64,000 nucleotides of DNA, taken from assembly GCA_029975525.1 (NCBI GenBank), contig JARKOX010000047.1, positions 1 through 64,000 on the forward strand, in the 5' to 3' direction. The stretch is from Prolixibacteraceae bacterium (GTDB lineage: Bacteria; Bacteroidota; Bacteroidia; Bacteroidales; Prolixibacteraceae). A model generated the notes under the pieces. The model was given only the letters and a program-made list of their open reading frames with translations, ran no database searches and had not been told where the DNA came from. Below are positions 1-64,000 of this stretch, in pieces. A program made the translations under genes and the position numbers. How positions within the stretch are numbered: position 1 is the stretch's first letter; the number at the start of each line of letters is the position of its first letter.

Positions 1-463
1 GATTCCCTCGCCCAAAGTGCCTACTTACGATTACCAGCCCGAAATGTCGGCGCCAAAGGTTAAAGACGCTATTGTTGCTGAGTTGAATAAACAGTCGGCC
101 GACTTTGTGTGTCTGAATTTTGCCAATGGCGACATGGTGGGCCACACCGGAGTTTATGAAGCCATTTACAAAGCGGTTACGGCAGTCGACCAGTGTGTGA
201 AAGAGGTGGTTGAGGCTGCCCGGGCCAATGGTTACCAGGTGTTGATCATTGCCGACCATGGCAATGCCGACAATGCTGTCAACGAAGATGGATCGGCCAA
301 TACGGCCCATTCGCTCAATCCGGTACCTTGTATTTATGTCGGCGATGACACCCAGGTAAAATTGAAAAACGGGATTCTGGCCGATGTCGCCCCGACGTTG
401 CTGGCTCTTATGGGACTGGAAATTCCCAAAGAAATGACTGGAAAAACATTGATTGAAAAATAG
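1..463 (+). CDS. gpmI: 2,3-bisphosphoglycerate-independent phosphoglycerate mutase, C-terminal part
   Basis: Interconverts 3- and 2-phosphoglycerate in glycolysis; cytoplasmic, metal-dependent. The frame is already open at the window edge (codons in phase from base 2) and ends with TAG at 461-463, so about the last 153 residues are present and the start lies upstream. Visible family motifs of the alkaline-phosphatase-like domain are [12 protein letters not shown] and ADHGNAD (metal ligands), followed by AHSLNPVP. The C-terminus ([20 protein letters not shown]) is typical of the family. A strong hairpin terminator follows immediately, so this ends its transcription unit. Base composition and coding style match the neighbouring core gene. 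Confidence 0.95.
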
Positions 464-476
464 CAGAACAACTGTT

Positions 477-523
477 CCCCGCAGCCGCTTTGTATTTGTA
501 AAAGGGGCTGCGGGGCTTTTTTA
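477..523 (+). terminator. Rho-independent terminator after gpmI
   Basis: A perfect 10-bp inverted repeat, CCCCGCAGCC (477-486) and GGCTGCGGGG (506-515), is followed by a T-rich run at 517-523. It sits 13 bases after the gpmI stop and 10 bases before the next start, so the downstream DUF3109 gene probably has separate or read-through expression. Confidence 0.85.
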
Positions 524-532
524 TTTAAAGAA

Positions 533-1108
533 ATGATTGAAATCGGACGGACTATTGTTAGCCTCGATGTACTGGAAGAGCACTTCCTGTGTGATTTGTT
601 AAAATGTAAAGGCGCCTGTTGTGAGGAAGGCGACTCGGGAGCCCCTCTCACCGCAGCCGAAGCAGAGATCATCGAAAAAAGTTACCCCCATTTTGAGAAC
701 TACCTGCCCGATGAGCACCGGCACGAGGTGGCATCCCAGGGATACGCTGTGGTCGATATGGATGACGACCTGGTAACTCCGCTCGTAAGTACCCGTCAGT
801 GTGCCTATTCTTATTACGAGGAGAACGGTATCGTGAAATGTGCGATTGAAAAAGCTTTTCTGGAAGGAAAGATCGATTTCAGGAAGCCGGTTTCCTGTCA
901 TCTTTTTCCGATCCGGATAACGGTATATAAACGTTTCGATGCGGTCAACTATCAGCAGCTGGATATTTGCAAGTCGGGACGGGAGTGTGGCAAGGTGCAG
1001 AAACTGCCGCTCTACCAATTTCTGAAAGAACCGCTCGTGCGGCATTACGGCAGCGAATGGTACCAGCAGCTTGAAGCGGCTGCCGAACATCTCCGGAAAG
1101 AGAGATAA
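533..1108 (+). CDS. DUF3109 family cysteine-rich protein
   Basis: A 191-residue cytoplasmic protein with no signal peptide. I recognise the Bacteroidota DUF3109 family; its biochemical role is not established. Nine cysteines are arranged in clusters: C20, C25, C29, C30, then C90, C103, C122, C146 and C152. This resembles zinc or iron-sulfur binding proteins of the YkgJ/UPF0153 type, and metal binding is therefore an inference. The motif SCHLFPIR near residue 121 is characteristic. The start ATG lies just past the gpmI terminator; no Shine-Dalgarno is seen, as usual in this phylum. It is full length for the family and not obviously linked to the fibre genes downstream. Confidence 0.8.
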   Translation: MIEIGRTIVSLDVLEEHFLCDLLKCKGACCEEGDSGAPLTAAEAEIIEKSYPHFENYLPDEHRHEVASQGYAVVDMDDDLVTPLVSTRQCAYSYYEENGIVKCAIEKAFLEGKIDFRKPVSCHLFPIRITVYKRFDAVNYQQLDICKSGRECGKVQKLPLYQFLKEPLVRHYGSEWYQQLEAAAEHLRKER

Positions 1109-1360
1109 GTTTTTGTCAGATTTAGTCCCCAACCACACCGTTTAGCCCCCATTTTGGTCCCTTTTCCTGCGATAAATTCCCTGCTTCAATATGGGCTTGA
1201 TTCTTGTTTTGGGAAAAAGGTTTTCTTTTGGGAACAAAACAGAACGTCTTTAAAAATCAACATTTGATTATCAGTAAGTTAGTTTATTGGCATCAGCATT
1301 GTTTTAATTGTGGCACAAGACGCTTAAAGAGAATTTACAAACAATTAAAACATTTATACG

Positions 1361-1921
1361 ATGAAATCTTTACTTACCACTTTTACTGCTATTATTTTGT
1401 TTATTGGTGTAGTTGCCGCACAAGACACAAACACACACGGACACAACGTGACCATTTCGGTTCCCCAGGTGGCTATTATGGATATTGAAGGCCCGGGAGG
1501 GGAAACTTCCATTACCTTGGCTGCTACAGCGCCCACCGAAGCTGGTAATGGGCTTGATTTTTCTGCAACCAACTCTTCGCTTTGGCTGAATTTTACTTCG
1601 GTTGTTTCTGGCGGTAAATCCAGAAAGATTCAGGCAAACGTAAGTGGCACTTTGCCTGGCGGAGTTTCCCTGCTGGTACAGGCCGGCGCGATCTCTTCAA
1701 CCGGTAAGGGAAATCGGGGAAAAGCAGTAGCCAATGCCATTACGCTCGGCACAACTGATCAGGATATTGTCACCGACATTAAGAGTGGTTACACCGGAAA
1801 TGGTGTTAACAACGGATATCCGCTCACCTATTCGCTGGCGATGGATGAAAATGCTTACGAAAACCTGCTGCATGGAAGCCAGACGGTAACTGTTACGTAC
1901 ACCATCACTGCCGAAAATTGA
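1361..1921 (+). CDS. Putative secreted fibre subunit 1 (paralogue family of three)
   Basis: A 186-residue exported protein with a Sec signal peptide (residues 1-20, cleavage near VVAA/QD). The rest is beta-rich, Ser/Thr/Gly-rich and lacks cysteine. It is clearly paralogous to the products at 2206-2757 and 6850-7461. Shared blocks are an N-terminal alternating strand ending VPQVAIMDIE (34-43), PTEAG (58-62), LWLN (74-77), a GKG turn (115-117), TGNGVNNG (145-152) and a C-terminal strand VTVTYTIT (176-183). The terminal strands are what one expects of donor-strand pilins, but no named pilin family was recognised. It is the first gene of the cluster and is followed by a strong hairpin, so it could be the most abundant (major) subunit. 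Function is inferred from context with the chaperone-like and usher-like genes. Confidence 0.6.
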   Translation: MKSLLTTFTAIILFIGVVAAQDTNTHGHNVTISVPQVAIMDIEGPGGETSITLAATAPTEAGNGLDFSATNSSLWLNFTSVVSGGKSRKIQANVSGTLPGGVSLLVQAGAISSTGKGNRGKAVANAITLGTTDQDIVTDIKSGYTGNGVNNGYPLTYSLAMDENAYENLLHGSQTVTVTYTITAEN

Positions 1922-1944
1922 CAATTCAAAAACAGGATTGCCTG

Positions 1945-1979
1945 GAAGGGGCTGCTTCAACACCAGAAGCAGCCCCTTC
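1945..1979 (+). terminator. Strong hairpin after fibre subunit 1
   Basis: Perfect 14-bp arms GAAGGGGCTGCTTC (1945-1958) and GAAGCAGCCCCTTC (1966-1979) with a 7-base loop, 24 bases after the subunit 1 stop. There is no long T-run behind it. It may act as a partial terminator or as a 3'-end stabiliser that sets subunit 1 expression above the rest of the cluster. Confidence 0.6.
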
Positions 1980-2205
1980 TGGTTTAGATACCCTGCCCGG
2001 TGAGCAGCGTAATTTTATCTAAAAACTACGAAATAACGTAGTTTAAACGACAGGTCGGAGGTCGCGAAATGGTGTTTTGCTTGCAAATGTCTGGTTTGTA
2101 ATATTTTGTTGTTGGGAATATTTATTGTATATTTAAAACTCGACGCAAAACCTATATATTATTTTAAATTACAGACCCGCAAGGTTCGCCTTTAATTATT
2201 TTTAT

Positions 2206-2757
2206 ATGAAAAGGGGAATTTTAGTCATATTGTTATCGATTCTTTTCGCCACGACCGCCAGGACGCAGTCCAGCCAAAGCCATCAGGTCAGGATTGTAAT
2301 TCCCAAAGTAGCGCTTATCGATGTGGAGTCGGCCGGTTCGGCCACCGTTGTCTTGTCGTTGGGTAAACCGAATGAGGCGGGGCACGGTTTGCAGGCAGCT
2401 GCACAAAACGCTTCCGGCTATTGGATAAACTACTCTTCTGTACTTGCCAGTGGCCAGCCCGAGCGGAAAGTAATGGCCAGTCTGTCGGGAACTGCTCCTG
2501 AAGGGATAAAGGTTTTGTTGGAAGCTTCTTCCTACAGCGGAGAAGGGAAAGGTAAAAACGGAATCTCTTCCGGGAAAAAGATCCTCTCCGGCGAACCTAC
2601 CGAAATCATCAGCAATATTGGAAGCTGCTACACCGGCAATGGCGTAAACAACGGACATCTTCTCACCTTTTCCCTCGAAGTGGACGAGGAAAAATATGAG
2701 GCGGTCCGGCACGGCGATTTTGAAAACCTGCGGGTAACCTACACCCTCACCGAATAA
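2206..2757 (+). CDS. Putative secreted fibre subunit 2
   Basis: A 183-residue exported protein: Sec signal peptide 1-20, then a beta-rich domain. It aligns along its length with subunit 1: IPKVALIDVE (32-41), PNEAG (55-59), YWINYSS (72-78), GEGKG (112-116), TGNGVNNG (143-150) and a C-terminal strand LRVTYTLT (175-182). Unlike subunit 1 it has one cysteine, C141, just before TGNG; the paralogue at 6850-7461 has cysteine at the same place. A lone exported cysteine suggests an inter-subunit disulfide or another covalent link (inference). The 284-base gap upstream carries the hairpin at 1945-1979 and an AT-rich stretch that may hold a promoter, but I found no exact TAnnTTTG box. No named family recognised. 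Confidence 0.6.
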   Translation: MKRGILVILLSILFATTARTQSSQSHQVRIVIPKVALIDVESAGSATVVLSLGKPNEAGHGLQAAAQNASGYWINYSSVLASGQPERKVMASLSGTAPEGIKVLLEASSYSGEGKGKNGISSGKKILSGEPTEIISNIGSCYTGNGVNNGHLLTFSLEVDEEKYEAVRHGDFENLRVTYTLTE

Positions 2758-2948
2758 CCATTTTTCAGCACGATTTCCCTCCCCCCGACATAAATTCCTT
2801 CCTAAACTTAACGTAAAGGTTGTTGCCCGCTTATTTTCTTTAAAAGTCAGGGATTACGCCGCCGATTCGTATTTTTTCCATAATTTTACAGCTCGCCTGC
2901 GCAAGGCGCAATAAGCCAGTTGATTGTAAAAGACCAAAACAGGAAGAC

Positions 2949-3746
2949 ATGCAACTAACCTTCAGGATTTCTCTTTTTTCTTTTTTGCTGATTTTTTTGG
3001 GAAGCTTTTCTTTGGAAGCCAATATTTTGATTTTAAATGGGCTAACCCACGAAGCACAACTCTTGCCTGGCGAAAAGTACCAGGGAAGTATTCAGGTGCA
3101 AAATGCTTCCAACCAGGAGAAATCGGTAAAAATTTATCAAACCGATTACTGGTTTGCCTCCACCGGTGAGAGCCGGCACGATCAGCCGGGGACCCTGAAA
3201 AGGTCGAATGCATCGTGGATTTCTGTCAGTCAGTTGTTTGTAACACTGAAACCCAACGAAATCAAGAGTGTTGATTTTGAAGTTTTGGTTCCGCAAAATG
3301 ATTCGCTGACCGGTACCTACTGGAGTGTGATCATGCTCGAAGGAATGGAGCCGCCCGATACCACCAATGCCAAAACAGGCGTTACCATTAATACGGTGCT
3401 GCGGTATGCCGTTCAGGTGATCACGAACATCGGGGAGACCGGAACGTATGATTTGGAATTTCTTAAACTGGGATTGAACCGAGGCGAAGAGGGCGCCCGG
3501 CTTGAGGTCGACCTTGGAAACCGAGGCGAACGGGTCCTGCGTCCCGAGATGGGGCTCGAACTTTTTGATGCCAACGGGAATTCACAGGGCGTGATCAAGG
3601 CGGAACGAAAACGTATTTATCCCGGAACTTCTGCCCGGATTGTGCTCAACCTGGCAGCCATCAAACCCGGAAACTACTCGGGAGTATTAATTGCCGATTG
3701 CGACGAGGATCATATTTTTGGTTCGAACGTGAATCTGGAACTGTAG
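2949..3746 (+). CDS. Putative periplasmic pilus-type chaperone (PapD-like/DUF916-like)
   Basis: A 265-residue exported protein: signal peptide about 1-24 (ends LEA), then two Ig-like domains. The first (about 25-160) follows the order seen in chaperone-usher chaperones and in the DUF916 domain of WxL proteins: a PGE turn before a strand of the form IQVQNAS, then ASWISVSQLFVTLKPNE, then a P-D-S-L-TGTYWSVIMLE segment matching the usual SLFWLNV block, then TVLRYAVQVI in the position of the chaperone G1/hinge strand. The second domain (about 165-265) is another beta-sandwich. No PapD active-site Arg/Lys pair was assigned with certainty. The stop is two bases before the ATG of the usher-like gene, so the two are translationally coupled. 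The likely role is capping and delivering the subunits; this is inference. Confidence 0.6.
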   Translation: MQLTFRISLFSFLLIFLGSFSLEANILILNGLTHEAQLLPGEKYQGSIQVQNASNQEKSVKIYQTDYWFASTGESRHDQPGTLKRSNASWISVSQLFVTLKPNEIKSVDFEVLVPQNDSLTGTYWSVIMLEGMEPPDTTNAKTGVTINTVLRYAVQVITNIGETGTYDLEFLKLGLNRGEEGARLEVDLGNRGERVLRPEMGLELFDANGNSQGVIKAERKRIYPGTSARIVLNLAAIKPGNYSGVLIADCDEDHIFGSNVNLEL

Positions 3747-3748
3747 TA

Positions 3749-6700
3749 ATGCGCAAGCTTTACCTGACCCTTTTCCTGACCTGGACGCTCCGACTTTTGG
3801 CAGTTGCTGCCGGCGCCGGCGATTCGTTGCAGGTAGAGCTGGCCACTGGCAACCTGAACCTGGATCCCGGCCGCGTACATAACCTCATTTTTAAAATCAC
3901 CAACAATTCAACACAGACCGAGACGATCAGGACAACCGCTGTTTTTCCCGATGGCTGGAAGCTGGCCGTGCCGATAACTCAGGTTACCCTGTCGCCGGGA
4001 GAGCGGAAAATAGAGCTGGTCAGTTTCAATATTCCTTATCGGTTTCAGGCCGGAAAATCGACCGTTCGGGTACAGTTTTTCCGCGGGCAAGCAGAGGCCG
4101 CTCCGTTTGCGGAGCAAATCGTCGAGATTACGGTCAGCGAGATCGAAAATTTTACTTTCGAATTGTTACAGGCGCCGGCATTTGTCAGGGGAGGAGAGGT
4201 TGTAACGGCAACTTACCTGCTGAAAAATACCGGGAACAGCACCCGTAAGTTTTACCTGGAATCGACCGACTGCGATGTGACTTCGGATTCGTGGGTGGTC
4301 TTAAAATCCGGAGAATCGACCACCGTTCAGGCCGAGGCCAAAACCGACAAGATGATCGCTGCCGCCCGGACGCTGGGGATTACGGTGCAGGCCGCGTTGT
4401 CGGAAAAGGTTCAGAAGAGGGTTTTTCACAATGTGAAGGTTTTTCCCCTCCGCGAAGCAGATGCCGACCTCTTCTTCAGGTATCCCGTTACCTTGAGTTC
4501 GAGATACCTGGCCCGCGGCCGGGACGGGAAATATTCCGCAGGGTATCAGCTGGAAGCAGCGGGCAGCGGCGCGATCGACCAAAAGGGGAACCACCGGCTG
4601 GCGTTTATGGCCCGCGGCCCCAATAATTACGACCTCTCTTTTCTGGGACTTTATGACCAGTATTACCTCGCCTATTCAAATAAAAACCTGGAAACTTTCA
4701 TCGGACATAAATCTTTCGAATTTACGCCCCTGATTGAATCGACCCGTTTTGGAACCGGCGTTGAAAATACGTTGATCCTGAACAACGGGAGCCGGTTCGG
4801 TTTTTTGTATGTTGAACCGCGCTTTTTCCGGGATATCAAAAACGAGATAGCCGCCTATGCCGACGTGCCTGTTTTTCGGAAAAACAGGATTGGCGCCTAT
4901 TTCCTGACCAAAAAAATAAATCCCTCTCAGGAAGATGCCTACCTGGCCAGCCTGAGTTCGACGCTGAAGCCTTTCGGGAAAACTTCGCTTGAGCTGGAAT
5001 TGTCGCGGGGCGTGTTTCAGGAGAAGAGCGACAACGCTTTCCGGGCTTACCTGAACAGCCAGTTTTGGATTTTCAGTATTTCAGGAAACTACTTTTACAC
5101 CGGCAAATTCTACCCGGGCTACTATTCCAACTCCACGTTTTACAGCGGTTACCTGAATGCCAGCCTTACGAAACGGATTAGTCTGGGGGTCAGCGCCCGG
5201 CAGGACTTTGCCAACGCCGCACTCGACACCCTGCTGAGTTCGGCGCCCTATTCCCGAATGGTGCAAGGCTCGCTGAACTACCGGGCCAGCCGCAACCTCG
5301 ATGTGCGTTCGTACTACATCCGCTATGAACGAAAAGACCGGATGCCCCAAAAATTGTTTGATTACCATACCGAATCGTTTAATCTTTTTCTGAACCACAA
5401 CTTTCACAAACTGGGCTACCAGGTGGGCGGCGAACTGGGAAAAACCCGCAATAACCTGGTTGCAGCGGGCGTTTCCGATTTGCAGAACAGCTTCCGCACC
5501 AACCTCAATATCTATTACCGGCCATCCTATTTGTTCAATATCCAGGCTTTTACCTCCTATACCAACATGAACAGTTTTATCGCATCCAACCAAAAAAACT
5601 GGCTCTGGGGAGTGTCCGCTTTTGGACAGGTGGCTAAAAACCTGCGCACCAATTTCCAGGTGCAAAACAGCTATGCCATTGAAGATTATTACCAAAACCG
5701 GAACCTCTTCCAGCTGAACCTGGATTACAGTTTTCTGAAAAGACACAAGATTTCGCTGAATAGCTTTTACACCCTCTTTCAAAACCAGACTGAAAAACCT
5801 GATTATTCGTTTTCGGTGACCTATTCCGTGGAAATTGGCATTCCGCTGAAAAAAACCGGAGAAGCCGGGTCGGTTGCCGGACAACTCAGCGGGACCGACG
5901 GCCTGCCGCTGGATGGTATAATGGTTTTTTTGAACGGCAGATCGGCTGTGACCGACGCAAACGGCCTCTTCCGTTTCCGGAATGTGCTCCCCGGAAGATA
6001 TCACCTGATGGTCGACCGCAGCCAATTCAGCATCGGCGAGATCATCAATATTCCTGCTCCCGTGACGCTGGATGTCACCGGCAACCAGGAGACGCGCATC
6101 AACCTGGCGCTGGTGCAGGCAGCCCGCTTGCAGGGAAAAATCGTTGTCCGGGAATCTGCCGGGCCGCTTTCGATGATGAACCAGGAGCCGCCCCGGCTGG
6201 GAAATATTGTCATGGACCTGAAAGATGAACTGGAAACGATCCGGATCATTACCAACCCCGACGGGACGTTTCTTTTCCCGACGCTTCGGCCCGGCGGATG
6301 GGTTCTGCACGTGTTTAAAAATAATATCGACAGTCAGTACCATCTGGCGAAGGAGTTTTTTGAGCTGAAGTTGCTTCCCGGCGAAACGGAAGAGGTGGTG
6401 GTGGAACTGCTTCCCAAAACCCGGAAAATTATTTTCAATACGAATACGATCAATGTTTCGTCAACTTCGTCGCGGGAAACGCCCCCCACAGAAACAGCCC
6501 AACCTGCCGAAAGTCGCGGAAATCAGATTTCACGGGCGGATAAGGAGATTTGGTTTTCGGTTCAGGTGGCGGCAGCTTTCAGTCCGATTGCTCCCGGCTC
6601 GCACGAACTGAAGGGGGAAACCGGGGTTTTTGAGAAAAAAATCGATGGAAGGTACAAATATTTCAGCGGAAGGTTTACCGGGATCAAACAGGCACGGCTG

Positions 6701-6805
6701 GAGCGAAACCGGATCAGGGAAAAAATACCGGGCGCTTTTGTGGTCGCTTTTGAGGGGGAGCATCCGGTTCCGCTGAGTGAAGCCCTCAAGAGAAGCAAAC
6801 CGTAA
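3749..6805 (+). CDS. Usher-like outer-membrane beta-barrel protein with C-terminal SPOR-like domain
   Basis: A 1018-residue exported protein. The ATG at 3749 is preferred over an in-frame ATG at 3698: it directly follows the chaperone stop and begins a proper signal peptide (MRKLYLTLFL). Visible order: signal peptide 1-24; two Ig-like NEW3-type domains about 25-245; a long barrel region about 250-710 full of alternating aromatic strands and short turns; a carboxypeptidase-regulatory-like beta-sandwich about 715-790 (GSVAGQL, VTDANGLFRFRNVLPGRY); a second such module about 795-885; a low-complexity Ser/Thr/Pro linker; and a SPOR-like module about 920-1005 (WFSVQVAA, then YKYFSGRFTG, GAFVVAFEG). 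SPOR domains bind peptidoglycan. Barrel plus chaperone plus subunits suggests an usher-like export pore, but no classical PapC/FimD signature was recognised. It could instead be another type of large outer-membrane anchor. Confidence 0.6.
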   Translation: MRKLYLTLFLTWTLRLLAVAAGAGDSLQVELATGNLNLDPGRVHNLIFKITNNSTQTETIRTTAVFPDGWKLAVPITQVTLSPGERKIELVSFNIPYRFQAGKSTVRVQFFRGQAEAAPFAEQIVEITVSEIENFTFELLQAPAFVRGGEVVTATYLLKNTGNSTRKFYLESTDCDVTSDSWVVLKSGESTTVQAEAKTDKMIAAARTLGITVQAALSEKVQKRVFHNVKVFPLREADADLFFRYPVTLSSRYLARGRDGKYSAGYQLEAAGSGAIDQKGNHRLAFMARGPNNYDLSFLGLYDQYYLAYSNKNLETFIGHKSFEFTPLIESTRFGTGVENTLILNNGSRFGFLYVEPRFFRDIKNEIAAYADVPVFRKNRIGAYFLTKKINPSQEDAYLASLSSTLKPFGKTSLELELSRGVFQEKSDNAFRAYLNSQFWIFSISGNYFYTGKFYPGYYSNSTFYSGYLNASLTKRISLGVSARQDFANAALDTLLSSAPYSRMVQGSLNYRASRNLDVRSYYIRYERKDRMPQKLFDYHTESFNLFLNHNFHKLGYQVGGELGKTRNNLVAAGVSDLQNSFRTNLNIYYRPSYLFNIQAFTSYTNMNSFIASNQKNWLWGVSAFGQVAKNLRTNFQVQNSYAIEDYYQNRNLFQLNLDYSFLKRHKISLNSFYTLFQNQTEKPDYSFSVTYSVEIGIPLKKTGEAGSVAGQLSGTDGLPLDGIMVFLNGRSAVTDANGLFRFRNVLPGRYHLMVDRSQFSIGEIINIPAPVTLDVTGNQETRINLALVQAARLQGKIVVRESAGPLSMMNQEPPRLGNIVMDLKDELETIRIITNPDGTFLFPTLRPGGWVLHVFKNNIDSQYHLAKEFFELKLLPGETEEVVVELLPKTRKIIFNTNTINVSSTSSRETPPTETAQPAESRGNQISRADKEIWFSVQVAAAFSPIAPGSHELKGETGVFEKKIDGRYKYFSGRFTGIKQARLERNRIREKIPGAFVVAFEGEHPVPLSEALKRSKP

Positions 6806-6849
6806 AAAAGATTTGTTTCTCGGACGTTGTGATTATTTGTAAATTACGA

Positions 6850-7461
6850 ATGGAAAAATTTACCATGATGAGAACCTTGACAAAGTGGCTGCTTCGACAC
6901 TGCAAATGGGTGTGGGCCGTTTGGCCGCTCCTGATGGGCCCGGCTGAGATTTCGGGACAGTCCTTCTCCAGCCGGCAACTTCTCAATTTTACGGTACAAA
7001 TCCCCGAAATTGCCCTGATCGACATCGAGCCGGGGGGAGCTGCCAATATCAACCTGACGCTCTCTTCCCCAACAGAGGCAGGCAGAGAGATGAACACTGC
7101 GATAGCGTCGGACAATTCGTTGTGGCTGAATTACTCTTCGTCGCTGGCGGCCGGCAGGACCACCACACGCAAAGTTAACGTGCAGATTTCGGGCGGAGAA
7201 GTTCCGGCCGGCGCCTCCATCAGGTTGAGTGCCTCCCGTTATTTGGGAAGCGGAAAAGGGACGTTCGGGCAGCCTTCCGGGACCATCACCCTGAGCAATT
7301 CGCCTCAAACCCTGATCTCCGGAATCGGCGGATGTTTCACCGGCGACGGGATCAACAACGGGCACCAGCTGAATTTCAGCCTTGTTGTTTCGGATTACTC
7401 CCTGCTCGATTTGGCGCAGAGTTCCACGCTGCGGCTCACTTACACCATCACCGACAACTGA
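6850..7461 (+). CDS. Putative secreted fibre subunit 3
   Basis: A 203-residue exported protein, paralogous to subunits 1 and 2. The start is uncertain: ATG at 6850, 6865 and 6868 are all in frame and a GTG lies at 6829. The 6865 start would give a more compact signal peptide ending near EISGQ. Numbering from 6850, conserved blocks are IPEIALIDIE (51-60), PTEAG (74-78), LWLNYSS (91-97), GSGKG (133-137), CFTGDGINNG (162-171) and a C-terminal strand LRLTYTIT (194-201). Cys162 matches Cys141 of subunit 2. It lies 44 bases after the usher-like gene and 6 bases before the last cluster gene. Placement after the usher suggests a minor or adaptor subunit; this is inference. Confidence 0.6.
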   Translation: MEKFTMMRTLTKWLLRHCKWVWAVWPLLMGPAEISGQSFSSRQLLNFTVQIPEIALIDIEPGGAANINLTLSSPTEAGREMNTAIASDNSLWLNYSSSLAAGRTTTRKVNVQISGGEVPAGASIRLSASRYLGSGKGTFGQPSGTITLSNSPQTLISGIGGCFTGDGINNGHQLNFSLVVSDYSLLDLAQSSTLRLTYTITDN

Positions 7462-7467
7462 TTTGAT

Positions 7468-7974
7468 ATGAAAAAGATTTTACTTCTGCCGATATTGTTC
7501 CTGACGGTTGCTGTTTACAGCAGTTTGGCCCAAACGCCGGGTGCCCAGCTGTATGTTGAGGGGTCCCCGCAGTTTAACTTTTCGCAACTGACCATCACCG
7601 AAGCCGGTAACGATTTTTCGGCGACCGTCGAAGAGAGTCAGTCCAATGTGTTGTTCAGCGTCAGTCACATCGACCGGAATGCTAAAAATTTTAACTGGGA
7701 GATCCAGATGAGCGTGAACGATTTGCCGGGAGCAAACTCGCCGTTTGTCGAAATCAGGAGAACCGGCGACGGGGAGCGAAGCACCCAGGGATCCGGGCAT
7801 GTCCAGGGTGGGAAAACTTATCAGCGGGTTGATGCCACTCCCCGGACGTTTTTTACGGGTCGTGGCGGCAGAGCCAATATTCCGGTCATGTTCCGGCTGG
7901 GTAACCTCTCTGCGGCGCAACCTGCCGGGAGCAACTATTTCTCAATCGTTTTTACGATTATCGATACGAAATAA
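7468..7974 (+). CDS. Putative minor or tip component of the fibre cluster
   Basis: A 168-residue exported protein with signal peptide 1-21 (ends SSLAQ). It is beta-rich and cysteine-free, and differs from the three paralogous subunits. It keeps a TITEAGNDF segment near residue 43, comparable to their TEAG block, and a C-terminal alternating strand NYFSIVFTII. It begins 6 bases after subunit 3, so the two are one operon, and ends 11 bases before the convergent sulfatase stop. Divergent last-gene position is typical for tip or terminator subunits in pilus operons, but that role is only inferred. No family recognised. Confidence 0.5.
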   Translation: MKKILLLPILFLTVAVYSSLAQTPGAQLYVEGSPQFNFSQLTITEAGNDFSATVEESQSNVLFSVSHIDRNAKNFNWEIQMSVNDLPGANSPFVEIRRTGDGERSTQGSGHVQGGKTYQRVDATPRTFFTGRGGRANIPVMFRLGNLSAAQPAGSNYFSIVFTIIDTK

Positions 7975-7985
7975 CCGCCGATCGT

Positions 7986-9878
7986 TTACCAGTCAAAAGT
8001 GATCCGGTATTTCGCCGGGTCGAGTTTCCATTTTTCAATCAGCCATTTGGCAGCCCGCAGGTCGTATTTTTGTCGGCTCACCGTTTTCTGGGTGGCAACC
8101 ATGTCGATAACCGCCTGCTGCACGTCGGGTGAGGAGATGCCTGTACAGTCGATTGCATTGAGGGCATGGCAGCGGTCAAATTCGTCGTGGTGTTTCAGCA
8201 CCGCCTTCAACGTTTGGATCGCCTCCTTTTTTTCTCCAAGATTATAAAGCGCTTCGGCCGCTGTTACCGCCACATTGGGAGAGCTGTCGCCGAGGGCCTG
8301 CCGGAGCAGCGGTTGGGCTGCCGCAGCTTCTTTTCCCAGTATGAGCAGTCCGGTGGCGCCCCAATACCGAATGCCGCTGTCTTTACTTTTCAGGAAAGTT
8401 TGGAGTTGTTCCAGGTTGCCGGCTTCTCCGCGCGCAGCCACATCGGCGGCAGCAACCAGGTCGTTGAAGGAAAAGCTCCCGGAGCGGAAATAGTCATAAA
8501 AAGGAAGTTTACCGGCGCGCGCCGAGCGGTCGGCTTCGAGCAGAAAACCGGTGTCGAAAATCCGGATACTCCAGTCCAGACTGGCTTTTCGCATCCGTTC
8601 GAGAACCTCGCGGTAGGCCGGGTTAGCGGCCAGGTTGTTCACTTCCCACGGATCGTTTTCCGTATCGTAAAGTTCTTCCACTGGTTTGGGTTGCCAGAAA
8701 CGGCTCTGGATTTCATTGCATTTTCCCGCCAGCCACGCCTCTTCCCACGAGCGGATCGAAGGGGCTTTCCACAGGTATTCGAGATGCTGCCCGTAAATCC
8801 GGAAAGGCATGTAGTTGCGGATGTAACGGAATTTTTTGTCGCGGACGGCGCGGCTCAGGTCGTAGCGTTCATCCATCCGGTCGCGAAACATGAAGGCATA
8901 TTCCGGATCTGCCGTTTTTTGTTTGCCCAGGAAAGCCTGTCCCTGCAGAAATTGGGGGATGGGCGTGCCGATCAGGCTGAGCAGGGTGGGAGAGAGATCG
9001 ACAAAACTGATGAGCCGGTCGACAGCAGTTCCCGGTTGGGAGGCTGGCCACAACTCTTTGTACTTTTCCGGGATCCGAACGATGAACGGCACCCGGGTTC
9101 CCGACTCGTAGACATACCGTTTGCTGCGGGCCAGCACCCCGCCATGATCGCCGTAATAAAAAACGATGGTGTTTTCTGCTTCGCCGCTCGCCTCCAGTTC
9201 CTGCAGGATTTCGCCCACCCAGGTGTCCAGCTCTTCCAGTTTGTCGTAATACTGCGCCCAGTCGTGCCGCATTTCCGGCGTGTCGGGGTGGTAGGGCGGC
9301 AGCTTCACCCGGCGGGGATCGTGCCGCAGTTTATCGGTTGGGACGGACTGGTGGATCGAACTTTCGTGCGAGATGGTGGAGTTGAAAATGGCAAAAAACG
9401 GCTGTCCCGGCCGCCGGTTTTTGTAGTGGGCCGTCCGGCTCGATTCGTCCCAGATGTTTTTGGTTTGACCGGCCGGAAGGTTGTAGTCTTCTTTGGAGTT
9501 ATTGGTACAATAGTAACCCGCTTCGCGCAGAAACTGCGGGTAAAACCTCACGGTTTCCGATTTGGGATAGTTGCTGCGCATGTGCTGGTTTCCGCCCGAG
9601 CAGGCATACACCCCGGTGATGATGGTGTTGCGGGTGGGGGCGCAAACCGGGGCGTTGGCGTAGGCGTGGGTGTACCTGAACCCTTCGGAGGCCAGCTTGT
9701 CGAGGTTGGGCGTGGTGGCATAATCGTCGCCGTAACAACCCAAAAACGGACTGTTGTCTTCGCTGGTGATCCACAGGATATTGGGCCGATCGGCGGAGGG
9801 CTGCGCCTCTGCCGGAATGTGCGGTAACAGCAGTGAAGCGCCGGCGAGGGTTGCCAGGGTAAGGTTTTTTGGTTTCAT
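7986..9878 (-). CDS. Exported S1-family (FGly) sulfatase with C-terminal HEAT-like repeats
   Basis: A 630-residue sulfatase that would hydrolyse a sulfate ester or sulfamate on a glycan in the periplasm. Signal peptide 1-26. The N-terminal alkaline-phosphatase-like domain shows NILWITSEDNSP with metal ligands and the formylglycine motif C79-A-P-T-R83, the sequence matured by an anaerobic or FGE-type enzyme encoded elsewhere. GDHGG near residue 245 supplies further active-site ligands. Residues about 490-600 form HEAT-like helical repeats (IRYWGATGLLILGKEA, NVAVTAAEALYNLGEKKEA), an appendage seen in some heparan sulfamidase-like relatives. It lies 29 bases downstream of the GH106-like gene in the same direction, so desulfation and rhamnosidase action are probably coordinated. 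Exact substrate is unknown. Confidence 0.9.
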   Translation of the reverse strand: MKPKNLTLATLAGASLLLPHIPAEAQPSADRPNILWITSEDNSPFLGCYGDDYATTPNLDKLASEGFRYTHAYANAPVCAPTRNTIITGVYACSGGNQHMRSNYPKSETVRFYPQFLREAGYYCTNNSKEDYNLPAGQTKNIWDESSRTAHYKNRRPGQPFFAIFNSTISHESSIHQSVPTDKLRHDPRRVKLPPYHPDTPEMRHDWAQYYDKLEELDTWVGEILQELEASGEAENTIVFYYGDHGGVLARSKRYVYESGTRVPFIVRIPEKYKELWPASQPGTAVDRLISFVDLSPTLLSLIGTPIPQFLQGQAFLGKQKTADPEYAFMFRDRMDERYDLSRAVRDKKFRYIRNYMPFRIYGQHLEYLWKAPSIRSWEEAWLAGKCNEIQSRFWQPKPVEELYDTENDPWEVNNLAANPAYREVLERMRKASLDWSIRIFDTGFLLEADRSARAGKLPFYDYFRSGSFSFNDLVAAADVAARGEAGNLEQLQTFLKSKDSGIRYWGATGLLILGKEAAAAQPLLRQALGDSSPNVAVTAAEALYNLGEKKEAIQTLKAVLKHHDEFDRCHALNAIDCTGISSPDVQQAVIDMVATQKTVSRQKYDLRAAKWLIEKWKLDPAKYRITFDW

Positions 9879-9907
9879 AACGGTTGACCTCCGAAGGGTA
9901 AAATTGG

Positions 9908-12900
9908 TTAATTTATTCGGACAAGGTTGAACGGCTCCATCAATCCGTAATCCATCAGGAAGTAACCGGAGGCGTCGGGCATCTTTTCAGGAGCGCGATT
10001 CCATTCAAACGGACCAAATATAGAGCCTTTGTTGTTCCGGAAAAAGAATCCAAAAGTGTTTTTCAGGCTTCCGGTCACTTTTACGGTAATTTCGTTGATC
10101 CCCTCTTTCAGCAGCGGGGTTACATCGAGTTGGTAAGGCTGCCAGGCAATCAAGCCGGCCGGTTGGCCGTTCACCACCACTTCGGCGACCGTTCCGCTCC
10201 AGCTGTTCAGTTTTACCCGGAAGTTTGCCCCAGCCGGTTGGGAAACGTTGAAATGTTGGGTGTAGGCAACTTTTTGCGAATAGAAAGGCAGGCCTGCCTG
10301 GCGCCAGGAACCGGTTGAGCCGATTGTCCCGCCGGCCAGTTCAAACCCTTTTTCCACCGGGTTGACCAGGAAGTCGCCCAGCAGATAAACAGGCATCACT
10401 TCGGCCAGCACATTCATGCGCGGCGCTTTCAGGGTGAGGGTGTTGAGGCCCGGCTGCAGAAACCGGCCCACGGCAAACTGCGGAAACTGTTTTTCAATCC
10501 AGTAACTGCTGTCGGTTTTGGCAACCTCCTGCCCGTTAATATGCACCCGCCACAATTCGGGGCGTTCGACTACTGCGCGGATATTTTTCAGGGCTTCCGC
10601 ATTCAGGCTGGGATTGATCTGAAAATGGTAACTCGCTTCGAACCACGAGTCAGCTTTGAAGAGGGTGTCGAGTGCCAGGTAATCTTTTTTGTACTGAATT
10701 TTGTGTTGCCACGGATTCCCCATTTCAATCCCGTTTTCGTTGAAAAGGCCAATCAGCGCATTCATAAAATAGATCTCCGGTTTCTCGGAGCGGGCTGTTT
10801 TCAGATCGAGGTAGTTGATTGGCATCACGTTGTCGGCTTCCCGTTTAACGGCCAGTTCGCCGGTTTTTTCCACGACGGTTTCGGTTCCGGTCACCGGCGA
10901 GTAGAGCGGCGCACGGCTTTTGCGGCTGGTGACGACAAACAGGGCGCTGCCGGCCGGGTCCAGGTCAACCTCAAACGAAACTTTGCCATCGCTGTTTTGA
11001 GCCGGGTAGGTGTAGATTTTTCCATCGGTCAGCTCCAGTTTTGAAACCTGTTTTCCGGCAAGGGTGATTGTTGCCGAAGCTTTTTGGGCAGGGTGCGAAT
11101 TGACCACCAAGAGAAGTTGTCCGTCTTTCAGGATCCGGCGTTGGTGGTAGAGCATGCCGTTCTGGGTTTTGTCGGTCATCGAAAAGTCGGCGTGGCTGAG
11201 CAGCGCCAGCGCCGGCTCATCGGTAAGTGTTGCGGCGAAGGTCCAATTTTCACCTGCTTGGCTGATCAGTTCATTTACGGCTGCCGAGGGTTCGCCGTCG
11301 AGCAGCGGGATCTCTTTCCGGAAAGAGAGCACCTTCCCGCCGTTGCCCAGATATTGGCGCAGCAGGTCGAAGGTGGAGCGGTCGATGTTTTCCATTTCAG
11401 CCGGAATAACCACCAGCGAGTAGTTGCGTTTGCCTACCTGCAGGGCTTTGTCTGTTACGCTTCCGAGTACTTTCAGGACATTTTCCGAACCGAGGTCGTA
11501 TTCCAGGTGCTGCTGTTCGAGGCGGTAGACAAAGTTTTTAAAACCATCGCGGATCAGGTTGATTGCCGGGTTTTTTTCTTTTCTGGAGAAATACATCCAG
11601 GCCGAGGTGTTGGGCTGAAGCAGCAGCGTTTGGTTGATCTGTTCGCCCGACGAGAGGGCCAGACTGATCCGGCCGATGTAGTCGCCCATCAGTTTGTAAT
11701 GTTCCCACCACGGTTCGTGGTAGGAAAAGGAGGGGGGATAATCGAATTTGCGGACGCCGTTCAGCGAATAATAGGAGAGGTGCTGGTTTACAAAATTGAC
11801 GCCCATTACGCATTCCCAGTCCACCAGCCGCTTCTGGGTTTCGAAAGTCATCTCCCAGCCGCCGCCTCCGTAGGTTTCGCTGAGCGTACGTTTTCTGCCG
11901 GCCTGGTTGGCGGCGCTCAGCAGTTCGCGGACTGCCCGTTCGTTTCCGAATTGTCCGCCCAGGCCGACGGTGTCGAGTCGGTTTCCGAGCATGTCAACGC
12001 CGGGCATCTGGTGCCAGATGTAAAACGCCGCTTCGTCAAAGCCGTGGGTAGGTTCGGGCCAGCCGTGTTCCCAGTAGTGGCCGGTCCATTTGAGCCCTTT
12101 TTCGTCGCAGTAGTTACTCCACGGTTTGGCCCAGCGGTCTACAAACATTTCGAGGATCAGCTCGTAGTAGTCGTGGCGCACTTTTTTCCAGTTTCCGGTC
12201 TCTTCCACCAGTGCCGGGAGGTTCGCCCGCAGATCGTAGCCCCAGCGTTGCCGGAAAGCGTCCCACAAATCGGGAGTCCAGCGCAGCAGGGAGTTTTTAC
12301 CCATCCGCGCTTCGAGGTTGGGTTCGTCGGTAAAGATTCCCGGAACGGTTTGGCCGAAATCGGTTAGGTTTCTTTCGTAACCTCGGGTCATGGTGATGTC
12401 GAGGAACTTTTCGGTCACTCCCCGGTAAAGCAGATCGACGTAGGTAAAGTTACCATACCACGGAGATTTTTCCGGATAGGTTTTCCGGAAGAGGTAGTAG
12501 GTGCCCCGTTGCCCTTTTTCCTGTTCGGCCAGGGCGGTGATATCGGTGAATCCGGTTTCCGTTTTTTTCAGAATGACCTCGATGGTGTCGGAAAGTTCCA
12601 TATTCAGGGTTTCGCTGATCTCCAGGCTCAGTCCGACGCCATGTTTGTAAGCGTCGGGCATTTCAGCCGGAACATGACCGCCTGCAAATCCCGAAGGGTA
12701 AGAGTTTTCGTCGTAGATCCACACTTTCATGTCCAGCTCTTTTCCTTTCCGGACGGTGTAGTCAAAGAGCCGGAACCACTCCTCCGAAAGATATTCGGTG
12801 AGCAATCCGGGGCGCGGATGGACAAACACCCCGCCGATGCCGGCCTTTTTAAATTTTTTCATCTGGAAATCGATGCCCTCTTCGGTGATCTGGTCGTTCC

Positions 12901-13066
12901 AGTCCCACAACGGAGCGCTGCGGTATTCCGAAGGCGGGTTGGCAAATTGTTTTTTCAACTGTGCCACAGTGGTGATTCCTTCCGGGCCTGGTTTGGGCGT
13001 GCAGCTTCCGAGGATGACAGCAACCAGGATCATTGTGCAGAGAATGGGGAATTTGTGCTTTTTCAT
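9908..13066 (-). CDS. GH106-like glycoside hydrolase (putative alpha-L-rhamnosidase), lipoprotein
   Basis: A 1052-residue lipoprotein (lipobox ending LGSC near residue 22). The N-terminal TIM-barrel block is typical of the large Bacteroidota GH106-like group: PLWDWNDQI, GGVFVHPRPGL, YLSEEW and VWIYDENSYPSGFAGG. Central motifs are KWTGHYWEHGWPEPTHG, SETYGGGGWEM and GVNFVNQHLSYYS. The C-terminus (about 850-1050) contains beta-sandwich sugar-binding modules resembling those of GH2 enzymes. Family members remove L-rhamnose from pectic and other side chains; a related family (GH139) acts on methylated fucose, so specificity is not certain. It lies between the isomerase gene (57-base gap upstream) and the sulfatase (29 bases), consistent with one operon. 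Confidence 0.8.
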   Translation of the reverse strand: MKKHKFPILCTMILVAVILGSCTPKPGPEGITTVAQLKKQFANPPSEYRSAPLWDWNDQITEEGIDFQMKKFKKAGIGGVFVHPRPGLLTEYLSEEWFRLFDYTVRKGKELDMKVWIYDENSYPSGFAGGHVPAEMPDAYKHGVGLSLEISETLNMELSDTIEVILKKTETGFTDITALAEQEKGQRGTYYLFRKTYPEKSPWYGNFTYVDLLYRGVTEKFLDITMTRGYERNLTDFGQTVPGIFTDEPNLEARMGKNSLLRWTPDLWDAFRQRWGYDLRANLPALVEETGNWKKVRHDYYELILEMFVDRWAKPWSNYCDEKGLKWTGHYWEHGWPEPTHGFDEAAFYIWHQMPGVDMLGNRLDTVGLGGQFGNERAVRELLSAANQAGRKRTLSETYGGGGWEMTFETQKRLVDWECVMGVNFVNQHLSYYSLNGVRKFDYPPSFSYHEPWWEHYKLMGDYIGRISLALSSGEQINQTLLLQPNTSAWMYFSRKEKNPAINLIRDGFKNFVYRLEQQHLEYDLGSENVLKVLGSVTDKALQVGKRNYSLVVIPAEMENIDRSTFDLLRQYLGNGGKVLSFRKEIPLLDGEPSAAVNELISQAGENWTFAATLTDEPALALLSHADFSMTDKTQNGMLYHQRRILKDGQLLLVVNSHPAQKASATITLAGKQVSKLELTDGKIYTYPAQNSDGKVSFEVDLDPAGSALFVVTSRKSRAPLYSPVTGTETVVEKTGELAVKREADNVMPINYLDLKTARSEKPEIYFMNALIGLFNENGIEMGNPWQHKIQYKKDYLALDTLFKADSWFEASYHFQINPSLNAEALKNIRAVVERPELWRVHINGQEVAKTDSSYWIEKQFPQFAVGRFLQPGLNTLTLKAPRMNVLAEVMPVYLLGDFLVNPVEKGFELAGGTIGSTGSWRQAGLPFYSQKVAYTQHFNVSQPAGANFRVKLNSWSGTVAEVVVNGQPAGLIAWQPYQLDVTPLLKEGINEITVKVTGSLKNTFGFFFRNNKGSIFGPFEWNRAPEKMPDASGYFLMDYGLMEPFNLVRIN

Positions 13067-13123
13067 ATTGGTTTGTTGTTTAATAGTCGTTGGTTAAAGT
13101 TGGATCGGGTGAAAAGGAATTGA

Positions 13124-14536
13124 TTAACCGATCTTCGCCACGTGAAGGCCGATAATTTTTCCCAGTTTTTCAATTTTGGCGGCCAGATGACCGGTTCCGA
13201 TGGCGCAGTGGTGCGCCGGCCCCTGCTTCGACCACTCATTTATAAACTGCCTGGCGCCAATTGGGAAGCGGTAGCGGCTGTTGGTGTTGCCGATGCGCAG
13301 TACCGGCCCCGGAACCGATTCGCCTTCGGCCACCAGCAGGAAAAGCTCATTTTTGCCTTCCACAACCGACAGCAGGGTTACCGGTCCGTGTTTGACGCTC
13401 ATCTGGATAGACAATCCTTTGCCGGGTTTTCCGTGATAGACCGGCAGCGGCACCAGTTTTACACGGCCTTCGGCAATGGCAAAATGGGCCGGCCCGTCGT
13501 GGCCCAGCATCACCACGTCGTCGTTAAAATCCATCAGGTAGAATTCGGAGAAGGACCCTCCTGCGCCAAATTCCGCCAGGATTTTCATGGCTTGGGCATT
13601 TTTCACCTCGCATTCGCCGGCTACCGGGATGTTTTTGCCAGTCAGCAAGGTGTTTCCGGCAATCACCGAAGTGACGATATTTTCGTATTCATTGCCCGGT
13701 TGCCCCTCGTAATAATAGGCCAGGGAGCCGAGGTTGCGGTTCCGGACCAGCTTGTCGAGCGCTACCGAGGTGCGGGCTGCCCGCTCGATTTCGGCTGGCT
13801 CGCACTCGGGCGACACGTCGAATGCCATGCTGAACTCCTCCATCTTGGATTGAACTTCAGGAATGGTCGCCTCGTCGCGGTATTTTTTCAGCTCGCACAT
13901 TTCAAGCAGTTCGATGTGGGTGCCAAACGCTGCCGACTGTTGGGTCAGATCGGTGTACACATCGAGCATTCCGCCGTAATAGTGGCCCAGTATGCCCAGC
14001 CGGTTGTTGCGCATGGCAGCGGCAACCCGCGCCGCTTCGGTCCATTCGCGGATTTCGTTCCACGCTTTTTCGTCCTGCAGATATCCGGTTACGAAGGCGT
14101 AACTGATTCCGGAGCGGTTAAATACGGCAGCAATTTCGGGGACTGCGCAGGCCTGGCAATGTTCGAGCCACTTGCCGGTCATTTTGCCACGGTCGCCCAA
14201 CTGGTTGAAGGTTTCGTAATCGAGTTGGGCTACCGGCTGCAGGTTTAGGATTATCACCGGCACTTTCAGCCTTTGCGCTACCGGCAGCACAGTTGACGAA
14301 AGAGCGTATGTGGAAACATACAGAAATAGGATCTCCACCCCCTGCGACTTCAGAAAGTCGGCAGCTGCGCGGGCTTTCTCCGGGTTGTCAACCATGCCGG
14401 CATCGGCCACGTCTACTCCAAAACCGGCAATGCGGTTTTTGATCTGCTCCTGGTACTTTTTCAGGTTACCGAGCAATCCGTCGAACTGCGCCCAGTAGGT
14501 GTCGAGCCCAATTCCAAATAATCCTGCTTTGGTCAT
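13124..14536 (-). CDS. L-fucose/L-arabinose isomerase family protein
   Basis: A 470-residue cytoplasmic protein without a signal peptide. It belongs to the FucI/AraA fold group of aldose-ketose isomerases. The four likely metal ligands are visible: E308 in GECEV, E331 in SEFYLMDF, H346 in LGHDGP and a histidine in AHHCAIGTGH near residue 447. The family converts an aldose such as L-fucose, L-arabinose or L-rhamnose-like sugars to the ketose. Length fits AraA (about 500) better than FucI (about 590). In an operon with a GH106-like enzyme and a sulfatase it probably handles the released deoxysugar or pentose, which is inference. Several FucI/AraA-like proteins of this subgroup have no tested substrate. 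Confidence 0.8.
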   Translation of the reverse strand: MTKAGLFGIGLDTYWAQFDGLLGNLKKYQEQIKNRIAGFGVDVADAGMVDNPEKARAAADFLKSQGVEILFLYVSTYALSSTVLPVAQRLKVPVIILNLQPVAQLDYETFNQLGDRGKMTGKWLEHCQACAVPEIAAVFNRSGISYAFVTGYLQDEKAWNEIREWTEAARVAAAMRNNRLGILGHYYGGMLDVYTDLTQQSAAFGTHIELLEMCELKKYRDEATIPEVQSKMEEFSMAFDVSPECEPAEIERAARTSVALDKLVRNRNLGSLAYYYEGQPGNEYENIVTSVIAGNTLLTGKNIPVAGECEVKNAQAMKILAEFGAGGSFSEFYLMDFNDDVVMLGHDGPAHFAIAEGRVKLVPLPVYHGKPGKGLSIQMSVKHGPVTLLSVVEGKNELFLLVAEGESVPGPVLRIGNTNSRYRFPIGARQFINEWSKQGPAHHCAIGTGHLAAKIEKLGKIIGLHVAKIG

Positions 14537-14557
14537 ATCTATATTTTTTTAGTTTTT

Positions 14558-14806
14558 GCTCCCTAAAGTCCCCAAGTGGGGGACTTTTTGGTGTCTTTTT
14601 TTAAGGTGTAAAAGCCCCCTGTATCCTCCAAACGGGGGAGTTTAGGTCGTCATCTCGACGTGTTAAAGCCCCCTGTATCCCCCAGACGGGGGACTTTTGG
14701 TCGTCTTTTTTTAAGGTGTAAGAGCCCCCTGTATCCCCCAAACGGGGTAGTTTGAGCCGTCTTTTTAACTCCCTTCCCCGGATGGGGAAGGGCCGGAGAT
14801 GGGGTT
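14558..14806 (-). repeat. Tandem intergenic hairpin repeats, GCCCCCTGTATCC type
   Basis: The 322-base gap between the isomerase and the GH99-like gene holds three near-identical units starting AGCCCCCTGTATCC at 14613, 14667 and 14723 (period 54-56), plus degenerate copies at about 14560 and 14777. Each unit contains a short inverted repeat of the form CCCCCxxACGGGGG, so each can fold as a hairpin in transcripts of either strand. The units are joined by a TTTTTTTAAGGTGTAA-like spacer. This resembles dispersed GC-rich intergenic repeats common in Bacteroidota genomes. In the operon it could terminate, process or stabilise mRNA. An open frame across it is repeat-made, not a gene. Confidence 0.75.
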
Positions 14807-14858
14807 TTTCCGGTTTCAAAGAACTTCTTTCATTTTTGCCGAAAATTCAGGCAAGGGT

Positions 14859-16070
14859 TTATTGAAATACCTCTTTTACAGCTTTCAGGTACCCGAATTT
14901 GTTCTGGGTGTCCGGCTCCAGGTAGCTTCCTTCGGTCCATTCGTTCCAGCAGTTGATATTCAGGATGCGCGGGCCGTTGGGATCGGCCAGCAGTTTATCT
15001 TTGGTCAGCCGGAGCGCCTGCCGGAAATTTTCAGGAGTGTTATTTCCGATGGTATTCATAAACGGGTAGCCGTAGTTTCCCCATTCTGAATTTTGGTCGC
15101 AGCGCGGACTTGAATCCCATCCCATCGAAACATTCGGGAAATAGGGGACCGGATATTCTGTGCGGGCTTTGTCCCAGTGCGCCAGGTAGTGGTCGCGCAC
15201 CTGGTTGTAGTCGGTTTGCCGGTCGGGCAGGTTGACATGGTGGATCCAGACATACGAGGTGGCGGAGTCAAACCCGAGCTGTTTCATCAGGTCGGGGAGG
15301 TCAGCCGGGACTTTCTCAACGGGTAAAACGGGGCGTCCCCAGGCAACCAGGTTCCAGTGAATCCCCTTCAGGCCGGCGGCAATCGCCTTTTGATCCAGCT
15401 TTTGCATGGCTTTCCGTGTCGCTTCAAGGCTGCCAAACCCTTCGATAAATTTCTGGATATCGTAAACCGAGAAATAGACTTTGCCATCGATTTTCCAGTA
15501 GTTGGGGCGGGTAAAATATTGCGTGACGAGCAGATCGCCGATCTCTTCAAACCGTTGTGCCGACACCTTTCCCGGGTAAAGCAGCTGGCGAGCGGTTCCG
15601 CGGGTGAAGGGATGAATTTCCAGCCAGTCGTGGTTGGCCCACATCAGGGCAAATTTAATTTTCCCGGAATTTTTGGCTTTCAGAAATCCCTCGTCGAGGC
15701 AGCGGTTCAGGAACGGGCCATCTTCGTACATATACCAGTCGAAAATAAAGCAGTCGATCCCGTAGCGGGCTGCTGCCCCGATTTTTTGGGCCATCACATG
15801 CGGGTCTTTTTCGTCGGTGTAACCCCACAGCGGAATTTTGGGCTGGTTGTGTCCCGGAAAACGGGGGCGGGCGGTTTTCACCAGCTCCCACTCCGACCAG
15901 CTGGCGCCTTTGTTTTGGCTGTTTCGCGGATCGCCGGTGTGGTAGTTGGGAAAGTAGTAGGCTGCAACGGTAATTTTTTCCGGAGTGCGGTTTCTGGGGA
16001 GTATTTTACCGCTCAGCAAGACTGGGAGCAAACAGCTGCACAGGAGCAGGACACTCGTTTTTAGGTTCAT
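14859..16070 (-). CDS. Exported GH99-like (WbsX-type) domain protein
   Basis: A 403-residue protein with a Sec signal peptide (about 1-21, ends LLSG/K). The mature protein is one TIM-barrel domain of the GH99-like/WbsX group: AAYYFPNYHTGD at the start, CFIFDWYMYEDGP, FALMWANHDW, and the C-terminal INCWNEWTEGSYLEPD hallmark. Classical GH99 enzymes are endo-alpha-mannosidases/mannanases; WbsX-type relatives are often found in polysaccharide biosynthesis or degradation loci and mostly lack assigned activity. Export and the nearby GH92 gene and GH125 remnant favour a mannan-related or other glycan-degrading role, which is inference. It is separated from GH92 by a 605-base gap and from the isomerase by repeats, so it may be its own transcription unit. 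Confidence 0.8.
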   Translation of the reverse strand: MNLKTSVLLLCSCLLPVLLSGKILPRNRTPEKITVAAYYFPNYHTGDPRNSQNKGASWSEWELVKTARPRFPGHNQPKIPLWGYTDEKDPHVMAQKIGAAARYGIDCFIFDWYMYEDGPFLNRCLDEGFLKAKNSGKIKFALMWANHDWLEIHPFTRGTARQLLYPGKVSAQRFEEIGDLLVTQYFTRPNYWKIDGKVYFSVYDIQKFIEGFGSLEATRKAMQKLDQKAIAAGLKGIHWNLVAWGRPVLPVEKVPADLPDLMKQLGFDSATSYVWIHHVNLPDRQTDYNQVRDHYLAHWDKARTEYPVPYFPNVSMGWDSSPRCDQNSEWGNYGYPFMNTIGNNTPENFRQALRLTKDKLLADPNGPRILNINCWNEWTEGSYLEPDTQNKFGYLKAVKEVFQ

Positions 16071-16509
16071 TTTCCGGTTTTAGGTTGTTTCGTTCCGATA
16101 AAAGTAGAACTTCTGCCGACGCCATTCAATACATGAATTGGTAATTTTTTTGGACTTTTTGGCAGGGCAGCTTTCCGAAGTGTAACCATCCGCACGTTTC
16201 AAAATAGCTGATGTGGTCGGATGTTTTTGGGTTAACCATGTTTTTTGATCAGTCTGGATGCCAGGAGGGTTTTGCCAATCCGTTTCCTGTTTTTCGTGTA
16301 TTTCTGAAGAATGAATTTAATGGGCGCAGGTGGCGTTTGAACAGAGCAGCTGCCCGAAGAGTTACGTTTTTTTTCGCTGCGGATCGGAAGAATTCTTTTC
16401 GGGCAGCCTGCCTTTTTTGCGGGTCTCTTCCAAAAGGTTCCGCACGAACACGGTTGACTGTTCTTCCGGATGTGTCGCCTGTTTGGGGGAGATCCCTCCG
16501 GAATGTCAG
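16071..16509. other. Non-coding stretch between GH99-like gene and GH125 remnant
   Basis: I found no gene, RNA or clear repeat here. Open frames on both strands lack family features, a plausible signal or coding-like composition. It probably represents former flanking or decayed sequence after loss of most of the GH125 gene, plus the promoter region of the GH99-like gene. Confidence 0.4.
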
Positions 16510-16677
16510 CTACAATTTCCCCTCTCTCACCAGTTTTAGCACCAGCTCGCCAAACAGGGTGTTGGCCCATGCAAACCAATGGCGGGTGAAATTTTTCGGA
16601 TCATCTTTATGAAATGATTCGTGCATAAATCCGGTGCCGGCGTCGCTGTTTGTGTTTCTGCCAACCGGTTGTTGTTT
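16510..16677 (-). pseudogene. 3' remnant of a GH125 exo-alpha-mannosidase gene
   Basis: The reverse strand keeps an open frame of about 55 codons ending TAG at 16512-16510. It reads GRNTNSDAGTGFMHESFHKD, then DPKNFTRHWFAWANTLFGEL. This is the C-terminal signature of GH125 (exo-alpha-1,6-mannosidase, formerly DUF1237), whose proteins end with this MHESFHKDDP...WFAWANTLFGE block. The rest of the gene (about 400 residues) is absent: the remnant begins directly after the GH92 stop codon at 16678-16676. So a GH92-GH125 gene pair appears to have been collapsed by an internal deletion. It has no start codon of its own near the junction, so it is probably not expressed as a protein. Confidence 0.8.
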
Positions 16678-18838
16678 AAAGTTTCTTTTCAGGGTTGGCG
16701 GTGGTGATAACCAACTTTTTTCCCCGGGTTAGTTCGCGGTGCGGAATAAAATAACCGTCCCTCTTTTTCCCGTCGTAGGTTATGCTGACGATCTTTTTTT
16801 CGGAGTTTTTTTTCTGAATCGTAAACTTTTTCCCGTCCAACTCAAATTTGACTTTATCAAAAAGAGGGACCGAGACGAGGTAGGCCGGATCGGCCGGGGA
16901 GTAAGGATAAATCCCGATGGCGTTGAAAACGTACCACGAGGACATTTCGCCGGCATCGTCCATTCCGGCGTAGGCCAGCCGATGTTCGCCCATGTCGTAA
17001 AAGTGGTTCATGATGCTGTCGAGCAAAACCTGCGACTTTTCTTGTTTGCCGACAAAATAGTAGAGGAACGGAAAACCGTGGTCGGGCTGGTTGCCGTGGC
17101 AATATTGACCGATGAAGACGGAGAAGTTGTAAGCTTCGATCCCCTTCCACGGAATGGAAAACAGGTCATCCACCTTCTTTTCAAAATCAGCTTTGCTTTT
17201 GTACAAGCCGATCAGTCCCTCCATGTCGTGCGGGGCAAAAAACGACGACTGCCAGGCATTGGCTTCGCGGTACATGTATTCGTAGTATGGATATTCGGGG
17301 TCAAACTCTCTGATCCATTCGCCGTTGGCCAGTTTCCCCCGCATCAGTCCGGTGGAGGGATCGAACAGGTTTTTGTAATTGCCGGTACGTTTCATCAGCC
17401 GGTTGTAATTGGCCGAATCGCTCAGTTCTTTGGCCAGCAGCGCAACGGCATAATCGTCGTAGGCGTATTCCAGTGTTTTGGTGACGCCGGCAGTGGCTTT
17501 GGTTTCTACATTCGGGTTTTTGATGTCGTGTTCGGGAACATATCCTTTTTCCATATATTCCAGAAGGTAGGGGCGGCTTCGGTTTTCGAGCGTGGCATTT
17601 CGCAAAAGGAGGTGGTAGGCACTTTTGACATCAAACCCGCGGATGCCGCGGAGGTATGTTCCGGCAATAAACGGCGCGGCATGATCACCATGAAAAAAAG
17701 TAGGCATAAAACCTCCGGATTTCTCTCCTTTGTCGATCAGCGACTGAATGACATCTTCGGTAACGTTGGGCGCGAGCATGCCCAGCAGCACCAGCTTGTT
17801 GCGGTAGTCGTCCCACAACGAGGGTTCGGTGTAGTAGCTGAATCCTTTGTTGACCACATTTCCCTGCCGGTCGGTAAAGTCGCCGTTTACATCGCTGCGC
17901 AGGGCGGGCCACAAAAACGACCGGTAGAGGGTAGAATAGAAGATCCCCTTTTCTCTTTCGGTGCCGCCGCTTACGCTGATTTTAGAGAGCAGCTCCTCCC
18001 AGGTTTTGTCGGCTTGCTCGCGTACCTGCCGAAAGGTTTTGCCCAGCATCTCTTTTTCCAGGTTCTCCTTGGCGTTGGCAATACTCACAAACGAGAAGCC
18101 GATCTGTAGCTCAAGCGGACCAGGCGACCCGGCAAAATTGACGACGGAGATTTTATGGTTTTCACTTTTTTGTGATTCGATATTTTGAATTTTGTGATTG
18201 GCAACAGCATAGAAATACATTGTTTCGCCGGTTTGCTGAAATCCCTTCAACACATAATCTCCTTCCTGGCTGATCTCCCAGCTCCGGACCCGCTCGTTCG
18301 AACGGGAGAGGTCGGCAATCAGCTTTTTAGTCTGGCTCTTCTGAAAGGTGTAGTGATGAAAAGCGCAGCGCAACGTCGAGGAGAGCTCGGCATTTACGCC
18401 GTATCGTTCGAGATAAACCTGGTAGTATCCCGGGCGGGCCGATTCGTTTTGGTGACGGAAGGGCGAGCTGTAATCGTCGGGCGAAAAATTTTCGGTTGCT
18501 GGCAGCAGCGGGATGTGGCACAGGTTCCAGTGTCCTTTGCTGGTGTGGGTAAAGGCGTAAATAACGGTGTCTTCATACTGGTATCCTGATCCGCTCCGGA
18601 AGAGGGTAACCGGACTGAGTTGCACCATCGCATTGGGCAGCGACGACCCCGGGAAAACCTCCGCACCCCAGGTACGGTGGGTGGGGGTGTACCCGATGTC
18701 GGTGCTGTCCCACAGGGTGGCCGTTCCCAGAAAAGGGTTGACGTAGCGGGTGAGCTGTTTCTGGGCCAATAAAGGGAACGTTGTAGCCAGGAAGAGGATG
18801 GCGGTAATAATTTTTTTGCTCTTGCAGGTTGAGTTCAT
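16676..18838 (-). CDS. GH92 family exo-alpha-mannosidase
   Basis: A 720-residue exported enzyme, signal peptide about 1-25 (ends LLAQ). GH92 enzymes are calcium-dependent inverting alpha-mannosidases acting on N-glycans and mannans. Family landmarks in order: YVNPFLGTAT with PTHRTWGAEVFPGSSLPNAM near the start; PSLWDDYRNK about residue 340; YREANAWQSSFFAPHD about 530; HGNQPDHGFPFLYYF about 585; and AGMDDAGEMSSWYVFNAIG about 635 with the DDxGxMS catalytic-base region. The canonical GNEPSHH is GNQPDHG here, which may change specificity relative to characterised members. Length is usual. The GH125 fragment follows its stop directly. The upstream gap contains the terminator of the preceding FAD gene, so GH92 probably starts a transcription unit. 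Confidence 0.9.
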   Translation of the reverse strand: MNSTCKSKKIITAILFLATTFPLLAQKQLTRYVNPFLGTATLWDSTDIGYTPTHRTWGAEVFPGSSLPNAMVQLSPVTLFRSGSGYQYEDTVIYAFTHTSKGHWNLCHIPLLPATENFSPDDYSSPFRHQNESARPGYYQVYLERYGVNAELSSTLRCAFHHYTFQKSQTKKLIADLSRSNERVRSWEISQEGDYVLKGFQQTGETMYFYAVANHKIQNIESQKSENHKISVVNFAGSPGPLELQIGFSFVSIANAKENLEKEMLGKTFRQVREQADKTWEELLSKISVSGGTEREKGIFYSTLYRSFLWPALRSDVNGDFTDRQGNVVNKGFSYYTEPSLWDDYRNKLVLLGMLAPNVTEDVIQSLIDKGEKSGGFMPTFFHGDHAAPFIAGTYLRGIRGFDVKSAYHLLLRNATLENRSRPYLLEYMEKGYVPEHDIKNPNVETKATAGVTKTLEYAYDDYAVALLAKELSDSANYNRLMKRTGNYKNLFDPSTGLMRGKLANGEWIREFDPEYPYYEYMYREANAWQSSFFAPHDMEGLIGLYKSKADFEKKVDDLFSIPWKGIEAYNFSVFIGQYCHGNQPDHGFPFLYYFVGKQEKSQVLLDSIMNHFYDMGEHRLAYAGMDDAGEMSSWYVFNAIGIYPYSPADPAYLVSVPLFDKVKFELDGKKFTIQKKNSEKKIVSITYDGKKRDGYFIPHRELTRGKKLVITTANPEKKL

Positions 18839-18997
18839 AGTTGTTTAGCCAAGTTGTTTTCGTTCGTATCTGATCAACTCAAAAGTAGCCATACCGGGCT
18901 TCTCGGCCAAACAACGAATGAGAAAAAAGTTGGACAGCTGGAACAGCGTCCTGCCATGATCGCCTTTTCGGTTTTTAGAGGAACATTTATAAAAGAC

Positions 18998-19029
18998 AAA
19001 ACCTACCAGCTTGTACGTCGGTAGGTTTT
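18998..19029 (-). terminator. Hairpin terminator after FAD oxidoreductase
   Basis: Inverted repeat AAAACCTACC (18998-19007) and GGTAGGTTTT (19020-19029). Read on the minus strand, the second arm ends in TTTT and continues into T-rich sequence, about 70 bases after the stop of the gene at 19100-20755. It closes the long redox/SusCD transcription direction before GH92. Confidence 0.7.
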
Positions 19030-19099
19030 GGCATTGGTCAACCGTCCTGAATAAATTTAAAGTTGAACAAATTTTTCCACGGGTGACAAATGATTTTTT

Positions 19100-20755
19100 T
19101 TAATTTTTTGTCCACGTTAAAATCTGTTTTCTCTCCTGGAGCCGTGTTTTTAGTTCGTCGTATGAAATTTCCTGTACCGATGTTTTTTTATCGATGGCGA
19201 TACTGGCTGCTACTGCGGCCGACTGTCCGAGGATCATAAAAACCGGTTCCATCCGTATGGAGCCAAAGGCAATATGGCTGCTCGACACACAAACCGGGAC
19301 CAGCAGGTTGGTGCATTCTTCCTTTTTGGGAACAATAGAACCATAGGAAATGGAATAGGGGGCGGGTGGATTTACGCCGATATCGCCTTCGTTCTGAACA
19401 TATCCTTCGGGGGTAATGTACCGCTGCACATTATGCGAGTCCATGGCATACGAGCCCATTCCCACCGGTTGGGGAACTTCACGTTTTAGCAACACATCGT
19501 TTTCGGTCGTCACATATTCGCCAATCATTCGTCGGGCTTCGCGAACATAAATCTGGTGCGGCCAGTTGCCGTTGTCGACAAATTCGTCTTTGGCGAGCCC
19601 CCAGGAGGCCATTTTTGTCCGGATATCTTCGGGCACCCGTGGGTCGTTGGCTACAAACCAGAGCAGGCCCATCTGGTAGTCCTGGTGTTCTTTTATTATT
19701 TCACGCCGGCGGTCGTAACTGCCTTCCGGGTAATCGTAATTCATTCCGATGTTGTCGCTGCTGAACGGGCCGTGGTTGTTGGTATCCGTCTTTTTGTTCG
19801 GAATGTTGTCGAATTTTTCGAACCAGTCTTTGCGGCCGGTGTCAAATACACGCGCAAGCAATTCGTACTGTGTGGAGTCGTAATTTTCAGGTTTTGGAAA
19901 AGGTACCCGGTTTTCGGGATGGTTGGTCATACACATACGGAAACAGTAGGCTTGTATTTTATTGTCGGCGGCACCGTAATCGCCGGGATATTCCGTGGAA
20001 ATGCGCGGAAGCACGCCGCTCGATGAGTCGTCGGGAATTTTATACGGAGAAATTTTCTTGTCGAACCAGTGTTTGTGATGCAAAACGCCGGTTTGCACGC
20101 CGTTCCATTGTTCGCCGTAAGTATCCCGGCTTTCGCGGCCCACCTGGTAACTCACTCCGGCCGAAGCCATCAAATCGCCCTCGTAGGTGGCGTCGATGAA
20201 CATGTTGCCTTTAAAAGTTTTCCCGGAAAGAGTGGTGAATGAAACGATTTTTCCGTCGTTTTTTGCCACACCGTTTTCGCGGTCGAGCCATTCATCGCGG
20301 TAAACAGCGATATTGTTTTCTTTTACAAAGTCTTCAAAAACCTTCTCTGCAACATGGGGTTCGAAAATCCACATCGTGCGGTTTTCGCCGTCCATGGCCA
20401 CCGTGCCCTGACCTTTGTTGCCGTATTCGCTGTGTTTTTGCCAAACCCAGGCCGACGAATCATTGTAATGAAGCCAAACGCGGTGGTAAAATTCGCGCGA
20501 AAGCCCACCGATCACCGCCTTATTCCCGGTATCGGTGTAGCCCAATCCGCCGGAAGTGAGACCGCCGAGGTGTTTGTCGGGACAAACAATAATTACTGAT
20601 TTGCCTGATTGTGCGACTTCAACTGCTGCAATTACCGCTGCAGAGGTGCCCCCATAAATAACTACATCAGCTTCATAAACAGCTTTCGATGATGCATTGC
20701 CACAAGAATAAAATATACCTGTAAGCGCAACAAGTAAAAAACATAATTCTTTCAT
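19100..20755 (-). CDS. FAD-dependent oxidoreductase, lipoprotein, tandem copy A
   Basis: A 551-residue protein with a lipobox (IFYSC, Cys about 18), so it should sit in the cell envelope. Immediately after is a Rossmann FAD-binding motif [14 protein letters not shown], then GGLTSGGLGYTD and [20 protein letters not shown]. These are features of the FAD_oxidored family (pyridine- or quinone-linked flavoproteins of mostly unknown substrate found in glycan loci). The C-terminus has [19 protein letters not shown], also present in the neighbour. It is paralogous to the next gene upstream and only 4 bases separate them, so they are co-transcribed. Its base composition is visibly less AT-rich than that neighbour. 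A sugar-oxidising role is inferred from the surrounding genes. Confidence 0.8.
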   Translation of the reverse strand: MKELCFLLVALTGIFYSCGNASSKAVYEADVVIYGGTSAAVIAAVEVAQSGKSVIIVCPDKHLGGLTSGGLGYTDTGNKAVIGGLSREFYHRVWLHYNDSSAWVWQKHSEYGNKGQGTVAMDGENRTMWIFEPHVAEKVFEDFVKENNIAVYRDEWLDRENGVAKNDGKIVSFTTLSGKTFKGNMFIDATYEGDLMASAGVSYQVGRESRDTYGEQWNGVQTGVLHHKHWFDKKISPYKIPDDSSSGVLPRISTEYPGDYGAADNKIQAYCFRMCMTNHPENRVPFPKPENYDSTQYELLARVFDTGRKDWFEKFDNIPNKKTDTNNHGPFSSDNIGMNYDYPEGSYDRRREIIKEHQDYQMGLLWFVANDPRVPEDIRTKMASWGLAKDEFVDNGNWPHQIYVREARRMIGEYVTTENDVLLKREVPQPVGMGSYAMDSHNVQRYITPEGYVQNEGDIGVNPPAPYSISYGSIVPKKEECTNLLVPVCVSSSHIAFGSIRMEPVFMILGQSAAVAASIAIDKKTSVQEISYDELKTRLQERKQILTWTKN

Positions 20756-20759
20756 CCTA

Positions 20760-22472
20760 TCATTCGTTTATTTTTACTTCTAAAATTTGTTTATCCTCTA
20801 ATAATTTTTTCTTCAACTGTGAATAATTAATGTCTTGGACGGCTTTTTGGTCGTCTATTGCTTGACAGGCAGCTGTTGCGGCCGACTGTCCCAATACCAT
20901 AAATACCGGTTCCATTCTGATTGACCCAAAAGCGATGTGGGTAGAACTTACACACACTGGAACCAATAAGTTTGTGCATTCATTCTTTTTGGGTACTATT
21001 GATCGATAGCTTATGGGGTAGGGGTTGGGCACATACGCTTCCACATTGCCTTCGTTTTGAACAAAGCCGTTGGCATCCACATATCGTTGCACATTATGTG
21101 AATCCATTCCATAAGCTCCCATTCCCACCGGGTCATCAATAACTTCAATACGTTCGCAGTTTTTCTGTGACATTACATAGTCGCTTTTCATCCGACGTGC
21201 TTCTCTGATGTAAAGTTGTTGTTGCCATCCATCGCTTCCCGGTTCATATTCATCTTTGCAAGTGCCCCACGTTGAAACTACCTCTCTCACTTTTTGAGGA
21301 ATTCGGGGGTGATAAGCCAGTGTCCACATTAATCCTTGCTGATAATCTCTGTGGGCTTGAACAATTTTTTCCCGCTCCGCATAACTTGCTTCCGGGTAAT
21401 CGTAGTTCTGTCCTATAAAATCGGTAGAAAACCCTTTTTGATTATTGGTATCGGTTTTTTTATTCGGCATGGGGGAGTTTATCCAGGGGACTAATTTGTC
21501 GCCATAGGTGTACATCTCTTCAATGGGACCGACAGCGGCTTCATAATTTCTGAATAGAAGTTCATAGTTCAGCTCGTTGTAGTTGTCGGGTTTCTTAAAA
21601 GGGATCCTGTTTTCGGGATGATTGGTAAGCGTCATTCGGAAACAATAAGCTTGTATGCCTTTGTCACCGCGACCGTCAATTCCCGGACGTCCTCCTTCCA
21701 CTATATAGGGCAACAACCCACTGCTTGGATCACCTTTAATAATATACGGATCTACCCCGTCAATAAAATTATGGTTATATGCGTTTCTGGAAAGGGTCCA
21801 TTTTAATGTTCTGTTGATTCGGTTTGCCTGAACTCCGTTCAAGGTTTCTCCATACTCACTGTTTGACTCTCTTCCAACGCTGTAGGATACTCCTGAAGCT
21901 GCCATCAGATCTCCCTCGTAGGTCGCGTCGATAAACATTTTTCCGGTATATTTTGAGCCATTTTCCATTGTTATCGAAACCACTTTACCTTCTTTCTTTA
22001 GAACTCCGGTTTTCCGATTCAATCTTTCTCCATAAACGATTTCAACTTTTTCACGATTCAGCATTTGCTCATACACTTTTAAAGCCGCCGAAGGCTCAAA
22101 GGTCCACATGGCATCTTCACCTTTTTCTGTGCGTGATTGTCCGTCGCTCATATATTCTGCGCGTTTTTGCCATTGCCAATTTTGGGGATCGTCGTAATAC
22201 GTTCTGATTTTCTGATAAAATTCTCGAGAAATTCCTCCTATGGCATGTTTGTTCCCGATATCGGTTTGTCCCAATCCTCCGGTTGTCAGACCGCCTAATC
22301 TGTTCGTCGGCTCAACAAGGACTACCGATTTACCCATTCTCGAGGTTTGTATGGCAGATGCAATACCAGCGGATGTGCCTCCGTATATTACCACATCGTA
22401 CTGCTTGTTTTTTTGAGCAAAAGATGTGAATGCGCAAAAAACGATCAAAATATTTGTTAATAAGAACCTCAT
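20760..22472 (-). CDS. FAD-dependent oxidoreductase, exported, tandem copy B
   Basis: A 570-residue protein with a Sec-type signal peptide (1-19, ends SFAQ), no Tat motif and no lipobox. FAD-binding motif [14 protein letters not shown] follows directly, then [15 protein letters not shown] and [20 protein letters not shown]. It aligns over its whole length with copy A, including TDTNN, NYDYPE.SY and [19 protein letters not shown]. Copy B lies in the AT-rich block that extends to about 31.5 kb while copy A does not, suggesting they have different histories rather than being a recent duplication. A 428-base gap with two hairpins separates it from the Gfo/Idh gene upstream, so its expression may be attenuated or independent. 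Confidence 0.8.
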
Positions 22473-22900
22473 GTTTGTAGTTTTTTTATGATTGTTTAGA
22501 TAAGATTATCCGTAAAGTATCAAATAGTTTTGATTGATGAGAGACTGGCTCTTTAAAAAATGCTTTAATTCAGAATAATTATAGCAAAAGCCGCCTTCAT
22601 CGTTCTATTTACGGTCTCCGAAATGCTTATCATTAACATACTTAACAGCGGATGAGGAAGGGTAGGTCAGCCGGCTGTAGAAACAGCTCAATTTGAACAA
22701 AATGTTTCCTAACAACCGAAGAGATGGTTGTCTGTTTCGGTCCTCCACAGGGATGAGAGAAGGCAGTCCAATACGACTGCCTTCTCTCTTCTTTAAAAGT
22801 AGCTGAAAGGTATTAGGTTGATTTCGTTGTAGTTCGCTCAACAACAGAAGCTCTCTGGCTAAGGGAATTTCTGCTGTCATTTTTTAAGAAAGTAAATAAA
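22473..22900 (-). other. Hairpin-bearing intergenic gap between Gfo/Idh gene and FAD gene B
   Basis: No gene is supported here. The gap holds a 14-bp perfect hairpin at 22755-22788 and a smaller one (ACAACC/GGTTGT) at 22712-22731. The 91-codon frame that spans part of it has no family features or signal peptide. The rest is AT-rich and could contain the promoter for the FAD pair. Confidence 0.5.
22755..22788. terminator. 14-bp perfect hairpin between Gfo/Idh and FAD genes
   Basis: Arms GAGAGAAGGCAGTC (22755-22768) and GACTGCCTTCTCTC (22775-22788) with a 6-base loop. It lies about 110 bases past the Gfo/Idh stop on the minus strand. No T-run follows on that strand, so it may be an attenuator or RNA-stability element rather than a simple terminator. 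Confidence 0.55.
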
Positions 22901-24262
22901 TTATACATTTTGAGGCAAAAGATAAGGCGATCGATATTCTCGGCTGAGCATTGAATTGGCTTCATTTTCTCCATCACCAATAAAACGTTCTGCAACAGGA
23001 TCAAATTCAAGCTGACGTCCGAGCCTGTAAGAGATATTACCCAAATGAGCCAGCGAAGAGGATAAATGTCCGCTTTGTACGGGACCATTCTGAATACTCA
23101 TGTCGCGTGCCCGTATAGCATCGAACCAGTTTTGGAAATGAAGTGTTAATTCACCTTTTTCAGATCTACTGGGCCCTTTTTCCCGATTCTGTCCCAAATA
23201 GGTTTCGTAGGTATCATAACCTTTAACTACTAGATATCCTTTTTCTCCATAAAAAATATTGCCAACACCTGCGCCATCTTCCAAGTTGGTACACCAGTTA
23301 CGAACTTCGAACTGAATAATCTTTTTTTCTTTTGGGTAGTGATAGATAGATGTTTGTATTTCAGGAACTTCTTTGCAGTCATTCCAGAGAAATTTCCCTC
23401 CCATTGAAGTGATTTTTTCAGGAAGACTATTAACCCCCAATCCCCACATGCAAAGATCTGTTTCGTGAATGCCCTGATTACCTACATCTCCGTTGCCATA
23501 GTCCCAATGCCAATGCCAGTTGTAGTGAACAAGATTGCGAGAGAATGGACGCATAGGAGCTGGTCCACACCATAAATCATAATTTAATCCTGTCGGAACT
23601 TTAGCAATCCCTTTGTTTCCTATATCTGGCCGCCACCGATAAACCAATCCTCGGGACATGTATACTCTGCCAATTAAACCATCCTCAAGATGTTTAACCG
23701 CTTCTCTTATAGCTGGTGAGCTGCGGAGTTGTACTCCGTGTTGAACAATTCGGTTGTATTTATAAGCTGCCTCAATCATTTTTTTTCCTTCGTAGATATT
23801 GTGTGTAGCAGGCTTTTCAACGTAAACGTCTTTCCCCGCTTGGCATGCCCAGATCGTCTGCAAAGCATGCCAGTGATTAGGCGTTGCAAGGGCTACTGCA
23901 TCGATATTTCTATCATCATAAGTTTTTCTAAAGTCTTGTTCAATAGCAACTTTTTTTCCGTATTTATCTTCAAATTCTTTGGCGCGTTCCCTCAAAAGAT
24001 TCATGTCTGGATCACACAAAACTGCCACTTCAACATTCGCTTTCTCGGAAAGCTTCATGATTTCTTCAATATGGCTTTTCCCACGTCCGTTAATCCCTAG
24101 CACCGCAATCCTAATCCGGTCATTGGACCCCTTTGCAGAAGAGGAGAGTATGATAGGAGCGTTTTTTTCGGTTTTTAGAACCAAAGGTGCTATAGCAGCT
24201 GCTGCGGTCCCTTTCATTGTGGTTGTTAAGAAATGTCTTCTTGACTTATTGGTATTTTCCAT
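22901..24262 (-). CDS. Tat-exported Gfo/Idh/MocA family oxidoreductase
   Basis: A 453-residue NAD(P)-dependent sugar oxidoreductase type protein. A twin-arginine leader is clear: SRRHFLTTT at residues 7-15 and a mild hydrophobic stretch, so it is folded with its cofactor before export. The nucleotide-binding motif AVLGINGRGKSH follows near residue 53, then VLCDPD, ALATPNHWHALQ and YVEKP, the family's catalytic lysine region. WHWHWDYGNGDVGNQGIHETD near residue 250 gives a histidine- and acid-rich substrate pocket. It differs from GH109 sequences that I know. Some members oxidise glycoside C3 to allow elimination-type cleavage. The stop of the upstream TIM-barrel gene is 5 bases away, so they are one operon. 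Confidence 0.85.
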   Translation of the reverse strand: MENTNKSRRHFLTTTMKGTAAAAIAPLVLKTEKNAPIILSSSAKGSNDRIRIAVLGINGRGKSHIEEIMKLSEKANVEVAVLCDPDMNLLRERAKEFEDKYGKKVAIEQDFRKTYDDRNIDAVALATPNHWHALQTIWACQAGKDVYVEKPATHNIYEGKKMIEAAYKYNRIVQHGVQLRSSPAIREAVKHLEDGLIGRVYMSRGLVYRWRPDIGNKGIAKVPTGLNYDLWCGPAPMRPFSRNLVHYNWHWHWDYGNGDVGNQGIHETDLCMWGLGVNSLPEKITSMGGKFLWNDCKEVPEIQTSIYHYPKEKKIIQFEVRNWCTNLEDGAGVGNIFYGEKGYLVVKGYDTYETYLGQNREKGPSRSEKGELTLHFQNWFDAIRARDMSIQNGPVQSGHLSSSLAHLGNISYRLGRQLEFDPVAERFIGDGENEANSMLSREYRSPYLLPQNV

Positions 24263-24267
24263 TTTTC

Positions 24268-25140
24268 TTATTTTAAAATTGACAACTGATTTTTCATTGT
24301 TTCAATTGCAGCGGGTGCCTGCACTTCCAAATTTTCCCACTTGCATTCGATTGACATTTTTCCATTGTAACGAACATTTTTTAAGGCTTTGAAATAGGCC
24401 GTAAAATCTTCGTTATGAATCCCAGGCGCTGCACGTCCTTCTTTTTCTGCAATGTGAGTATGCTGAATAAGGTGACCATATTTTTCGATACTTTCAGGGC
24501 TTTCGCCATCCATCAGCATATGGTAAATATCAGCCAGCAGCCTGAAGTTGGGATGATTCACTTCTTCCACAATCTCCCCGCCTTCGGAAACCGAATTGAT
24601 AAAGTTACACTCTTTGGTATTGAGAGGTTCCAGAACCACCACTACATTATATTGTGCCGCGATGGGTGCCATCTGGCTGCAAAGGGCAATGAACTGGCGA
24701 TGTGCTTCTTCGCGCGGAAATCCTTCGGGGATAGAACGTGAGCCGCCACTACCAAAAACGATGTATTCCACTCCGGCTTTTTGCGCCCTGCGGAACGCTG
24801 TTTCCATATATTCCAGGATTTCGGGATGAACTGCTTGCGGCCCAACGCTTTTTAAACTTCCGGGAATAAAACTGTTGCAGGCTTTTACCGGGATAACAGC
24901 ATTCCGGGCCTGTTGCAGCTTTTCGTTAAATTCCTCTTCGCTTTTGTCGGGCATTAAAAATCGCCCCACACTTTCCTCAATATAAGTATATCCGTGAGCC
25001 GCCAGCATCTCGGCAGTGGAAACGCTGGCGCATACACCGATTTCAGTTAAAAAAGATTTTTGCTTTGGTGAAACGCAGGAAAAGATGGTCAGGACCATCA
25101 TCAATACAATAATTCTGCAGAAAACACACTTCTTTTGCAT
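24268..25140 (-). CDS. Sugar phosphate isomerase/epimerase-like TIM-barrel lipoprotein
   Basis: A 290-residue protein of the xylose-isomerase-like TIM-barrel superfamily. The lipobox is TIFSC (Cys about 22), so it is exported, unlike cytosolic isomerases. Metal ligands expected of the fold are visible: E in VLEPLNTKE, D in LADIYHMLMDGE, H in HTHIAEKEG and E in MSIECKWE near the C-terminus. Such exported members occur next to Gfo/Idh/MocA dehydrogenases and DUF6807 proteins in Bacteroidota and may act on oxidised (keto) sugars rather than sugar phosphates. It starts 25 bases after the DUF6807 stop and ends 5 bases before the Gfo/Idh start. Confidence 0.8.
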   Translation of the reverse strand: MQKKCVFCRIIVLMMVLTIFSCVSPKQKSFLTEIGVCASVSTAEMLAAHGYTYIEESVGRFLMPDKSEEEFNEKLQQARNAVIPVKACNSFIPGSLKSVGPQAVHPEILEYMETAFRRAQKAGVEYIVFGSGGSRSIPEGFPREEAHRQFIALCSQMAPIAAQYNVVVVLEPLNTKECNFINSVSEGGEIVEEVNHPNFRLLADIYHMLMDGESPESIEKYGHLIQHTHIAEKEGRAAPGIHNEDFTAYFKALKNVRYNGKMSIECKWENLEVQAPAAIETMKNQLSILK

Positions 25141-25165
25141 ATCGTTTTTTGATTTTTCAATGATT

Positions 25166-26191
25166 TTAGTTTTTAAAATTTACAGCTAACTCTGCAATTT
25201 GCTCATCAGTAAGATCGCCACCAATCACCACTTTGTGTTTGAATACAATTTTCTCTCCAGGTTGCAATTCCAGTTTCACCGGCGAAGTATTTTTATCGAA
25301 GGCACGACCGCCAAGATTGTTGGTGGCAAATAAGCCATACCCACGCGCATGCGACCAGGCCGGATAATTCGGATTCTTTGGATGGTCGAGAATAACGATG
25401 GTGATGATTTCACCTTGTTTGTCGGCCCGCAAAGCTACCCAGGGAGAGCGTTTACCCCAAACTGCACCACCGCTAACACCCTCAGCATTACGGTAAACTC
25501 CGTTAACACCTTCGTTGTTTAATACTGGTACTTCCGTTTCAATTCCATTGGCATCCAGAAATTTTTCGGGTTTGGTGGCAGGTTCTTCAAAGGCACGATC
25601 GAGGCGCAATCCAATCAAACCTTCTTTGTTTTCAGTAAAGGTAACAGGTTGCACTGCAGTAAGCTTGGTTATCCGTTCAATCGTCCTCATATTATCTGTT
25701 CCTGAAAAAATAAAGGTAGATTCTTCATTGAGTAAAACTTTATTATTGACATCTACCCATTCCGATGCTGTCACCAATTCTCCTTTTTTAGGATTTTCAG
25801 AAACAATCTTTTTGAATTTAACAGTTCCGTATTTGGGCTTGTCGGCTGCCTTGATGGCAAATGAATTATTCCAGAAGTCGAGTCCGTTAACATCACCAAA
25901 GTTGAACCACAATCCGATATGATGTGGATGATCGGTTCGCTCAAATGGGCGTGGATTCATCGGATAACCACGGGTTATGGTTTTTCCTGATGCACTGACA
26001 ATCGGGTAAAGTGATTGTTTTTCCATGTTATCAGGATAAATGTATGCCGTAAAAAATTTTCCGTCAATGTGCACTTCAACTTTTTTATCATGCGGGAGAT
26101 TTTTGAATTCAACCTTTTGAAGAGGTTGAGAAGTACACGAAAAAATCACTGCAAATAGTAATACCATTAATATGAAGAAATTAATTTTCAT
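25166..26191 (-). CDS. DUF6807 (PmoA-like) family lipoprotein
   Basis: A 341-residue lipoprotein. The ATG at 26191 is chosen over the in-frame ATG at 26227 because it begins the signal sequence MKINFFILMVLLFAVIFSC with a lipobox. The hallmark near residue 90 is DHPHHIGLWFNFGDVNGLDFW, and IVILDHPKNPNYPAWSHARG marks the second half. The family was labelled PmoA (methane oxygenase) in databases, but its members are not methane monooxygenase and are abundant in polysaccharide loci of Bacteroidota. A histidine-rich pocket suggests a metal-assisted or carbohydrate-binding role. The activity is not established. It is 56 bases from SusD upstream, in the same operon. Confidence 0.8.
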   Translation of the reverse strand: MKINFFILMVLLFAVIFSCTSQPLQKVEFKNLPHDKKVEVHIDGKFFTAYIYPDNMEKQSLYPIVSASGKTITRGYPMNPRPFERTDHPHHIGLWFNFGDVNGLDFWNNSFAIKAADKPKYGTVKFKKIVSENPKKGELVTASEWVDVNNKVLLNEESTFIFSGTDNMRTIERITKLTAVQPVTFTENKEGLIGLRLDRAFEEPATKPEKFLDANGIETEVPVLNNEGVNGVYRNAEGVSGGAVWGKRSPWVALRADKQGEIITIVILDHPKNPNYPAWSHARGYGLFATNNLGGRAFDKNTSPVKLELQPGEKIVFKHKVVIGGDLTDEQIAELAVNFKN

Positions 26192-26247
26192 AGTCGGTGG
26201 TTTTAGTATATATGATTTTTGTTTCAAGAATATGTTATAATGCCAGA

Positions 26248-28122
26248 TTAGTTTAGAGCGCCATAGTCATATCCTGGAGTAAGCATTTCCGTAGTGATGT
26301 TTTTAAAACGATTTACTTGTTCAAGTGGCAGCGGTTTCAGATAATGTTCCTTTTTTACATAGTCTCTGTAGCGCATTACATTGTCGGCAGCTTCTTCTTT
26401 ACTTTTTGGATTATTTTTTTTAATCCGGTCTACCATCGAGCGCGTTCTTTTTAATAAAAAGAAGGCATTAAACTCCATTCCCAATTCTCGAGAATATTCG
26501 TCTAAAATAAAATCAAGATCTACTCCTTGAACAGGTTTGTAAGCGTTAGCTTTTTGAAGATTGTCAAACGATCTTTCCCATAACGGTTCTAATGCCTCAT
26601 AAATAGCTTGGTCGCCTAATTTTAACTTCCAGTTACATTCGGCAACAATGAGATACATTTCTGCAAGTCTAAGTATTATGCCGTTTTTGTTTCCTTCATT
26701 CTGCTTACCCATTTCTGTACGCGATCTGTCATAGAATTTTTTTACATTATAGTAACGGGAGCGATGTTTTAGCGGTCCTCCGTAGTGCTCTTTATCGTTT
26801 GGGTCATCTAGGTCATAAACCTCGTTCATTCCGTCGATAAAATATGCTTTAGGATCTCCTGATGCCACCCAGTCATCATATTTTTTTTCTTCGGCGGCAG
26901 TTATAATTCTGAAAGGCATGTAGCATATCGTGTCGGTGAGGTCTTTGGGAGCAGCCTTGTCGTCATCAATTTTTAAAAAAACAGTTTCAAAGCATGCTTT
27001 TTTTCTTTTATCGTCATCTGAGAACATATTGATCCAGGCAAAAGTTGGCATGTAGTGTCTATATTCCCTTCCATAATACATTGAATGACATGGCATAGAG
27101 TAGGTGTATGGATTGTTTGTGTTATCTAGTCTTTTGACCACAAGTGATTTGGTTGAAGCTGTTGTGCTTCCATCATTGTTTACTTTCATTTTTAAAGTTT
27201 CACAAGTTCTGCCTATTCCATTTCTGTGGTAAGCTTGCCAGTCGGTATTAAAAACTTTATCAGTTGTCCACTGAACACTCCAGATGATTTCATTATTGGT
27301 TTGATTTGCTTCATCAAAAACTTTCCAGTATTCACTTTCAAGAGTATAGCCGTAGTCATTAATAACGCTTGTTGCCAGTGTTTTGGCTTCCTCGTACAAC
27401 TTTTGGATTGAGGTAAATCCCAGTTTTTGATAAAGATTAAATTCAGGCTGCCCGGAATATTCCGGATGGGAATATCCTGCAATTGCCAGTAAGAAACGAG
27501 CCTTGAATGCTTTTGCAGCTCCTTGTGATAATCGACCGAATTCTTTAAGCTCAGATTTTTTGGGTAGTTTTTCAATGGCATAATCAACATCGGAAAGGAT
27601 TTGTTTGTAGAAAAACTCAACTGACTGTTGGTTTATATTCAGCATTGAGTTTTCAAAGTTATCATAGATTTCCTCTTGGTAATGCCCGTATCTTCCCCAA
27701 AGTTCAACTTGTATTTGATAAAAATGTGCTCTGAATCCTCTCAGTTCAGCTAGGTAGATTTCTTTGGTTCTATTGTCCGGTTTTTCTCCAATTATCCTTT
27801 CTATTCGATTGATTATCATTATTCCTTTGTGTAGACTTCTGAATAATTCATTGATTCCACCCCAACTAACATTTTCTGTAAAATCATAAGTGTTATTTGC
27901 TGATGATCCGTTTTCAGTTAAATCACTATAATAGTTAATTCTAAACATGTTTTCTCTGTATAGTTCTCGGCAAGTGCTGTAGACAGCAGCTACTCCTTCG
28001 TAGAGGCCTCTGTCGGTTTGATAATAACTCAATGTCATTTGGCTTTTAGATTCTTCTTTGAGAAAATCTTTACAACTGAAGCCTATCAAAAATATTAATA
28101 TTAAAGTTGATACTTTTTTCAT
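26248..28122 (-). CDS. RagB/SusD family nutrient-uptake outer-membrane lipoprotein
   Basis: A 624-residue surface lipoprotein, lipobox IGFSC (Cys about 17). SusD proteins cap the SusC barrel and bind the glycan before import. N-terminal tetratricopeptide-type helices and the family ending (NRFKNITTEMLTPGYDYGALN) are visible; LRLAEMYLIVAECNWK near residue 480 and YSRELGMEFNAFFLLKRTR near 545 are the usual SusD C-terminal landmarks. It follows SusC by 19 bases. The gene is AT-rich relative to the second SusD at 40587. Substrate cannot be read from sequence. Confidence 0.9.
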   Translation of the reverse strand: MKKVSTLILIFLIGFSCKDFLKEESKSQMTLSYYQTDRGLYEGVAAVYSTCRELYRENMFRINYYSDLTENGSSANNTYDFTENVSWGGINELFRSLHKGIMIINRIERIIGEKPDNRTKEIYLAELRGFRAHFYQIQVELWGRYGHYQEEIYDNFENSMLNINQQSVEFFYKQILSDVDYAIEKLPKKSELKEFGRLSQGAAKAFKARFLLAIAGYSHPEYSGQPEFNLYQKLGFTSIQKLYEEAKTLATSVINDYGYTLESEYWKVFDEANQTNNEIIWSVQWTTDKVFNTDWQAYHRNGIGRTCETLKMKVNNDGSTTASTKSLVVKRLDNTNNPYTYSMPCHSMYYGREYRHYMPTFAWINMFSDDDKRKKACFETVFLKIDDDKAAPKDLTDTICYMPFRIITAAEEKKYDDWVASGDPKAYFIDGMNEVYDLDDPNDKEHYGGPLKHRSRYYNVKKFYDRSRTEMGKQNEGNKNGIILRLAEMYLIVAECNWKLKLGDQAIYEALEPLWERSFDNLQKANAYKPVQGVDLDFILDEYSRELGMEFNAFFLLKRTRSMVDRIKKNNPKSKEEAADNVMRYRDYVKKEHYLKPLPLEQVNRFKNITTEMLTPGYDYGALN

Positions 28123-28141
28123 TGTAGTCTTATTAAATGGT

Positions 28142-31100
28142 TTAGATGCTCAGGTTAATCCCTAATACATATGAAGTTGGTAAAGTATACATCGTATTGG
28201 GCTGTTCGGGATTAACATCCCGAGGGCAGGCCTTGTGCAGATACAAAGGATTACGGGCTTGTATATATACCCGAAGATTATTGACTTTATTCTCTAATAG
28301 TTTTTTGTTTATGACATATCCTAAGGAGATGTCCTGTATTTTTATAAAATCTCCCTTAAATATGCTCAATGTACTGGAAAAGCTATGTGACTGTGCTGTG
28401 TGTGCTCTTGGCCATTTGTTTGTGGGGTTTAAAGGTGTCCACCAATCAATGGCATCAATAATGTATTTATCTGCATTCCATTCTGCAGTGTAATTTTCTG
28501 CCTGAATCAGATGGCCAAATTGTCCTACAATATTGAATGAGCAATCCAATTTCTTGTATCTGAAAATGCTTTGTAAAGATGAAATTATCTTGGGTTCGCG
28601 TTGTCCTAAAATAAATCTGTCTGCATCAGTAAAAGCCGTATCATCATCTCTGTTAACAACTTTTATCATCCCGGGTTCCATTTTGAATTTTTTTGCTTCT
28701 GCCGCTTCATCTATTTGCCAGATACCATTTTTTTTGTAATCCCATATTACACTGATAGGTTGTCCAATAAACCACCTGTTGGCTCGGTCGTCCTTACCAT
28801 CCAGCAATTCAGTGATTTTATTCCAGTTTCTGGAGAATAGGCCCGTTACCGACCAAGTAAAGTCTTTTTTGTTGATAGGATAAACACTTAAGGATACCTC
28901 AATTCCTTCATTAAGCGTCTTCCCAATATTTTGCCAGATGTTACCGAAACCTGTAGTTTCTGGGAGTTGACGCTGCATTAATAAGTCAACATTGTTGGTG
29001 TGATAATATTCAACTGATCCATCCAATTTTCTATTCGAAAGCCCGAAATCAACTCCAAAGTTCCATGTTTTTGAAACTTCCCAGCCTAATGATTTATTTG
29101 CTAGTCCATCAGGTTGCCATGTGTAAATTCCGGTCTTGTCCCATGAATAAGTACTGTATTTTAATCTCGTCATGGTTTGGTATGGATCTATTGCCTGGTT
29201 GCCGATTTCCCCATAACTTAACCGAAGTTTCAGATTAGAGAATATATTGTTGTCGACCATAAACTGTTCCTCACTCAGCCGCCAAGCTATTGCAACTGAG
29301 GGAAAAGTGCGCCATCGGTTTTCTTCAGCTAATCTTGAAGAACCATCAGCTCTTACGGCAAAGTTGACTAAGTATTTACCTTTGTGTTCATATTGTCCTC
29401 TTGCCATATAAGACAACAAGCTTGATTTCGAATAATCCGACCAAATATTTCTGTTTAATATGCCCGTCTGTAAAAAATGATAATCCATGTACTGTGCAGG
29501 TATATCTTGTGCTGAAGCGCCAATGCCTTCTCTTTTATCTTGGATGGCTTCTATTACAGTGGTTAGTAGTATTTTGTGGTCGTCGCTGATGGTTTTATTG
29601 ACATTAGCAATAGCATTCCAGGTATAGCCTGTTCCTGCATTTTTTTCCATTTCGGCGTAGTTATACCCAAGATTTTGGTAGCTGGTTTTGGAATCCCGGT
29701 AAATGCCATGCTTAAATTCATAAAAATCCAACTTTAAGTTAGTTGTAAGAGTAAGCCAGTCGTAGGGTTTTATATCCGTTTTTAGAATAATGTCACCCAT
29801 TTTACCGCCACGATCATCAATCAAGTAGCCTTCTTCATAATTCCATAATGCGTTGATATATTTTTCTTTTCCAACTGTCTCTTTTAATCCTTTAGAGGGA
29901 TTTTCGTCTATATATGGTGTTTCAAAAGGAGACATTCTGCGCATGTTGTCCCACATGTTGTCGGGCCACCCAGTATTCTCCCGGAGGCTTAACCGTGTAA
30001 TCATTTCAAAATCCAGCCATGACGTAATTTTCATGTTTACATTTGAGTTTAATGTGTGCCTTTGAAAATTTACTGTTTTGTAATAGGAATTGTCATTCTG
30101 GAAATTGTAAGAAAGTCTGTAGGCTAAATTTTTAGTTCGGTTGCTGATGCTGATGTTGTTTCCGGAGGAGAAGGACGTTTTGTTGAATAAAGCATTTTGC
30201 CAGTCATAATTAATGTTTTTGTCATAGTAGTTGGTAGCCCAAAGCGTATTAAACATTTCAAGTCCTTTTTTGGTGTCGATGTCTGAGTTTTTCCATGCCT
30301 CGACATTAGTCGCTCCATGTGTTTGATATCTCATTACATCTCTGATGAGAGCTGCATATTTTTCGGCAGGTTGCATTGGAATAAAGTTATAATGATTCAC
30401 TCCTGCATATGAATTAAGTTCTAAAGTGAATCTATTAGTTTCTTTGCCTGCTGATTTGGTGGTAATAAGAATTACTCCGTTTGCCGCGCGCGAACCATAA
30501 ATTGCTGTTGCAGCAGCATCTTTTAAGACCTCCATCGCTGCGATGTCTTCACTGTTTATATTATCCCAGCTTCCTGGCATTCCGTCAATTATCAGAAGCG
30601 GATTATTGCTTGCTTTTAGAGATCGACTTCCTCTTATGAGTATTTTGGGGTCTTCTCCTGGCTGGCGTGACGGCAGAACATATACACCAGCCGCCCTTCC
30701 CTGCATGGCATCGACTACATTTACTGAAGGAAATCCTTCTATCTCTTCTGTGTTGATTCTGGCACTTGATCCAACAACACTGCTTCTTTGTACTGTTCCA
30801 TACCCGATAGCAACCACCTCTTCAATACCAACCGTCTCTTCTTCCATTGTCACATTAATACTGATTTGGTTCCCGACCGCTACTTCTTGTGTTTTCATCC
30901 CTACAAAAGAGAATACCAAGGTAGTATTGAGGGGGACGTTCCCTAAAGAATAATTTCCGTCGGCACCCGAGACGGTCCCGTTTGTCGTCCCTTTTACCAG
31001 TACAGTTACGCCGGGTAAAGGCAAACCTTTGGGATCGTTTACCTTTCCGTTTATTGTTTTTTGTTGTTGTAAACCGGTATTCTCTGATTTATTTTCCGTT

Positions 31101-31462
31101 CTTTCAATCAGGATGAGCTTGTTGTCCAGTTCTTTAAAGCTGTAAGGTAAATCTTTAAAAGCCTGGGTGAGGATGTCTCCTACCGTTTTGTCATTAATCG
31201 ACAAGGTGACTTTTTGTGAGACATCCACTTCATCGTTGTTGTAGAAAAAACGGTAACCGGTTTTGTTTTCAATGGTATTGAACAGTTCCTGCAAGGTGGT
31301 GTTGTTCAGCTTCAATGATAAGCTGGAAGTTTGCGACCAAACCGAAGCAGATGTTTGCAAACAAAGTGTCAATACAAGCAGCCAGGTTAGTTTCATGACC
31401 CGATATAAGTTTTTTAGCGGCCCGGCTTGTCGGCCCGGCAGTTTAGTTAGTAATAATTTCAT
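28142..31462 (-). CDS. SusC/RagA TonB-linked outer-membrane transporter with N-terminal STN domain
   Basis: A 1106-residue TonB-dependent transporter. After a long signal region (core MKLTWLLVLTLCLQTSASVWSQ) comes an STN (secretin/TonB N-terminal) domain, about residues 50-118 (NTTLQELFNTIENKTGYRFF). Next are a carboxypeptidase-regulatory-like domain (about 135-210, GKVNDPKGLPLPGVTVLVKG), a plug (EEVVAIGYGTVQRSSVVGS, then SRAANGVILITTKSAG) and the barrel ending VLGINLSI. The STN domain signals to FecR, and FecR and an ECF sigma gene lie directly upstream. This indicates that transporter occupancy controls expression. An internal ATG at 31396 is an alternative start, but the first ATG fits the usual long leader of this class. 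Confidence 0.95.
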   Translation of the reverse strand: MKLLLTKLPGRQAGPLKNLYRVMKLTWLLVLTLCLQTSASVWSQTSSLSLKLNNTTLQELFNTIENKTGYRFFYNNDEVDVSQKVTLSINDKTVGDILTQAFKDLPYSFKELDNKLILIERTENKSENTGLQQQKTINGKVNDPKGLPLPGVTVLVKGTTNGTVSGADGNYSLGNVPLNTTLVFSFVGMKTQEVAVGNQISINVTMEEETVGIEEVVAIGYGTVQRSSVVGSSARINTEEIEGFPSVNVVDAMQGRAAGVYVLPSRQPGEDPKILIRGSRSLKASNNPLLIIDGMPGSWDNINSEDIAAMEVLKDAAATAIYGSRAANGVILITTKSAGKETNRFTLELNSYAGVNHYNFIPMQPAEKYAALIRDVMRYQTHGATNVEAWKNSDIDTKKGLEMFNTLWATNYYDKNINYDWQNALFNKTSFSSGNNISISNRTKNLAYRLSYNFQNDNSYYKTVNFQRHTLNSNVNMKITSWLDFEMITRLSLRENTGWPDNMWDNMRRMSPFETPYIDENPSKGLKETVGKEKYINALWNYEEGYLIDDRGGKMGDIILKTDIKPYDWLTLTTNLKLDFYEFKHGIYRDSKTSYQNLGYNYAEMEKNAGTGYTWNAIANVNKTISDDHKILLTTVIEAIQDKREGIGASAQDIPAQYMDYHFLQTGILNRNIWSDYSKSSLLSYMARGQYEHKGKYLVNFAVRADGSSRLAEENRWRTFPSVAIAWRLSEEQFMVDNNIFSNLKLRLSYGEIGNQAIDPYQTMTRLKYSTYSWDKTGIYTWQPDGLANKSLGWEVSKTWNFGVDFGLSNRKLDGSVEYYHTNNVDLLMQRQLPETTGFGNIWQNIGKTLNEGIEVSLSVYPINKKDFTWSVTGLFSRNWNKITELLDGKDDRANRWFIGQPISVIWDYKKNGIWQIDEAAEAKKFKMEPGMIKVVNRDDDTAFTDADRFILGQREPKIISSLQSIFRYKKLDCSFNIVGQFGHLIQAENYTAEWNADKYIIDAIDWWTPLNPTNKWPRAHTAQSHSFSSTLSIFKGDFIKIQDISLGYVINKKLLENKVNNLRVYIQARNPLYLHKACPRDVNPEQPNTMYTLPTSYVLGINLSI

Positions 31463-31575
31463 AAATTTGAGTAGTGTTAAAAGTTAAACTTAGGTTTGAT
31501 TTTTTGGGAGGAGGGCGGTGGAGCGCTTTCCTCCCTGCTTTTTCATAAATTGGTGTAATCCATAGGCAGTTGTTT

Positions 31576-32571
31576 TTATTGTTCGGTATAAAAAGTAATT
31601 TTATTGTCCTTGATTTGGTAAGCCACATATTTTGACCGGCCAAAGTAGGAGATCACCTCCAGGATGCTTTCGCGTTCGAGCGTGCCGGTAAAGCGACGCG
31701 ACTTAACCTGCTCGTCGGCAAACTCAATCTCCACATCAAACCATCTTTCCAGTTTATGTTCGAGCTCTTCGAGCGATTGGTTCCGGAAAACCAGCCGGCC
31801 GTCTTTCCATTCAGTTTCGGGAGCGAGGTCGTTGATTTTGCTCAGGTCGGTATTTCCGCTCTTTTTGTTGTAAACCAGTTTCTGGTTAGGTTTGATGAGA
31901 GTAGAGTTGTCGCCTTGCGTAACTTTCAGGCAGCCAGTAACCAGGGTAGTGGTTGTGGTCTCTTCATCGGAATAGGCTTTCAGGTTGAATTCGGTGCCCA
32001 GCACTTCCACTTCAATGTCGCTGGTTTTTACCCGGAAGGGATTTTGAGTTCTTTTTTGTACAGAAAAATAGGCCTCTCCGTCTAAAAAAACCTGACGTGG
32101 TCCGTTTTGAAAATTGTTGTTAAAAGTGAGCCGGCTTCCCGAATTGAGGATAACCTGGGAACTATCGGGCAGGACAATCGCCGTTTTGTCGCCCTGCGCA
32201 CAGGAGATGGTGGTAAACGACCCGGAGAGCGGAGTTGATTTTTTGCCGTAATAGTAACTTAACGGTAAGGCGATCAGCAATAACAAAACAGCAGCGTAGC
32301 GAATGAGCCGCGGGATGCGCTGAGGCAAAACGGCTTTCTGGCCCGTGAAACGGATTTTTTGCCGGAATTGCCCGACGGCCCTCTCTACCTCGTAGTGGTC
32401 GGCATTCTGTTCGATGCCGGCCGTTAACCAGATCTCCTTAAGATCGTTCAAAAGCTTGCGGTTTTCCGGTTTCTGGTTCAGCCAGTTTTCGATATCTTTT
32501 TTCTCTTCCCGGCTCGCCTCTCCGGAAAACAACCGGATAATCATCCGCTGTATGTTTTGATCAAAATGCAT
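31576..32571 (-). CDS. FecR family anti-sigma factor
   Basis: A 331-residue inner-membrane regulator. The ATG at 32571 is chosen because MHFDQNIQRMIIRLFSGEAS begins the usual cytoplasmic anti-sigma helices; an in-frame ATG at 32685 would add an unlikely tail. One transmembrane helix is seen at about residues 90-108 (YAAVLLLLIALPLSYYYG). The FecR domain covers about 120-220 (ISCAQGDKTAIVLPDSSQVI, LDGEAYFSV), and a C-terminal DUF4974 covers about 255-325 (LEELEHKLERWFDVEIEF). It would bind the STN domain of the adjacent SusC and release the sigma factor encoded upstream. Gap to SusC is 113 bases. Confidence 0.92.
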   Translation of the reverse strand: MHFDQNIQRMIIRLFSGEASREEKKDIENWLNQKPENRKLLNDLKEIWLTAGIEQNADHYEVERAVGQFRQKIRFTGQKAVLPQRIPRLIRYAAVLLLLIALPLSYYYGKKSTPLSGSFTTISCAQGDKTAIVLPDSSQVILNSGSRLTFNNNFQNGPRQVFLDGEAYFSVQKRTQNPFRVKTSDIEVEVLGTEFNLKAYSDEETTTTTLVTGCLKVTQGDNSTLIKPNQKLVYNKKSGNTDLSKINDLAPETEWKDGRLVFRNQSLEELEHKLERWFDVEIEFADEQVKSRRFTGTLERESILEVISYFGRSKYVAYQIKDNKITFYTEQ

Positions 32572-32704
32572 AGATATGGTGTTCAAATGAGATGATGCAC
32601 CAAATGGCAAAAACCCTGTATGGGAAAAAAAAAGATAAATAATATTTCGGACCCAGGTTGTGTTGAGTGGTTTGTTGTTGGTCAATTGTTGGGGATGAGT
32701 TTTT

Positions 32705-33307
32705 TTAGAAAATATTTTTCAGAAAAAGGGAGAGAAGAAATCCGGGCAGATGTGCTTCCAGGTTTTTCCGCAGGGAGGCCAGCGCCCGGGAGAGGTGCAT
32801 CTCGACGGTTTTTACTGAAAGTCCCATCATTTCGGCAATCTCGCTGATTTTTTTGTTTTCATAGCGTTTCAGCCTGAAGACGGCTTGCTGCTGCGGAGGC
32901 AGCAGGTTTACAGACTTTGTGATGGTTTCCGACAGATCTTTCAGGAGGAGGCTTTCGAAAGGAGTTTCCAGCGAAGTGGCAGCCAACCCGATATTTTCAG
33001 TTGCCGTATTGCTGAAGAAATCCTCCAGCAGCTCTTCGTTTTTCAACTTTCGCAGGTAGTTGAGCGAATTGTTGCAGACGGCCTGAAAAAGATAAGCTTT
33101 GAGAGAGGAGTGGATTTCGAGGGACGTACGGTTGCGCCAGATGTTGAAAAAGGTTTCCGAAACAATCTCTTCGGCAATCTCTTTTCGGCCAACATAGCGC
33201 CGGGCATACGCACAAAGCGGTACATAATAGGTCCGGAAAAGAAAAACATACGTCTCCTCGTCTCCTTTCTTAAGTTTATTGGCGATATAGTTTAGTTCGC
33301 TATCCAT
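32705..33307 (-). CDS. ECF-type RNA polymerase sigma-70 factor
   Basis: A 200-residue ECF sigma factor of the Bacteroidota SusC-linked class. The ATG at 33307 is taken because MDSELNYIANKLKKGDEETY is the normal N-terminus; an in-frame ATG at 33457 would add 50 low-complexity residues. Region 2 is at about 20-65 (FRTYYVPLCAYARRYVG, EIVSETFFNIWRN) and region 4 at about 130-185 (LLPPQQQAVFRLKRYE, ISEIAEMMGLSVKTVEMHLSRAL). It is expected to drive the FecR-SusC-SusD-redox operon when released by FecR. Its gene is divergent from GH29. Confidence 0.93.
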   Translation of the reverse strand: MDSELNYIANKLKKGDEETYVFLFRTYYVPLCAYARRYVGRKEIAEEIVSETFFNIWRNRTSLEIHSSLKAYLFQAVCNNSLNYLRKLKNEELLEDFFSNTATENIGLAATSLETPFESLLLKDLSETITKSVNLLPPQQQAVFRLKRYENKKISEIAEMMGLSVKTVEMHLSRALASLRKNLEAHLPGFLLSLFLKNIF

Positions 33308-33472
33308 TTTCAGATTGCCTAAATTACTATTTTTTGGTTTGCCGAAGAGAAACTTTCCTGAACGTTCGGATTTGCCTTTTAAATCAGGCGGGAGAAGTTC
33401 GAGATTTGTTTCAGATGTAAAAAACGTTGAAATGTTTATCTGCCCCTCTCTTATCATTCATTGCCGAACATC

Positions 33473-33502
33473 GTTAAATTTGTCGTAAACCTGAAATTTA
33501 AC
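33473..33502. promoter_or_regulatory. Inverted repeat and -7-like box before GH29
   Basis: Perfect 9-bp arms GTTAAATTT (33473-33481) and AAATTTAAC (33494-33502) lie directly before the GH29 ATG at 33507. TAAATTTG at 33475-33482 matches the Bacteroidetes -7 box TAnnTTTG, but no TTG sits at the ideal -33 distance. A combined promoter/operator is plausible but unproven. Confidence 0.45.
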
Positions 33503-33506
33503 TGCG

Positions 33507-35261
33507 ATGAAACGTTGTTTGGTACTACTCTTTTGCTGTTCGGTTCTCTTTTCATGTGATCACACGAAAAGAGAATCCCGGAGCCCCGAGGAAACTGCCC
33601 GCGATCAGCGAATGGCCTGGTGGCGGGAGGCCCGTTTCGGGATGTTCATTCACTGGGGGTTATATGCTATTCCGGCCGGAGAATGGAAAGGGGAGGAGGT
33701 GCCGGGCATCAGCGAATGGGTGATGGCCCGTGCCGCGATTCCGGTCAGCGAATATGAGCAGCTGGCTGCGCAGTTCAATCCGAAGCAATTTAATGCCGAT
33801 GCCTGGGTAAAACTGGCCCGGGATGCCGGCATGAAATATATTGTCATCACGGCCAAGCATCACGATGGTTTTGCCATGTTCGACTCCGAAGCGAGCCTGT
33901 ACAATGTAACAGACGCCACGCCTTTCGGGCGCGATCCGCTGAAAGAGCTGGCTGAAGCGTGCCGCAAATACCAGATGAAACTGGGCGTCTACTATTCCCA
34001 GGCTCAGGACTGGCACGAGCCGGGCGGAACCTATTTTAATATGGAAGAGGGAAAACCACACTGGGACCCGGCGCTCCCGCGGGAGCCCCTGATGAAATAT
34101 ATCGAGGAAAAGGCGGTTCCGCAGGTTAAAGAGATTCTGAGCAAATATGGGGATATCGCTGTTATCTGGTGGGATACTCCCATCGGGATGACTGAAGAAG
34201 CGGCAAAAAAACTGAAGGAGGTTACCGACCAGTATCCCAACCTGATTATGAACAACCGGCTTTATCGTCCCTGGCCCGGTGATTTTTCAACCCCCGAGCA
34301 ACATATTCCTCCTGCCAGCCCCGGCGACGACTGGGAGGTTTGCATGACCATGAATACCAGTTGGGGGTTCAAACGCAATGATCAAAACTGGAAGTCATCC
34401 CAAACCCTGATTCGCATGTTGGTTGATATTGCCAGCAAAGGGGGAAACCTGTTGTTGAATGTCGGGCCCGATGCCACAGGGCAGATTCCCGATTCGAGTG
34501 TTTTTCGTCTGCAGGAGATTGGTCACTGGATGGAGAAGAACGGCGAGTCGATTTATGGAACGGTGGCCGGTCCGTTTTTTAAGCTTCCCTGGGGACGCTG
34601 TACTCAAAAAATCAAAAATCAGGAAACCATCCTCTACCTGCATGTTTTCGAATGGCCCAAAGACCAGACTCTGCGGGTCCCGGGAATTAGCGCCCGAATA
34701 AAGGATGTTTACCTGGTGTCGAACCCAAAACAAAAATTTGGATTTCTGTTTGAAGACGGGGATCTGCTTATTCGTACCCCCAATGCTACGTTTGATCCGG
34801 TAAATACGGTGATTGCGGTCAAAGCGCGCGGGAAGGTCAAAATTGCCAGCAACATGCCGGTTTTGCAAGCAGGAAAGGTGTTGTTAACGGCCGATTTTGC
34901 GGACCTGCACAACCCGGGGTATGGTATTCAGGCAGCAGTGACCGGCAAGGGAACAGCGGCGTACCTTACCCGTTGGGACGATAGCCGGGCGCGTTTGGAA
35001 TGGCTGTTTAACACCAGCGAAAAGGGGATATTTCAGTGTTTTGCGCAGGTGAAGTCGGCAGGTGAAAACCGGATCAGGATTAAAGCCGGCACCCACAAAC
35101 CGGTTGAACTGGTAGTGCCTGCAACCGATGGAGAATGGAGCCGCCAGCTGTTGGGGGAAATAAAACTCGATACCACCGGGGTAACCCTGTTCGACCTTCG
35201 GCCCGTGCAGGAAAACTGGACGGGTTTTGAACTGGGGACGGTTGAGTTGGTTAAAAAATAG
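33507..35261 (+). CDS. GH29 family alpha-L-fucosidase, lipoprotein
   Basis: A 584-residue enzyme that would release L-fucose from glycans. Signal peptide with lipobox VLFSC (C17). The N-terminal catalytic domain shows FGMFIHWGLYA (44-54), ITAKHHDGFAMF (114-125), LGVYYS (159-164) and the nucleophile region DIAVIWWD with D223 the likely nucleophile. GNLLLNVGPDATGQIP near residue 310 is the other GH29 landmark. C-terminal beta-sandwich domains (about 360-580) include a CBM-like module beyond the usual fucosidase sandwich. WWD in place of the more common WFDG fits the GH29 subgroup acting on branched fucose rather than the broad aryl-fucosidase group (tentative). It is divergent from the sigma gene and convergent with the next sulfatase. 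Confidence 0.9.
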   Translation: MKRCLVLLFCCSVLFSCDHTKRESRSPEETARDQRMAWWREARFGMFIHWGLYAIPAGEWKGEEVPGISEWVMARAAIPVSEYEQLAAQFNPKQFNADAWVKLARDAGMKYIVITAKHHDGFAMFDSEASLYNVTDATPFGRDPLKELAEACRKYQMKLGVYYSQAQDWHEPGGTYFNMEEGKPHWDPALPREPLMKYIEEKAVPQVKEILSKYGDIAVIWWDTPIGMTEEAAKKLKEVTDQYPNLIMNNRLYRPWPGDFSTPEQHIPPASPGDDWEVCMTMNTSWGFKRNDQNWKSSQTLIRMLVDIASKGGNLLLNVGPDATGQIPDSSVFRLQEIGHWMEKNGESIYGTVAGPFFKLPWGRCTQKIKNQETILYLHVFEWPKDQTLRVPGISARIKDVYLVSNPKQKFGFLFEDGDLLIRTPNATFDPVNTVIAVKARGKVKIASNMPVLQAGKVLLTADFADLHNPGYGIQAAVTGKGTAAYLTRWDDSRARLEWLFNTSEKGIFQCFAQVKSAGENRIRIKAGTHKPVELVVPATDGEWSRQLLGEIKLDTTGVTLFDLRPVQENWTGFELGTVELVKK

Positions 35262-35291
35262 CCAATGCCTGGCGGACGCCTCTCCCGGATT

Positions 35292-36719
35292 TCAGGGAGC
35301 TGCCTGATAGGCCGGATTGGGAGAAGGCAGTTGTCCGTTGGCCTCTTTCAGTAATTGTTCCAGTTCTGCTTTCATTGCATCTCTCTTTTCAGGCATCTGG
35401 GCGGCCAGGTCATCTGTTTCGTAAGGATCGGCGGCCAGGTTAAACAGTTCCGTATAGTTTTCTTCGTAGTGCACCACAATTTTCCAGTCTCCGTTTCGGT
35501 AGGCCGATCCGGGTTTCCAGCCGCTGCCATGGTAGTGCGGAAAGTGCCAGAAAAGTTTTTCGCGATCAAGGGGTTGGTCGCGGGTAAGCAGGGGAACCAG
35601 ATTCTGCCCGTCATTAGCGGGAGCATTAATTTTTGCCAGGTTCAGGATGGTGGGAAAAAAATCCATGCTGATAACCGGTGTTCCGCTAACCGTTCCGGGA
35701 TTTTTCAGTCCGGGCCCAGCAATGATCAACGGAACCCTGATACCACCTTCGTAACACCAGCCTTTGCCAGCCCGGAGCGGATCGTTGCAGGTGGGAGCTT
35801 CGCCGCGCCGCAGGGTTGACAGCCCTCCATTGTCGCTGGTGAAAATGATCCATGTGTTTTTATCCAGTCCTTGGTTGCGAAGGGTTTCCACTATTCTGCC
35901 CACGTTTTCATCCATCGCTGCCACCATGGAGGCATAAACAGCATTATCCTGTCTGGGGTGGGTAAAACCTTCACCTTCCGGGTGGGCAGGCACATCGTAA
36001 AAACCCATTTTCTCCCGTTTCTCCCGAAAGTGTTCAAAATGTTTTTTTGCGGCCTGTAAAGGGGTATGTACGGTGTAAAAAGAGAGATAGAGCAGGAAAG
36101 GGCGGTTGCTGTTCTCCTTGATAAAGCGGATGCTTTCGTCGGTTAGCCGGTCGGTGAGGTATTCTCCTTCGGGACCGTCGGTCAGCCGGGGATTTTTATA
36201 GGGTGAATAATAACTCACCGGACTCCCTTTATGGTATCCGCCAATATTAAGGTCGAACCCCTGGTTTTCAGGAAAAAAACCGGTGTCGCCAAGGTGCCAC
36301 TTCCCGATGTAGCCGGTTCGGTAGCCTTTCTGGTGAAGCAGTTCGGCAAATGTAATTTCCGCAAGATCCAGCTCGTTGCGATCGGCAGGGCCCAGTAGCG
36401 GACGGTCCTGGGGATCATCACCCGGAATCCAGTCGGTGATGGAGACCCGGGTGGGATACTTCCCGGTAAGTAAACTTGCCCGGGTAGGACTGCATACCGG
36501 CGAAGCAGCATAAGCCTGCGTAAACCGGATGCCGCTTTCGGCCAAGCGGTCGATGTTGGGCGTTTCGTAGAAAGAGGCCGGATTGTTGCAGGCCACATCC
36601 GCCCAGCCTAAATCATCAACCAGGATAAATACAAAGTTGGGCTGCTCTTTCTGAATACCGCACCCCGCAGCCAGTAACGCAATTGTGGATAATGCCGAAT
36701 TTCTGAAAGCCGGATTCAT
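35292..36719 (-). CDS. FGly sulfatase (S1 family), lipoprotein
   Basis: A 475-residue sulfatase; lipobox LLAAGC (C20). FILVDDLGWAD (31-41) has the two metal-binding aspartates, C76-S-P-T-R80 is the formylglycine motif, and GKWHLGD about 145 and IIFTSDNGG about 295 complete the active site. Length and motifs match the arylsulfatase-A-like exo-sulfatases abundant in Bacteroidota glycan loci. It is convergent with GH29 (30-base gap) and divergent from SusC at 37417, with the LacI-type palindrome between. Substrate unknown; fucose or uronate sulfates are both consistent with the neighbours. Confidence 0.9.
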   Translation of the reverse strand: MNPAFRNSALSTIALLAAGCGIQKEQPNFVFILVDDLGWADVACNNPASFYETPNIDRLAESGIRFTQAYAASPVCSPTRASLLTGKYPTRVSITDWIPGDDPQDRPLLGPADRNELDLAEITFAELLHQKGYRTGYIGKWHLGDTGFFPENQGFDLNIGGYHKGSPVSYYSPYKNPRLTDGPEGEYLTDRLTDESIRFIKENSNRPFLLYLSFYTVHTPLQAAKKHFEHFREKREKMGFYDVPAHPEGEGFTHPRQDNAVYASMVAAMDENVGRIVETLRNQGLDKNTWIIFTSDNGGLSTLRRGEAPTCNDPLRAGKGWCYEGGIRVPLIIAGPGLKNPGTVSGTPVISMDFFPTILNLAKINAPANDGQNLVPLLTRDQPLDREKLFWHFPHYHGSGWKPGSAYRNGDWKIVVHYEENYTELFNLAADPYETDDLAAQMPEKRDAMKAELEQLLKEANGQLPSPNPAYQAAP

Positions 36720-36872
36720 ATTTGAAATTTTTATAAAAGTATGAAAAGATTGAATCCTTTTTATCCGCTCTAAATTTTGGTTTTACTTTTCTTTCCTTAT
36801 TGTTTTTCAGTTGTTTTCTAAAAAACGACCTGTTGAAAAATCCATAAGTGCTCTTTTTTCGGGCGATTATTT

Positions 36873-36888
36873 TTGCAATCGATTGCAA
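36873..36888. promoter_or_regulatory. LacI-type operator palindrome TTGCAATCGATTGCAA
   Basis: A perfect 16-bp palindrome with the central CG and TGCAA half-sites typical of LacI/GalR-family operators. Its right half contains the -33 TTG of the promoter below, so bound repressor should block transcription of the SusC operon. No LacI-family gene is in this window, so the regulator is encoded elsewhere. Confidence 0.65.
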
Positions 36889-36912
36889 CTTGTTTAATTT
36901 TTTCTACATTTG
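36883..36912 (+). promoter_or_regulatory. Bacteroidetes-type promoter for the second SusC operon
   Basis: TTG (36883-36885), a 19-base spacer and TACATTTG (36905-36912) match the phylum consensus TTG-N19-TAnnTTTG. The start point would be near 36919. The -33 element lies inside the palindrome at 36873-36888. Confidence 0.65.
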
Positions 36913-37416
36913 AACCATGAGGAATAAGTGAATTTTAAAAAAGAGGATGAAGCAAAAGGTGCTTGTGCTGATAGCTTTAAGTTAGAATTTCAGATCGCAG
37001 CCCGGGTGTTTTACATCAAATGAAGAGCGCCATTCGAAAGGGTTTCGGTGTTACGGCAGCTCCGGCTAATTGGAGTAATAAGAGTTTTATGAATAAACTA
37101 ACTCAACTGAATAAACTAAACTCTTTATGCAAATAAGAACGTGTGCAGATTCAATTTTTAAGCAGTTATTTTTCACCTATTGGGGCAATGACTGTAACCT
37201 TCTCTCAGAAAAATTTAATCCAGATTTTGTAAAAAGGAATTTGAAAGGTTTTGTCCGTGGTTGCGGACAATACGAATCCTCTCCGGGCCGAACCCAGGGG
37301 AGTACGGTGTTGCTGTTTGTTAAAGGTTTGACTGATTTGTAAGTTTTTGTAAATCAATTAATTCTGTAATATAAATTGTTATGCAAGAGAACTAAATTTT
37401 TTTTAACTGTGTGACT
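36913..37416 (+). other. Long 5' leader of the second SusC gene
   Basis: About 500 bases separate the promoter from the SusC ATG, with no supported gene. A 12-base direct repeat TGAATAAACTAA (37090-37101 and 37108-37119) lies between AGAGTTT (37081-37087) and AAACTCT (37118-37124), which could form a stem. A short frame at 37127-37342 has no recognisable features. Long leaders of SusC genes in this phylum often carry RNA-level control, so the region may be regulatory (inference). Confidence 0.45.
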
Positions 37417-40400
37417 ATGAAAAAAAACAAAATGCAAAAAGCTCCTTGCCTGAGTAAAGGCAAACCATGGTCCGGAAAAGTTATTATGCTGGCAATCCTG
37501 TTGGTATTGTCGGGAATAATACCTGCCGAAGCTGGTTTCTTTGCCGGGGCAAATTCGCAGCAAAGTGCTGCACAGCAGCAGAAAAAGGTGACCGGTAAGG
37601 TTAAGGATGAGAAAGGTGAGCCGCTTCCCGGTGTTAACATCGTGGTAAAAGGGACAACCAACGGAACAATTACCGATTTTGACGGGAATTATTCGCTCAA
37701 CGTTACGGACAATGCCGTTCTGGCGTTTACTTTCGTCGGGTTTATTACCCAGGAAGTCGCGGTGGGCAACCAGGTAACGATTAATGTTACGCTTCGCGAA
37801 GACATTAAAAGTTTTGAAGAGGTGGTGGTCGTGGGTTTTGGGACCCAAAAGAAAGTGAACATGACGGGTGCCGTTTCGGCCGTAAAAATCGACGAAAAGA
37901 TTACCAGCCGTACATTAACCAACGTTTCCTCAGGGATGCAGGGGATGGTTCCGGGCCTGGCAGTCAGCCAGAACTCGGGAATGGCCGGTAAAAACGACGT
38001 GTCGTTGATGATTCGTGGGTTGGGAACCGTAAACAATGCCAACCCGCTGATCGTGGTGGACGGGATGCCCGACGTGGATATCAACCGGTTGAACATGAAT
38101 GATATCGAAAGTATTTCGGTGCTGAAAGATGCGACTTCGTCGGCCGTTTATGGTTCGCGTGCTGCCAACGGGGTAATTCTGATCACCACCAAGTCGGGAA
38201 AAGGTCAGGACAAAACCCGGATCAATGTTTCCAGTTCCTATGCGATGGAGCATCCGACCAAGGCTTACTCTTTCATGGCCGACTACCCGCGTGCCCTGAC
38301 GCTTCATCAACGGAACTCTTTAGTGGGCACCCTGCGTTCAAACTTAAATTTCAAAGACGGAACCATCGACCAGTGGCTCGCGCTGGGGATGATCGATCCG
38401 TTGCGGTATCCCAACACGGATGTGTGGGACATCATTATGCGCAACGGCCAGGTGCAGAACCATAATGTTTCGGCTTCGGGAAGCAACGACAAATCCAACT
38501 TCTTTATCTCTGTCGGCGTGATGGACGAAAAAGGGTTGCAGATCAACAATGACTACACCCGCTACAACGCCCGCTTCAATTACGATTACAAGTTGCGGGA
38601 CAATATGAATGTGGGAGCCAAATTTGCCGGCAACTGGTCGAAATATACCTATGCCCTGGATGATGGATTTACCGACGACAACTCGTCCAACACAGCCGGA
38701 TTCGATATGCAGTACGCCATTTCGGGGATCACACCGTATGATCCGGCAACCGGTTATTTTGGCGGGGTTATGGCTTACAGCGAAGACGCGCAGGCTTACA
38801 ACCCTTATACTTTATATATTAATAACCTGAACTATCAGAACCGGCAGGAGGCCAACGTCAGCGGTTACTGGGACTGGTCGCCCATTAAAGGGTTGACTGC
38901 CCGCGTGGATTATGCGTTGAATTATTACAACCAGTTCCGTTGGTCGGCCAACATGCCCAACCGTTCGTACAACTTCCAGACCCAGAGCTTTGGTTCGAGG
39001 GTTTATGTTGGCGAAAACGCCGGAGTTGGCAACTATACCAATACCGGTTACAAAACCCAGCTGAATGGCCGTCTGGATTACAACGTGACCATTGCAACCA
39101 ATCACGAATTCAGCGCACTGTTTGTTTACAGCGAAGAATATTGGTATAACCGCTACCAGATGAGTTCGCGCAACGACCGGCTGCACCCTTCGCTGCACGA
39201 GATTGACGCCGCCCTGACCGAAATTATGGGAACCGGTGGAAACTCCAACGAAGAGGGGCTGCTTTCCTACATCGGACGATTGAACTATTCGGCTTTCAGT
39301 AAATATCTTTTCGAAGCCAACTTCCGTTACGACGGCTCGTCGAAGTTTTTGGATGGCCGGCGTTATGGGTTCTTCCCGTCAGCTTCCGTCGGATGGCGTT
39401 TTACGGAAGAGAATTTCATTAAACCGTTGACAGACGGATGGCTCACCAGCGGGAAATTCCGCTTCTCCTACGGAGGATTGGGAAATAACAGCGGGGTTGG
39501 CCGTTACGAACAGCAGGAAACACTGGAGGCCGGACACTATATGATCGGCGGCAATATTGCAAAAGGGCTGGTTTATAGCCAGATGGTTAACAAGATGCTT
39601 TCCTGGGAAAGTACCTATGTGATGAACATGGGGCTGGATCTGGGATTCCTGGATAACCGGCTGACGGCCGAACTGGATTATTACGACCGGTTAACTGTCG
39701 ATATGCTCCGGCCGTCCGATATGTCGCTTCTGCTTTCGGGAGCTTACAACGCACCGCGTCAGAATATCGGTGAGCTGCGCAACCGCGGGGTGGAAGGTAA
39801 CTTCACCTGGAGAGACAAAATCAAAGACTTCAACTATTCGGTCAACCTGAATGCTTCTTACAATACCACGGTCCTGGAAAAATGGAACGAATTTTTGGGT
39901 AAAGGCTGGGTTTTCCTGAATATGCCCTACCACTTCCTCTACACTTATGAAGACAGCGGCATTGCCCAAACCTGGCAGGATGTGTACAGCGCAACGCCGC
40001 AGGGCGCTTCGCCCGGCGATATTCTGCGCAAAGATATCAACGGCGACGGCCGGATTACCGGCGAGGACAAAAAGGCCTATCCCCGCATCCAGCGCGACCG
40101 CCCGACCACCAACTTTGCCATGAATTTTAATGCCTCCTGGAAAGGATTCGACCTGGCTGTGCTGCTGCAAGGTGCTGCCGGACGCAAAAATTACTGGATC
40201 AACATCTACAACAACGTAAACTTCGGAGCCCAGCGCTACGCCTCAACCTGGGACCACTGGAACAAACCGTGGAACTGGGAAAACCGCAACGGAGAGTGGC
40301 CCCGCCTGGGCGGAAATGCCAACCGTGAGGAGACCTCCTTCTGGCTGGACGACCTGAGCTACATCCGGCTGAAGAACATCCAGCTGGGTTACACCCTGCC

Positions 40401-40572
40401 TAAAAACTGGCTGCAGAAAGTGGGCATCGACAATGTCCGGATTTACGGAACTACCGAAAACCTGGCTACCCTGACCAAATTCCGCGGCCTCGATCCCGAA
40501 AAGATGGGGCACGCCAGTGACGCCTATCCGCTGAATAAATCGTTCTCGCTTGGTATTAACATCGGAATCTAA
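37417..40572 (+). CDS. SusC/RagA TonB-linked outer-membrane transporter without STN domain
   Basis: A 1051-residue transporter. ATG at 37417 is preferred to GTG at 37411. Signal peptide up to about residue 40, then a carboxypeptidase-regulatory-like domain (about 55-135: GKVKDEKGEPLPGVNIVVKG, DFDGNYSLNV), a plug (EEVVVVGFGTQKKVNMTGAV, GSRAANGVILITTKSG) and the barrel, ending SFSLGINIGI. There is no STN domain, so sigma/FecR signalling is not expected; the LacI-type operator upstream gives a different control logic from the SusC at 28142. It starts a + strand operon with SusD (14-base gap) and two small lipoproteins. Confidence 0.95.
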   Translation: MKKNKMQKAPCLSKGKPWSGKVIMLAILLVLSGIIPAEAGFFAGANSQQSAAQQQKKVTGKVKDEKGEPLPGVNIVVKGTTNGTITDFDGNYSLNVTDNAVLAFTFVGFITQEVAVGNQVTINVTLREDIKSFEEVVVVGFGTQKKVNMTGAVSAVKIDEKITSRTLTNVSSGMQGMVPGLAVSQNSGMAGKNDVSLMIRGLGTVNNANPLIVVDGMPDVDINRLNMNDIESISVLKDATSSAVYGSRAANGVILITTKSGKGQDKTRINVSSSYAMEHPTKAYSFMADYPRALTLHQRNSLVGTLRSNLNFKDGTIDQWLALGMIDPLRYPNTDVWDIIMRNGQVQNHNVSASGSNDKSNFFISVGVMDEKGLQINNDYTRYNARFNYDYKLRDNMNVGAKFAGNWSKYTYALDDGFTDDNSSNTAGFDMQYAISGITPYDPATGYFGGVMAYSEDAQAYNPYTLYINNLNYQNRQEANVSGYWDWSPIKGLTARVDYALNYYNQFRWSANMPNRSYNFQTQSFGSRVYVGENAGVGNYTNTGYKTQLNGRLDYNVTIATNHEFSALFVYSEEYWYNRYQMSSRNDRLHPSLHEIDAALTEIMGTGGNSNEEGLLSYIGRLNYSAFSKYLFEANFRYDGSSKFLDGRRYGFFPSASVGWRFTEENFIKPLTDGWLTSGKFRFSYGGLGNNSGVGRYEQQETLEAGHYMIGGNIAKGLVYSQMVNKMLSWESTYVMNMGLDLGFLDNRLTAELDYYDRLTVDMLRPSDMSLLLSGAYNAPRQNIGELRNRGVEGNFTWRDKIKDFNYSVNLNASYNTTVLEKWNEFLGKGWVFLNMPYHFLYTYEDSGIAQTWQDVYSATPQGASPGDILRKDINGDGRITGEDKKAYPRIQRDRPTTNFAMNFNASWKGFDLAVLLQGAAGRKNYWINIYNNVNFGAQRYASTWDHWNKPWNWENRNGEWPRLGGNANREETSFWLDDLSYIRLKNIQLGYTLPKNWLQKVGIDNVRIYGTTENLATLTKFRGLDPEKMGHASDAYPLNKSFSLGINIGI

Positions 40573-40586
40573 AAAAGAATGTTGTT

Positions 40587-42458
40587 ATGAAAAAAATGAA
40601 TTCAAAAATCATATTGATAGCTATTTGTGCTGGATTGACGCTTTTTAACGGTTCCTGTACGAAAGATTTGCTGGATCAACAATCTACCGTTGATTTGTCA
40701 ACAGATGCTTTCTGGAAAACAGAAGCAGATGCTACGATTGCCCTGATGGGAGCCTACTCTGCGGTCAGGCCGCTTTTCGACCGCGACTACTATTTTGACG
40801 GGCAGGGAGAATATGTCCGGGTGAGAAGCAATACGCTCAGCACGGTCAATGACAACCTCCAGAAAGGAGATGCCTATCGCGCAGGAAGTGGCGGATATGA
40901 CCCCACGGGCTATGGCGACGACTTCGATAAAATGTACCGCTACCTGTATGGTGGGGTAAACCGCACCAACTATGTGATTGAAAACGTGAAGAAGATGTTG
41001 CCCGCAGCCTCCGAATCGTCACGTCCGGGGCTGGAAGCCATCATTGGCGAAGCAAAGCTGTTGCGCGGGATGGTTTACTTCCGCCTGATCTCAATGTGGG
41101 GCGACGTACCCTACTTCACCAAGGTTTTTAACAGCGATACCAAACATGAAACAGAAACTATGGCCCGGACTCCAATCGCTCAGGTTAAGGATTCCATCCT
41201 GGCCGATTTCACCTACGCTTTCGAAAAACTGCCGAATAAAGGTTCAGCGGTAGGCCGCGCCGGCAAACCAGCCGCTTTGGCTTTCCGGGGTAAACTGCAA
41301 CTTTACTGGGCCTGCTGGAACAAGTTTGGATGGCCTGAACTGGATACCTTCACGCCCGATCCGGCTGCCGCAACAGCTGCTTATGCCGCCGCTGCTGCCG
41401 ATTTTAAATCGGTGATTGAAGATTACGGGCTTAAACTGTTCCGCAATGGCGAACCCGGCGAATGGGGAACCATGGGGAATGCCGAGGTCTTACCCAACTA
41501 CTACTATCTGTTCATCCCTTCCACCGGAAACCCCAATGACGATGGGGAAATGATCATGGTCTTTACGCACGGTGGTACCGGAACCGGTCAGGGTGAGGAG
41601 TTAATGCGCGATGTGGCTGGCCGTTCACACGAAGGGTCGCAGTGCTGGGTACACCCGCGTTACGAAATTGCCGATCGTTATCAATCGACCATCACCGGCG
41701 ATTTTGCAGATAAACTGATCCCGACCAACCCCTCTGTTGCCGGCGCCCGCACCAAGCTCAATTCGGCTGTAAACCCGCAGAGTTATGCCAACCGCGACTA
41801 CCGGATGAAAGCTTCCATCATGTGGGATTATGAAATGAGTGTCGGATTGACCTCGCTGAAAGTTACCGACTGGGTACCTTTTATCTACAAAACCTGGAAC
41901 GTGGAAACCAAAATCGGAGACCAAAAATACATCAGCTACAATACCGACGGATGTAACTCAGGGTATGTCTTCCGCAAATTCCTCCGCAACTATGGCGGAC
42001 AGGGACGCAGCGACGGCGATTACAACTGGCCGGTGATGCGCCTGGCCGACGTGTACCTGATGTATGCCGAAGCTACCAACGAGGTCAACGGACCACAGGC
42101 CGACGCCATTGCGCTGGTTAATAAAATCCGCCGCCGTGGTAACCTGCCTGCCCTGAATCCTGAAAAAACAGCGACCAAAGAAGCGTTCTTCGAAGCGATT
42201 GAACAGGAGCGGATCGTGGAACTGCTGGGCGAAGGACACCGCGGCTTTGATCTTCGCCGCTGGCGTGCCATCGAAAGAGTCTGGGCTCCCCCTTACGACG
42301 GGAATGGCGTGTGGAGAATCGACACCCACGGCGCCAACCAGCAGCGCTATTACCAGAATACGCAGGAGCTGACCTATCAGCGAAATTACATTTTCCGTAT
42401 TCCGCCGGCCGAACGTGAGCGCAACCCGAACCTGACCCAGAACATACCGTGGTTGTAA
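40587..42458 (+). CDS. RagB/SusD family outer-membrane lipoprotein
   Basis: A 623-residue surface glycan-binding lipoprotein, lipobox FNGSC (Cys about 24). N-terminal DLLDQQSTVDLSTDAFWKTEADA is classical for SusD. C-terminal landmarks are VMRLADVYLMYAEATNEVNG (about 485), INKIRRRG-type helix VNKIRRRGNLPAL and IEQERIVELLGEGHRGFDLRRW (about 545). It partners the SusC directly upstream and recruits polymer or oligosaccharides of the lyase cluster that follows. Confidence 0.95.
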   Translation: MKKMNSKIILIAICAGLTLFNGSCTKDLLDQQSTVDLSTDAFWKTEADATIALMGAYSAVRPLFDRDYYFDGQGEYVRVRSNTLSTVNDNLQKGDAYRAGSGGYDPTGYGDDFDKMYRYLYGGVNRTNYVIENVKKMLPAASESSRPGLEAIIGEAKLLRGMVYFRLISMWGDVPYFTKVFNSDTKHETETMARTPIAQVKDSILADFTYAFEKLPNKGSAVGRAGKPAALAFRGKLQLYWACWNKFGWPELDTFTPDPAAATAAYAAAAADFKSVIEDYGLKLFRNGEPGEWGTMGNAEVLPNYYYLFIPSTGNPNDDGEMIMVFTHGGTGTGQGEELMRDVAGRSHEGSQCWVHPRYEIADRYQSTITGDFADKLIPTNPSVAGARTKLNSAVNPQSYANRDYRMKASIMWDYEMSVGLTSLKVTDWVPFIYKTWNVETKIGDQKYISYNTDGCNSGYVFRKFLRNYGGQGRSDGDYNWPVMRLADVYLMYAEATNEVNGPQADAIALVNKIRRRGNLPALNPEKTATKEAFFEAIEQERIVELLGEGHRGFDLRRWRAIERVWAPPYDGNGVWRIDTHGANQQRYYQNTQELTYQRNYIFRIPPAERERNPNLTQNIPWL

Positions 42459-42496
42459 CCGTGGGTCAATTGTGTAAAACTTTAAAAAACAATGCA

Positions 42497-42904
42497 ATGA
42501 AAAAATATTTGATAATACCAGTTGCGATTTTATTGACAGCATGGGCCTGGGTCAGTTGCACCGATTTTCCGGTTGATGAAGACGGTTTGCTGATCACTGA
42601 CCGGGCAGAATGTTATGTGAGCAATTTCGATCTGTTGGGAACCGATTTCCAGACCGTTCGGGTCTCGGCGCCCACCATCGATACAACGGCTCAAACGATC
42701 AACATCAAGGTGTTCTATGGTACCGACCTGAAAAGTCTTTGGCCACAGTTTAGCCTGGTTACCGATGCCAAACTCGATCCGAAAATTACCGGGTTTGTGG
42801 ACTTCTCCGATTTGTCGAATCCTAAAAAATGGACCGTAATCTCGGGTAACCGGAAGGTGAAAAAGACTTATACCGTTTATGTTACCGTTCAAGAAAAACC
42901 TTAA
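42497..42904 (+). CDS. Small surface lipoprotein of the SusCD operon
   Basis: A 135-residue lipoprotein: ATG at 42497 (MKKYLIIPVAILL) is preferred to an in-frame start at 42449 that overlaps SusD. The lipobox is WVSC (Cys about 20). The mature part is one beta-sandwich-like domain (about 30-130) that ends KKTYTVYVTVQ, as in DUF5018-like and bacterial Ig-like modules found next to SusD genes. It may be a small SusE/SusF-like glycan-binding or spacer protein. I do not assign a family with certainty. Confidence 0.6.
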   Translation: MKKYLIIPVAILLTAWAWVSCTDFPVDEDGLLITDRAECYVSNFDLLGTDFQTVRVSAPTIDTTAQTINIKVFYGTDLKSLWPQFSLVTDAKLDPKITGFVDFSDLSNPKKWTVISGNRKVKKTYTVYVTVQEKP

Positions 42905-42915
42905 AATAACTGACT

Positions 42916-43902
42916 ATGCAACGAAAATATTATAGTATAACCCTTCTGCTTTTGCTGGTCGTTTTCTTCAATGGCTGTAAAGAGGAAGAATATGCACTGC
43001 CCGAGGCCAAAACCCAATTGCAGAACGAATGTATCAAACGCAGTTTAGGTCCGAACGTTGTCGGATTGGACCTTGAATTTGTGTATGCCATGGCGCTGGG
43101 CTACAACGCCGGCAAAATCACTTCAGCCCAGGTTGAAGCCTCAATTCCCGGCGCCTCCGGAACCTACCTGGAACACCGGTCGTTCTATACCAACGGCAGT
43201 GGGGTGGATGTCCCGGTTACGGTTGGAAATCCTTCGGTAACCACTGGCGCCAAAACCGAGGTCGTCTTCACCAAAGACACCTGCGCCGCTGCTCTGCGCT
43301 ATTTCTACATCATCCCGGAAGAGGCGCGGGGAAAAGAGGTGACTTTCACCTTCTCGGCCAAAGCCAGCACCGGCGAAACCGTCTCTTACAAGATGGGACC
43401 CTATCAGATTGCCAAAATGGATATGAAACTCGACCTGGTACTCAGCGACAACAACAAGATGTACCTGTCGGTTGCCGACATGGCTGTTTACAATGCCGCC
43501 GAAGCGGCTGCCAACGCCGATAAAATCGACCTCGTATACCTTTACCGGTCAATTTCGGGGATCACCTTTGCCCATGCTTTGGCTGCTCCGGCTGCCAATC
43601 CCGAATATCTGCCCGGCATCACCCTGCCGGCGGGTGCCGCCAACAATACGAAGTATCTCAAAGTTTACGGCTTGAGAGACCGTCACCTGGCCCGCCTCCA
43701 ATACGGGATTTATGTGGATGATGTGGATTTCGAAAAAATCGACTTCACCAATGCCACCAATTACGGCCTCAACATGAAAGTTGAATCAGGCGCCTGGGTA
43801 GAAACCGCCGATGGAAAATACCGGGCATACATTTTTGTCAACAAAGTTGACAATGGCAAAAAAGAGATGACCGTCAGTGTCAAACGTTACGCAATGAAGT
43901 AG
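42916..43902 (+). CDS. DUF4466 family lipoprotein
   Basis: A 328-residue lipoprotein, lipobox FNGC (Cys about 21), immediately followed by KEEEYALPEA. The sequence matches the Bacteroidota DUF4466 family as I recall it, known as beta-sandwich proteins encoded next to SusCD pairs, probably surface glycan-binding. Visible features are EFVYAMALGYNAGKI, a TKDTCAAALRYFYIIPEEA segment and the C-terminal EMTVSVKRYAMK. It is the last gene before a terminator, so SusC, SusD and two lipoproteins make one unit. Confidence 0.65.
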   Translation: MQRKYYSITLLLLLVVFFNGCKEEEYALPEAKTQLQNECIKRSLGPNVVGLDLEFVYAMALGYNAGKITSAQVEASIPGASGTYLEHRSFYTNGSGVDVPVTVGNPSVTTGAKTEVVFTKDTCAAALRYFYIIPEEARGKEVTFTFSAKASTGETVSYKMGPYQIAKMDMKLDLVLSDNNKMYLSVADMAVYNAAEAAANADKIDLVYLYRSISGITFAHALAAPAANPEYLPGITLPAGAANNTKYLKVYGLRDRHLARLQYGIYVDDVDFEKIDFTNATNYGLNMKVESGAWVETADGKYRAYIFVNKVDNGKKEMTVSVKRYAMK

Positions 43903-43914
43903 TTGCGGGATATA

Positions 43915-43960
43915 AAAAGCCATTGTGCCGGTTTGGTTTCCGGTACAATGGCTTTTATTT
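43915..43960 (+). terminator. Terminator of the second SusCD operon
   Basis: Arms AAAAGCCATTGTGCCGG (43915-43931) and CCGGTACAATGGCTTTT (43940-43956) pair with a single mismatch around an 8-base loop, followed by T-rich sequence. It separates transport from the lyase genes, which therefore need their own promoter. Confidence 0.85.
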
Positions 43961-44141
43961 TCATCTGTTTTTTCTTGTTTTTACGATAAATAATAATCTT
44001 TTTTAAGGATTCATAATGGGAGAGACTGGTTAATTGTTGCAAGGTTTCTGTAAAGAAAAAAGATAGTGCCGCTGGGCCGGATAACAGCTATTCCTTCGCA
44101 TTGGCAAGGAAAACAGCTCTTTCATATTACAACTAAACTAA

Positions 44142-46178
44142 ATGAAAACGTCGTCAAACCTGCGACTCCCGAAGAACACACCGGATCTCCGTCGGATCGG
44201 TCATTTTTTGTTGAAATTTTCCCGGCTGGCAGCCGCATGTCTCATTTGGACAGGACTATCAGCTGTACCGGTTTTTGCCGCACCACTGCAGGAACCCGTA
44301 CAGGATCCCGCCAGCTGCAGTCTGCTGCTTTCTCGTCTCGACCTGGAAAAACCCGGACTGGAAAAGGTGAAAGCCGCCGTCAACCATCCCGAAATAGCGG
44401 CAGCAGAGTTGCTGGCCTTTTACCGTTCGCGCACTTCGGTAAAACATCCGGTTGACCGTTCGCAGAAAGGAGCCTCACGGGGCAACTGTGCTTCAAACAA
44501 CGATCTGGAGACAGCCGACCAGGCCCTGAAACACATTTTTGTGGGACAACCCGCCTACCCGCCCCACTTTTGCGGCGAGGAGATCAACTGGGGGAGCCGC
44601 CCCGTCCCCGACAACGAGTGGGTGTGGCAGCTGAACCGGATGTATTTCTGGGATGCCATGGCGCTGGCTTACTGGCACACCGGCGACGAAAAATATGCGC
44701 AGGAGTGGTGTTACCAGCTGACCGACTGGGTACGGAAAAATCCCCGCGATGAAGCGCATGGTTACGCCTGGCGCTCCATTGAAGCCGGTATCCGCGGTTA
44801 CCGCTGGACGGGGCTCTTCCAGCGTTTTATCGACTCCCCGGCCTTCACACCCGCCGTGCTGGTCAGCTTTCTGAATAGTTGTTACGACCACGCCTCCTAT
44901 TTGATGACCCGCTACACCAAAGGCAGCAATTGGGCCCTGATGGAAGCTGAAGGAATGGCTTTTATCGCCTTCACTTTTCCTGAATTTAAAGCGGCCGGCT
45001 CCTGGAAGGAAGAAGCCATCAGCCGGCTCAACCAGGAGATTGAAAACCAGGTTTACCCCGACGGTCACCAACGTGAGTTGGCCATTGGCTACCACCTGGG
45101 ATGTATCGGGTGGTTTGACCGGACGCTCGAATTGGCCAAAATGAACGGCCTGGAGCACGCCTTTCCCCCTTCCTACCGGTCAACCATCGAAAAGATGTGC
45201 GAAGTGCCCCTGAAACTGGGAATGCCCGACGGCTCAAACACCCAGTTTGGCGATTCGTGGAAAGGAAATCCCGGGCAAAACTGGGGAAACCTGAAACGAT
45301 GGGCGAAAACCTTCGGCAGGGACGATTTTTTGTATGTCGCCACTGAAGGGAAAGAGGGGAAAAAGCCTGCGGAAACCGCTTTTGCATTAGACAAAAGTGG
45401 ATTGTACTCCCTGCGCAGCGGATGGGATAAAAATGACATCTGCCTGGTGCTGAAATGTGGCCCTGATGGGGGCGGACACTGTCAGCCCGACAATGGCACC
45501 TTCGAACTGTATGCCGGCGGCCGCCACCTGATGCCCGATGCCGGAAGCTACATCTACAGCGGCGACCCCGTGAACCGGGCCTGGTTTCGCCAGACCAAAG
45601 TCCATCAAACGCTTACCCTGGATGAAAAAAATACCAGCTACGCCCCCCGGCTGCTGCTTTGGCAACCCGGCGCAAAGCTGGATGTGCTGGTGGTGGAAAA
45701 TGCCGGATATCCTGATCTGACCCACCGGCGCGCCCTCTTTTTTGTCGACAGGAAATATTTTGTAATTGTCGATGAGGCGTTTGGCGAAGGTAACGGAAAC
45801 GTTGACATCCACTTTCAGTTTGCCCCGGGAGCCGCCAGCTTTGACCATCAACAGCTGACCGCCCGTACCGCTTTTGAGGAGGGCTGGAACGTGCTGGTAC
45901 AAACCGTTGCCCAGGATGGATTGAAAATGGAAGAAGAGGAGGGCCAGGTTTCTTTTCTCTACACGAAGAAAGAACCCCGGCCGGCTTTTCGGTATCGCCT
46001 GCGCAAAGAAACCCGGGGCGTCCGCTTTGTAACGGTGGTGGCTCCCTACTCCGGAGAAGCTCCGGACATCAAGGTTAAAATCATGGGGAAACCCGAAATC
46101 GGGGGGAGCCGCCTCTCCCTGAAAGTGTCGGAAAACGGAAGATCGAAACGGATCGGATATGATTTTTCAACAAACTGA
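44142..46178 (+). CDS. Heparinase II/III-fold polysaccharide lyase (PL12-like)
   Basis: A 678-residue exported lyase; signal region about 1-47 (ends FAAP). The N-terminal alpha/alpha toroid spans about 100-360 and the C-terminal beta-sandwich about 395-670, as in PL12 heparin-sulfate lyases. Likely catalytic Asn, Tyr and His are in KGSNWALMEAEGM (about 265), LAIGYHLGCIGW (about 310) and GGGHCQPDNGTFELYAGGR (about 445), where the His starts the beta-sandwich. It would cleave a uronate-containing glycan by beta-elimination. The assignment to PL12 itself is by motif only. It is the first gene of the lyase battery; the next gene follows by 21 bases. Confidence 0.75.
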   Translation: MKTSSNLRLPKNTPDLRRIGHFLLKFSRLAAACLIWTGLSAVPVFAAPLQEPVQDPASCSLLLSRLDLEKPGLEKVKAAVNHPEIAAAELLAFYRSRTSVKHPVDRSQKGASRGNCASNNDLETADQALKHIFVGQPAYPPHFCGEEINWGSRPVPDNEWVWQLNRMYFWDAMALAYWHTGDEKYAQEWCYQLTDWVRKNPRDEAHGYAWRSIEAGIRGYRWTGLFQRFIDSPAFTPAVLVSFLNSCYDHASYLMTRYTKGSNWALMEAEGMAFIAFTFPEFKAAGSWKEEAISRLNQEIENQVYPDGHQRELAIGYHLGCIGWFDRTLELAKMNGLEHAFPPSYRSTIEKMCEVPLKLGMPDGSNTQFGDSWKGNPGQNWGNLKRWAKTFGRDDFLYVATEGKEGKKPAETAFALDKSGLYSLRSGWDKNDICLVLKCGPDGGGHCQPDNGTFELYAGGRHLMPDAGSYIYSGDPVNRAWFRQTKVHQTLTLDEKNTSYAPRLLLWQPGAKLDVLVVENAGYPDLTHRRALFFVDRKYFVIVDEAFGEGNGNVDIHFQFAPGAASFDHQQLTARTAFEEGWNVLVQTVAQDGLKMEEEEGQVSFLYTKKEPRPAFRYRLRKETRGVRFVTVVAPYSGEAPDIKVKIMGKPEIGGSRLSLKVSENGRSKRIGYDFSTN

Positions 46179-46199
46179 TGATCTGAAAAAACCGGTAAG

Positions 46200-48260
46200 A
46201 TGAACAAGAAGCTTTTTATAGTTTTGGTCATTTGGGCGGGAGCACTCCTGCTGGGGAGCAGCGCCACGGCGCAAAAGTTTATTCATCCGGGAATTGACCA
46301 AACCCGCGAAGATTTGGAATATCTGAAAAAGTTGGTGTCAGCAGGAAAACAACCCTGGAAAAACGCCTTTGACAGCCTGAAAGGAAAGACCAACCTGGCT
46401 TATGTTGTCAAGCCGCACGCCCATGTGCTGCGCGGACCGTATGGCCGGCCCAACATCGGCGGCGACGATTTGTCCAAAAGCGCCGATCTGGCCTACAACT
46501 GCGCCCTGTTGTGGTACCTGACCGACGACAAGAGGTATGCCGACAAAGCGATTGAGGTGATCAACGCCTGGTCGCCGGTTTTGTGGGACTTTGATTACAA
46601 CGACGCCAAGCTGCTTGCCGGCTGGACCGGTCACCAGTTTTGCAATGCCGCCGAAATATTGCGCTGCACCAATTCGGGCTGGCAGCCGCAGGACCAGGAG
46701 CGTTTTTCCAATATGCTGATGAACGTTTATTACCCGTTGATGCGCTACTACTTTCCGCAGGCCAACGGCAACTGGGACGGCGCAATCATCCATTCCATCC
46801 TGGCTATTGCCATTTTTACCGATAACCGCGAAATGTTTGACAACGCCATCGACCACTTTTTGCATGGGCCGGTCAACGGAAGTCTTTTTAAATATATCTA
46901 TCCCAGCGGACAGTGCCAGGAGAGCATGCGCGACCAGGCTCACGTTCAGCTCGGCCTGGGCGAGTTTGCCGGTGCCGCCCAGATTGCCTTCACACAGGGG
47001 GTCGACCTTTTTTCGATCGCCGGAAACCGTATTGCGCTGGGATTTGAATACACCGCACAGTTTTTAATGGGAGAGACGCCGCACAGCTATGGACAAATTT
47101 CGGAACGTGCCAAAACCCTGCGCGATGATTATGAATATGTGTATCGTCATTACACCGCCCTGGGAGTTGACGTTCCCTACACCAAACTGGCTGCCGACTC
47201 CATCCGGGCGAAGGCGACCCGCAGTGTGCTGACTGCCGTCCGGGCACCCTCCGGCAAAAAAGTTTCCCGGCAGGGAGCACCCCAACCCTCGCCAATTGCT
47301 TTTCCGGCCGGAGCAATGGAGAAGGCTGTGGCAAAGGTTCCGGGCAATGCTGTTCGCGTCCTTGCGGGAGAGTCGATCCAGGAAGCGCTTGATCAGGCAG
47401 CCGGCCGGAATGGCTGGGTGGTTGCCGCTGCCGGGTTGCACAAGCTGCCCGGAACATTGAAAATCCCCAGCGGCGTGACCCTGTCGGGCGAAGGATTACA
47501 AACGGTGCTGTTTCTCGATCCGGCGGCCGGCGTGCGGGAGGCGATGGTCAATGCAGCCGGTGATTTGCACGACGTAACCATCTGCGACCTGGTGGTGGAG
47601 GGCGCTGCCGATCCCGATCCGGGAAGCGACCCCAACAGCCGCCGCTCTTTCCGTAGTACGGCCAACCGCGGGGGGATCATGTTTCTGGGGCAATCGGAAG
47701 GCGCCATGAAAAACATCCGTTTTTCCAACCTCACCGTGCGCAACTGTACCTACAATGGCGTGTTTGTCAGTGGCGCCGAAAAGGTGAAGGTAACCGGCTG
47801 TGACCTGAGCGAAAACGGATCGAGTGTGGTGCCCGGGCCCAGATTGCAGCACAACCTGCTGCTGACCCACTGCTCGGAAGTGGTGGTGAAAGATTGCCGG
47901 CTGGTTACCTCGCCACACGGCAGCGGCGTAGTCCTGGCACACTGCAGCAACGCCCTCGTCGAAAGTTGCGAAGTGGCCCGAAACGCCTACTACGGAATTT
48001 TGATTACCGAAAGCGCCAACATCCGGATAACCGGTAACCTGGTGGAGGGGAACGACTGCAGCGGAGTCATGGCCGAATTCCTTTCCCGCGGTTCGGAAAA
48101 TATTACCGTCGCCAATAACCTGATTCATTATAACAACGGCTTTGGCGTGGAGGCTTATGCCGTCAGAAACCTGAAATCGGAAAAGAATGCGTATGCCGGG
48201 AACGGCAAAACTGCCGGACAGGAGAAAATCAGCAGCGAAAAAAAGATCGTCATGCCGTAA
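46200..48260 (+). CDS. Alginate_lyase-fold lyase fused to a parallel beta-helix domain
   Basis: A 686-residue exported protein; signal peptide about 1-24 (ends TAQ). Residues about 30-340 are the alginate lyase superfamily toroid: ANGNWDGAIIHSILA (about 195) and the clear signature QCQESMRDQAHVQLGLGEFA (about 240). PL5 and PL38 (glucuronan lyase) enzymes have this fold. Residues about 385-680 are a right-handed beta-helix with rungs such as GGIMFLGQSEG, NCTYNGVFVSG, HGSGVVLAHC and YYGILITESANI. Many lyases are either toroid or beta-helix; a fusion of both is uncommon to my knowledge. The helix may be a second active lyase or a glycan-binding element. It lies between two lyase genes in the same operon. 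Confidence 0.75.
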   Translation: MNKKLFIVLVIWAGALLLGSSATAQKFIHPGIDQTREDLEYLKKLVSAGKQPWKNAFDSLKGKTNLAYVVKPHAHVLRGPYGRPNIGGDDLSKSADLAYNCALLWYLTDDKRYADKAIEVINAWSPVLWDFDYNDAKLLAGWTGHQFCNAAEILRCTNSGWQPQDQERFSNMLMNVYYPLMRYYFPQANGNWDGAIIHSILAIAIFTDNREMFDNAIDHFLHGPVNGSLFKYIYPSGQCQESMRDQAHVQLGLGEFAGAAQIAFTQGVDLFSIAGNRIALGFEYTAQFLMGETPHSYGQISERAKTLRDDYEYVYRHYTALGVDVPYTKLAADSIRAKATRSVLTAVRAPSGKKVSRQGAPQPSPIAFPAGAMEKAVAKVPGNAVRVLAGESIQEALDQAAGRNGWVVAAAGLHKLPGTLKIPSGVTLSGEGLQTVLFLDPAAGVREAMVNAAGDLHDVTICDLVVEGAADPDPGSDPNSRRSFRSTANRGGIMFLGQSEGAMKNIRFSNLTVRNCTYNGVFVSGAEKVKVTGCDLSENGSSVVPGPRLQHNLLLTHCSEVVVKDCRLVTSPHGSGVVLAHCSNALVESCEVARNAYYGILITESANIRITGNLVEGNDCSGVMAEFLSRGSENITVANNLIHYNNGFGVEAYAVRNLKSEKNAYAGNGKTAGQEKISSEKKIVMP

Positions 48261-48350
48261 ATACGATGCGGGCGTAAAGAGCTGCGGAACTGCCGCCGGC
48301 GATTTAGAAACCAGAATATTACAGAAGCGACAATATTAAATCTTCAGGAT

Positions 48351-50507
48351 ATGAAAATGAGAATGGGATATTTTTTAGGAGTTCTGCTGTTGATGGTGTT
48401 TTTTTCAACAGGGAGCGCCGCACCATCTGATTTTGAGGTCATCAAAAAGCGGGTGACTGAAACGCTGATGCGGGGAAGTGCAGACGATGCCCTGATTGAA
48501 ACGCTGGTTGGTACCTTCCGGCCCGACAGTACCTGGCCCGGAATCGACTACCAGGATCTCTCCAACGAGGGGTTTCAGCACAGCCGTCATTCGGCCAACA
48601 TGGTGCTCCTGGCCCGGGCTTACAAAACCAAAGCTTCGGCCTACTACAAAAGTAAAAAGGTAAAAGCCACCATCCAGGCGGCGCTCGGTTTTTGGGTGCG
48701 CCACGATTTTATCTGTCAGAACTGGTGGCACAACCAGATCGGAACGCCCGACAACCTGGTTACCTTAATGTTGCTGGTTGGCAACGAACTGCCCAAAGAG
48801 CTTGTTGACGGAGCACAGCCGATTATCGGCAGGGCCCACCTCACGGCCTCGGGCGCGCGGCCCAGCGGCGACCGGATCAAAATTGCCGGAATCCTCGCCA
48901 AAAACCTGCTGTTCCTGGGTGATCAGAAACAGTTCGACGAGGTGGTCAAAGTGATTGAAGGGGAGATCAAATTCAGCACCGGCCAGCGCGGGTTACAGCA
49001 CGATTTCAGCTTTCATCACCGCGAAGACCGGGTCAACAACACGCTCTCCTACGGATTGGGTTATGCCGATGCTTTTGCCGAATGGGCGGCATACGTGGCC
49101 GGCACGCAATATGCCTTTTCGAAAGAAAAGATCAGCCAGCTCGTCGATTATTACCTCGACGGAATCTGCAAACAGATGGTTTATGGAAAATTTCATGATC
49201 CGGGAACCAAAAACCGTGACATCTCCCGGCGGGAAGGAGACGGGGCAATGGGGACCTCCACTCTGGAAAGGCTGATAAAAGCGTCGGATTACCGGAAAAC
49301 GGAACTCGAAGAGATGGCCCGGATCAGGCGGGGGGAAGCCCAGCCAACCCTGTCATTCGGGAAATTTTTCTGGCAAACCGAACATTACGTCCACCAGCGT
49401 CCCGGCTATTTTACCTCGGTGCGGATGCATTCAACCCGAAACCATAACATGGAGGTGCCCTACAACAGCGAAGGATTGCTGAACCACCACCGCGGCGACG
49501 GGACCAACCACCTCTCGGTCAGGGGCGACGAATATCAGAATATCGCGCCGGTTTTCGACTGGCAGAAAATACCCGGTACCACCATTTTGCAAAAACCGGA
49601 ACTGCCGCTGCCCGGCGAGATACAGAAAGAGGGGCTGACCGATTTTGTGGGAGCCGTTACCGACGGGAGGTACGGGGCCGTAGCCTACGACTTTAAAAGT
49701 CCGCACGATCCGTTGGCTGCCAAAAAAGCGTGGTTCTTTTTTGATGAGGAGTACGTCTGTCTGGGAACGGGAATTTCGGCCCGCAGCCCGCTGCCGGTGT
49801 CCACCACCGTGAATCAGTGTCTGTTGCAGGGCGAGGTGGTTGTGAAGGCCGGAAGCCGGAAATCAACCGCAGCGCCAGGCGAACACAAATGGGACGACGT
49901 CAGCTGGATTTACCACGACGGAGTGGGGTACCTCTTTCCGGAACCCGCGGAGGTAAACCTTTCGAACCAGGCGCAAAACGGCAGCTGGTTTAAAATTAAC
50001 AAACAAACCACCTCTCCGAAAGAAGAGGTCAGCCGGGAGGTGTTCAAGTTGTGGATCAGTCACGGAACACGGGTGACAAATGGGGCCTACCAGTACGTGA
50101 TTGTTCCGTCAACGACCCTGCAGAAGCTTGAAGCAGCGCCGGCAAACCGGAATATCGAAATTCTTTCGAACAGTAACGAGGTGCAGGCCGTGAAACACCA
50201 CGGGCTGAACATCTGCCAGGCGCTCTTTTTCAGTTCCGGAGAAATTAAGGTAGCCGACGGCCTGAAAGTCGGGATCGACAGTCCGGGCCTGGTAATGGTG
50301 AAAACCGACGGCAATACAATCAAAGAGCTTTCCGTAGCCGATCCGTCCCGCAAGCTGCGCCGGATCCACCTCACCGTTTCGCGGAAAACCGAAGGTAGCG
50401 GCGAACATTTTAAAGCTTCGTGGAACGCTGCCCGCGGGGTCAGCGAAATTGCTGTCGACCTGCCGCAAACGGTTTATGCCGGACAAAGCGTTACCATCCG
50501 GTTGTAA
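48351..50507 (+). CDS. Polysaccharide lyase, PL8/PL33-like
   Basis: A 718-residue exported protein; signal peptide about 1-24. The N-terminal toroid carries FICQNWWHNQIGTP (N124, N128), as in hyaluronate/chondroitin/xanthan lyases, and SFHHREDRVNNTLSYGLGYA (H222, H223, Y234, Y238) in the position of the catalytic His and Tyr. The spacing is not the standard H-x8-Y of PL8. SVRMHSTRNHNMEVPYNSEG (about 365) begins the large beta-sandwich domains. This mixture suits the PL8 superfamily, possibly PL33, rather than canonical PL8. It would produce unsaturated uronyl oligosaccharides for GH88. Confidence 0.7.
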   Translation: MKMRMGYFLGVLLLMVFFSTGSAAPSDFEVIKKRVTETLMRGSADDALIETLVGTFRPDSTWPGIDYQDLSNEGFQHSRHSANMVLLARAYKTKASAYYKSKKVKATIQAALGFWVRHDFICQNWWHNQIGTPDNLVTLMLLVGNELPKELVDGAQPIIGRAHLTASGARPSGDRIKIAGILAKNLLFLGDQKQFDEVVKVIEGEIKFSTGQRGLQHDFSFHHREDRVNNTLSYGLGYADAFAEWAAYVAGTQYAFSKEKISQLVDYYLDGICKQMVYGKFHDPGTKNRDISRREGDGAMGTSTLERLIKASDYRKTELEEMARIRRGEAQPTLSFGKFFWQTEHYVHQRPGYFTSVRMHSTRNHNMEVPYNSEGLLNHHRGDGTNHLSVRGDEYQNIAPVFDWQKIPGTTILQKPELPLPGEIQKEGLTDFVGAVTDGRYGAVAYDFKSPHDPLAAKKAWFFFDEEYVCLGTGISARSPLPVSTTVNQCLLQGEVVVKAGSRKSTAAPGEHKWDDVSWIYHDGVGYLFPEPAEVNLSNQAQNGSWFKINKQTTSPKEEVSREVFKLWISHGTRVTNGAYQYVIVPSTTLQKLEAAPANRNIEILSNSNEVQAVKHHGLNICQALFFSSGEIKVADGLKVGIDSPGLVMVKTDGNTIKELSVADPSRKLRRIHLTVSRKTEGSGEHFKASWNAARGVSEIAVDLPQTVYAGQSVTIRL

Positions 50508-50544
50508 GAAACGTCCGCAACGGGCGGAAGAATGACTAAAAAGA

Positions 50545-52428
50545 ATGAAAATGAAAAAGACGATTTCCTTGCTTTTTTTCCTGTTGGTTTTTTTGACAAC
50601 CAACTCCTGCAATAAAAACGACTCCCTCGCGCCGGCTGAGGCTAACCCGAAAAACGGCCATCCGCGCATTTTACTCCTGGAAGGCGAAGAGCAGCAGATT
50701 AAAGAGCTGATCGCTGCCGATGCCACCTGGCGAAAAATGCACACGGCCATCCTCGAAGAGTGCGACAAAACTCTTACCAAGCCTGAGCTTACGCGGGTGA
50801 TGGTTGGTCGGCGGCTGCTCTCCACTTCGCGCGAGCTGCTGAAGAGGGTTTTCTATCTTTCGTATGGGTACCGCATGACCGGCGACGTCCGCTATTTCTT
50901 CAAGGCGGAAAAAGAGATGCTGGCCGTTTCGCGCTTCAGCGACTGGAATCCCTCCCATTTTCTTGATGTGGCCGAAATGACCATGGGCGTTGCCATTGGA
51001 TACGACTGGCTCTATGCAGCCCTCTCCGAAAATTCGCGGAAAGAGATCAAAGAGGCCATCCTGACAAAAGGGATCTATCCCTCGAAAGAGAGTAAAAACA
51101 ACAGTTGGCTGAAAGCCACCAACAACTGGAATCAGGTGTGTAATGCCGGGATGACGTTTGGCGCACTGGCCATTCAGGAAGATCACCCGGCTCTGGCCAG
51201 CGAAATAATCGAACGTGCCTTCCAAACCCTGCCTGTTTCGATGAACGTGTATCAGCCCGAAGGGGTCTATCCGGAGGGATATGGTTACTGGGGCTACGGT
51301 ACGTCGTTCAATATCCTCTTTTTAAGTGCGGTGGAAAAAGCGCTCAGCAGCGACCGCGGTTTGTCGCGTACTCCCGGTTTTATGGAAACCGGCCACTTTC
51401 TGAAACACATGATCACTCCGACCGGGAAGAGTTTTAACTGGGCCGATTGTGGTACCGGCGCCAACCTGAATGCTGCCATGTTCTGGTTTGCCGAAAAAAC
51501 AGGCGATCCTTCGGTGTTGTGGTCTGAAAAGAAGTTCCTCGAAACCGACAATTTTTCCAAATTCAAAGGGATAAGAGAGCTGCCTGCCATTATGATCTGG
51601 GGGAAAAATATCCCGCTGGCCCAGATTAAAGAGCCGGCCGAGAAGAGCTGGATGGGACAGGGGCCCAATCCGGTGGCGATGATGCGCACTTCGTGGTCCG
51701 ACCCGGAGGCTGTTTACGTGGGATTTAAGGCCGGATCGCCCGGCGTCAACCACGGACACATGGATGTGGGGTCATTTTTGATGGAGGCCGGCGGCGTCCG
51801 CTGGGCTTCCGATCCCGGCATGCAGGACTATGAATCGCTCGAATCGAAAGGGATGTCCATCTTCGGAAGGACACAGGACGCCCAGCGCTGGACCATCTTC
51901 CGGATGAACAACCATTCGCATAACGTGCTCACCATCGACGGCCAGCTGCAGCAGGTCTCCGGCTATGCCAAAATCGACCGGTCGGGCGAAAAACCAGGAT
52001 TCAGTTTTGCCATCTCCGACATCTCTTCGGTTTACAACGGACAGATGAAAAAAGTGGTCCGCGGGGTAGCCATCAAAGAGGAAAAATATGTGGTGGTGCG
52101 CGACGAAGTGGAGACGACCGGCAAAACCACCCGCGTAAAATGGGCGATGTTTACCTTTGCAAACGTTACCCTGGAAGAGAAATCGGCTACGCTGACCATC
52201 GGAAACCAGCAGCTGCTGCTGAAAGTAAACGGCCCCTCCAACCTGGTGATGAAAACCTGGAGTACCGCACCCACCAACGATTATGACGCCGCCAACCCCG
52301 GCACCCTGATGGTCGGGTTCGAATGCGAGCTCCCGGCCAATACATCGGAAACTTTCGAGGTGCTGCTGGTTCCTGAAAAAGCGGCCGGTTCGGCAACCTT
52401 CGTCAACCGGAAACTGAACGAGTGGTAA
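50545..52428 (+). CDS. Heparinase II/III family lyase, lipoprotein
   Basis: A 627-residue lipoprotein; lipobox TTNSC (Cys about 22). The toroid domain (about 40-360) has FLDVAEMTMGVAIGYDWLY and ATNNWNQVCNAGM (Asn), then EGVYPEGYGYWGYGTSF (Tyr). The beta-sandwich begins with GSPGVNHGHMDVGSFLMEAG (His). This Asn/Tyr/His arrangement is that of heparinase II (PL21) and PL15-type lyases; which family it belongs to I cannot settle from motifs. Its neighbours are two other lyases and GH88. It starts 38 bases after the PL8-like stop. Confidence 0.7.
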   Translation: MKMKKTISLLFFLLVFLTTNSCNKNDSLAPAEANPKNGHPRILLLEGEEQQIKELIAADATWRKMHTAILEECDKTLTKPELTRVMVGRRLLSTSRELLKRVFYLSYGYRMTGDVRYFFKAEKEMLAVSRFSDWNPSHFLDVAEMTMGVAIGYDWLYAALSENSRKEIKEAILTKGIYPSKESKNNSWLKATNNWNQVCNAGMTFGALAIQEDHPALASEIIERAFQTLPVSMNVYQPEGVYPEGYGYWGYGTSFNILFLSAVEKALSSDRGLSRTPGFMETGHFLKHMITPTGKSFNWADCGTGANLNAAMFWFAEKTGDPSVLWSEKKFLETDNFSKFKGIRELPAIMIWGKNIPLAQIKEPAEKSWMGQGPNPVAMMRTSWSDPEAVYVGFKAGSPGVNHGHMDVGSFLMEAGGVRWASDPGMQDYESLESKGMSIFGRTQDAQRWTIFRMNNHSHNVLTIDGQLQQVSGYAKIDRSGEKPGFSFAISDISSVYNGQMKKVVRGVAIKEEKYVVVRDEVETTGKTTRVKWAMFTFANVTLEEKSATLTIGNQQLLLKVNGPSNLVMKTWSTAPTNDYDAANPGTLMVGFECELPANTSETFEVLLVPEKAAGSATFVNRKLNEW

Positions 52429-52520
52429 AAGGTTGAACGGCGAAAACCGGGAATGGCATTGGTGCGCTCCGGAAGCCGTACGTTGAGTTGAAAACTATTA
52501 TTTAATAAACAGATAGCGTT

Positions 52521-53717
52521 ATGAGCCGATTTTTTATCTTTTTGATTGCTGCAGCGTTTGCCCTGCAATCCTGTCAGAACCAACCCAAACAGCCGGCAGA
52601 TTTTATTGACGACAACGTCAAATTTGCGGCTGAACAATACGGGTTGCAAACCGCCCTTATCGAAGCGTCGGGCAAGGTGCTGAATCCCAAAAGTTTTATC
52701 GATGGAAAAATAAAGTATATCCGCCCGCAGGAGTGGACTTCAGGCTTTTTCCCCGGAAGTATGTGGTATCTCTATGAACTTTCCGGAGACGAAAAATGGA
52801 GGGAGCTGGGAATAAAATATACCGAGGCGCTCGACACCGTAAAATACCTGACCAGCCACCATGACGTGGGGTTTATGATCGGTTGCAGCTATGGCAACGC
52901 GTTGCGGCTCTCCGGAAATGAAGCCTACAAAGCGGTGATGGTGCAGGCTGCGCAGTCGCTCTCTACCCGTTTCCGGCCCGATGCCGGGGTTATCCAGAGC
53001 TGGAATGTAACCGGAGGCTGGCAGTCGCAGCGCGGCTGGGAGTGCCCCGTTATTATCGATAACATGATGAACCTCGAGCTGCTGTTTGAAGCCACCCGGT
53101 TTTCAGGCGACTCCTCTTTTTACCAGATGGCGGTAACCCACGCCGATAACACCATCAAAAACCATTTCCGGCCCGATTACACCACCTGGCATGTGATCGA
53201 TTACAGTCTGGCCGACGGTTCGGTGCGCAACAAACATACGGCGCAGGGCTTTGCCCACGAATCTACCTGGGCGCGCGGACAAGCCTGGGCGGTTTACGGG
53301 TTTACCGTCTGTTACCGCGAAACCGGCGATCCGAAATACCTCGAACAGGCCGAAAAAGCTTTCGAAGTCGTGGCCAGCCACCCCAACCTCCCGTCAGATG
53401 GCGTGCCATACTGGGATTTTAATGCCCCCAACATCCCCGCGGAAAAACGCGATGCTTCTTCGGCAGCAATTTTGGCTTCGGCACTGTACGAATTGTCAAC
53501 TTACAACAAAAGCGACTACTATAAAGGCTGGGCCGACAAGATCATGCAAAGCCTGGCAAGCCCCGACTACCGGGCGGCCCTGGGCGAAAATGGCAATTTT
53601 ATCCTGAAACATTCGGTGGGAAGCATCCCGCACAATTCAGAAATCGACGTGCCGCTCAACTATGCCGATTACTATTTCCTGGAAGCTTTAAAAAGAAAAA
53701 GAGAGCTGGAACGGTAA
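52521..53717 (+). CDS. GH88 unsaturated beta-glucuronyl hydrolase, lipoprotein
   Basis: A 398-residue enzyme that removes the 4,5-unsaturated uronic acid left on oligosaccharides by lyases, using hydration of the double bond. Lipobox ALQSC (Cys18). Catalytic aspartates are D115 in TSHHDVGFM and D180 in CPVIIDNMMNLEL. EWTSGFFPGSMWYLYEL (71-87) and HESTWARGQAWAVYG (about 250) are further GH88 blocks. The full length matches the family. Its location among the lyases defines the product of the cluster as unsaturated uronyl oligomers. Confidence 0.93.
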   Translation: MSRFFIFLIAAAFALQSCQNQPKQPADFIDDNVKFAAEQYGLQTALIEASGKVLNPKSFIDGKIKYIRPQEWTSGFFPGSMWYLYELSGDEKWRELGIKYTEALDTVKYLTSHHDVGFMIGCSYGNALRLSGNEAYKAVMVQAAQSLSTRFRPDAGVIQSWNVTGGWQSQRGWECPVIIDNMMNLELLFEATRFSGDSSFYQMAVTHADNTIKNHFRPDYTTWHVIDYSLADGSVRNKHTAQGFAHESTWARGQAWAVYGFTVCYRETGDPKYLEQAEKAFEVVASHPNLPSDGVPYWDFNAPNIPAEKRDASSAAILASALYELSTYNKSDYYKGWADKIMQSLASPDYRAALGENGNFILKHSVGSIPHNSEIDVPLNYADYYFLEALKRKRELER

Positions 53718-53848
53718 AACCTCCGGCAGCTTTTTAAAACCTAAACCTTGATTCCAGGGGGCGGCCAAAAAGTAACCTAACATTTTACAGTTGCCTTTTC
53801 GGGGCAACAGAAACTAAAAATTGAAACGAAACAATTGAAGAAAGAGTG

Positions 53849-56566
53849 ATGAACAAGGTTTTTTTACTGGCGTTGCTGGTTTGGGCGCCGGCCGCCCTTT
53901 GGGCGCAGTTCAGCCATCCGCACATCCTGGTTGGACCAGCCGACCGGCAACAGGTGCTCGATAAAATTGAAAACCAGGCCTGGGCTAAAACAATCTATTC
54001 TGAAATGAAGGAGGTGGTAACGCCTTACGTAGACCGGCATCAAACCGACCGGGAGTGGATTTTGAGCCGCTACCTGATGAACCGTGTGCCGGGAAAACGT
54101 TACACAACGGTCTATTCCGACGCCAACGGCCAGCGACTGATCGGGTGGGAGGGAGATGCCCCGGTGCCAACGGTCAGGGTAAACACCTATCTGCGGTCGC
54201 CCATCACCGAAAAGGGGACGTCGTACCGGAAACCTTCCGTCGAAGAGTTGGTACCAAACGATACCTCGCGGCTGATGCTGCTTTTTAATCCGGAAACCAA
54301 CCAGAAAGAGTGGGTGGATCCGCAGGGGTACATCACTGACATCAACGGTGAGATCAACGATCTGGCGCTCGATGCGGCCATTGTTTTCTGGCTCACCGGC
54401 GAGGAGAAATATGCCCGTTTTGCTGCTGATATTCTTGACCAGTGGGCAAAAGGAGCCTATTATCAACAGCCGATTGTTGGTCCGTGCCGCACCGGTTTTC
54501 TGGATATGCAAACCCTGGGCGATGCGGCGTACCGGAGCCTCATCCTGGCTTATGATTTTCTGCAGCCCTTCATGCGGCAGGCCGGATACGACCTCAGCGC
54601 CTACCAGACCGTATTTGAAAAAATTGCTGCTACCCTGGCATTCCGCGGTTTCTGGAACAACAACTGGTATGCTGCCGAAAGTTCCACGATGGTTTTTGCA
54701 GCCCTCAGTCTGGACGACCAGCCCAAACGCGACTATTACCTACAGTTTTTTCTGGAAAAGGATACGATCGACGGTGGTTGCGGACAACTGGCCCTCCCCT
54801 CGACGGTTGAAAAGTGGCTCACCCACGACGGGCACTGGAAAGAACCCGGTGGCTACCACAACTACCCGGTGGGGAACCTGCTGATTTCGGCGCTGGCGCT
54901 CGAAAAAAACGGTTACGATATTTTCCGGCAGTTCCCGGCGCTCTTCCGGGCGTCGTATGCCATGCTGAAATATTCATTTCCCAACCTTACGGTTTCGGCC
55001 TTTGGCGATACAGGCCGGGCTTCGCAGAGCGGCGAGTCGCTCGAGATCGGGCTGATCGGAGCCGTTAAATACAACCAACCCGAATTGCCGGAGATGTTGG
55101 CTTCGATGAAACAGCTGATTGAGGGCGGCAGGTACAGCCGCGAACGGTCGGGATTTCTGGGATTGCTCTGCTACCTGCCCGAAATTCCGGTAGCCACCAC
55201 CACTTTTCAGTGGCCCCGCACCGGCACCCTCGGGTTTGCCAGGTATTTCCTGCAACGGAACGGTACCGATCCGAAAACCGGACTGATGGTTGGCGTGCAG
55301 GGCGCCACTTACAACCACAACCACTGCAATGGCATGGCCATGGAACTTTATGGCGCAGGCGAAGTTTTGGGAATTGATGCCGGGACCGGCCCCAACTATG
55401 AACACCCGTTGCACCGCCATTATTACAGCCAGTGGGCGGCCCACAACACGGTGGTGGCGGGCGGTTCTTCCAGTTCGGTGCCCTTCAGCGGCGCTGCCGG
55501 AACCAAACGGATCGGACAGATTGAACTGGCGGCAATGGAGCCGCTGCCCGACTCCGGGGCGGTTTCGCCCGACTATTCGTTTACCGACACCCGCTATTTC
55601 GACCAGTCGACCAACACCAGCCAGCTGCGTACCCTGGCCATTGTGCGCACCTCGCCCCAAAGTGGATATTATGTGGATATCTACCGTTCGGACAATCCGT
55701 TGCGTAACGACTATGTTTACCACAACCTTGGCGACCAGCTCGACCTGCTGGACCAAACCCGGCAACCCTTGAAAACCACTCCGGCCCAATATCCGCTGGT
55801 TGGCGAAGACTACCCCGGCTTTCGCTTCTTTTCCGGGGTGCAGAAACTGGAAAATCACAGCGGCGGTGTTGTCGCCCTCTTTTCTGCCAGTAAAGGAGAG
55901 GCCGGTGAACGCTACATGCAGGTGCTGGTGCCCGGTGAAACCGGACGCACTTATTTTTGCGCCCAGTCGCCCAAGGTGAAGACCGCCGGACGTCCGTATG
56001 CCGATCAGCCACAGCCCGTTTTTACGATCCAGACCGCCGGAGAAGCCTGGACAAAACCTTTTGTGGCAGTTTTTGAGCCGTTTGCCGGCGCCGGCCAACA
56101 GACCGTAAAGGAGGTTTTGGCGCTGAACGATTTTTGTTCGGCCCGTAACACGGTATTGAAAGTGATCAACAACAATCAGACGGAGCAGGTTATCTTTCAG
56201 GGGAATGACTGCTCCGGCCAGGTGGTGGGGAAGAACTTTCGTTTCACCGGATATTACGGCGTTGCCTCGCTGAAAAATGGCAAACTCGAAACCCTTTACC
56301 TGGGACAGGGAAGGGAACTGGCTTATGGAGACCTGGCCATTACCGGCGCCAGTGACCAAACGGCTGCCGAAGTGCGGATTGCCGGATCCCGGACAGTGCA
56401 AATCACCTGCAACCGTACCGTGACGCTGCTGTTGAATGATCCGAAGATCCAGGAAGCGGTGTTAACGATAAACGGGGTTGAACAGAAAATTGCTCCGGTG
56501 AAGACCGGGAAAGGGGTTCAGTTTAATATTCCCGCTGCCCGGCAGGCTCTTTTAACCTGGAAATAG
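53849..56566 (+). CDS. Large heparinase II/III-fold protein, exported
   Basis: A 905-residue protein; ATG at 53849 follows an in-frame GTG at 53846 and gives the signal peptide MNKVFLLALLVWAPAALWAQ. The toroid domain (about 80-440) has NNNWYAAESSTMVFAALS and EPGGYHNYPVGNLL, and the beta-sandwich begins YNHNHCNGMAMELYGAGEVLG (about 490), matching Asn, Tyr and His of the heparinase/alginate lyase fold. About 200 further C-terminal residues form extra beta-domains. Family (PL17-, PL39- or other-like) is not settled. It is the last gene of the lyase direction, followed by two hairpins and a convergent gene. Confidence 0.65.
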   Translation: MNKVFLLALLVWAPAALWAQFSHPHILVGPADRQQVLDKIENQAWAKTIYSEMKEVVTPYVDRHQTDREWILSRYLMNRVPGKRYTTVYSDANGQRLIGWEGDAPVPTVRVNTYLRSPITEKGTSYRKPSVEELVPNDTSRLMLLFNPETNQKEWVDPQGYITDINGEINDLALDAAIVFWLTGEEKYARFAADILDQWAKGAYYQQPIVGPCRTGFLDMQTLGDAAYRSLILAYDFLQPFMRQAGYDLSAYQTVFEKIAATLAFRGFWNNNWYAAESSTMVFAALSLDDQPKRDYYLQFFLEKDTIDGGCGQLALPSTVEKWLTHDGHWKEPGGYHNYPVGNLLISALALEKNGYDIFRQFPALFRASYAMLKYSFPNLTVSAFGDTGRASQSGESLEIGLIGAVKYNQPELPEMLASMKQLIEGGRYSRERSGFLGLLCYLPEIPVATTTFQWPRTGTLGFARYFLQRNGTDPKTGLMVGVQGATYNHNHCNGMAMELYGAGEVLGIDAGTGPNYEHPLHRHYYSQWAAHNTVVAGGSSSSVPFSGAAGTKRIGQIELAAMEPLPDSGAVSPDYSFTDTRYFDQSTNTSQLRTLAIVRTSPQSGYYVDIYRSDNPLRNDYVYHNLGDQLDLLDQTRQPLKTTPAQYPLVGEDYPGFRFFSGVQKLENHSGGVVALFSASKGEAGERYMQVLVPGETGRTYFCAQSPKVKTAGRPYADQPQPVFTIQTAGEAWTKPFVAVFEPFAGAGQQTVKEVLALNDFCSARNTVLKVINNNQTEQVIFQGNDCSGQVVGKNFRFTGYYGVASLKNGKLETLYLGQGRELAYGDLAITGASDQTAAEVRIAGSRTVQITCNRTVTLLLNDPKIQEAVLTINGVEQKIAPVKTGKGVQFNIPAARQALLTWK

Positions 56567-56597
56567 GCCGGTACGAGCCACCATTTTAAAAATTTCG

Positions 56598-56669
56598 ATC
56601 CCTGCGGAAAGAAGAACTTTTGTCCGGATTTTTGTCCGGAAAGCTGTTCAGGATTGTTTCCGCAGGGAT
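56598..56669. terminator. Long hairpin after the lyase cluster
   Basis: Arms ATCCCTGCGGAAA (56598-56610) and TTTCCGCAGGGAT (56657-56669) pair perfectly around a 46-base loop that itself contains two TCCGGA palindromes. A TTGTTTTT run follows on the + strand. It probably ends the lyase transcript. The remainder of the 377-base gap shows no gene. Confidence 0.6.
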
Positions 56670-56890
56670 TGTTTTTGGTATTAAGCAAGTAGTGACGAAC
56701 CAAAATTTTTGTAGATAAGTTTAGCCGGACAGCAAGGTTGCGGTTCATTTCTGCGGTCAGTTTTCTTTTTTTATTTTGTATTTCTGAAACCCAGCATTTT
56801 CCACCAAACTTCGGAATCAGTTCTGCGTGTAAAATTAATTTCAAGTTCCTTTCCTGCACCGGGAACTTTCAGATAGAATGATTGAAAATA

Positions 56891-56924
56891 AAAACTCCAT
56901 CCCTCTTTCGAAGAATGGAGTTTT
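56891..56924 (-). terminator. Hairpin terminator of the M20 dipeptidase gene
   Basis: Arms AAAACTCCAT (56891-56900) and ATGGAGTTTT (56915-56924), 20 bases after the M20 stop on the minus strand. On that strand the second arm runs into TTTTTATTTTC. Confidence 0.75.
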
Positions 56925-56943
56925 GTTGTGTTTTTCACCGGGG

Positions 56944-58305
56944 CTATTCGGCAAAATACTTATAAAACAGCGGAATGGTCCGGATGCCGTTAAAAAACTG
57001 TTCGAGTGGGAAATTTTCGTTGGGCGAGTGGATGGCGTCCGATTCGAGGCCGAAGCCCATCAGAATGGATTTGATGCCCAGCACCTGCTCGAAGGTGGAG
57101 ATGATCGGGATGCTGCCGCCGCTGCGTACCGGCACCGGCCGTTTGCCATAAACATCGAGGTAAGCTTTTTCGGCCGCCTGGTAGGCCGGAAAGTCGATCG
57201 GACAGCCGTAGCTGTGCCCGCCATGCAGCGGGGTGACTTCCACCTTGACGCTTTTCGGGGCAATGCTTTCGAAATGGTTTTTGAAGAGCACGGCAATCTT
57301 TTCATGGTCCTGGTTGGGAACCAGACGGCACGATATTTTGGCAAATGCTTTAGACGGAAGGACTGTTTTGGCGCCTTCGCCGGTGTAACCACCCCAGATT
57401 CCGCAAAGATCGAACGACGGGCGAATGCCGGTGCGTTCGTTGGTGCTGTAGCCAACTTCTCCGGCGACTTCGGCAATGTCGAGCGCTTTTTTATAGTTTT
57501 CGAGGTCAAACGGCGCTTTGGCGAGCATGGCGCGCTCTTCAGCCGAAACTTCCACCACATCGTCGTAAAATCCGGGAATGGTGATGCGGCCGTTTTCGTC
57601 GGTCATTTGGGCAATCATTTTAGCCAGCACATTGATTGGGTTGGCCACCGCGCCGCCAAACAATCCCGAGTGCAAATCTTTGTTCGGGCCGGTCACTTCC
57701 ACCTGCCAGTAGGCCAGTCCGCGCAGCCCGGTGGTAATCGACGGCATATCGGGCGCAATCATCGAGGTGTCGGAAACCAGGATAATGTCGGCTTTCAGCA
57801 TCTCTTTGTGCTGTTCGCACCATTTGCCCAGGTTGGGCGAGCCAATTTCCTCTTCGCCTTCAATCATAAATTTTACGTTGCAGGGCAGGGTGTTGGTGCG
57901 TACCATCAGTTCGAAGGCTTTGGCGTGCATAAAACTCTGGCCTTTATCGTCGTTGGCGCCGCGGGCCCAGATTTTTCCATCGCGGATTTCCGGTTCAAAC
58001 GGCGGCGTTGTCCACAGTTCGAGCGGATCAACCGGCATCACATCCATGTGGGCATACACCAGCACGGTGGGTTTGGACGGATCGATGATCTTTTCGCCAT
58101 AGGTCACCGGGTTGCCGTCGGTTTCAAAAACTTCGGCTTTGTCGGCCCCGGCGTTCAGCAGGGTCTGTTTCCAGTATTCAGCCGCCCGGTACATGTCGGG
58201 TTTATGGTCGGAAAGCGAACTGATGGAGGGAATCCGGATCAACCCGAAAAGCTCTTCGAGAAACCGGTTCTGGTTTTCTTTGATGTATTTGTTTATGTTT
58301 TGCAT
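56944..58305 (-). CDS. M20 family dipeptidase
   Basis: A 453-residue cytoplasmic zinc metallopeptidase. The ATG at 58305 (MQNINKYIKENQNRFLEEL) is preferred to an in-frame ATG at 58362. Binuclear metal motifs: VYAHMDVMPVD (His and Asp), ARGANDDKGQ (bridging Asp), IEGEEEIGS (catalytic Glu), VSDTSM (Asp) and DAIHSPNENF (His). The middle dimerisation domain shows LHSGLFGGAVANP. Members hydrolyse dipeptides, often with broad specificity. No functional link to the lyase cluster is apparent. Confidence 0.92.
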   Translation of the reverse strand: MQNINKYIKENQNRFLEELFGLIRIPSISSLSDHKPDMYRAAEYWKQTLLNAGADKAEVFETDGNPVTYGEKIIDPSKPTVLVYAHMDVMPVDPLELWTTPPFEPEIRDGKIWARGANDDKGQSFMHAKAFELMVRTNTLPCNVKFMIEGEEEIGSPNLGKWCEQHKEMLKADIILVSDTSMIAPDMPSITTGLRGLAYWQVEVTGPNKDLHSGLFGGAVANPINVLAKMIAQMTDENGRITIPGFYDDVVEVSAEERAMLAKAPFDLENYKKALDIAEVAGEVGYSTNERTGIRPSFDLCGIWGGYTGEGAKTVLPSKAFAKISCRLVPNQDHEKIAVLFKNHFESIAPKSVKVEVTPLHGGHSYGCPIDFPAYQAAEKAYLDVYGKRPVPVRSGGSIPIISTFEQVLGIKSILMGFGLESDAIHSPNENFPLEQFFNGIRTIPLFYKYFAE

Positions 58306-58501
58306 GTAGATAGAATTTATTGCGTTGAATAAAAGCCAAAAAGTAACGTTTTCCCGCCACATGGGAAAGAGATTCAGTCAAAAATTGAGATGAAAGCAGA
58401 TGCGACTGCCGGCATTGTTCTTCGGAAAAGCGGTTCGGCTGTCGGTTTTTTGCTGCCGGAGGTGGTTTGGCCGGCGGTACCACCGGGAGGTTATCGATGC
58501 A

Positions 58502-59647
58502 CTATCCCTTCCGGAACTCCCGGTTTTTCCGCAGATGAGACTCCTGGCTCCTTCCTTTGTTCTTCAGCTCTTTCCGTGCCTCCTGGATTTGTGCGCGGTT
58601 TTCGCCGTTTGAGCGCAACGCTCGGAAGCGGCACTCCTGGTTTACCCGTCGGATGAGGGTGTCGAAATTTTGTTGGGTGATGATCCGGTCCTCTTCACCG
58701 GGAAACATTTTTCGGAAGGGGAATTTGTAGTTTAACCTGATCTCCAGCTCGTAAAAATCGGTCAACAGCTCTCCGCCCGGCAATCTTTCCGGAACATGCA
58801 GGGCAACCGGCTCGGGCGTTGTACCGTGGTCGCCGGGAATGAGCGACGGGGTAAGGGTGGTGTAAACATTGGTTTGCCGCAACAGCAAAACTTTCGCGCT
58901 GGGGAGGCGTTTGTCGCGGGTCCACCAGATATTTCTGACTGCTTCCATGGCCTCGAAAGTGGCGACTTCGGTGGAGACCGCCTCCAGCTCTTCCAGCTTT
59001 TTACAGATCAGCCGGGTCATTGCTTCTTCGTAAGGAAGTTCGCTTTGCAACGCTTCCATGCCCAGCATCACCCCCAGCAGGTTTGAATAGCAGTCTTCAA
59101 CCGAAAAACTCGAATAGCGTTCGGGGATCAGCGGCAGGTAGGAGGCGCCAAACCAGGTAGCAATTTCGTGCCACACCGACAGGTCGTAGGCGATTCGTCC
59201 GGCCAGCAGGAGAAGGTCGGCTTCGGAAGCGCCGGCCGGGACCGAGATTTTCAGAACTTTCTCTCCACCCTCGTTTCCCAGTTTCTGAATAATACAGCCC
59301 TGGTCCTGCTGCTGGCGGATGAGCGCAAACAGGTAAGCCGTCCAGTCGGCCTGGTCGCGCAGGTGCCCCAGATCGATAAAACCGCCCCGGCCCGAATAGA
59401 TGATGCCGTTGCCCTCTGTGTCATCTCCCAAAAAATGGTGGTTGCCGAGCCTGCCGGTGCTGGTGATATCGGTGAATTTCATAAACGGGATAACCGCCAT
59501 TCCCACTTCGGAACCGAAAGAACAGCAGGTGCGGATGATCCGCGGAGGCGGCGAATCCAGCTCTTTCTCCGACAAAAGGAGCGGTTTCCCCGAAACCTGA
59601 AGGGTCGCCAAAAGAAAAAATATCGAAAGTATCTGAACGGGTCTCAT
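58502..59647 (-). CDS. DUF4056 family exported protein
   Basis: A 381-residue protein. The ATG at 59647 begins the signal peptide MRPVQILSIFFLLATLQVSG; an in-frame ATG at 59806 would add 53 unlikely residues. I recognise the DUF4056 group by IIYSGRGGFIDLGHLRDQAD near residue 80, RIAYDLSVWHEIATWFGAS near 145 and the SSFSVEDCYSNLLGVMLG segment near 170. The HEIATW motif resembles a metal-binding HExx(T/W) arrangement, but enzymatic activity is unproven. The C-terminus is a basic, Arg/Lys-rich tail. Not obviously part of the glycan genes; it is divergent from PL11. Confidence 0.6.
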   Translation of the reverse strand: MRPVQILSIFFLLATLQVSGKPLLLSEKELDSPPPRIIRTCCSFGSEVGMAVIPFMKFTDITSTGRLGNHHFLGDDTEGNGIIYSGRGGFIDLGHLRDQADWTAYLFALIRQQQDQGCIIQKLGNEGGEKVLKISVPAGASEADLLLLAGRIAYDLSVWHEIATWFGASYLPLIPERYSSFSVEDCYSNLLGVMLGMEALQSELPYEEAMTRLICKKLEELEAVSTEVATFEAMEAVRNIWWTRDKRLPSAKVLLLRQTNVYTTLTPSLIPGDHGTTPEPVALHVPERLPGGELLTDFYELEIRLNYKFPFRKMFPGEEDRIITQQNFDTLIRRVNQECRFRALRSNGENRAQIQEARKELKNKGRSQESHLRKNREFRKG

Positions 59648-59850
59648 CCGGATGGCTTTACTGAATGGTACAAATATAAACGAAAACGTTTTCCGGCAAT
59701 TGTTTCCTCCCGGGTGCCATTTTAAAAAGCTGACGGCGGAGTGAAAAACAACTGGCGCACGGGCGGTGCAACGTAGTACGGCGATTGGTTTTTTTACTAC
59801 TTTCATCCAGCCTGTTACTCAATTTTCGGAACCTAATCTTGAAAAAACTT

Positions 59851-61710
59851 ATGAAGCTTAAAACGTTGTCGGCAAAATGGTTTCCCGTTTCACTGGGTTT
59901 ATTGATACTGGGACTGACCACCCACCTCCGGGCACAGGATCCGCGCGAGAGGGTTTACAATTATCCGATCCTCAAACCCAGTCATGCTGAAAAGCCTGCC
60001 GTGCAGGGCTGGGCCAAACAGCGGGTTGCCGAAAAGCTGAACCGCGGGATGTCGGCGGTACTTGCCCCCGACGGATCGGTTCACCTGAGCTGGCGGTTGC
60101 TGCACGACGACCCCGAAGGGATCGCTTTTAACGTGTACCGTTCGGCCGGCAACGGAAAAGCGGTAAAACTAAACCGGAAACCACTGCTGACCACAACCGG
60201 TTTTGTGGATACCCGTCCGCTGCAGGCTGCTGAGTACCGGGTGCGGCCGGTAGCCGGCGGCCTCGAAGGTGAGTTTTCCGAGGCGGCTTCCGTGATCCGA
60301 GCGGAAAACCGTCTGCCCCTTGTGCGGCAGATCAGGCTGCAGGGCGACTACCTGCCCGACCGGATTGGTGTGGGCGACCTGAATGGCGACGGCGAATATG
60401 ATTACGTGGTGAAACAACCCGGCGGCCAGGTCGATCCGGGGGTGTGGCGCAAAAGTACCGATACTTTCAAGCTCGAAGCCTACCTGAGTGATGGCACGTT
60501 TCTGTGGCAAAAAGATCTGGGCTGGAATATCGAATTGGGAATCTGGTACTCCCCGTTTGTCGTTTTCGATTTCAATGGCGACGGAAAAGCCGAAATAGCT
60601 GTAAAAACAGCTCCGGTTGACCGCGATTTTCGTGACGAAAACGGGCGTGTGTTCGATGGTCCGGAGTACTGTTCGCTGCTCGACGGCATGACCGGCGAAG
60701 AGCTGACACGGGTGGAATGGCCGGCGCGAACGCTCCGGTTGGGCGATTACAACCGGAACAGCCGCCATCAGCTGGGCGTGGCTTATCTCGACGGGAAAAC
60801 GCCCTGCCTGCTGGTTTGCCGCGGAACCTACCGGATGATGCAGGTGGATGCGTATCAGTTTACAAACAACACCCTGGAGCGATTGTGGCGGTGGGACGGC
60901 GACGAGGAGAACCCCGTGGTTCGTTCGCAGGGCGCACACAGCCTGCACTCGGTCGACCTCGATGAAGATGGCCGCGACGAAATTGTCCTGGGCTCGGCCG
61001 TCCTCGACGACAACGGCACCCTGCTCTATTCGGTGGGGGTGGGGCATCCCGATAAATGTTTTGTGACCGATATCGACCCCAATCGTCCGGGAATGGAGAT
61101 TTTTTATGCCAATGAAGTGTGGCACGACAGCCTCGGGGTTTGTATGGTGGAGGCCAAAACCGGGAAGATGATCTGGAATATTGGCCGCCACACCCAGCAT
61201 GTCGGAGAGGGAATGGTGGCCGACATCGATCCGGATTTACCCGGACTGGAATGTTTTGCCCAGGAATCCGGAAAGGCCGATCCACAGCGACAAAATTACG
61301 GCGGACGATCGCCCCAGTATGCTTTTTCGGCTGCCGGGAAAGAGATTCCCCATCCCGACATCCCCGACTTCCGGAACTGGCTGTTCTGGGATGCCGACCT
61401 GCTCCGCGAATATGCCGGTGGCAACCGTGAAAGTAGCCAGCGTACCCTGGCGGTGAAAAAATATAAAGGGGAGCTGCTGACGGCCGGAATTGAAGGAAGC
61501 GTGCGCATGATTGCCGATTTAACGGGCGATTGGCGCGAAGAGCTGGTCACTGTTATTCCCGGCGAAATACGGGTTTATGCCACACCTGTGCCGGCAACCG
61601 ACCGGCGTGTTTGTCTGATGCAGGATCCGCTTTACCGCTCTGATGTGGCTCACCGGTCGATGGGATATGACCAGTCGCCGGTGACGACCTATTACCTGGG
61701 GGTGAAATAA
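59851..61710 (+). CDS. PL11 family rhamnogalacturonan lyase
   Basis: A 619-residue exported lyase. ATG at 59851 (MKLKTLSAKWFPVSLGLLIL) is preferred over an in-frame start at 59785. After the signal peptide (ends LRAQ), AEKLNRGMSAVLAPDGSVHLSWRLL begins a short beta-sandwich. Then an eight-bladed propeller shows calcium-binding turns GVGDLNGDGEYD and FVVFDFNGDGKAEIAVK, RQG/AHSLHSVDLDEDGRDE and GRHTQHVGEGMVADIDP. PL11 cleaves the rhamnosyl-galacturonosyl backbone of rhamnogalacturonan I. This is consistent with GH106, GH2 and the sugar isomerase in the window. It has no SusCD partner of its own here. Confidence 0.93.
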   Translation: MKLKTLSAKWFPVSLGLLILGLTTHLRAQDPRERVYNYPILKPSHAEKPAVQGWAKQRVAEKLNRGMSAVLAPDGSVHLSWRLLHDDPEGIAFNVYRSAGNGKAVKLNRKPLLTTTGFVDTRPLQAAEYRVRPVAGGLEGEFSEAASVIRAENRLPLVRQIRLQGDYLPDRIGVGDLNGDGEYDYVVKQPGGQVDPGVWRKSTDTFKLEAYLSDGTFLWQKDLGWNIELGIWYSPFVVFDFNGDGKAEIAVKTAPVDRDFRDENGRVFDGPEYCSLLDGMTGEELTRVEWPARTLRLGDYNRNSRHQLGVAYLDGKTPCLLVCRGTYRMMQVDAYQFTNNTLERLWRWDGDEENPVVRSQGAHSLHSVDLDEDGRDEIVLGSAVLDDNGTLLYSVGVGHPDKCFVTDIDPNRPGMEIFYANEVWHDSLGVCMVEAKTGKMIWNIGRHTQHVGEGMVADIDPDLPGLECFAQESGKADPQRQNYGGRSPQYAFSAAGKEIPHPDIPDFRNWLFWDADLLREYAGGNRESSQRTLAVKKYKGELLTAGIEGSVRMIADLTGDWREELVTVIPGEIRVYATPVPATDRRVCLMQDPLYRSDVAHRSMGYDQSPVTTYYLGVK

Positions 61711-61821
61711 ATTACCTGTCCGGAACAGATGCTTCCGTGCCAAATCCGGTTTTCGTTGGAAATCACCCCCGGGGGTTGTCTGTTGTAAATTGTTTTTATC
61801 AATCGATGCTCCGGCATCATA

Positions 61822-61941
61822 CAAACCCGGCGGGTTTGCATGTGTATAGAAATACCCATGTTGGCGAAATGTGCGACCCCGCCGGGGTCGAATCATCACA
61901 TTGCACAACGTTTTCTATAAACATGCGATGCCTCCGGCATC
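61822..61941. repeat. Direct repeat copy 1 (REP-like, with CCCGCCGGGG and GATGCCTCCGGCATC parts)
   Basis: A 120-base unit starting CAAACCCGGCGGGTTTG and ending GATGCCTCCGGCATC, with GTGTATAGAAATACCCATG and a GACCCCGCCGGGGTC palindrome between. It is repeated at 62024-62143 with minor differences. Both ends and the middle are palindromic, so it folds into several hairpins, like dispersed REP-type elements. Confidence 0.75.
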
Positions 61942-62023
61942 TTTTTGTTGTTCTTCGATATACCGCAGCGCCGTTTCTTCATTCTCCTCTATGGCAATTT
62001 CTACCGCGCGTTTGGCGGTTTCC

Positions 62024-62143
62024 CAAACCCAGCGGGTTTGTATGTGTATAGAAATACCCATGTGGGCGAAATGTGCGACCCCGGCCGGGGTCGAATGTTC
62101 TCATCGTAAGGTGTTTCCTATAAACCTTCGATGCCTCCGGCAT
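62024..62143. repeat. Direct repeat copy 2
   Basis: Second 120-base copy: CAAACCCAGCGGGTTTG, GTGTATAGAAATACCCATG, GACCCCGGCCGGGGTC and GATGCCTCCGGCATC in the same order. Partial relatives lie at about 61761-61820 (GGGGGTTGTCTGTT, GATGCTCCGGCATC) and 62247-62286 (CAACCCCGACGGGGTTGTC, TTTATAGGAATGCC). Confidence 0.75.
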
Positions 62144-62268
62144 CCGTTGGTTAGTGTTTAAATTTATGTCGAGGGCGTCTGCTTTGTCCTGTTCAATGCC
62201 TGTTCTGTTGTATGTTTTTGTCGTTTTCAACAATTTATCCGTGACTCAACCCCGACGGGGTTGTCTGT

Positions 62269-64000
62269 TTATAGGAATGCCGAGACGAGGAGAGCTTCGG
62301 AGATTTCTGTTTCCGGATTAAAGTTGTTGTCGGTCATGTATTTTTTTAGGCTGAAAAGCAGCTGCTGTGCTTCGGGCCGGTTTTCCACATCCGAAGTCAG
62401 ATCGGCACCCGAGATGAGGATTTTTCCGTTTCCCACCCTGGCTTCCAGCAGCAGTGCCAGCGGACGATTCGTCACCCAGTCGTCGATTATTCGCACAATT
62501 GGCTTTATTTCCGAAGGGAAGCTGCTGAGGTTGATTGCGCCGGAATGGCTCATGGCATCCCACCACTGGTAGTTACTGTGGTATTCGGTGGGGAATTCAG
62601 CCAGGGCCGGATGGCTTGGATTGCACAAGATTCCCAGGGTGTGCGGCGCCTGTCCGCGCGTCCAGGCTGTATTCCAGAAAATCGACGAGAATCCGGTTTT
62701 TACATCGCCCCCCATCTCTGGCTTCAGGCTTCCGGGTTTCAGGTTCAGCAACACGTTGCCGCCCTCCTGCAAAAAGTGCAGGGTGGGGGTATCCAGCTCC
62801 TGGACGATCCGCAGGTTGCCGGCGTTGGCAACCGGTTCTTTCAGCGCCGGGTAAACCCAGCACTCCCAGCTGTTGAGGAAGGAGTCGACTTTTACTTCGA
62901 GCACCAGTTTTTGGGCTGCCGAAACCGGGGCGAGCGGGAAAGTGATATTTCCCAGGCGGGTGTTGCCCAAGGGGATGTTGGTTGGTGGCAGTTTTCCCTG
63001 TTGGATGATTTGGCCCGACGGGGTGGTGACTTTCCATTCAGGCGTGCAGGCGATGAGGGGATTTTCGCCGTAGTGAGCCACTTCGATGGCGGCGTCGAAG
63101 GTTTCGTTGTTGGTGAAGATAAGTTTTTTCAGTCGGGCCAGCAGGACGGTCGCGTTGCAGAACCGGCGGTATTCGGCAGGAGTGATATATCCTTTCTCCT
63201 CCCAGAAAGGGTCGAGTACCCCGACCAGGGCGGTTCCCTGTCCGGGGAAATCGTGCAGGTCGAGAAGCTGAAAACCGGCAAAATCTTTTGTACGGAGCGC
63301 CGCCTCGATGTCGGCTTTGTAGCAGAGCGCCTGTAGTTTTCCGGAGGCCAGCAAAAAGCTGTCGGCGAGCTGTGCCAGACCATGGTCGGTCAGGGTTTCG
63401 CGGAAAAGTTCGAAGTTTTTGGCACGGACCACCCCGTCATATTTGGCGATTTCCTTAAAGTTGGGATAGACACACCACTGTCCGATTTCGTGGCTCACCA
63501 CCGGCTGCGGATATTTTGCGTTAAAATCGGACCAGTCGTAGTCGGTACGCGGGGGTTCGCCGTTGAGGATACTTTTCAGCTCCTGGCCCCAGCCCTGGAT
63601 CCGGGGTTCCGGCGTACTTAAATACTCATTTTCGGGGATGAGGGGCCAGCCGGCGGCCGAGGTGTAGATCCGGCGATTGTCTTTCTCTTTCCAGAAATTG
63701 ACAAAACCGGCCAGGGAGGAGACCTGGTTGCGTCCGCGGGGTTCGTTTCCGTAGGCCAGCATACAAAACGAGGGGTGATTTCCGTAGGCTTCCACCATTC
63801 GTTCGCTCTCTTCGTAGAGGTATTGGTCAAACGGTTTTCCGTCGCCGAGGGTGGTTGACTGGTTGGCCCACGACGAACATTCCACCTGGAGGTAAAAGCC
63901 GGTCTGGTCGGCTGCTTCGAAAGCTGCCCGGGGCGGGCACCACGAATGGAAACGCATATGGTTGAGGCCGTGTGCGCGACAAATCTGGAAGATCCGCAGC
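62269..64000 (-). CDS. GH2 family glycoside hydrolase, C-terminal part (5' end beyond window)
   Basis: The frame is open to the window edge, so the gene begins beyond 64000; about 577 residues are present. It starts with RAHGLNHMRFHSWCPP, the usual GH2 entry to the catalytic barrel. The acid/base Glu is in LAYGNEPRG and the nucleophile Glu in VSHEIGQW. HDFPGQGTALVGVLDPFWE near residue 235 belongs to the same catalytic domain. A beta-galactosidase/glucuronidase-like exo-enzyme is likely. Long C-terminal domains (about 330-570) include a gatase-like Rossmann segment. The last residues (ISEALLVSAFL) are encoded within the repeat-like sequence, suggesting the 3' end was altered by a repeat insertion. 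Confidence 0.85.
   Translation of the reverse strand, partial: LRIFQICRAHGLNHMRFHSWCPPRAAFEAADQTGFYLQVECSSWANQSTTLGDGKPFDQYLYEESERMVEAYGNHPSFCMLAYGNEPRGRNQVSSLAGFVNFWKEKDNRRIYTSAAGWPLIPENEYLSTPEPRIQGWGQELKSILNGEPPRTDYDWSDFNAKYPQPVVSHEIGQWCVYPNFKEIAKYDGVVRAKNFELFRETLTDHGLAQLADSFLLASGKLQALCYKADIEAALRTKDFAGFQLLDLHDFPGQGTALVGVLDPFWEEKGYITPAEYRRFCNATVLLARLKKLIFTNNETFDAAIEVAHYGENPLIACTPEWKVTTPSGQIIQQGKLPPTNIPLGNTRLGNITFPLAPVSAAQKLVLEVKVDSFLNSWECWVYPALKEPVANAGNLRIVQELDTPTLHFLQEGGNVLLNLKPGSLKPEMGGDVKTGFSSIFWNTAWTRGQAPHTLGILCNPSHPALAEFPTEYHSNYQWWDAMSHSGAINLSSFPSEIKPIVRIIDDWVTNRPLALLLEARVGNGKILISGADLTSDVENRPEAQQLLFSLKKYMTDNNFNPETEISEALLVSAFL

Follow-up and report, generated by a model that had tools for sequence, protein, structure and literature searches.

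A chaperone-usher-like locus in Prolixibacteraceae and its kinship to WxL systems: a candidate surface fiber pathway of diderm bacteria

Introduction

Chaperone-usher pili (FimC/FimD, PapD/PapC, class 5 CfaA, archaic CsuC) are encoded by gene clusters with the order subunit, chaperone, usher, subunits; their chaperones share a fold of two Ig domains, and their ushers (FimD/PapC) combine an N-terminal domain, a 24-strand barrel with an inserted plug, and two C-terminal sandwich domains. Their reported range is limited to Proteobacteria and, for the archaic branch, also Cyanobacteria and Deinococcus-Thermus (PMC4654587). Bacteroidota are known for type V pili (FimA/Mfa1), which follow the donor-strand principle, as would the surface fiber proposed here. 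Type V pili are not known to have a chaperone-barrel pair.

The WxL clusters of Gram-positive bacteria encode one two-domain protein, WxLIP, along with two or more small secreted proteins. One proposal is that WxLIP keeps WxL attached to the cell wall. In an AlphaFold model of the WxLIP-WxL complex, a long, otherwise unstructured hairpin of the DUF916 domain turns into a strand and thereby completes the sandwich of WxL (PMC10599100).

The locus described here lies in a window of 64,000 nucleotides (the whole stretch of DNA analyzed) from a Prolixibacteraceae bacterium. Its gene order, two-Ig chaperone fold, and succession of N-terminal domain, barrel, and two C-terminal sandwiches are those of chaperone-usher pili, but it lacks the PF00577 usher family and the pili chaperone signature, the modeled barrel has 26 strands and no plug, the N terminus carries a pair of Ig-like (NEW3-type) domains, some members have a SPOR or LysM tail, and the hosts include phyla beyond the reported range. 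With WxL systems it shares a two-domain protein homologous over both Ig domains, including what appears to be the hairpin that the model inserts into WxL, and the same composition of one two-domain protein and several small secreted proteins; it differs in its diderm hosts, its outer-membrane barrel, a chaperone devoid of a transmembrane helix, and subunits that the WxL model does not match.

Gene organization

The locus consists of six genes, all on the + strand at 1361-7974:

1361-1921, + strand: subunit A, pilin-like, 186 aa
2206-2757, + strand: subunit B, a paralog of A, 183 aa
2949-3746, + strand: two-Ig-domain periplasmic chaperone, 265 aa
3749-6805, + strand: usher-like outer-membrane barrel protein, 1,018 aa counted from the ATG
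6829-7461, + strand: subunit C, a paralog of A and B, 210 aa
7468-7974, + strand: subunit D, a second subunit type, 168 aa

The first-pass annotation of this DNA had proposed these six genes, with secreted subunits and very short spacers, and all of the open reading frames (ORFs) were found in place. Both spacers were borne out: 2 bases separate the chaperone stop (ending at 3746) from the barrel ATG (3749), and 6 bases separate subunit C from subunit D. In the mechanical ORF list, the barrel frame opens at a TTG codon (3698) upstream of that ATG. A signal-like N terminus, basic and then hydrophobic, is present in all six products, including each of the subunits, as judged by eye rather than with SignalP. 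Downstream, on the - strand (7986-14536), the window carries genes that, judged by their ORFs alone, encode sulfatase-like, large secreted glycoside-hydrolase-like, and sugar-isomerase-like proteins, perhaps part of a polysaccharide utilization cluster.

Distribution and conservation

A whole barrel is encoded in 9 of 61 genomes (the source genome and its relatives), and the mapped loci of the relatives keep the order subunits, chaperone, barrel, subunits. A relative of the chaperone is encoded in 42 of 395 genomes sampled from the phylum. Counts from a class-wide search with the barrel were swamped by cross-matches to CarboxypepD_reg and were not used as a measure of the system. A scan of GTDB representative genomes with the chaperone alignment returned 193 relatives, of which 80 were kept; these 80 loci were picked by the chaperone alone and so provide an independent test of the rest of the block. 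The barrel gene directly follows the chaperone gene in 79 of them (median gap, 2 bases), a subunit gene is present in 78, and at least two subunit genes are present in 72. Distances in the chaperone and barrel trees correlate with an r of 0.82 (best of 1,000 permutations, 0.20), a figure to which shared descent contributes. All or most of the six-gene block recurs in relatives, which is the kind of synteny that the first-pass annotation had set as a check. With the chaperone and barrel also paired in 79 of 80 loci from other genomes, the block is real, very widespread, and far beyond chance.

The supposed confinement of the system to Bacteroidota had to be corrected, as it is present across many diderm phyla. 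By record labels, the 80 loci represent about a dozen of these (Bacteroidota, Spirochaetota, Planctomycetota, Chromatiaceae, and others), plus a Deinococcus plasmid. The isolates include Draconibacterium orientale, Mariniphaga, Maribellus, Thiocapsa roseopersicina, Thiohalocapsa marina, and Thiococcus pfennigii, and the metagenome-assembled genomes (MAGs) are labeled Spirochaetales, Planctomycetota, Armatimonadetes, Gemmatimonadaceae, Acidobacteriota, Ignavibacteria, Riflebacteria, KSB1, Opitutia, Acetomicrobium, and others. MAG labels are fallible (one reads Clostridiales); the isolates alone represent two phyla, with the Deinococcus plasmid as a third. On that plasmid, from Deinococcus deserti, the chaperone gene and then the barrel gene lie between two small genes, and the barrel gene starts immediately behind that of the chaperone. 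In the corresponding record (plasmid 2, 7950-11241 of locus L031), the names given are FimB/Mfa2 family fimbrial subunit for the chaperone and carboxypeptidase regulatory-like protein for the barrel; both names look wrong. Viral contigs scanned with the chaperone gave zero matches. Searches of the open-access literature in PMC turned up no description of such a system, whether for Bacteroidota or for other phyla.

The chaperone as a relative of WxLIP

On profile evidence, the chaperone is related along its full length to WxLIP (DUF916+DUF3324) of Gram-positive bacteria. A profile of 35 members matches Enterococcus faecium WxLIP1 (EfmWxLIP1) with an E value of 1e-13 over 27-262, spanning both Ig domains, and the WxLIP Pfam models PF06030 and PF11797 are matched by 18 and 5 of these members, respectively. 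A fold search placed WxLIP (bound to WxL) first, followed by CfaA, CsuC, Caf1M, CupB2, and FimC. The matches to CfaA, CsuC, Caf1M, and FimC identify the two-Ig fold of the PapD type, with the Z scores of pilus chaperones tied with those of other PapD-like domains. Among the candidates named in the first-pass annotation, the chaperone finds a match twice, with the PapD type by fold and with DUF916/WxLIP by sequence. As for sequence similarity to pilus chaperones, PapD_N is matched by 6 of the 35 members (best E value, 0.003), and hhalign against Escherichia coli pilus chaperones gave a probability of 49% over 180 columns. The pili chaperone signature, searched for with an approximate PS00635-like pattern, was found in 0 of 129 members and in 5 of 6 E. 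coli chaperones.

The chaperone, which carries the motif RSNAxW, ends in the window at its last strand and has no C-terminal transmembrane helix. Its putative donor strand, GVTINTVLRYAVQV (residues 143-156), lies in a long loop and aligns at the place that corresponds to the WxLIP loop. In our reading of the alignment, this segment would be the counterpart of the WxLIP hairpin described in PMC10599100. It also falls, in a weak comparison with the E. coli chaperone profile, on the region of the G1 donor strand. Over 198 residues (Z score, 12.2), the modeled chaperone also aligns with 2qsv, a solved Porphyromonas gingivalis structure with no assigned function, which may be a relative or may only have the fold in common.

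The barrel protein

The structural model of one member (pLDDT, 85.5; pTM, 0.57) predicts the following domains in the barrel protein:

residues 27-232: two N-terminal Ig-like domains
residues 242-702: 26-strand barrel
residues 707-889: two transthyretin/CarboxypepD_reg-like domains
residues 894-931: disordered linker
residues 934-1015: SPOR-like domain

The predicted barrel has 26 strand elements, the longest insertion between them being about 14 residues, which leaves no inserted plug domain. Some of the barrels end in SPOR (E value, 3e-25) or LysM domains. In four loci (L146, L152, L156, and L172), two ORFs take the place of a single barrel gene, which may reflect a frameshift, a sequencing error, or a real split.

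Both fold and domain order of the barrel protein are usher-like. In a Foldseek search of the PDB, the top eleven matches of the model were all FimD or PapC (E values from 4e-15 to 1e-11); VIA gave Z scores of 16.5 for FimD and 15.9 for PapC, the latter over 454 residues that reach into the C-terminal domains. The porin MtrB, however, scored above the ushers in VIA (Z score, 21.1), so part of the match reflects general barrel geometry. MtrB is a 26-stranded barrel. The strand number of the protein is therefore MtrB-like and its domain order usher-like. Were the barrel another porin or conduit of the MtrB kind, or a general exporter, the small proteins would be soluble periplasmic or surface proteins independent of it. 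The top VIA rank of MtrB favors such a reading, as does the fact that any large barrel yields sizeable scores. Against it, Foldseek ranked ushers rather than MtrB first, the arrangement of N-domain, barrel, and two sandwiches is that of an usher, the pairing with the chaperone is nearly invariant with trees in agreement, and no cytochrome-like neighbors stood out by eye in the mapped loci, which together make it highly improbable. The sequence searches matched the barrel to no known nonsecretion family, and its best Foldseek matches remain FimD/PapC, in keeping with the first-pass annotation.

No homology to ushers emerged from the sequence. PF00577 was absent from the source genome, with an E. 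coli control positive, and from all ten barrels scanned singly (that of the window and those of nine other loci). Comparison with six E. coli ushers by hhalign gave probabilities of 15% and 23%, and neither these ushers nor EcpC aligned over anything but a transthyretin-like motif. By these scans, the barrel is not a member of the PF00577 family; the view that it works like an usher stands. The class 5 usher domain CooC_C is matched by a few barrels (best E value, 1e-5; elsewhere, 0.017), and TcfC left a trace match in one (0.094). These hits, together with the position of CfaA as the best pilus-chaperone match, would suit a true but much diverged member of one of the known usher clades (class 5/alternative or archaic), assembling a fiber by the same mechanism and escaping profiles too narrow to recognize it. 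That account overlaps with the one preferred here and differs from it solely in ancestry; it appears unlikely in view of the hhalign results against the six E. coli ushers and EcpC, the different strand count, and the lack of the chaperone signature in all 129 members. We favor a chaperone-usher-like, donor-strand fiber pathway that stands apart from the classical, alternative, and archaic clades and has a link to WxL systems, with the hhalign comparison covering the six E. coli ushers and EcpC.

The subunits

Subunits A and B are 39% identical, and A, B, and C are paralogs, as first annotated. The fourth subunit, which had been taken as distinct, is indeed more distant, yet iterated profiles join it to the others; D-like proteins align across phyla as a separate conserved group (AGxD ... 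FFxGxxxR ... TTxxFTV). After its signal peptide, subunit A reads HNVTISVP, followed by the conserved motif VA[IL]xDIE, and its C terminus is VTYTIT. In the modeled subunit, the segment after the signal peptide has alternating hydrophobic residues and low confidence and precedes the first strand. The alternating strands noted earlier at both subunit ends are consistent with donor-strand assembly but do not demonstrate it.

Searches of Pfam and NCBIfam gave no convincing family match for the subunits and, in particular, none to an unrelated family. The fimbrillin/Mfa models did not match the subunits either, and type V pili were rejected on this ground, in agreement with the first-pass annotation. 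Alignment with E. coli pilins by hhalign was limited to the signal peptide, and a PDB sequence search with the subunit and barrel profiles returned no pilin or usher beyond chance-level matches to YehD (E value, 0.2). Two matches of profile A13 to designed trefoils in that search cover just 16 to 27 positions and were taken as chance. The WxL domain model had zero matches in sets of 49 and 82 subunits. In a Phycisphaerae MAG (L161, 4882-6396), on which the WxL model is likewise silent, the subunits end in TVTWTLTEDS, a sequence that resembles the second Trp-x-Leu motif of WxL domains.

Subunit genes are found in tandem arrays of up to eight (L147 and L175). Three loci (L084 to L086) carry near-identical copies; in two of them, four to five near-identical genes for subunits of about 181 aa stand in tandem beside a distant chaperone-barrel pair (L084, 9687-16817; L085, 4914-8461), and response-regulator-like genes lie near the arrays (L084, 3659-4306; L085, 14934-15581). 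In this distant branch (L084 to L087 and L090), the near-identical or single subunits are accompanied by a protein of about 478 aa whose subunit-like domain occupies only the C-terminal 150 residues, a layout as in two-domain tip adhesins; its E value is flattered because the profile was trained with these loci. In two other loci, a long ORF of 318 or 342 aa (L137, 5986-6942; L144, 5893-6921) overlaps the preceding subunit gene and ends in a D-type subunit domain just upstream of the chaperone; the real gene is likely the C-terminal part only.

Tandem copies and a tip-like two-domain protein bear on an alternative in which the system is the diderm counterpart of WxL and does not polymerize, the chaperone and subunits forming a surface complex and the SPOR-tipped barrel only exporting and anchoring it. 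The chaperone is nearer in sequence to WxLIP than to any pilus chaperone, and the barrels of several members end in SPOR or LysM domains. Nevertheless, a polymer suits the subunit multiplicity and the tip-like protein better, the chaperone has no transmembrane helix and has as its partner a large barrel missing from WxL clusters, and the WxL domain model finds no match among the subunits, so that a nonpolymerizing complex seems quite unlikely.

Proposed assembly pathway

Gene order, chaperone fold, barrel fold, subunit multiplicity, and the tip-like protein, taken together, indicate that the six genes probably encode a chaperone-usher-like pathway that assembles a surface fiber. The fiber interpretation of the first-pass annotation is accordingly supported, with synteny, the chaperone fold, and the Foldseek matches of the barrel in agreement. 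In the mechanism that we infer, Sec would export the four subunits as unfinished Ig-like sandwiches, and the periplasmic chaperone would hold each one with a strand donated by its long loop (GVTINTVLRYAVQV). Chaperone-subunit pairs would then be recruited by the N-terminal Ig domains of the barrel protein, where the chaperone strand would be swapped for the N-terminal extension (NVTISVP-type) of the next subunit. The fiber would exit through the barrel, the two C-terminal sandwich domains serving as handover sites, and the terminal SPOR-like domain would tether the usher to peptidoglycan. Subunits A, B, and C would be the repeating units, and D a unique tip or base subunit.

It is conceivable, though somewhat doubtful, that these loci constitute a separate donor-strand fiber lineage, present in many diderm phyla and equipped with an usher type of its own (26 strands, no plug, peptidoglycan-tethered), that has an ancestor in common with WxL/WxLIP. 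In that case, WxL would represent a fiber system that persisted in monoderms after losing its outer-membrane component, or the change went the opposite way. Related machinery in Bacteroidota, spirochaetes, planctomycetes, acidobacteria, and others would amount to a general diderm route of fiber building, overlooked because none of its proteins has a recognizable name, and the link to WxLIP yields a concrete hypothesis, strand donation, for the WxL clusters of gut commensals. As cultured, genome-sequenced carriers exist, direct testing is possible.

A subunit and the chaperone of one locus (L095) were modeled as one chain, with stop codons read as Gly. The model (pTM, 0.50) has good chaperone and subunit domains and a donor loop with pLDDT below 50; it shows no complex and places no donor strand and was not used as binding evidence, and VIA flagged its subunit part as barely tested. 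Both the loop (KVQQGISINT) and the subunit N terminus (AFAQSHQVAVS) are of low confidence in this model and look free, as would be expected of free donor strands.
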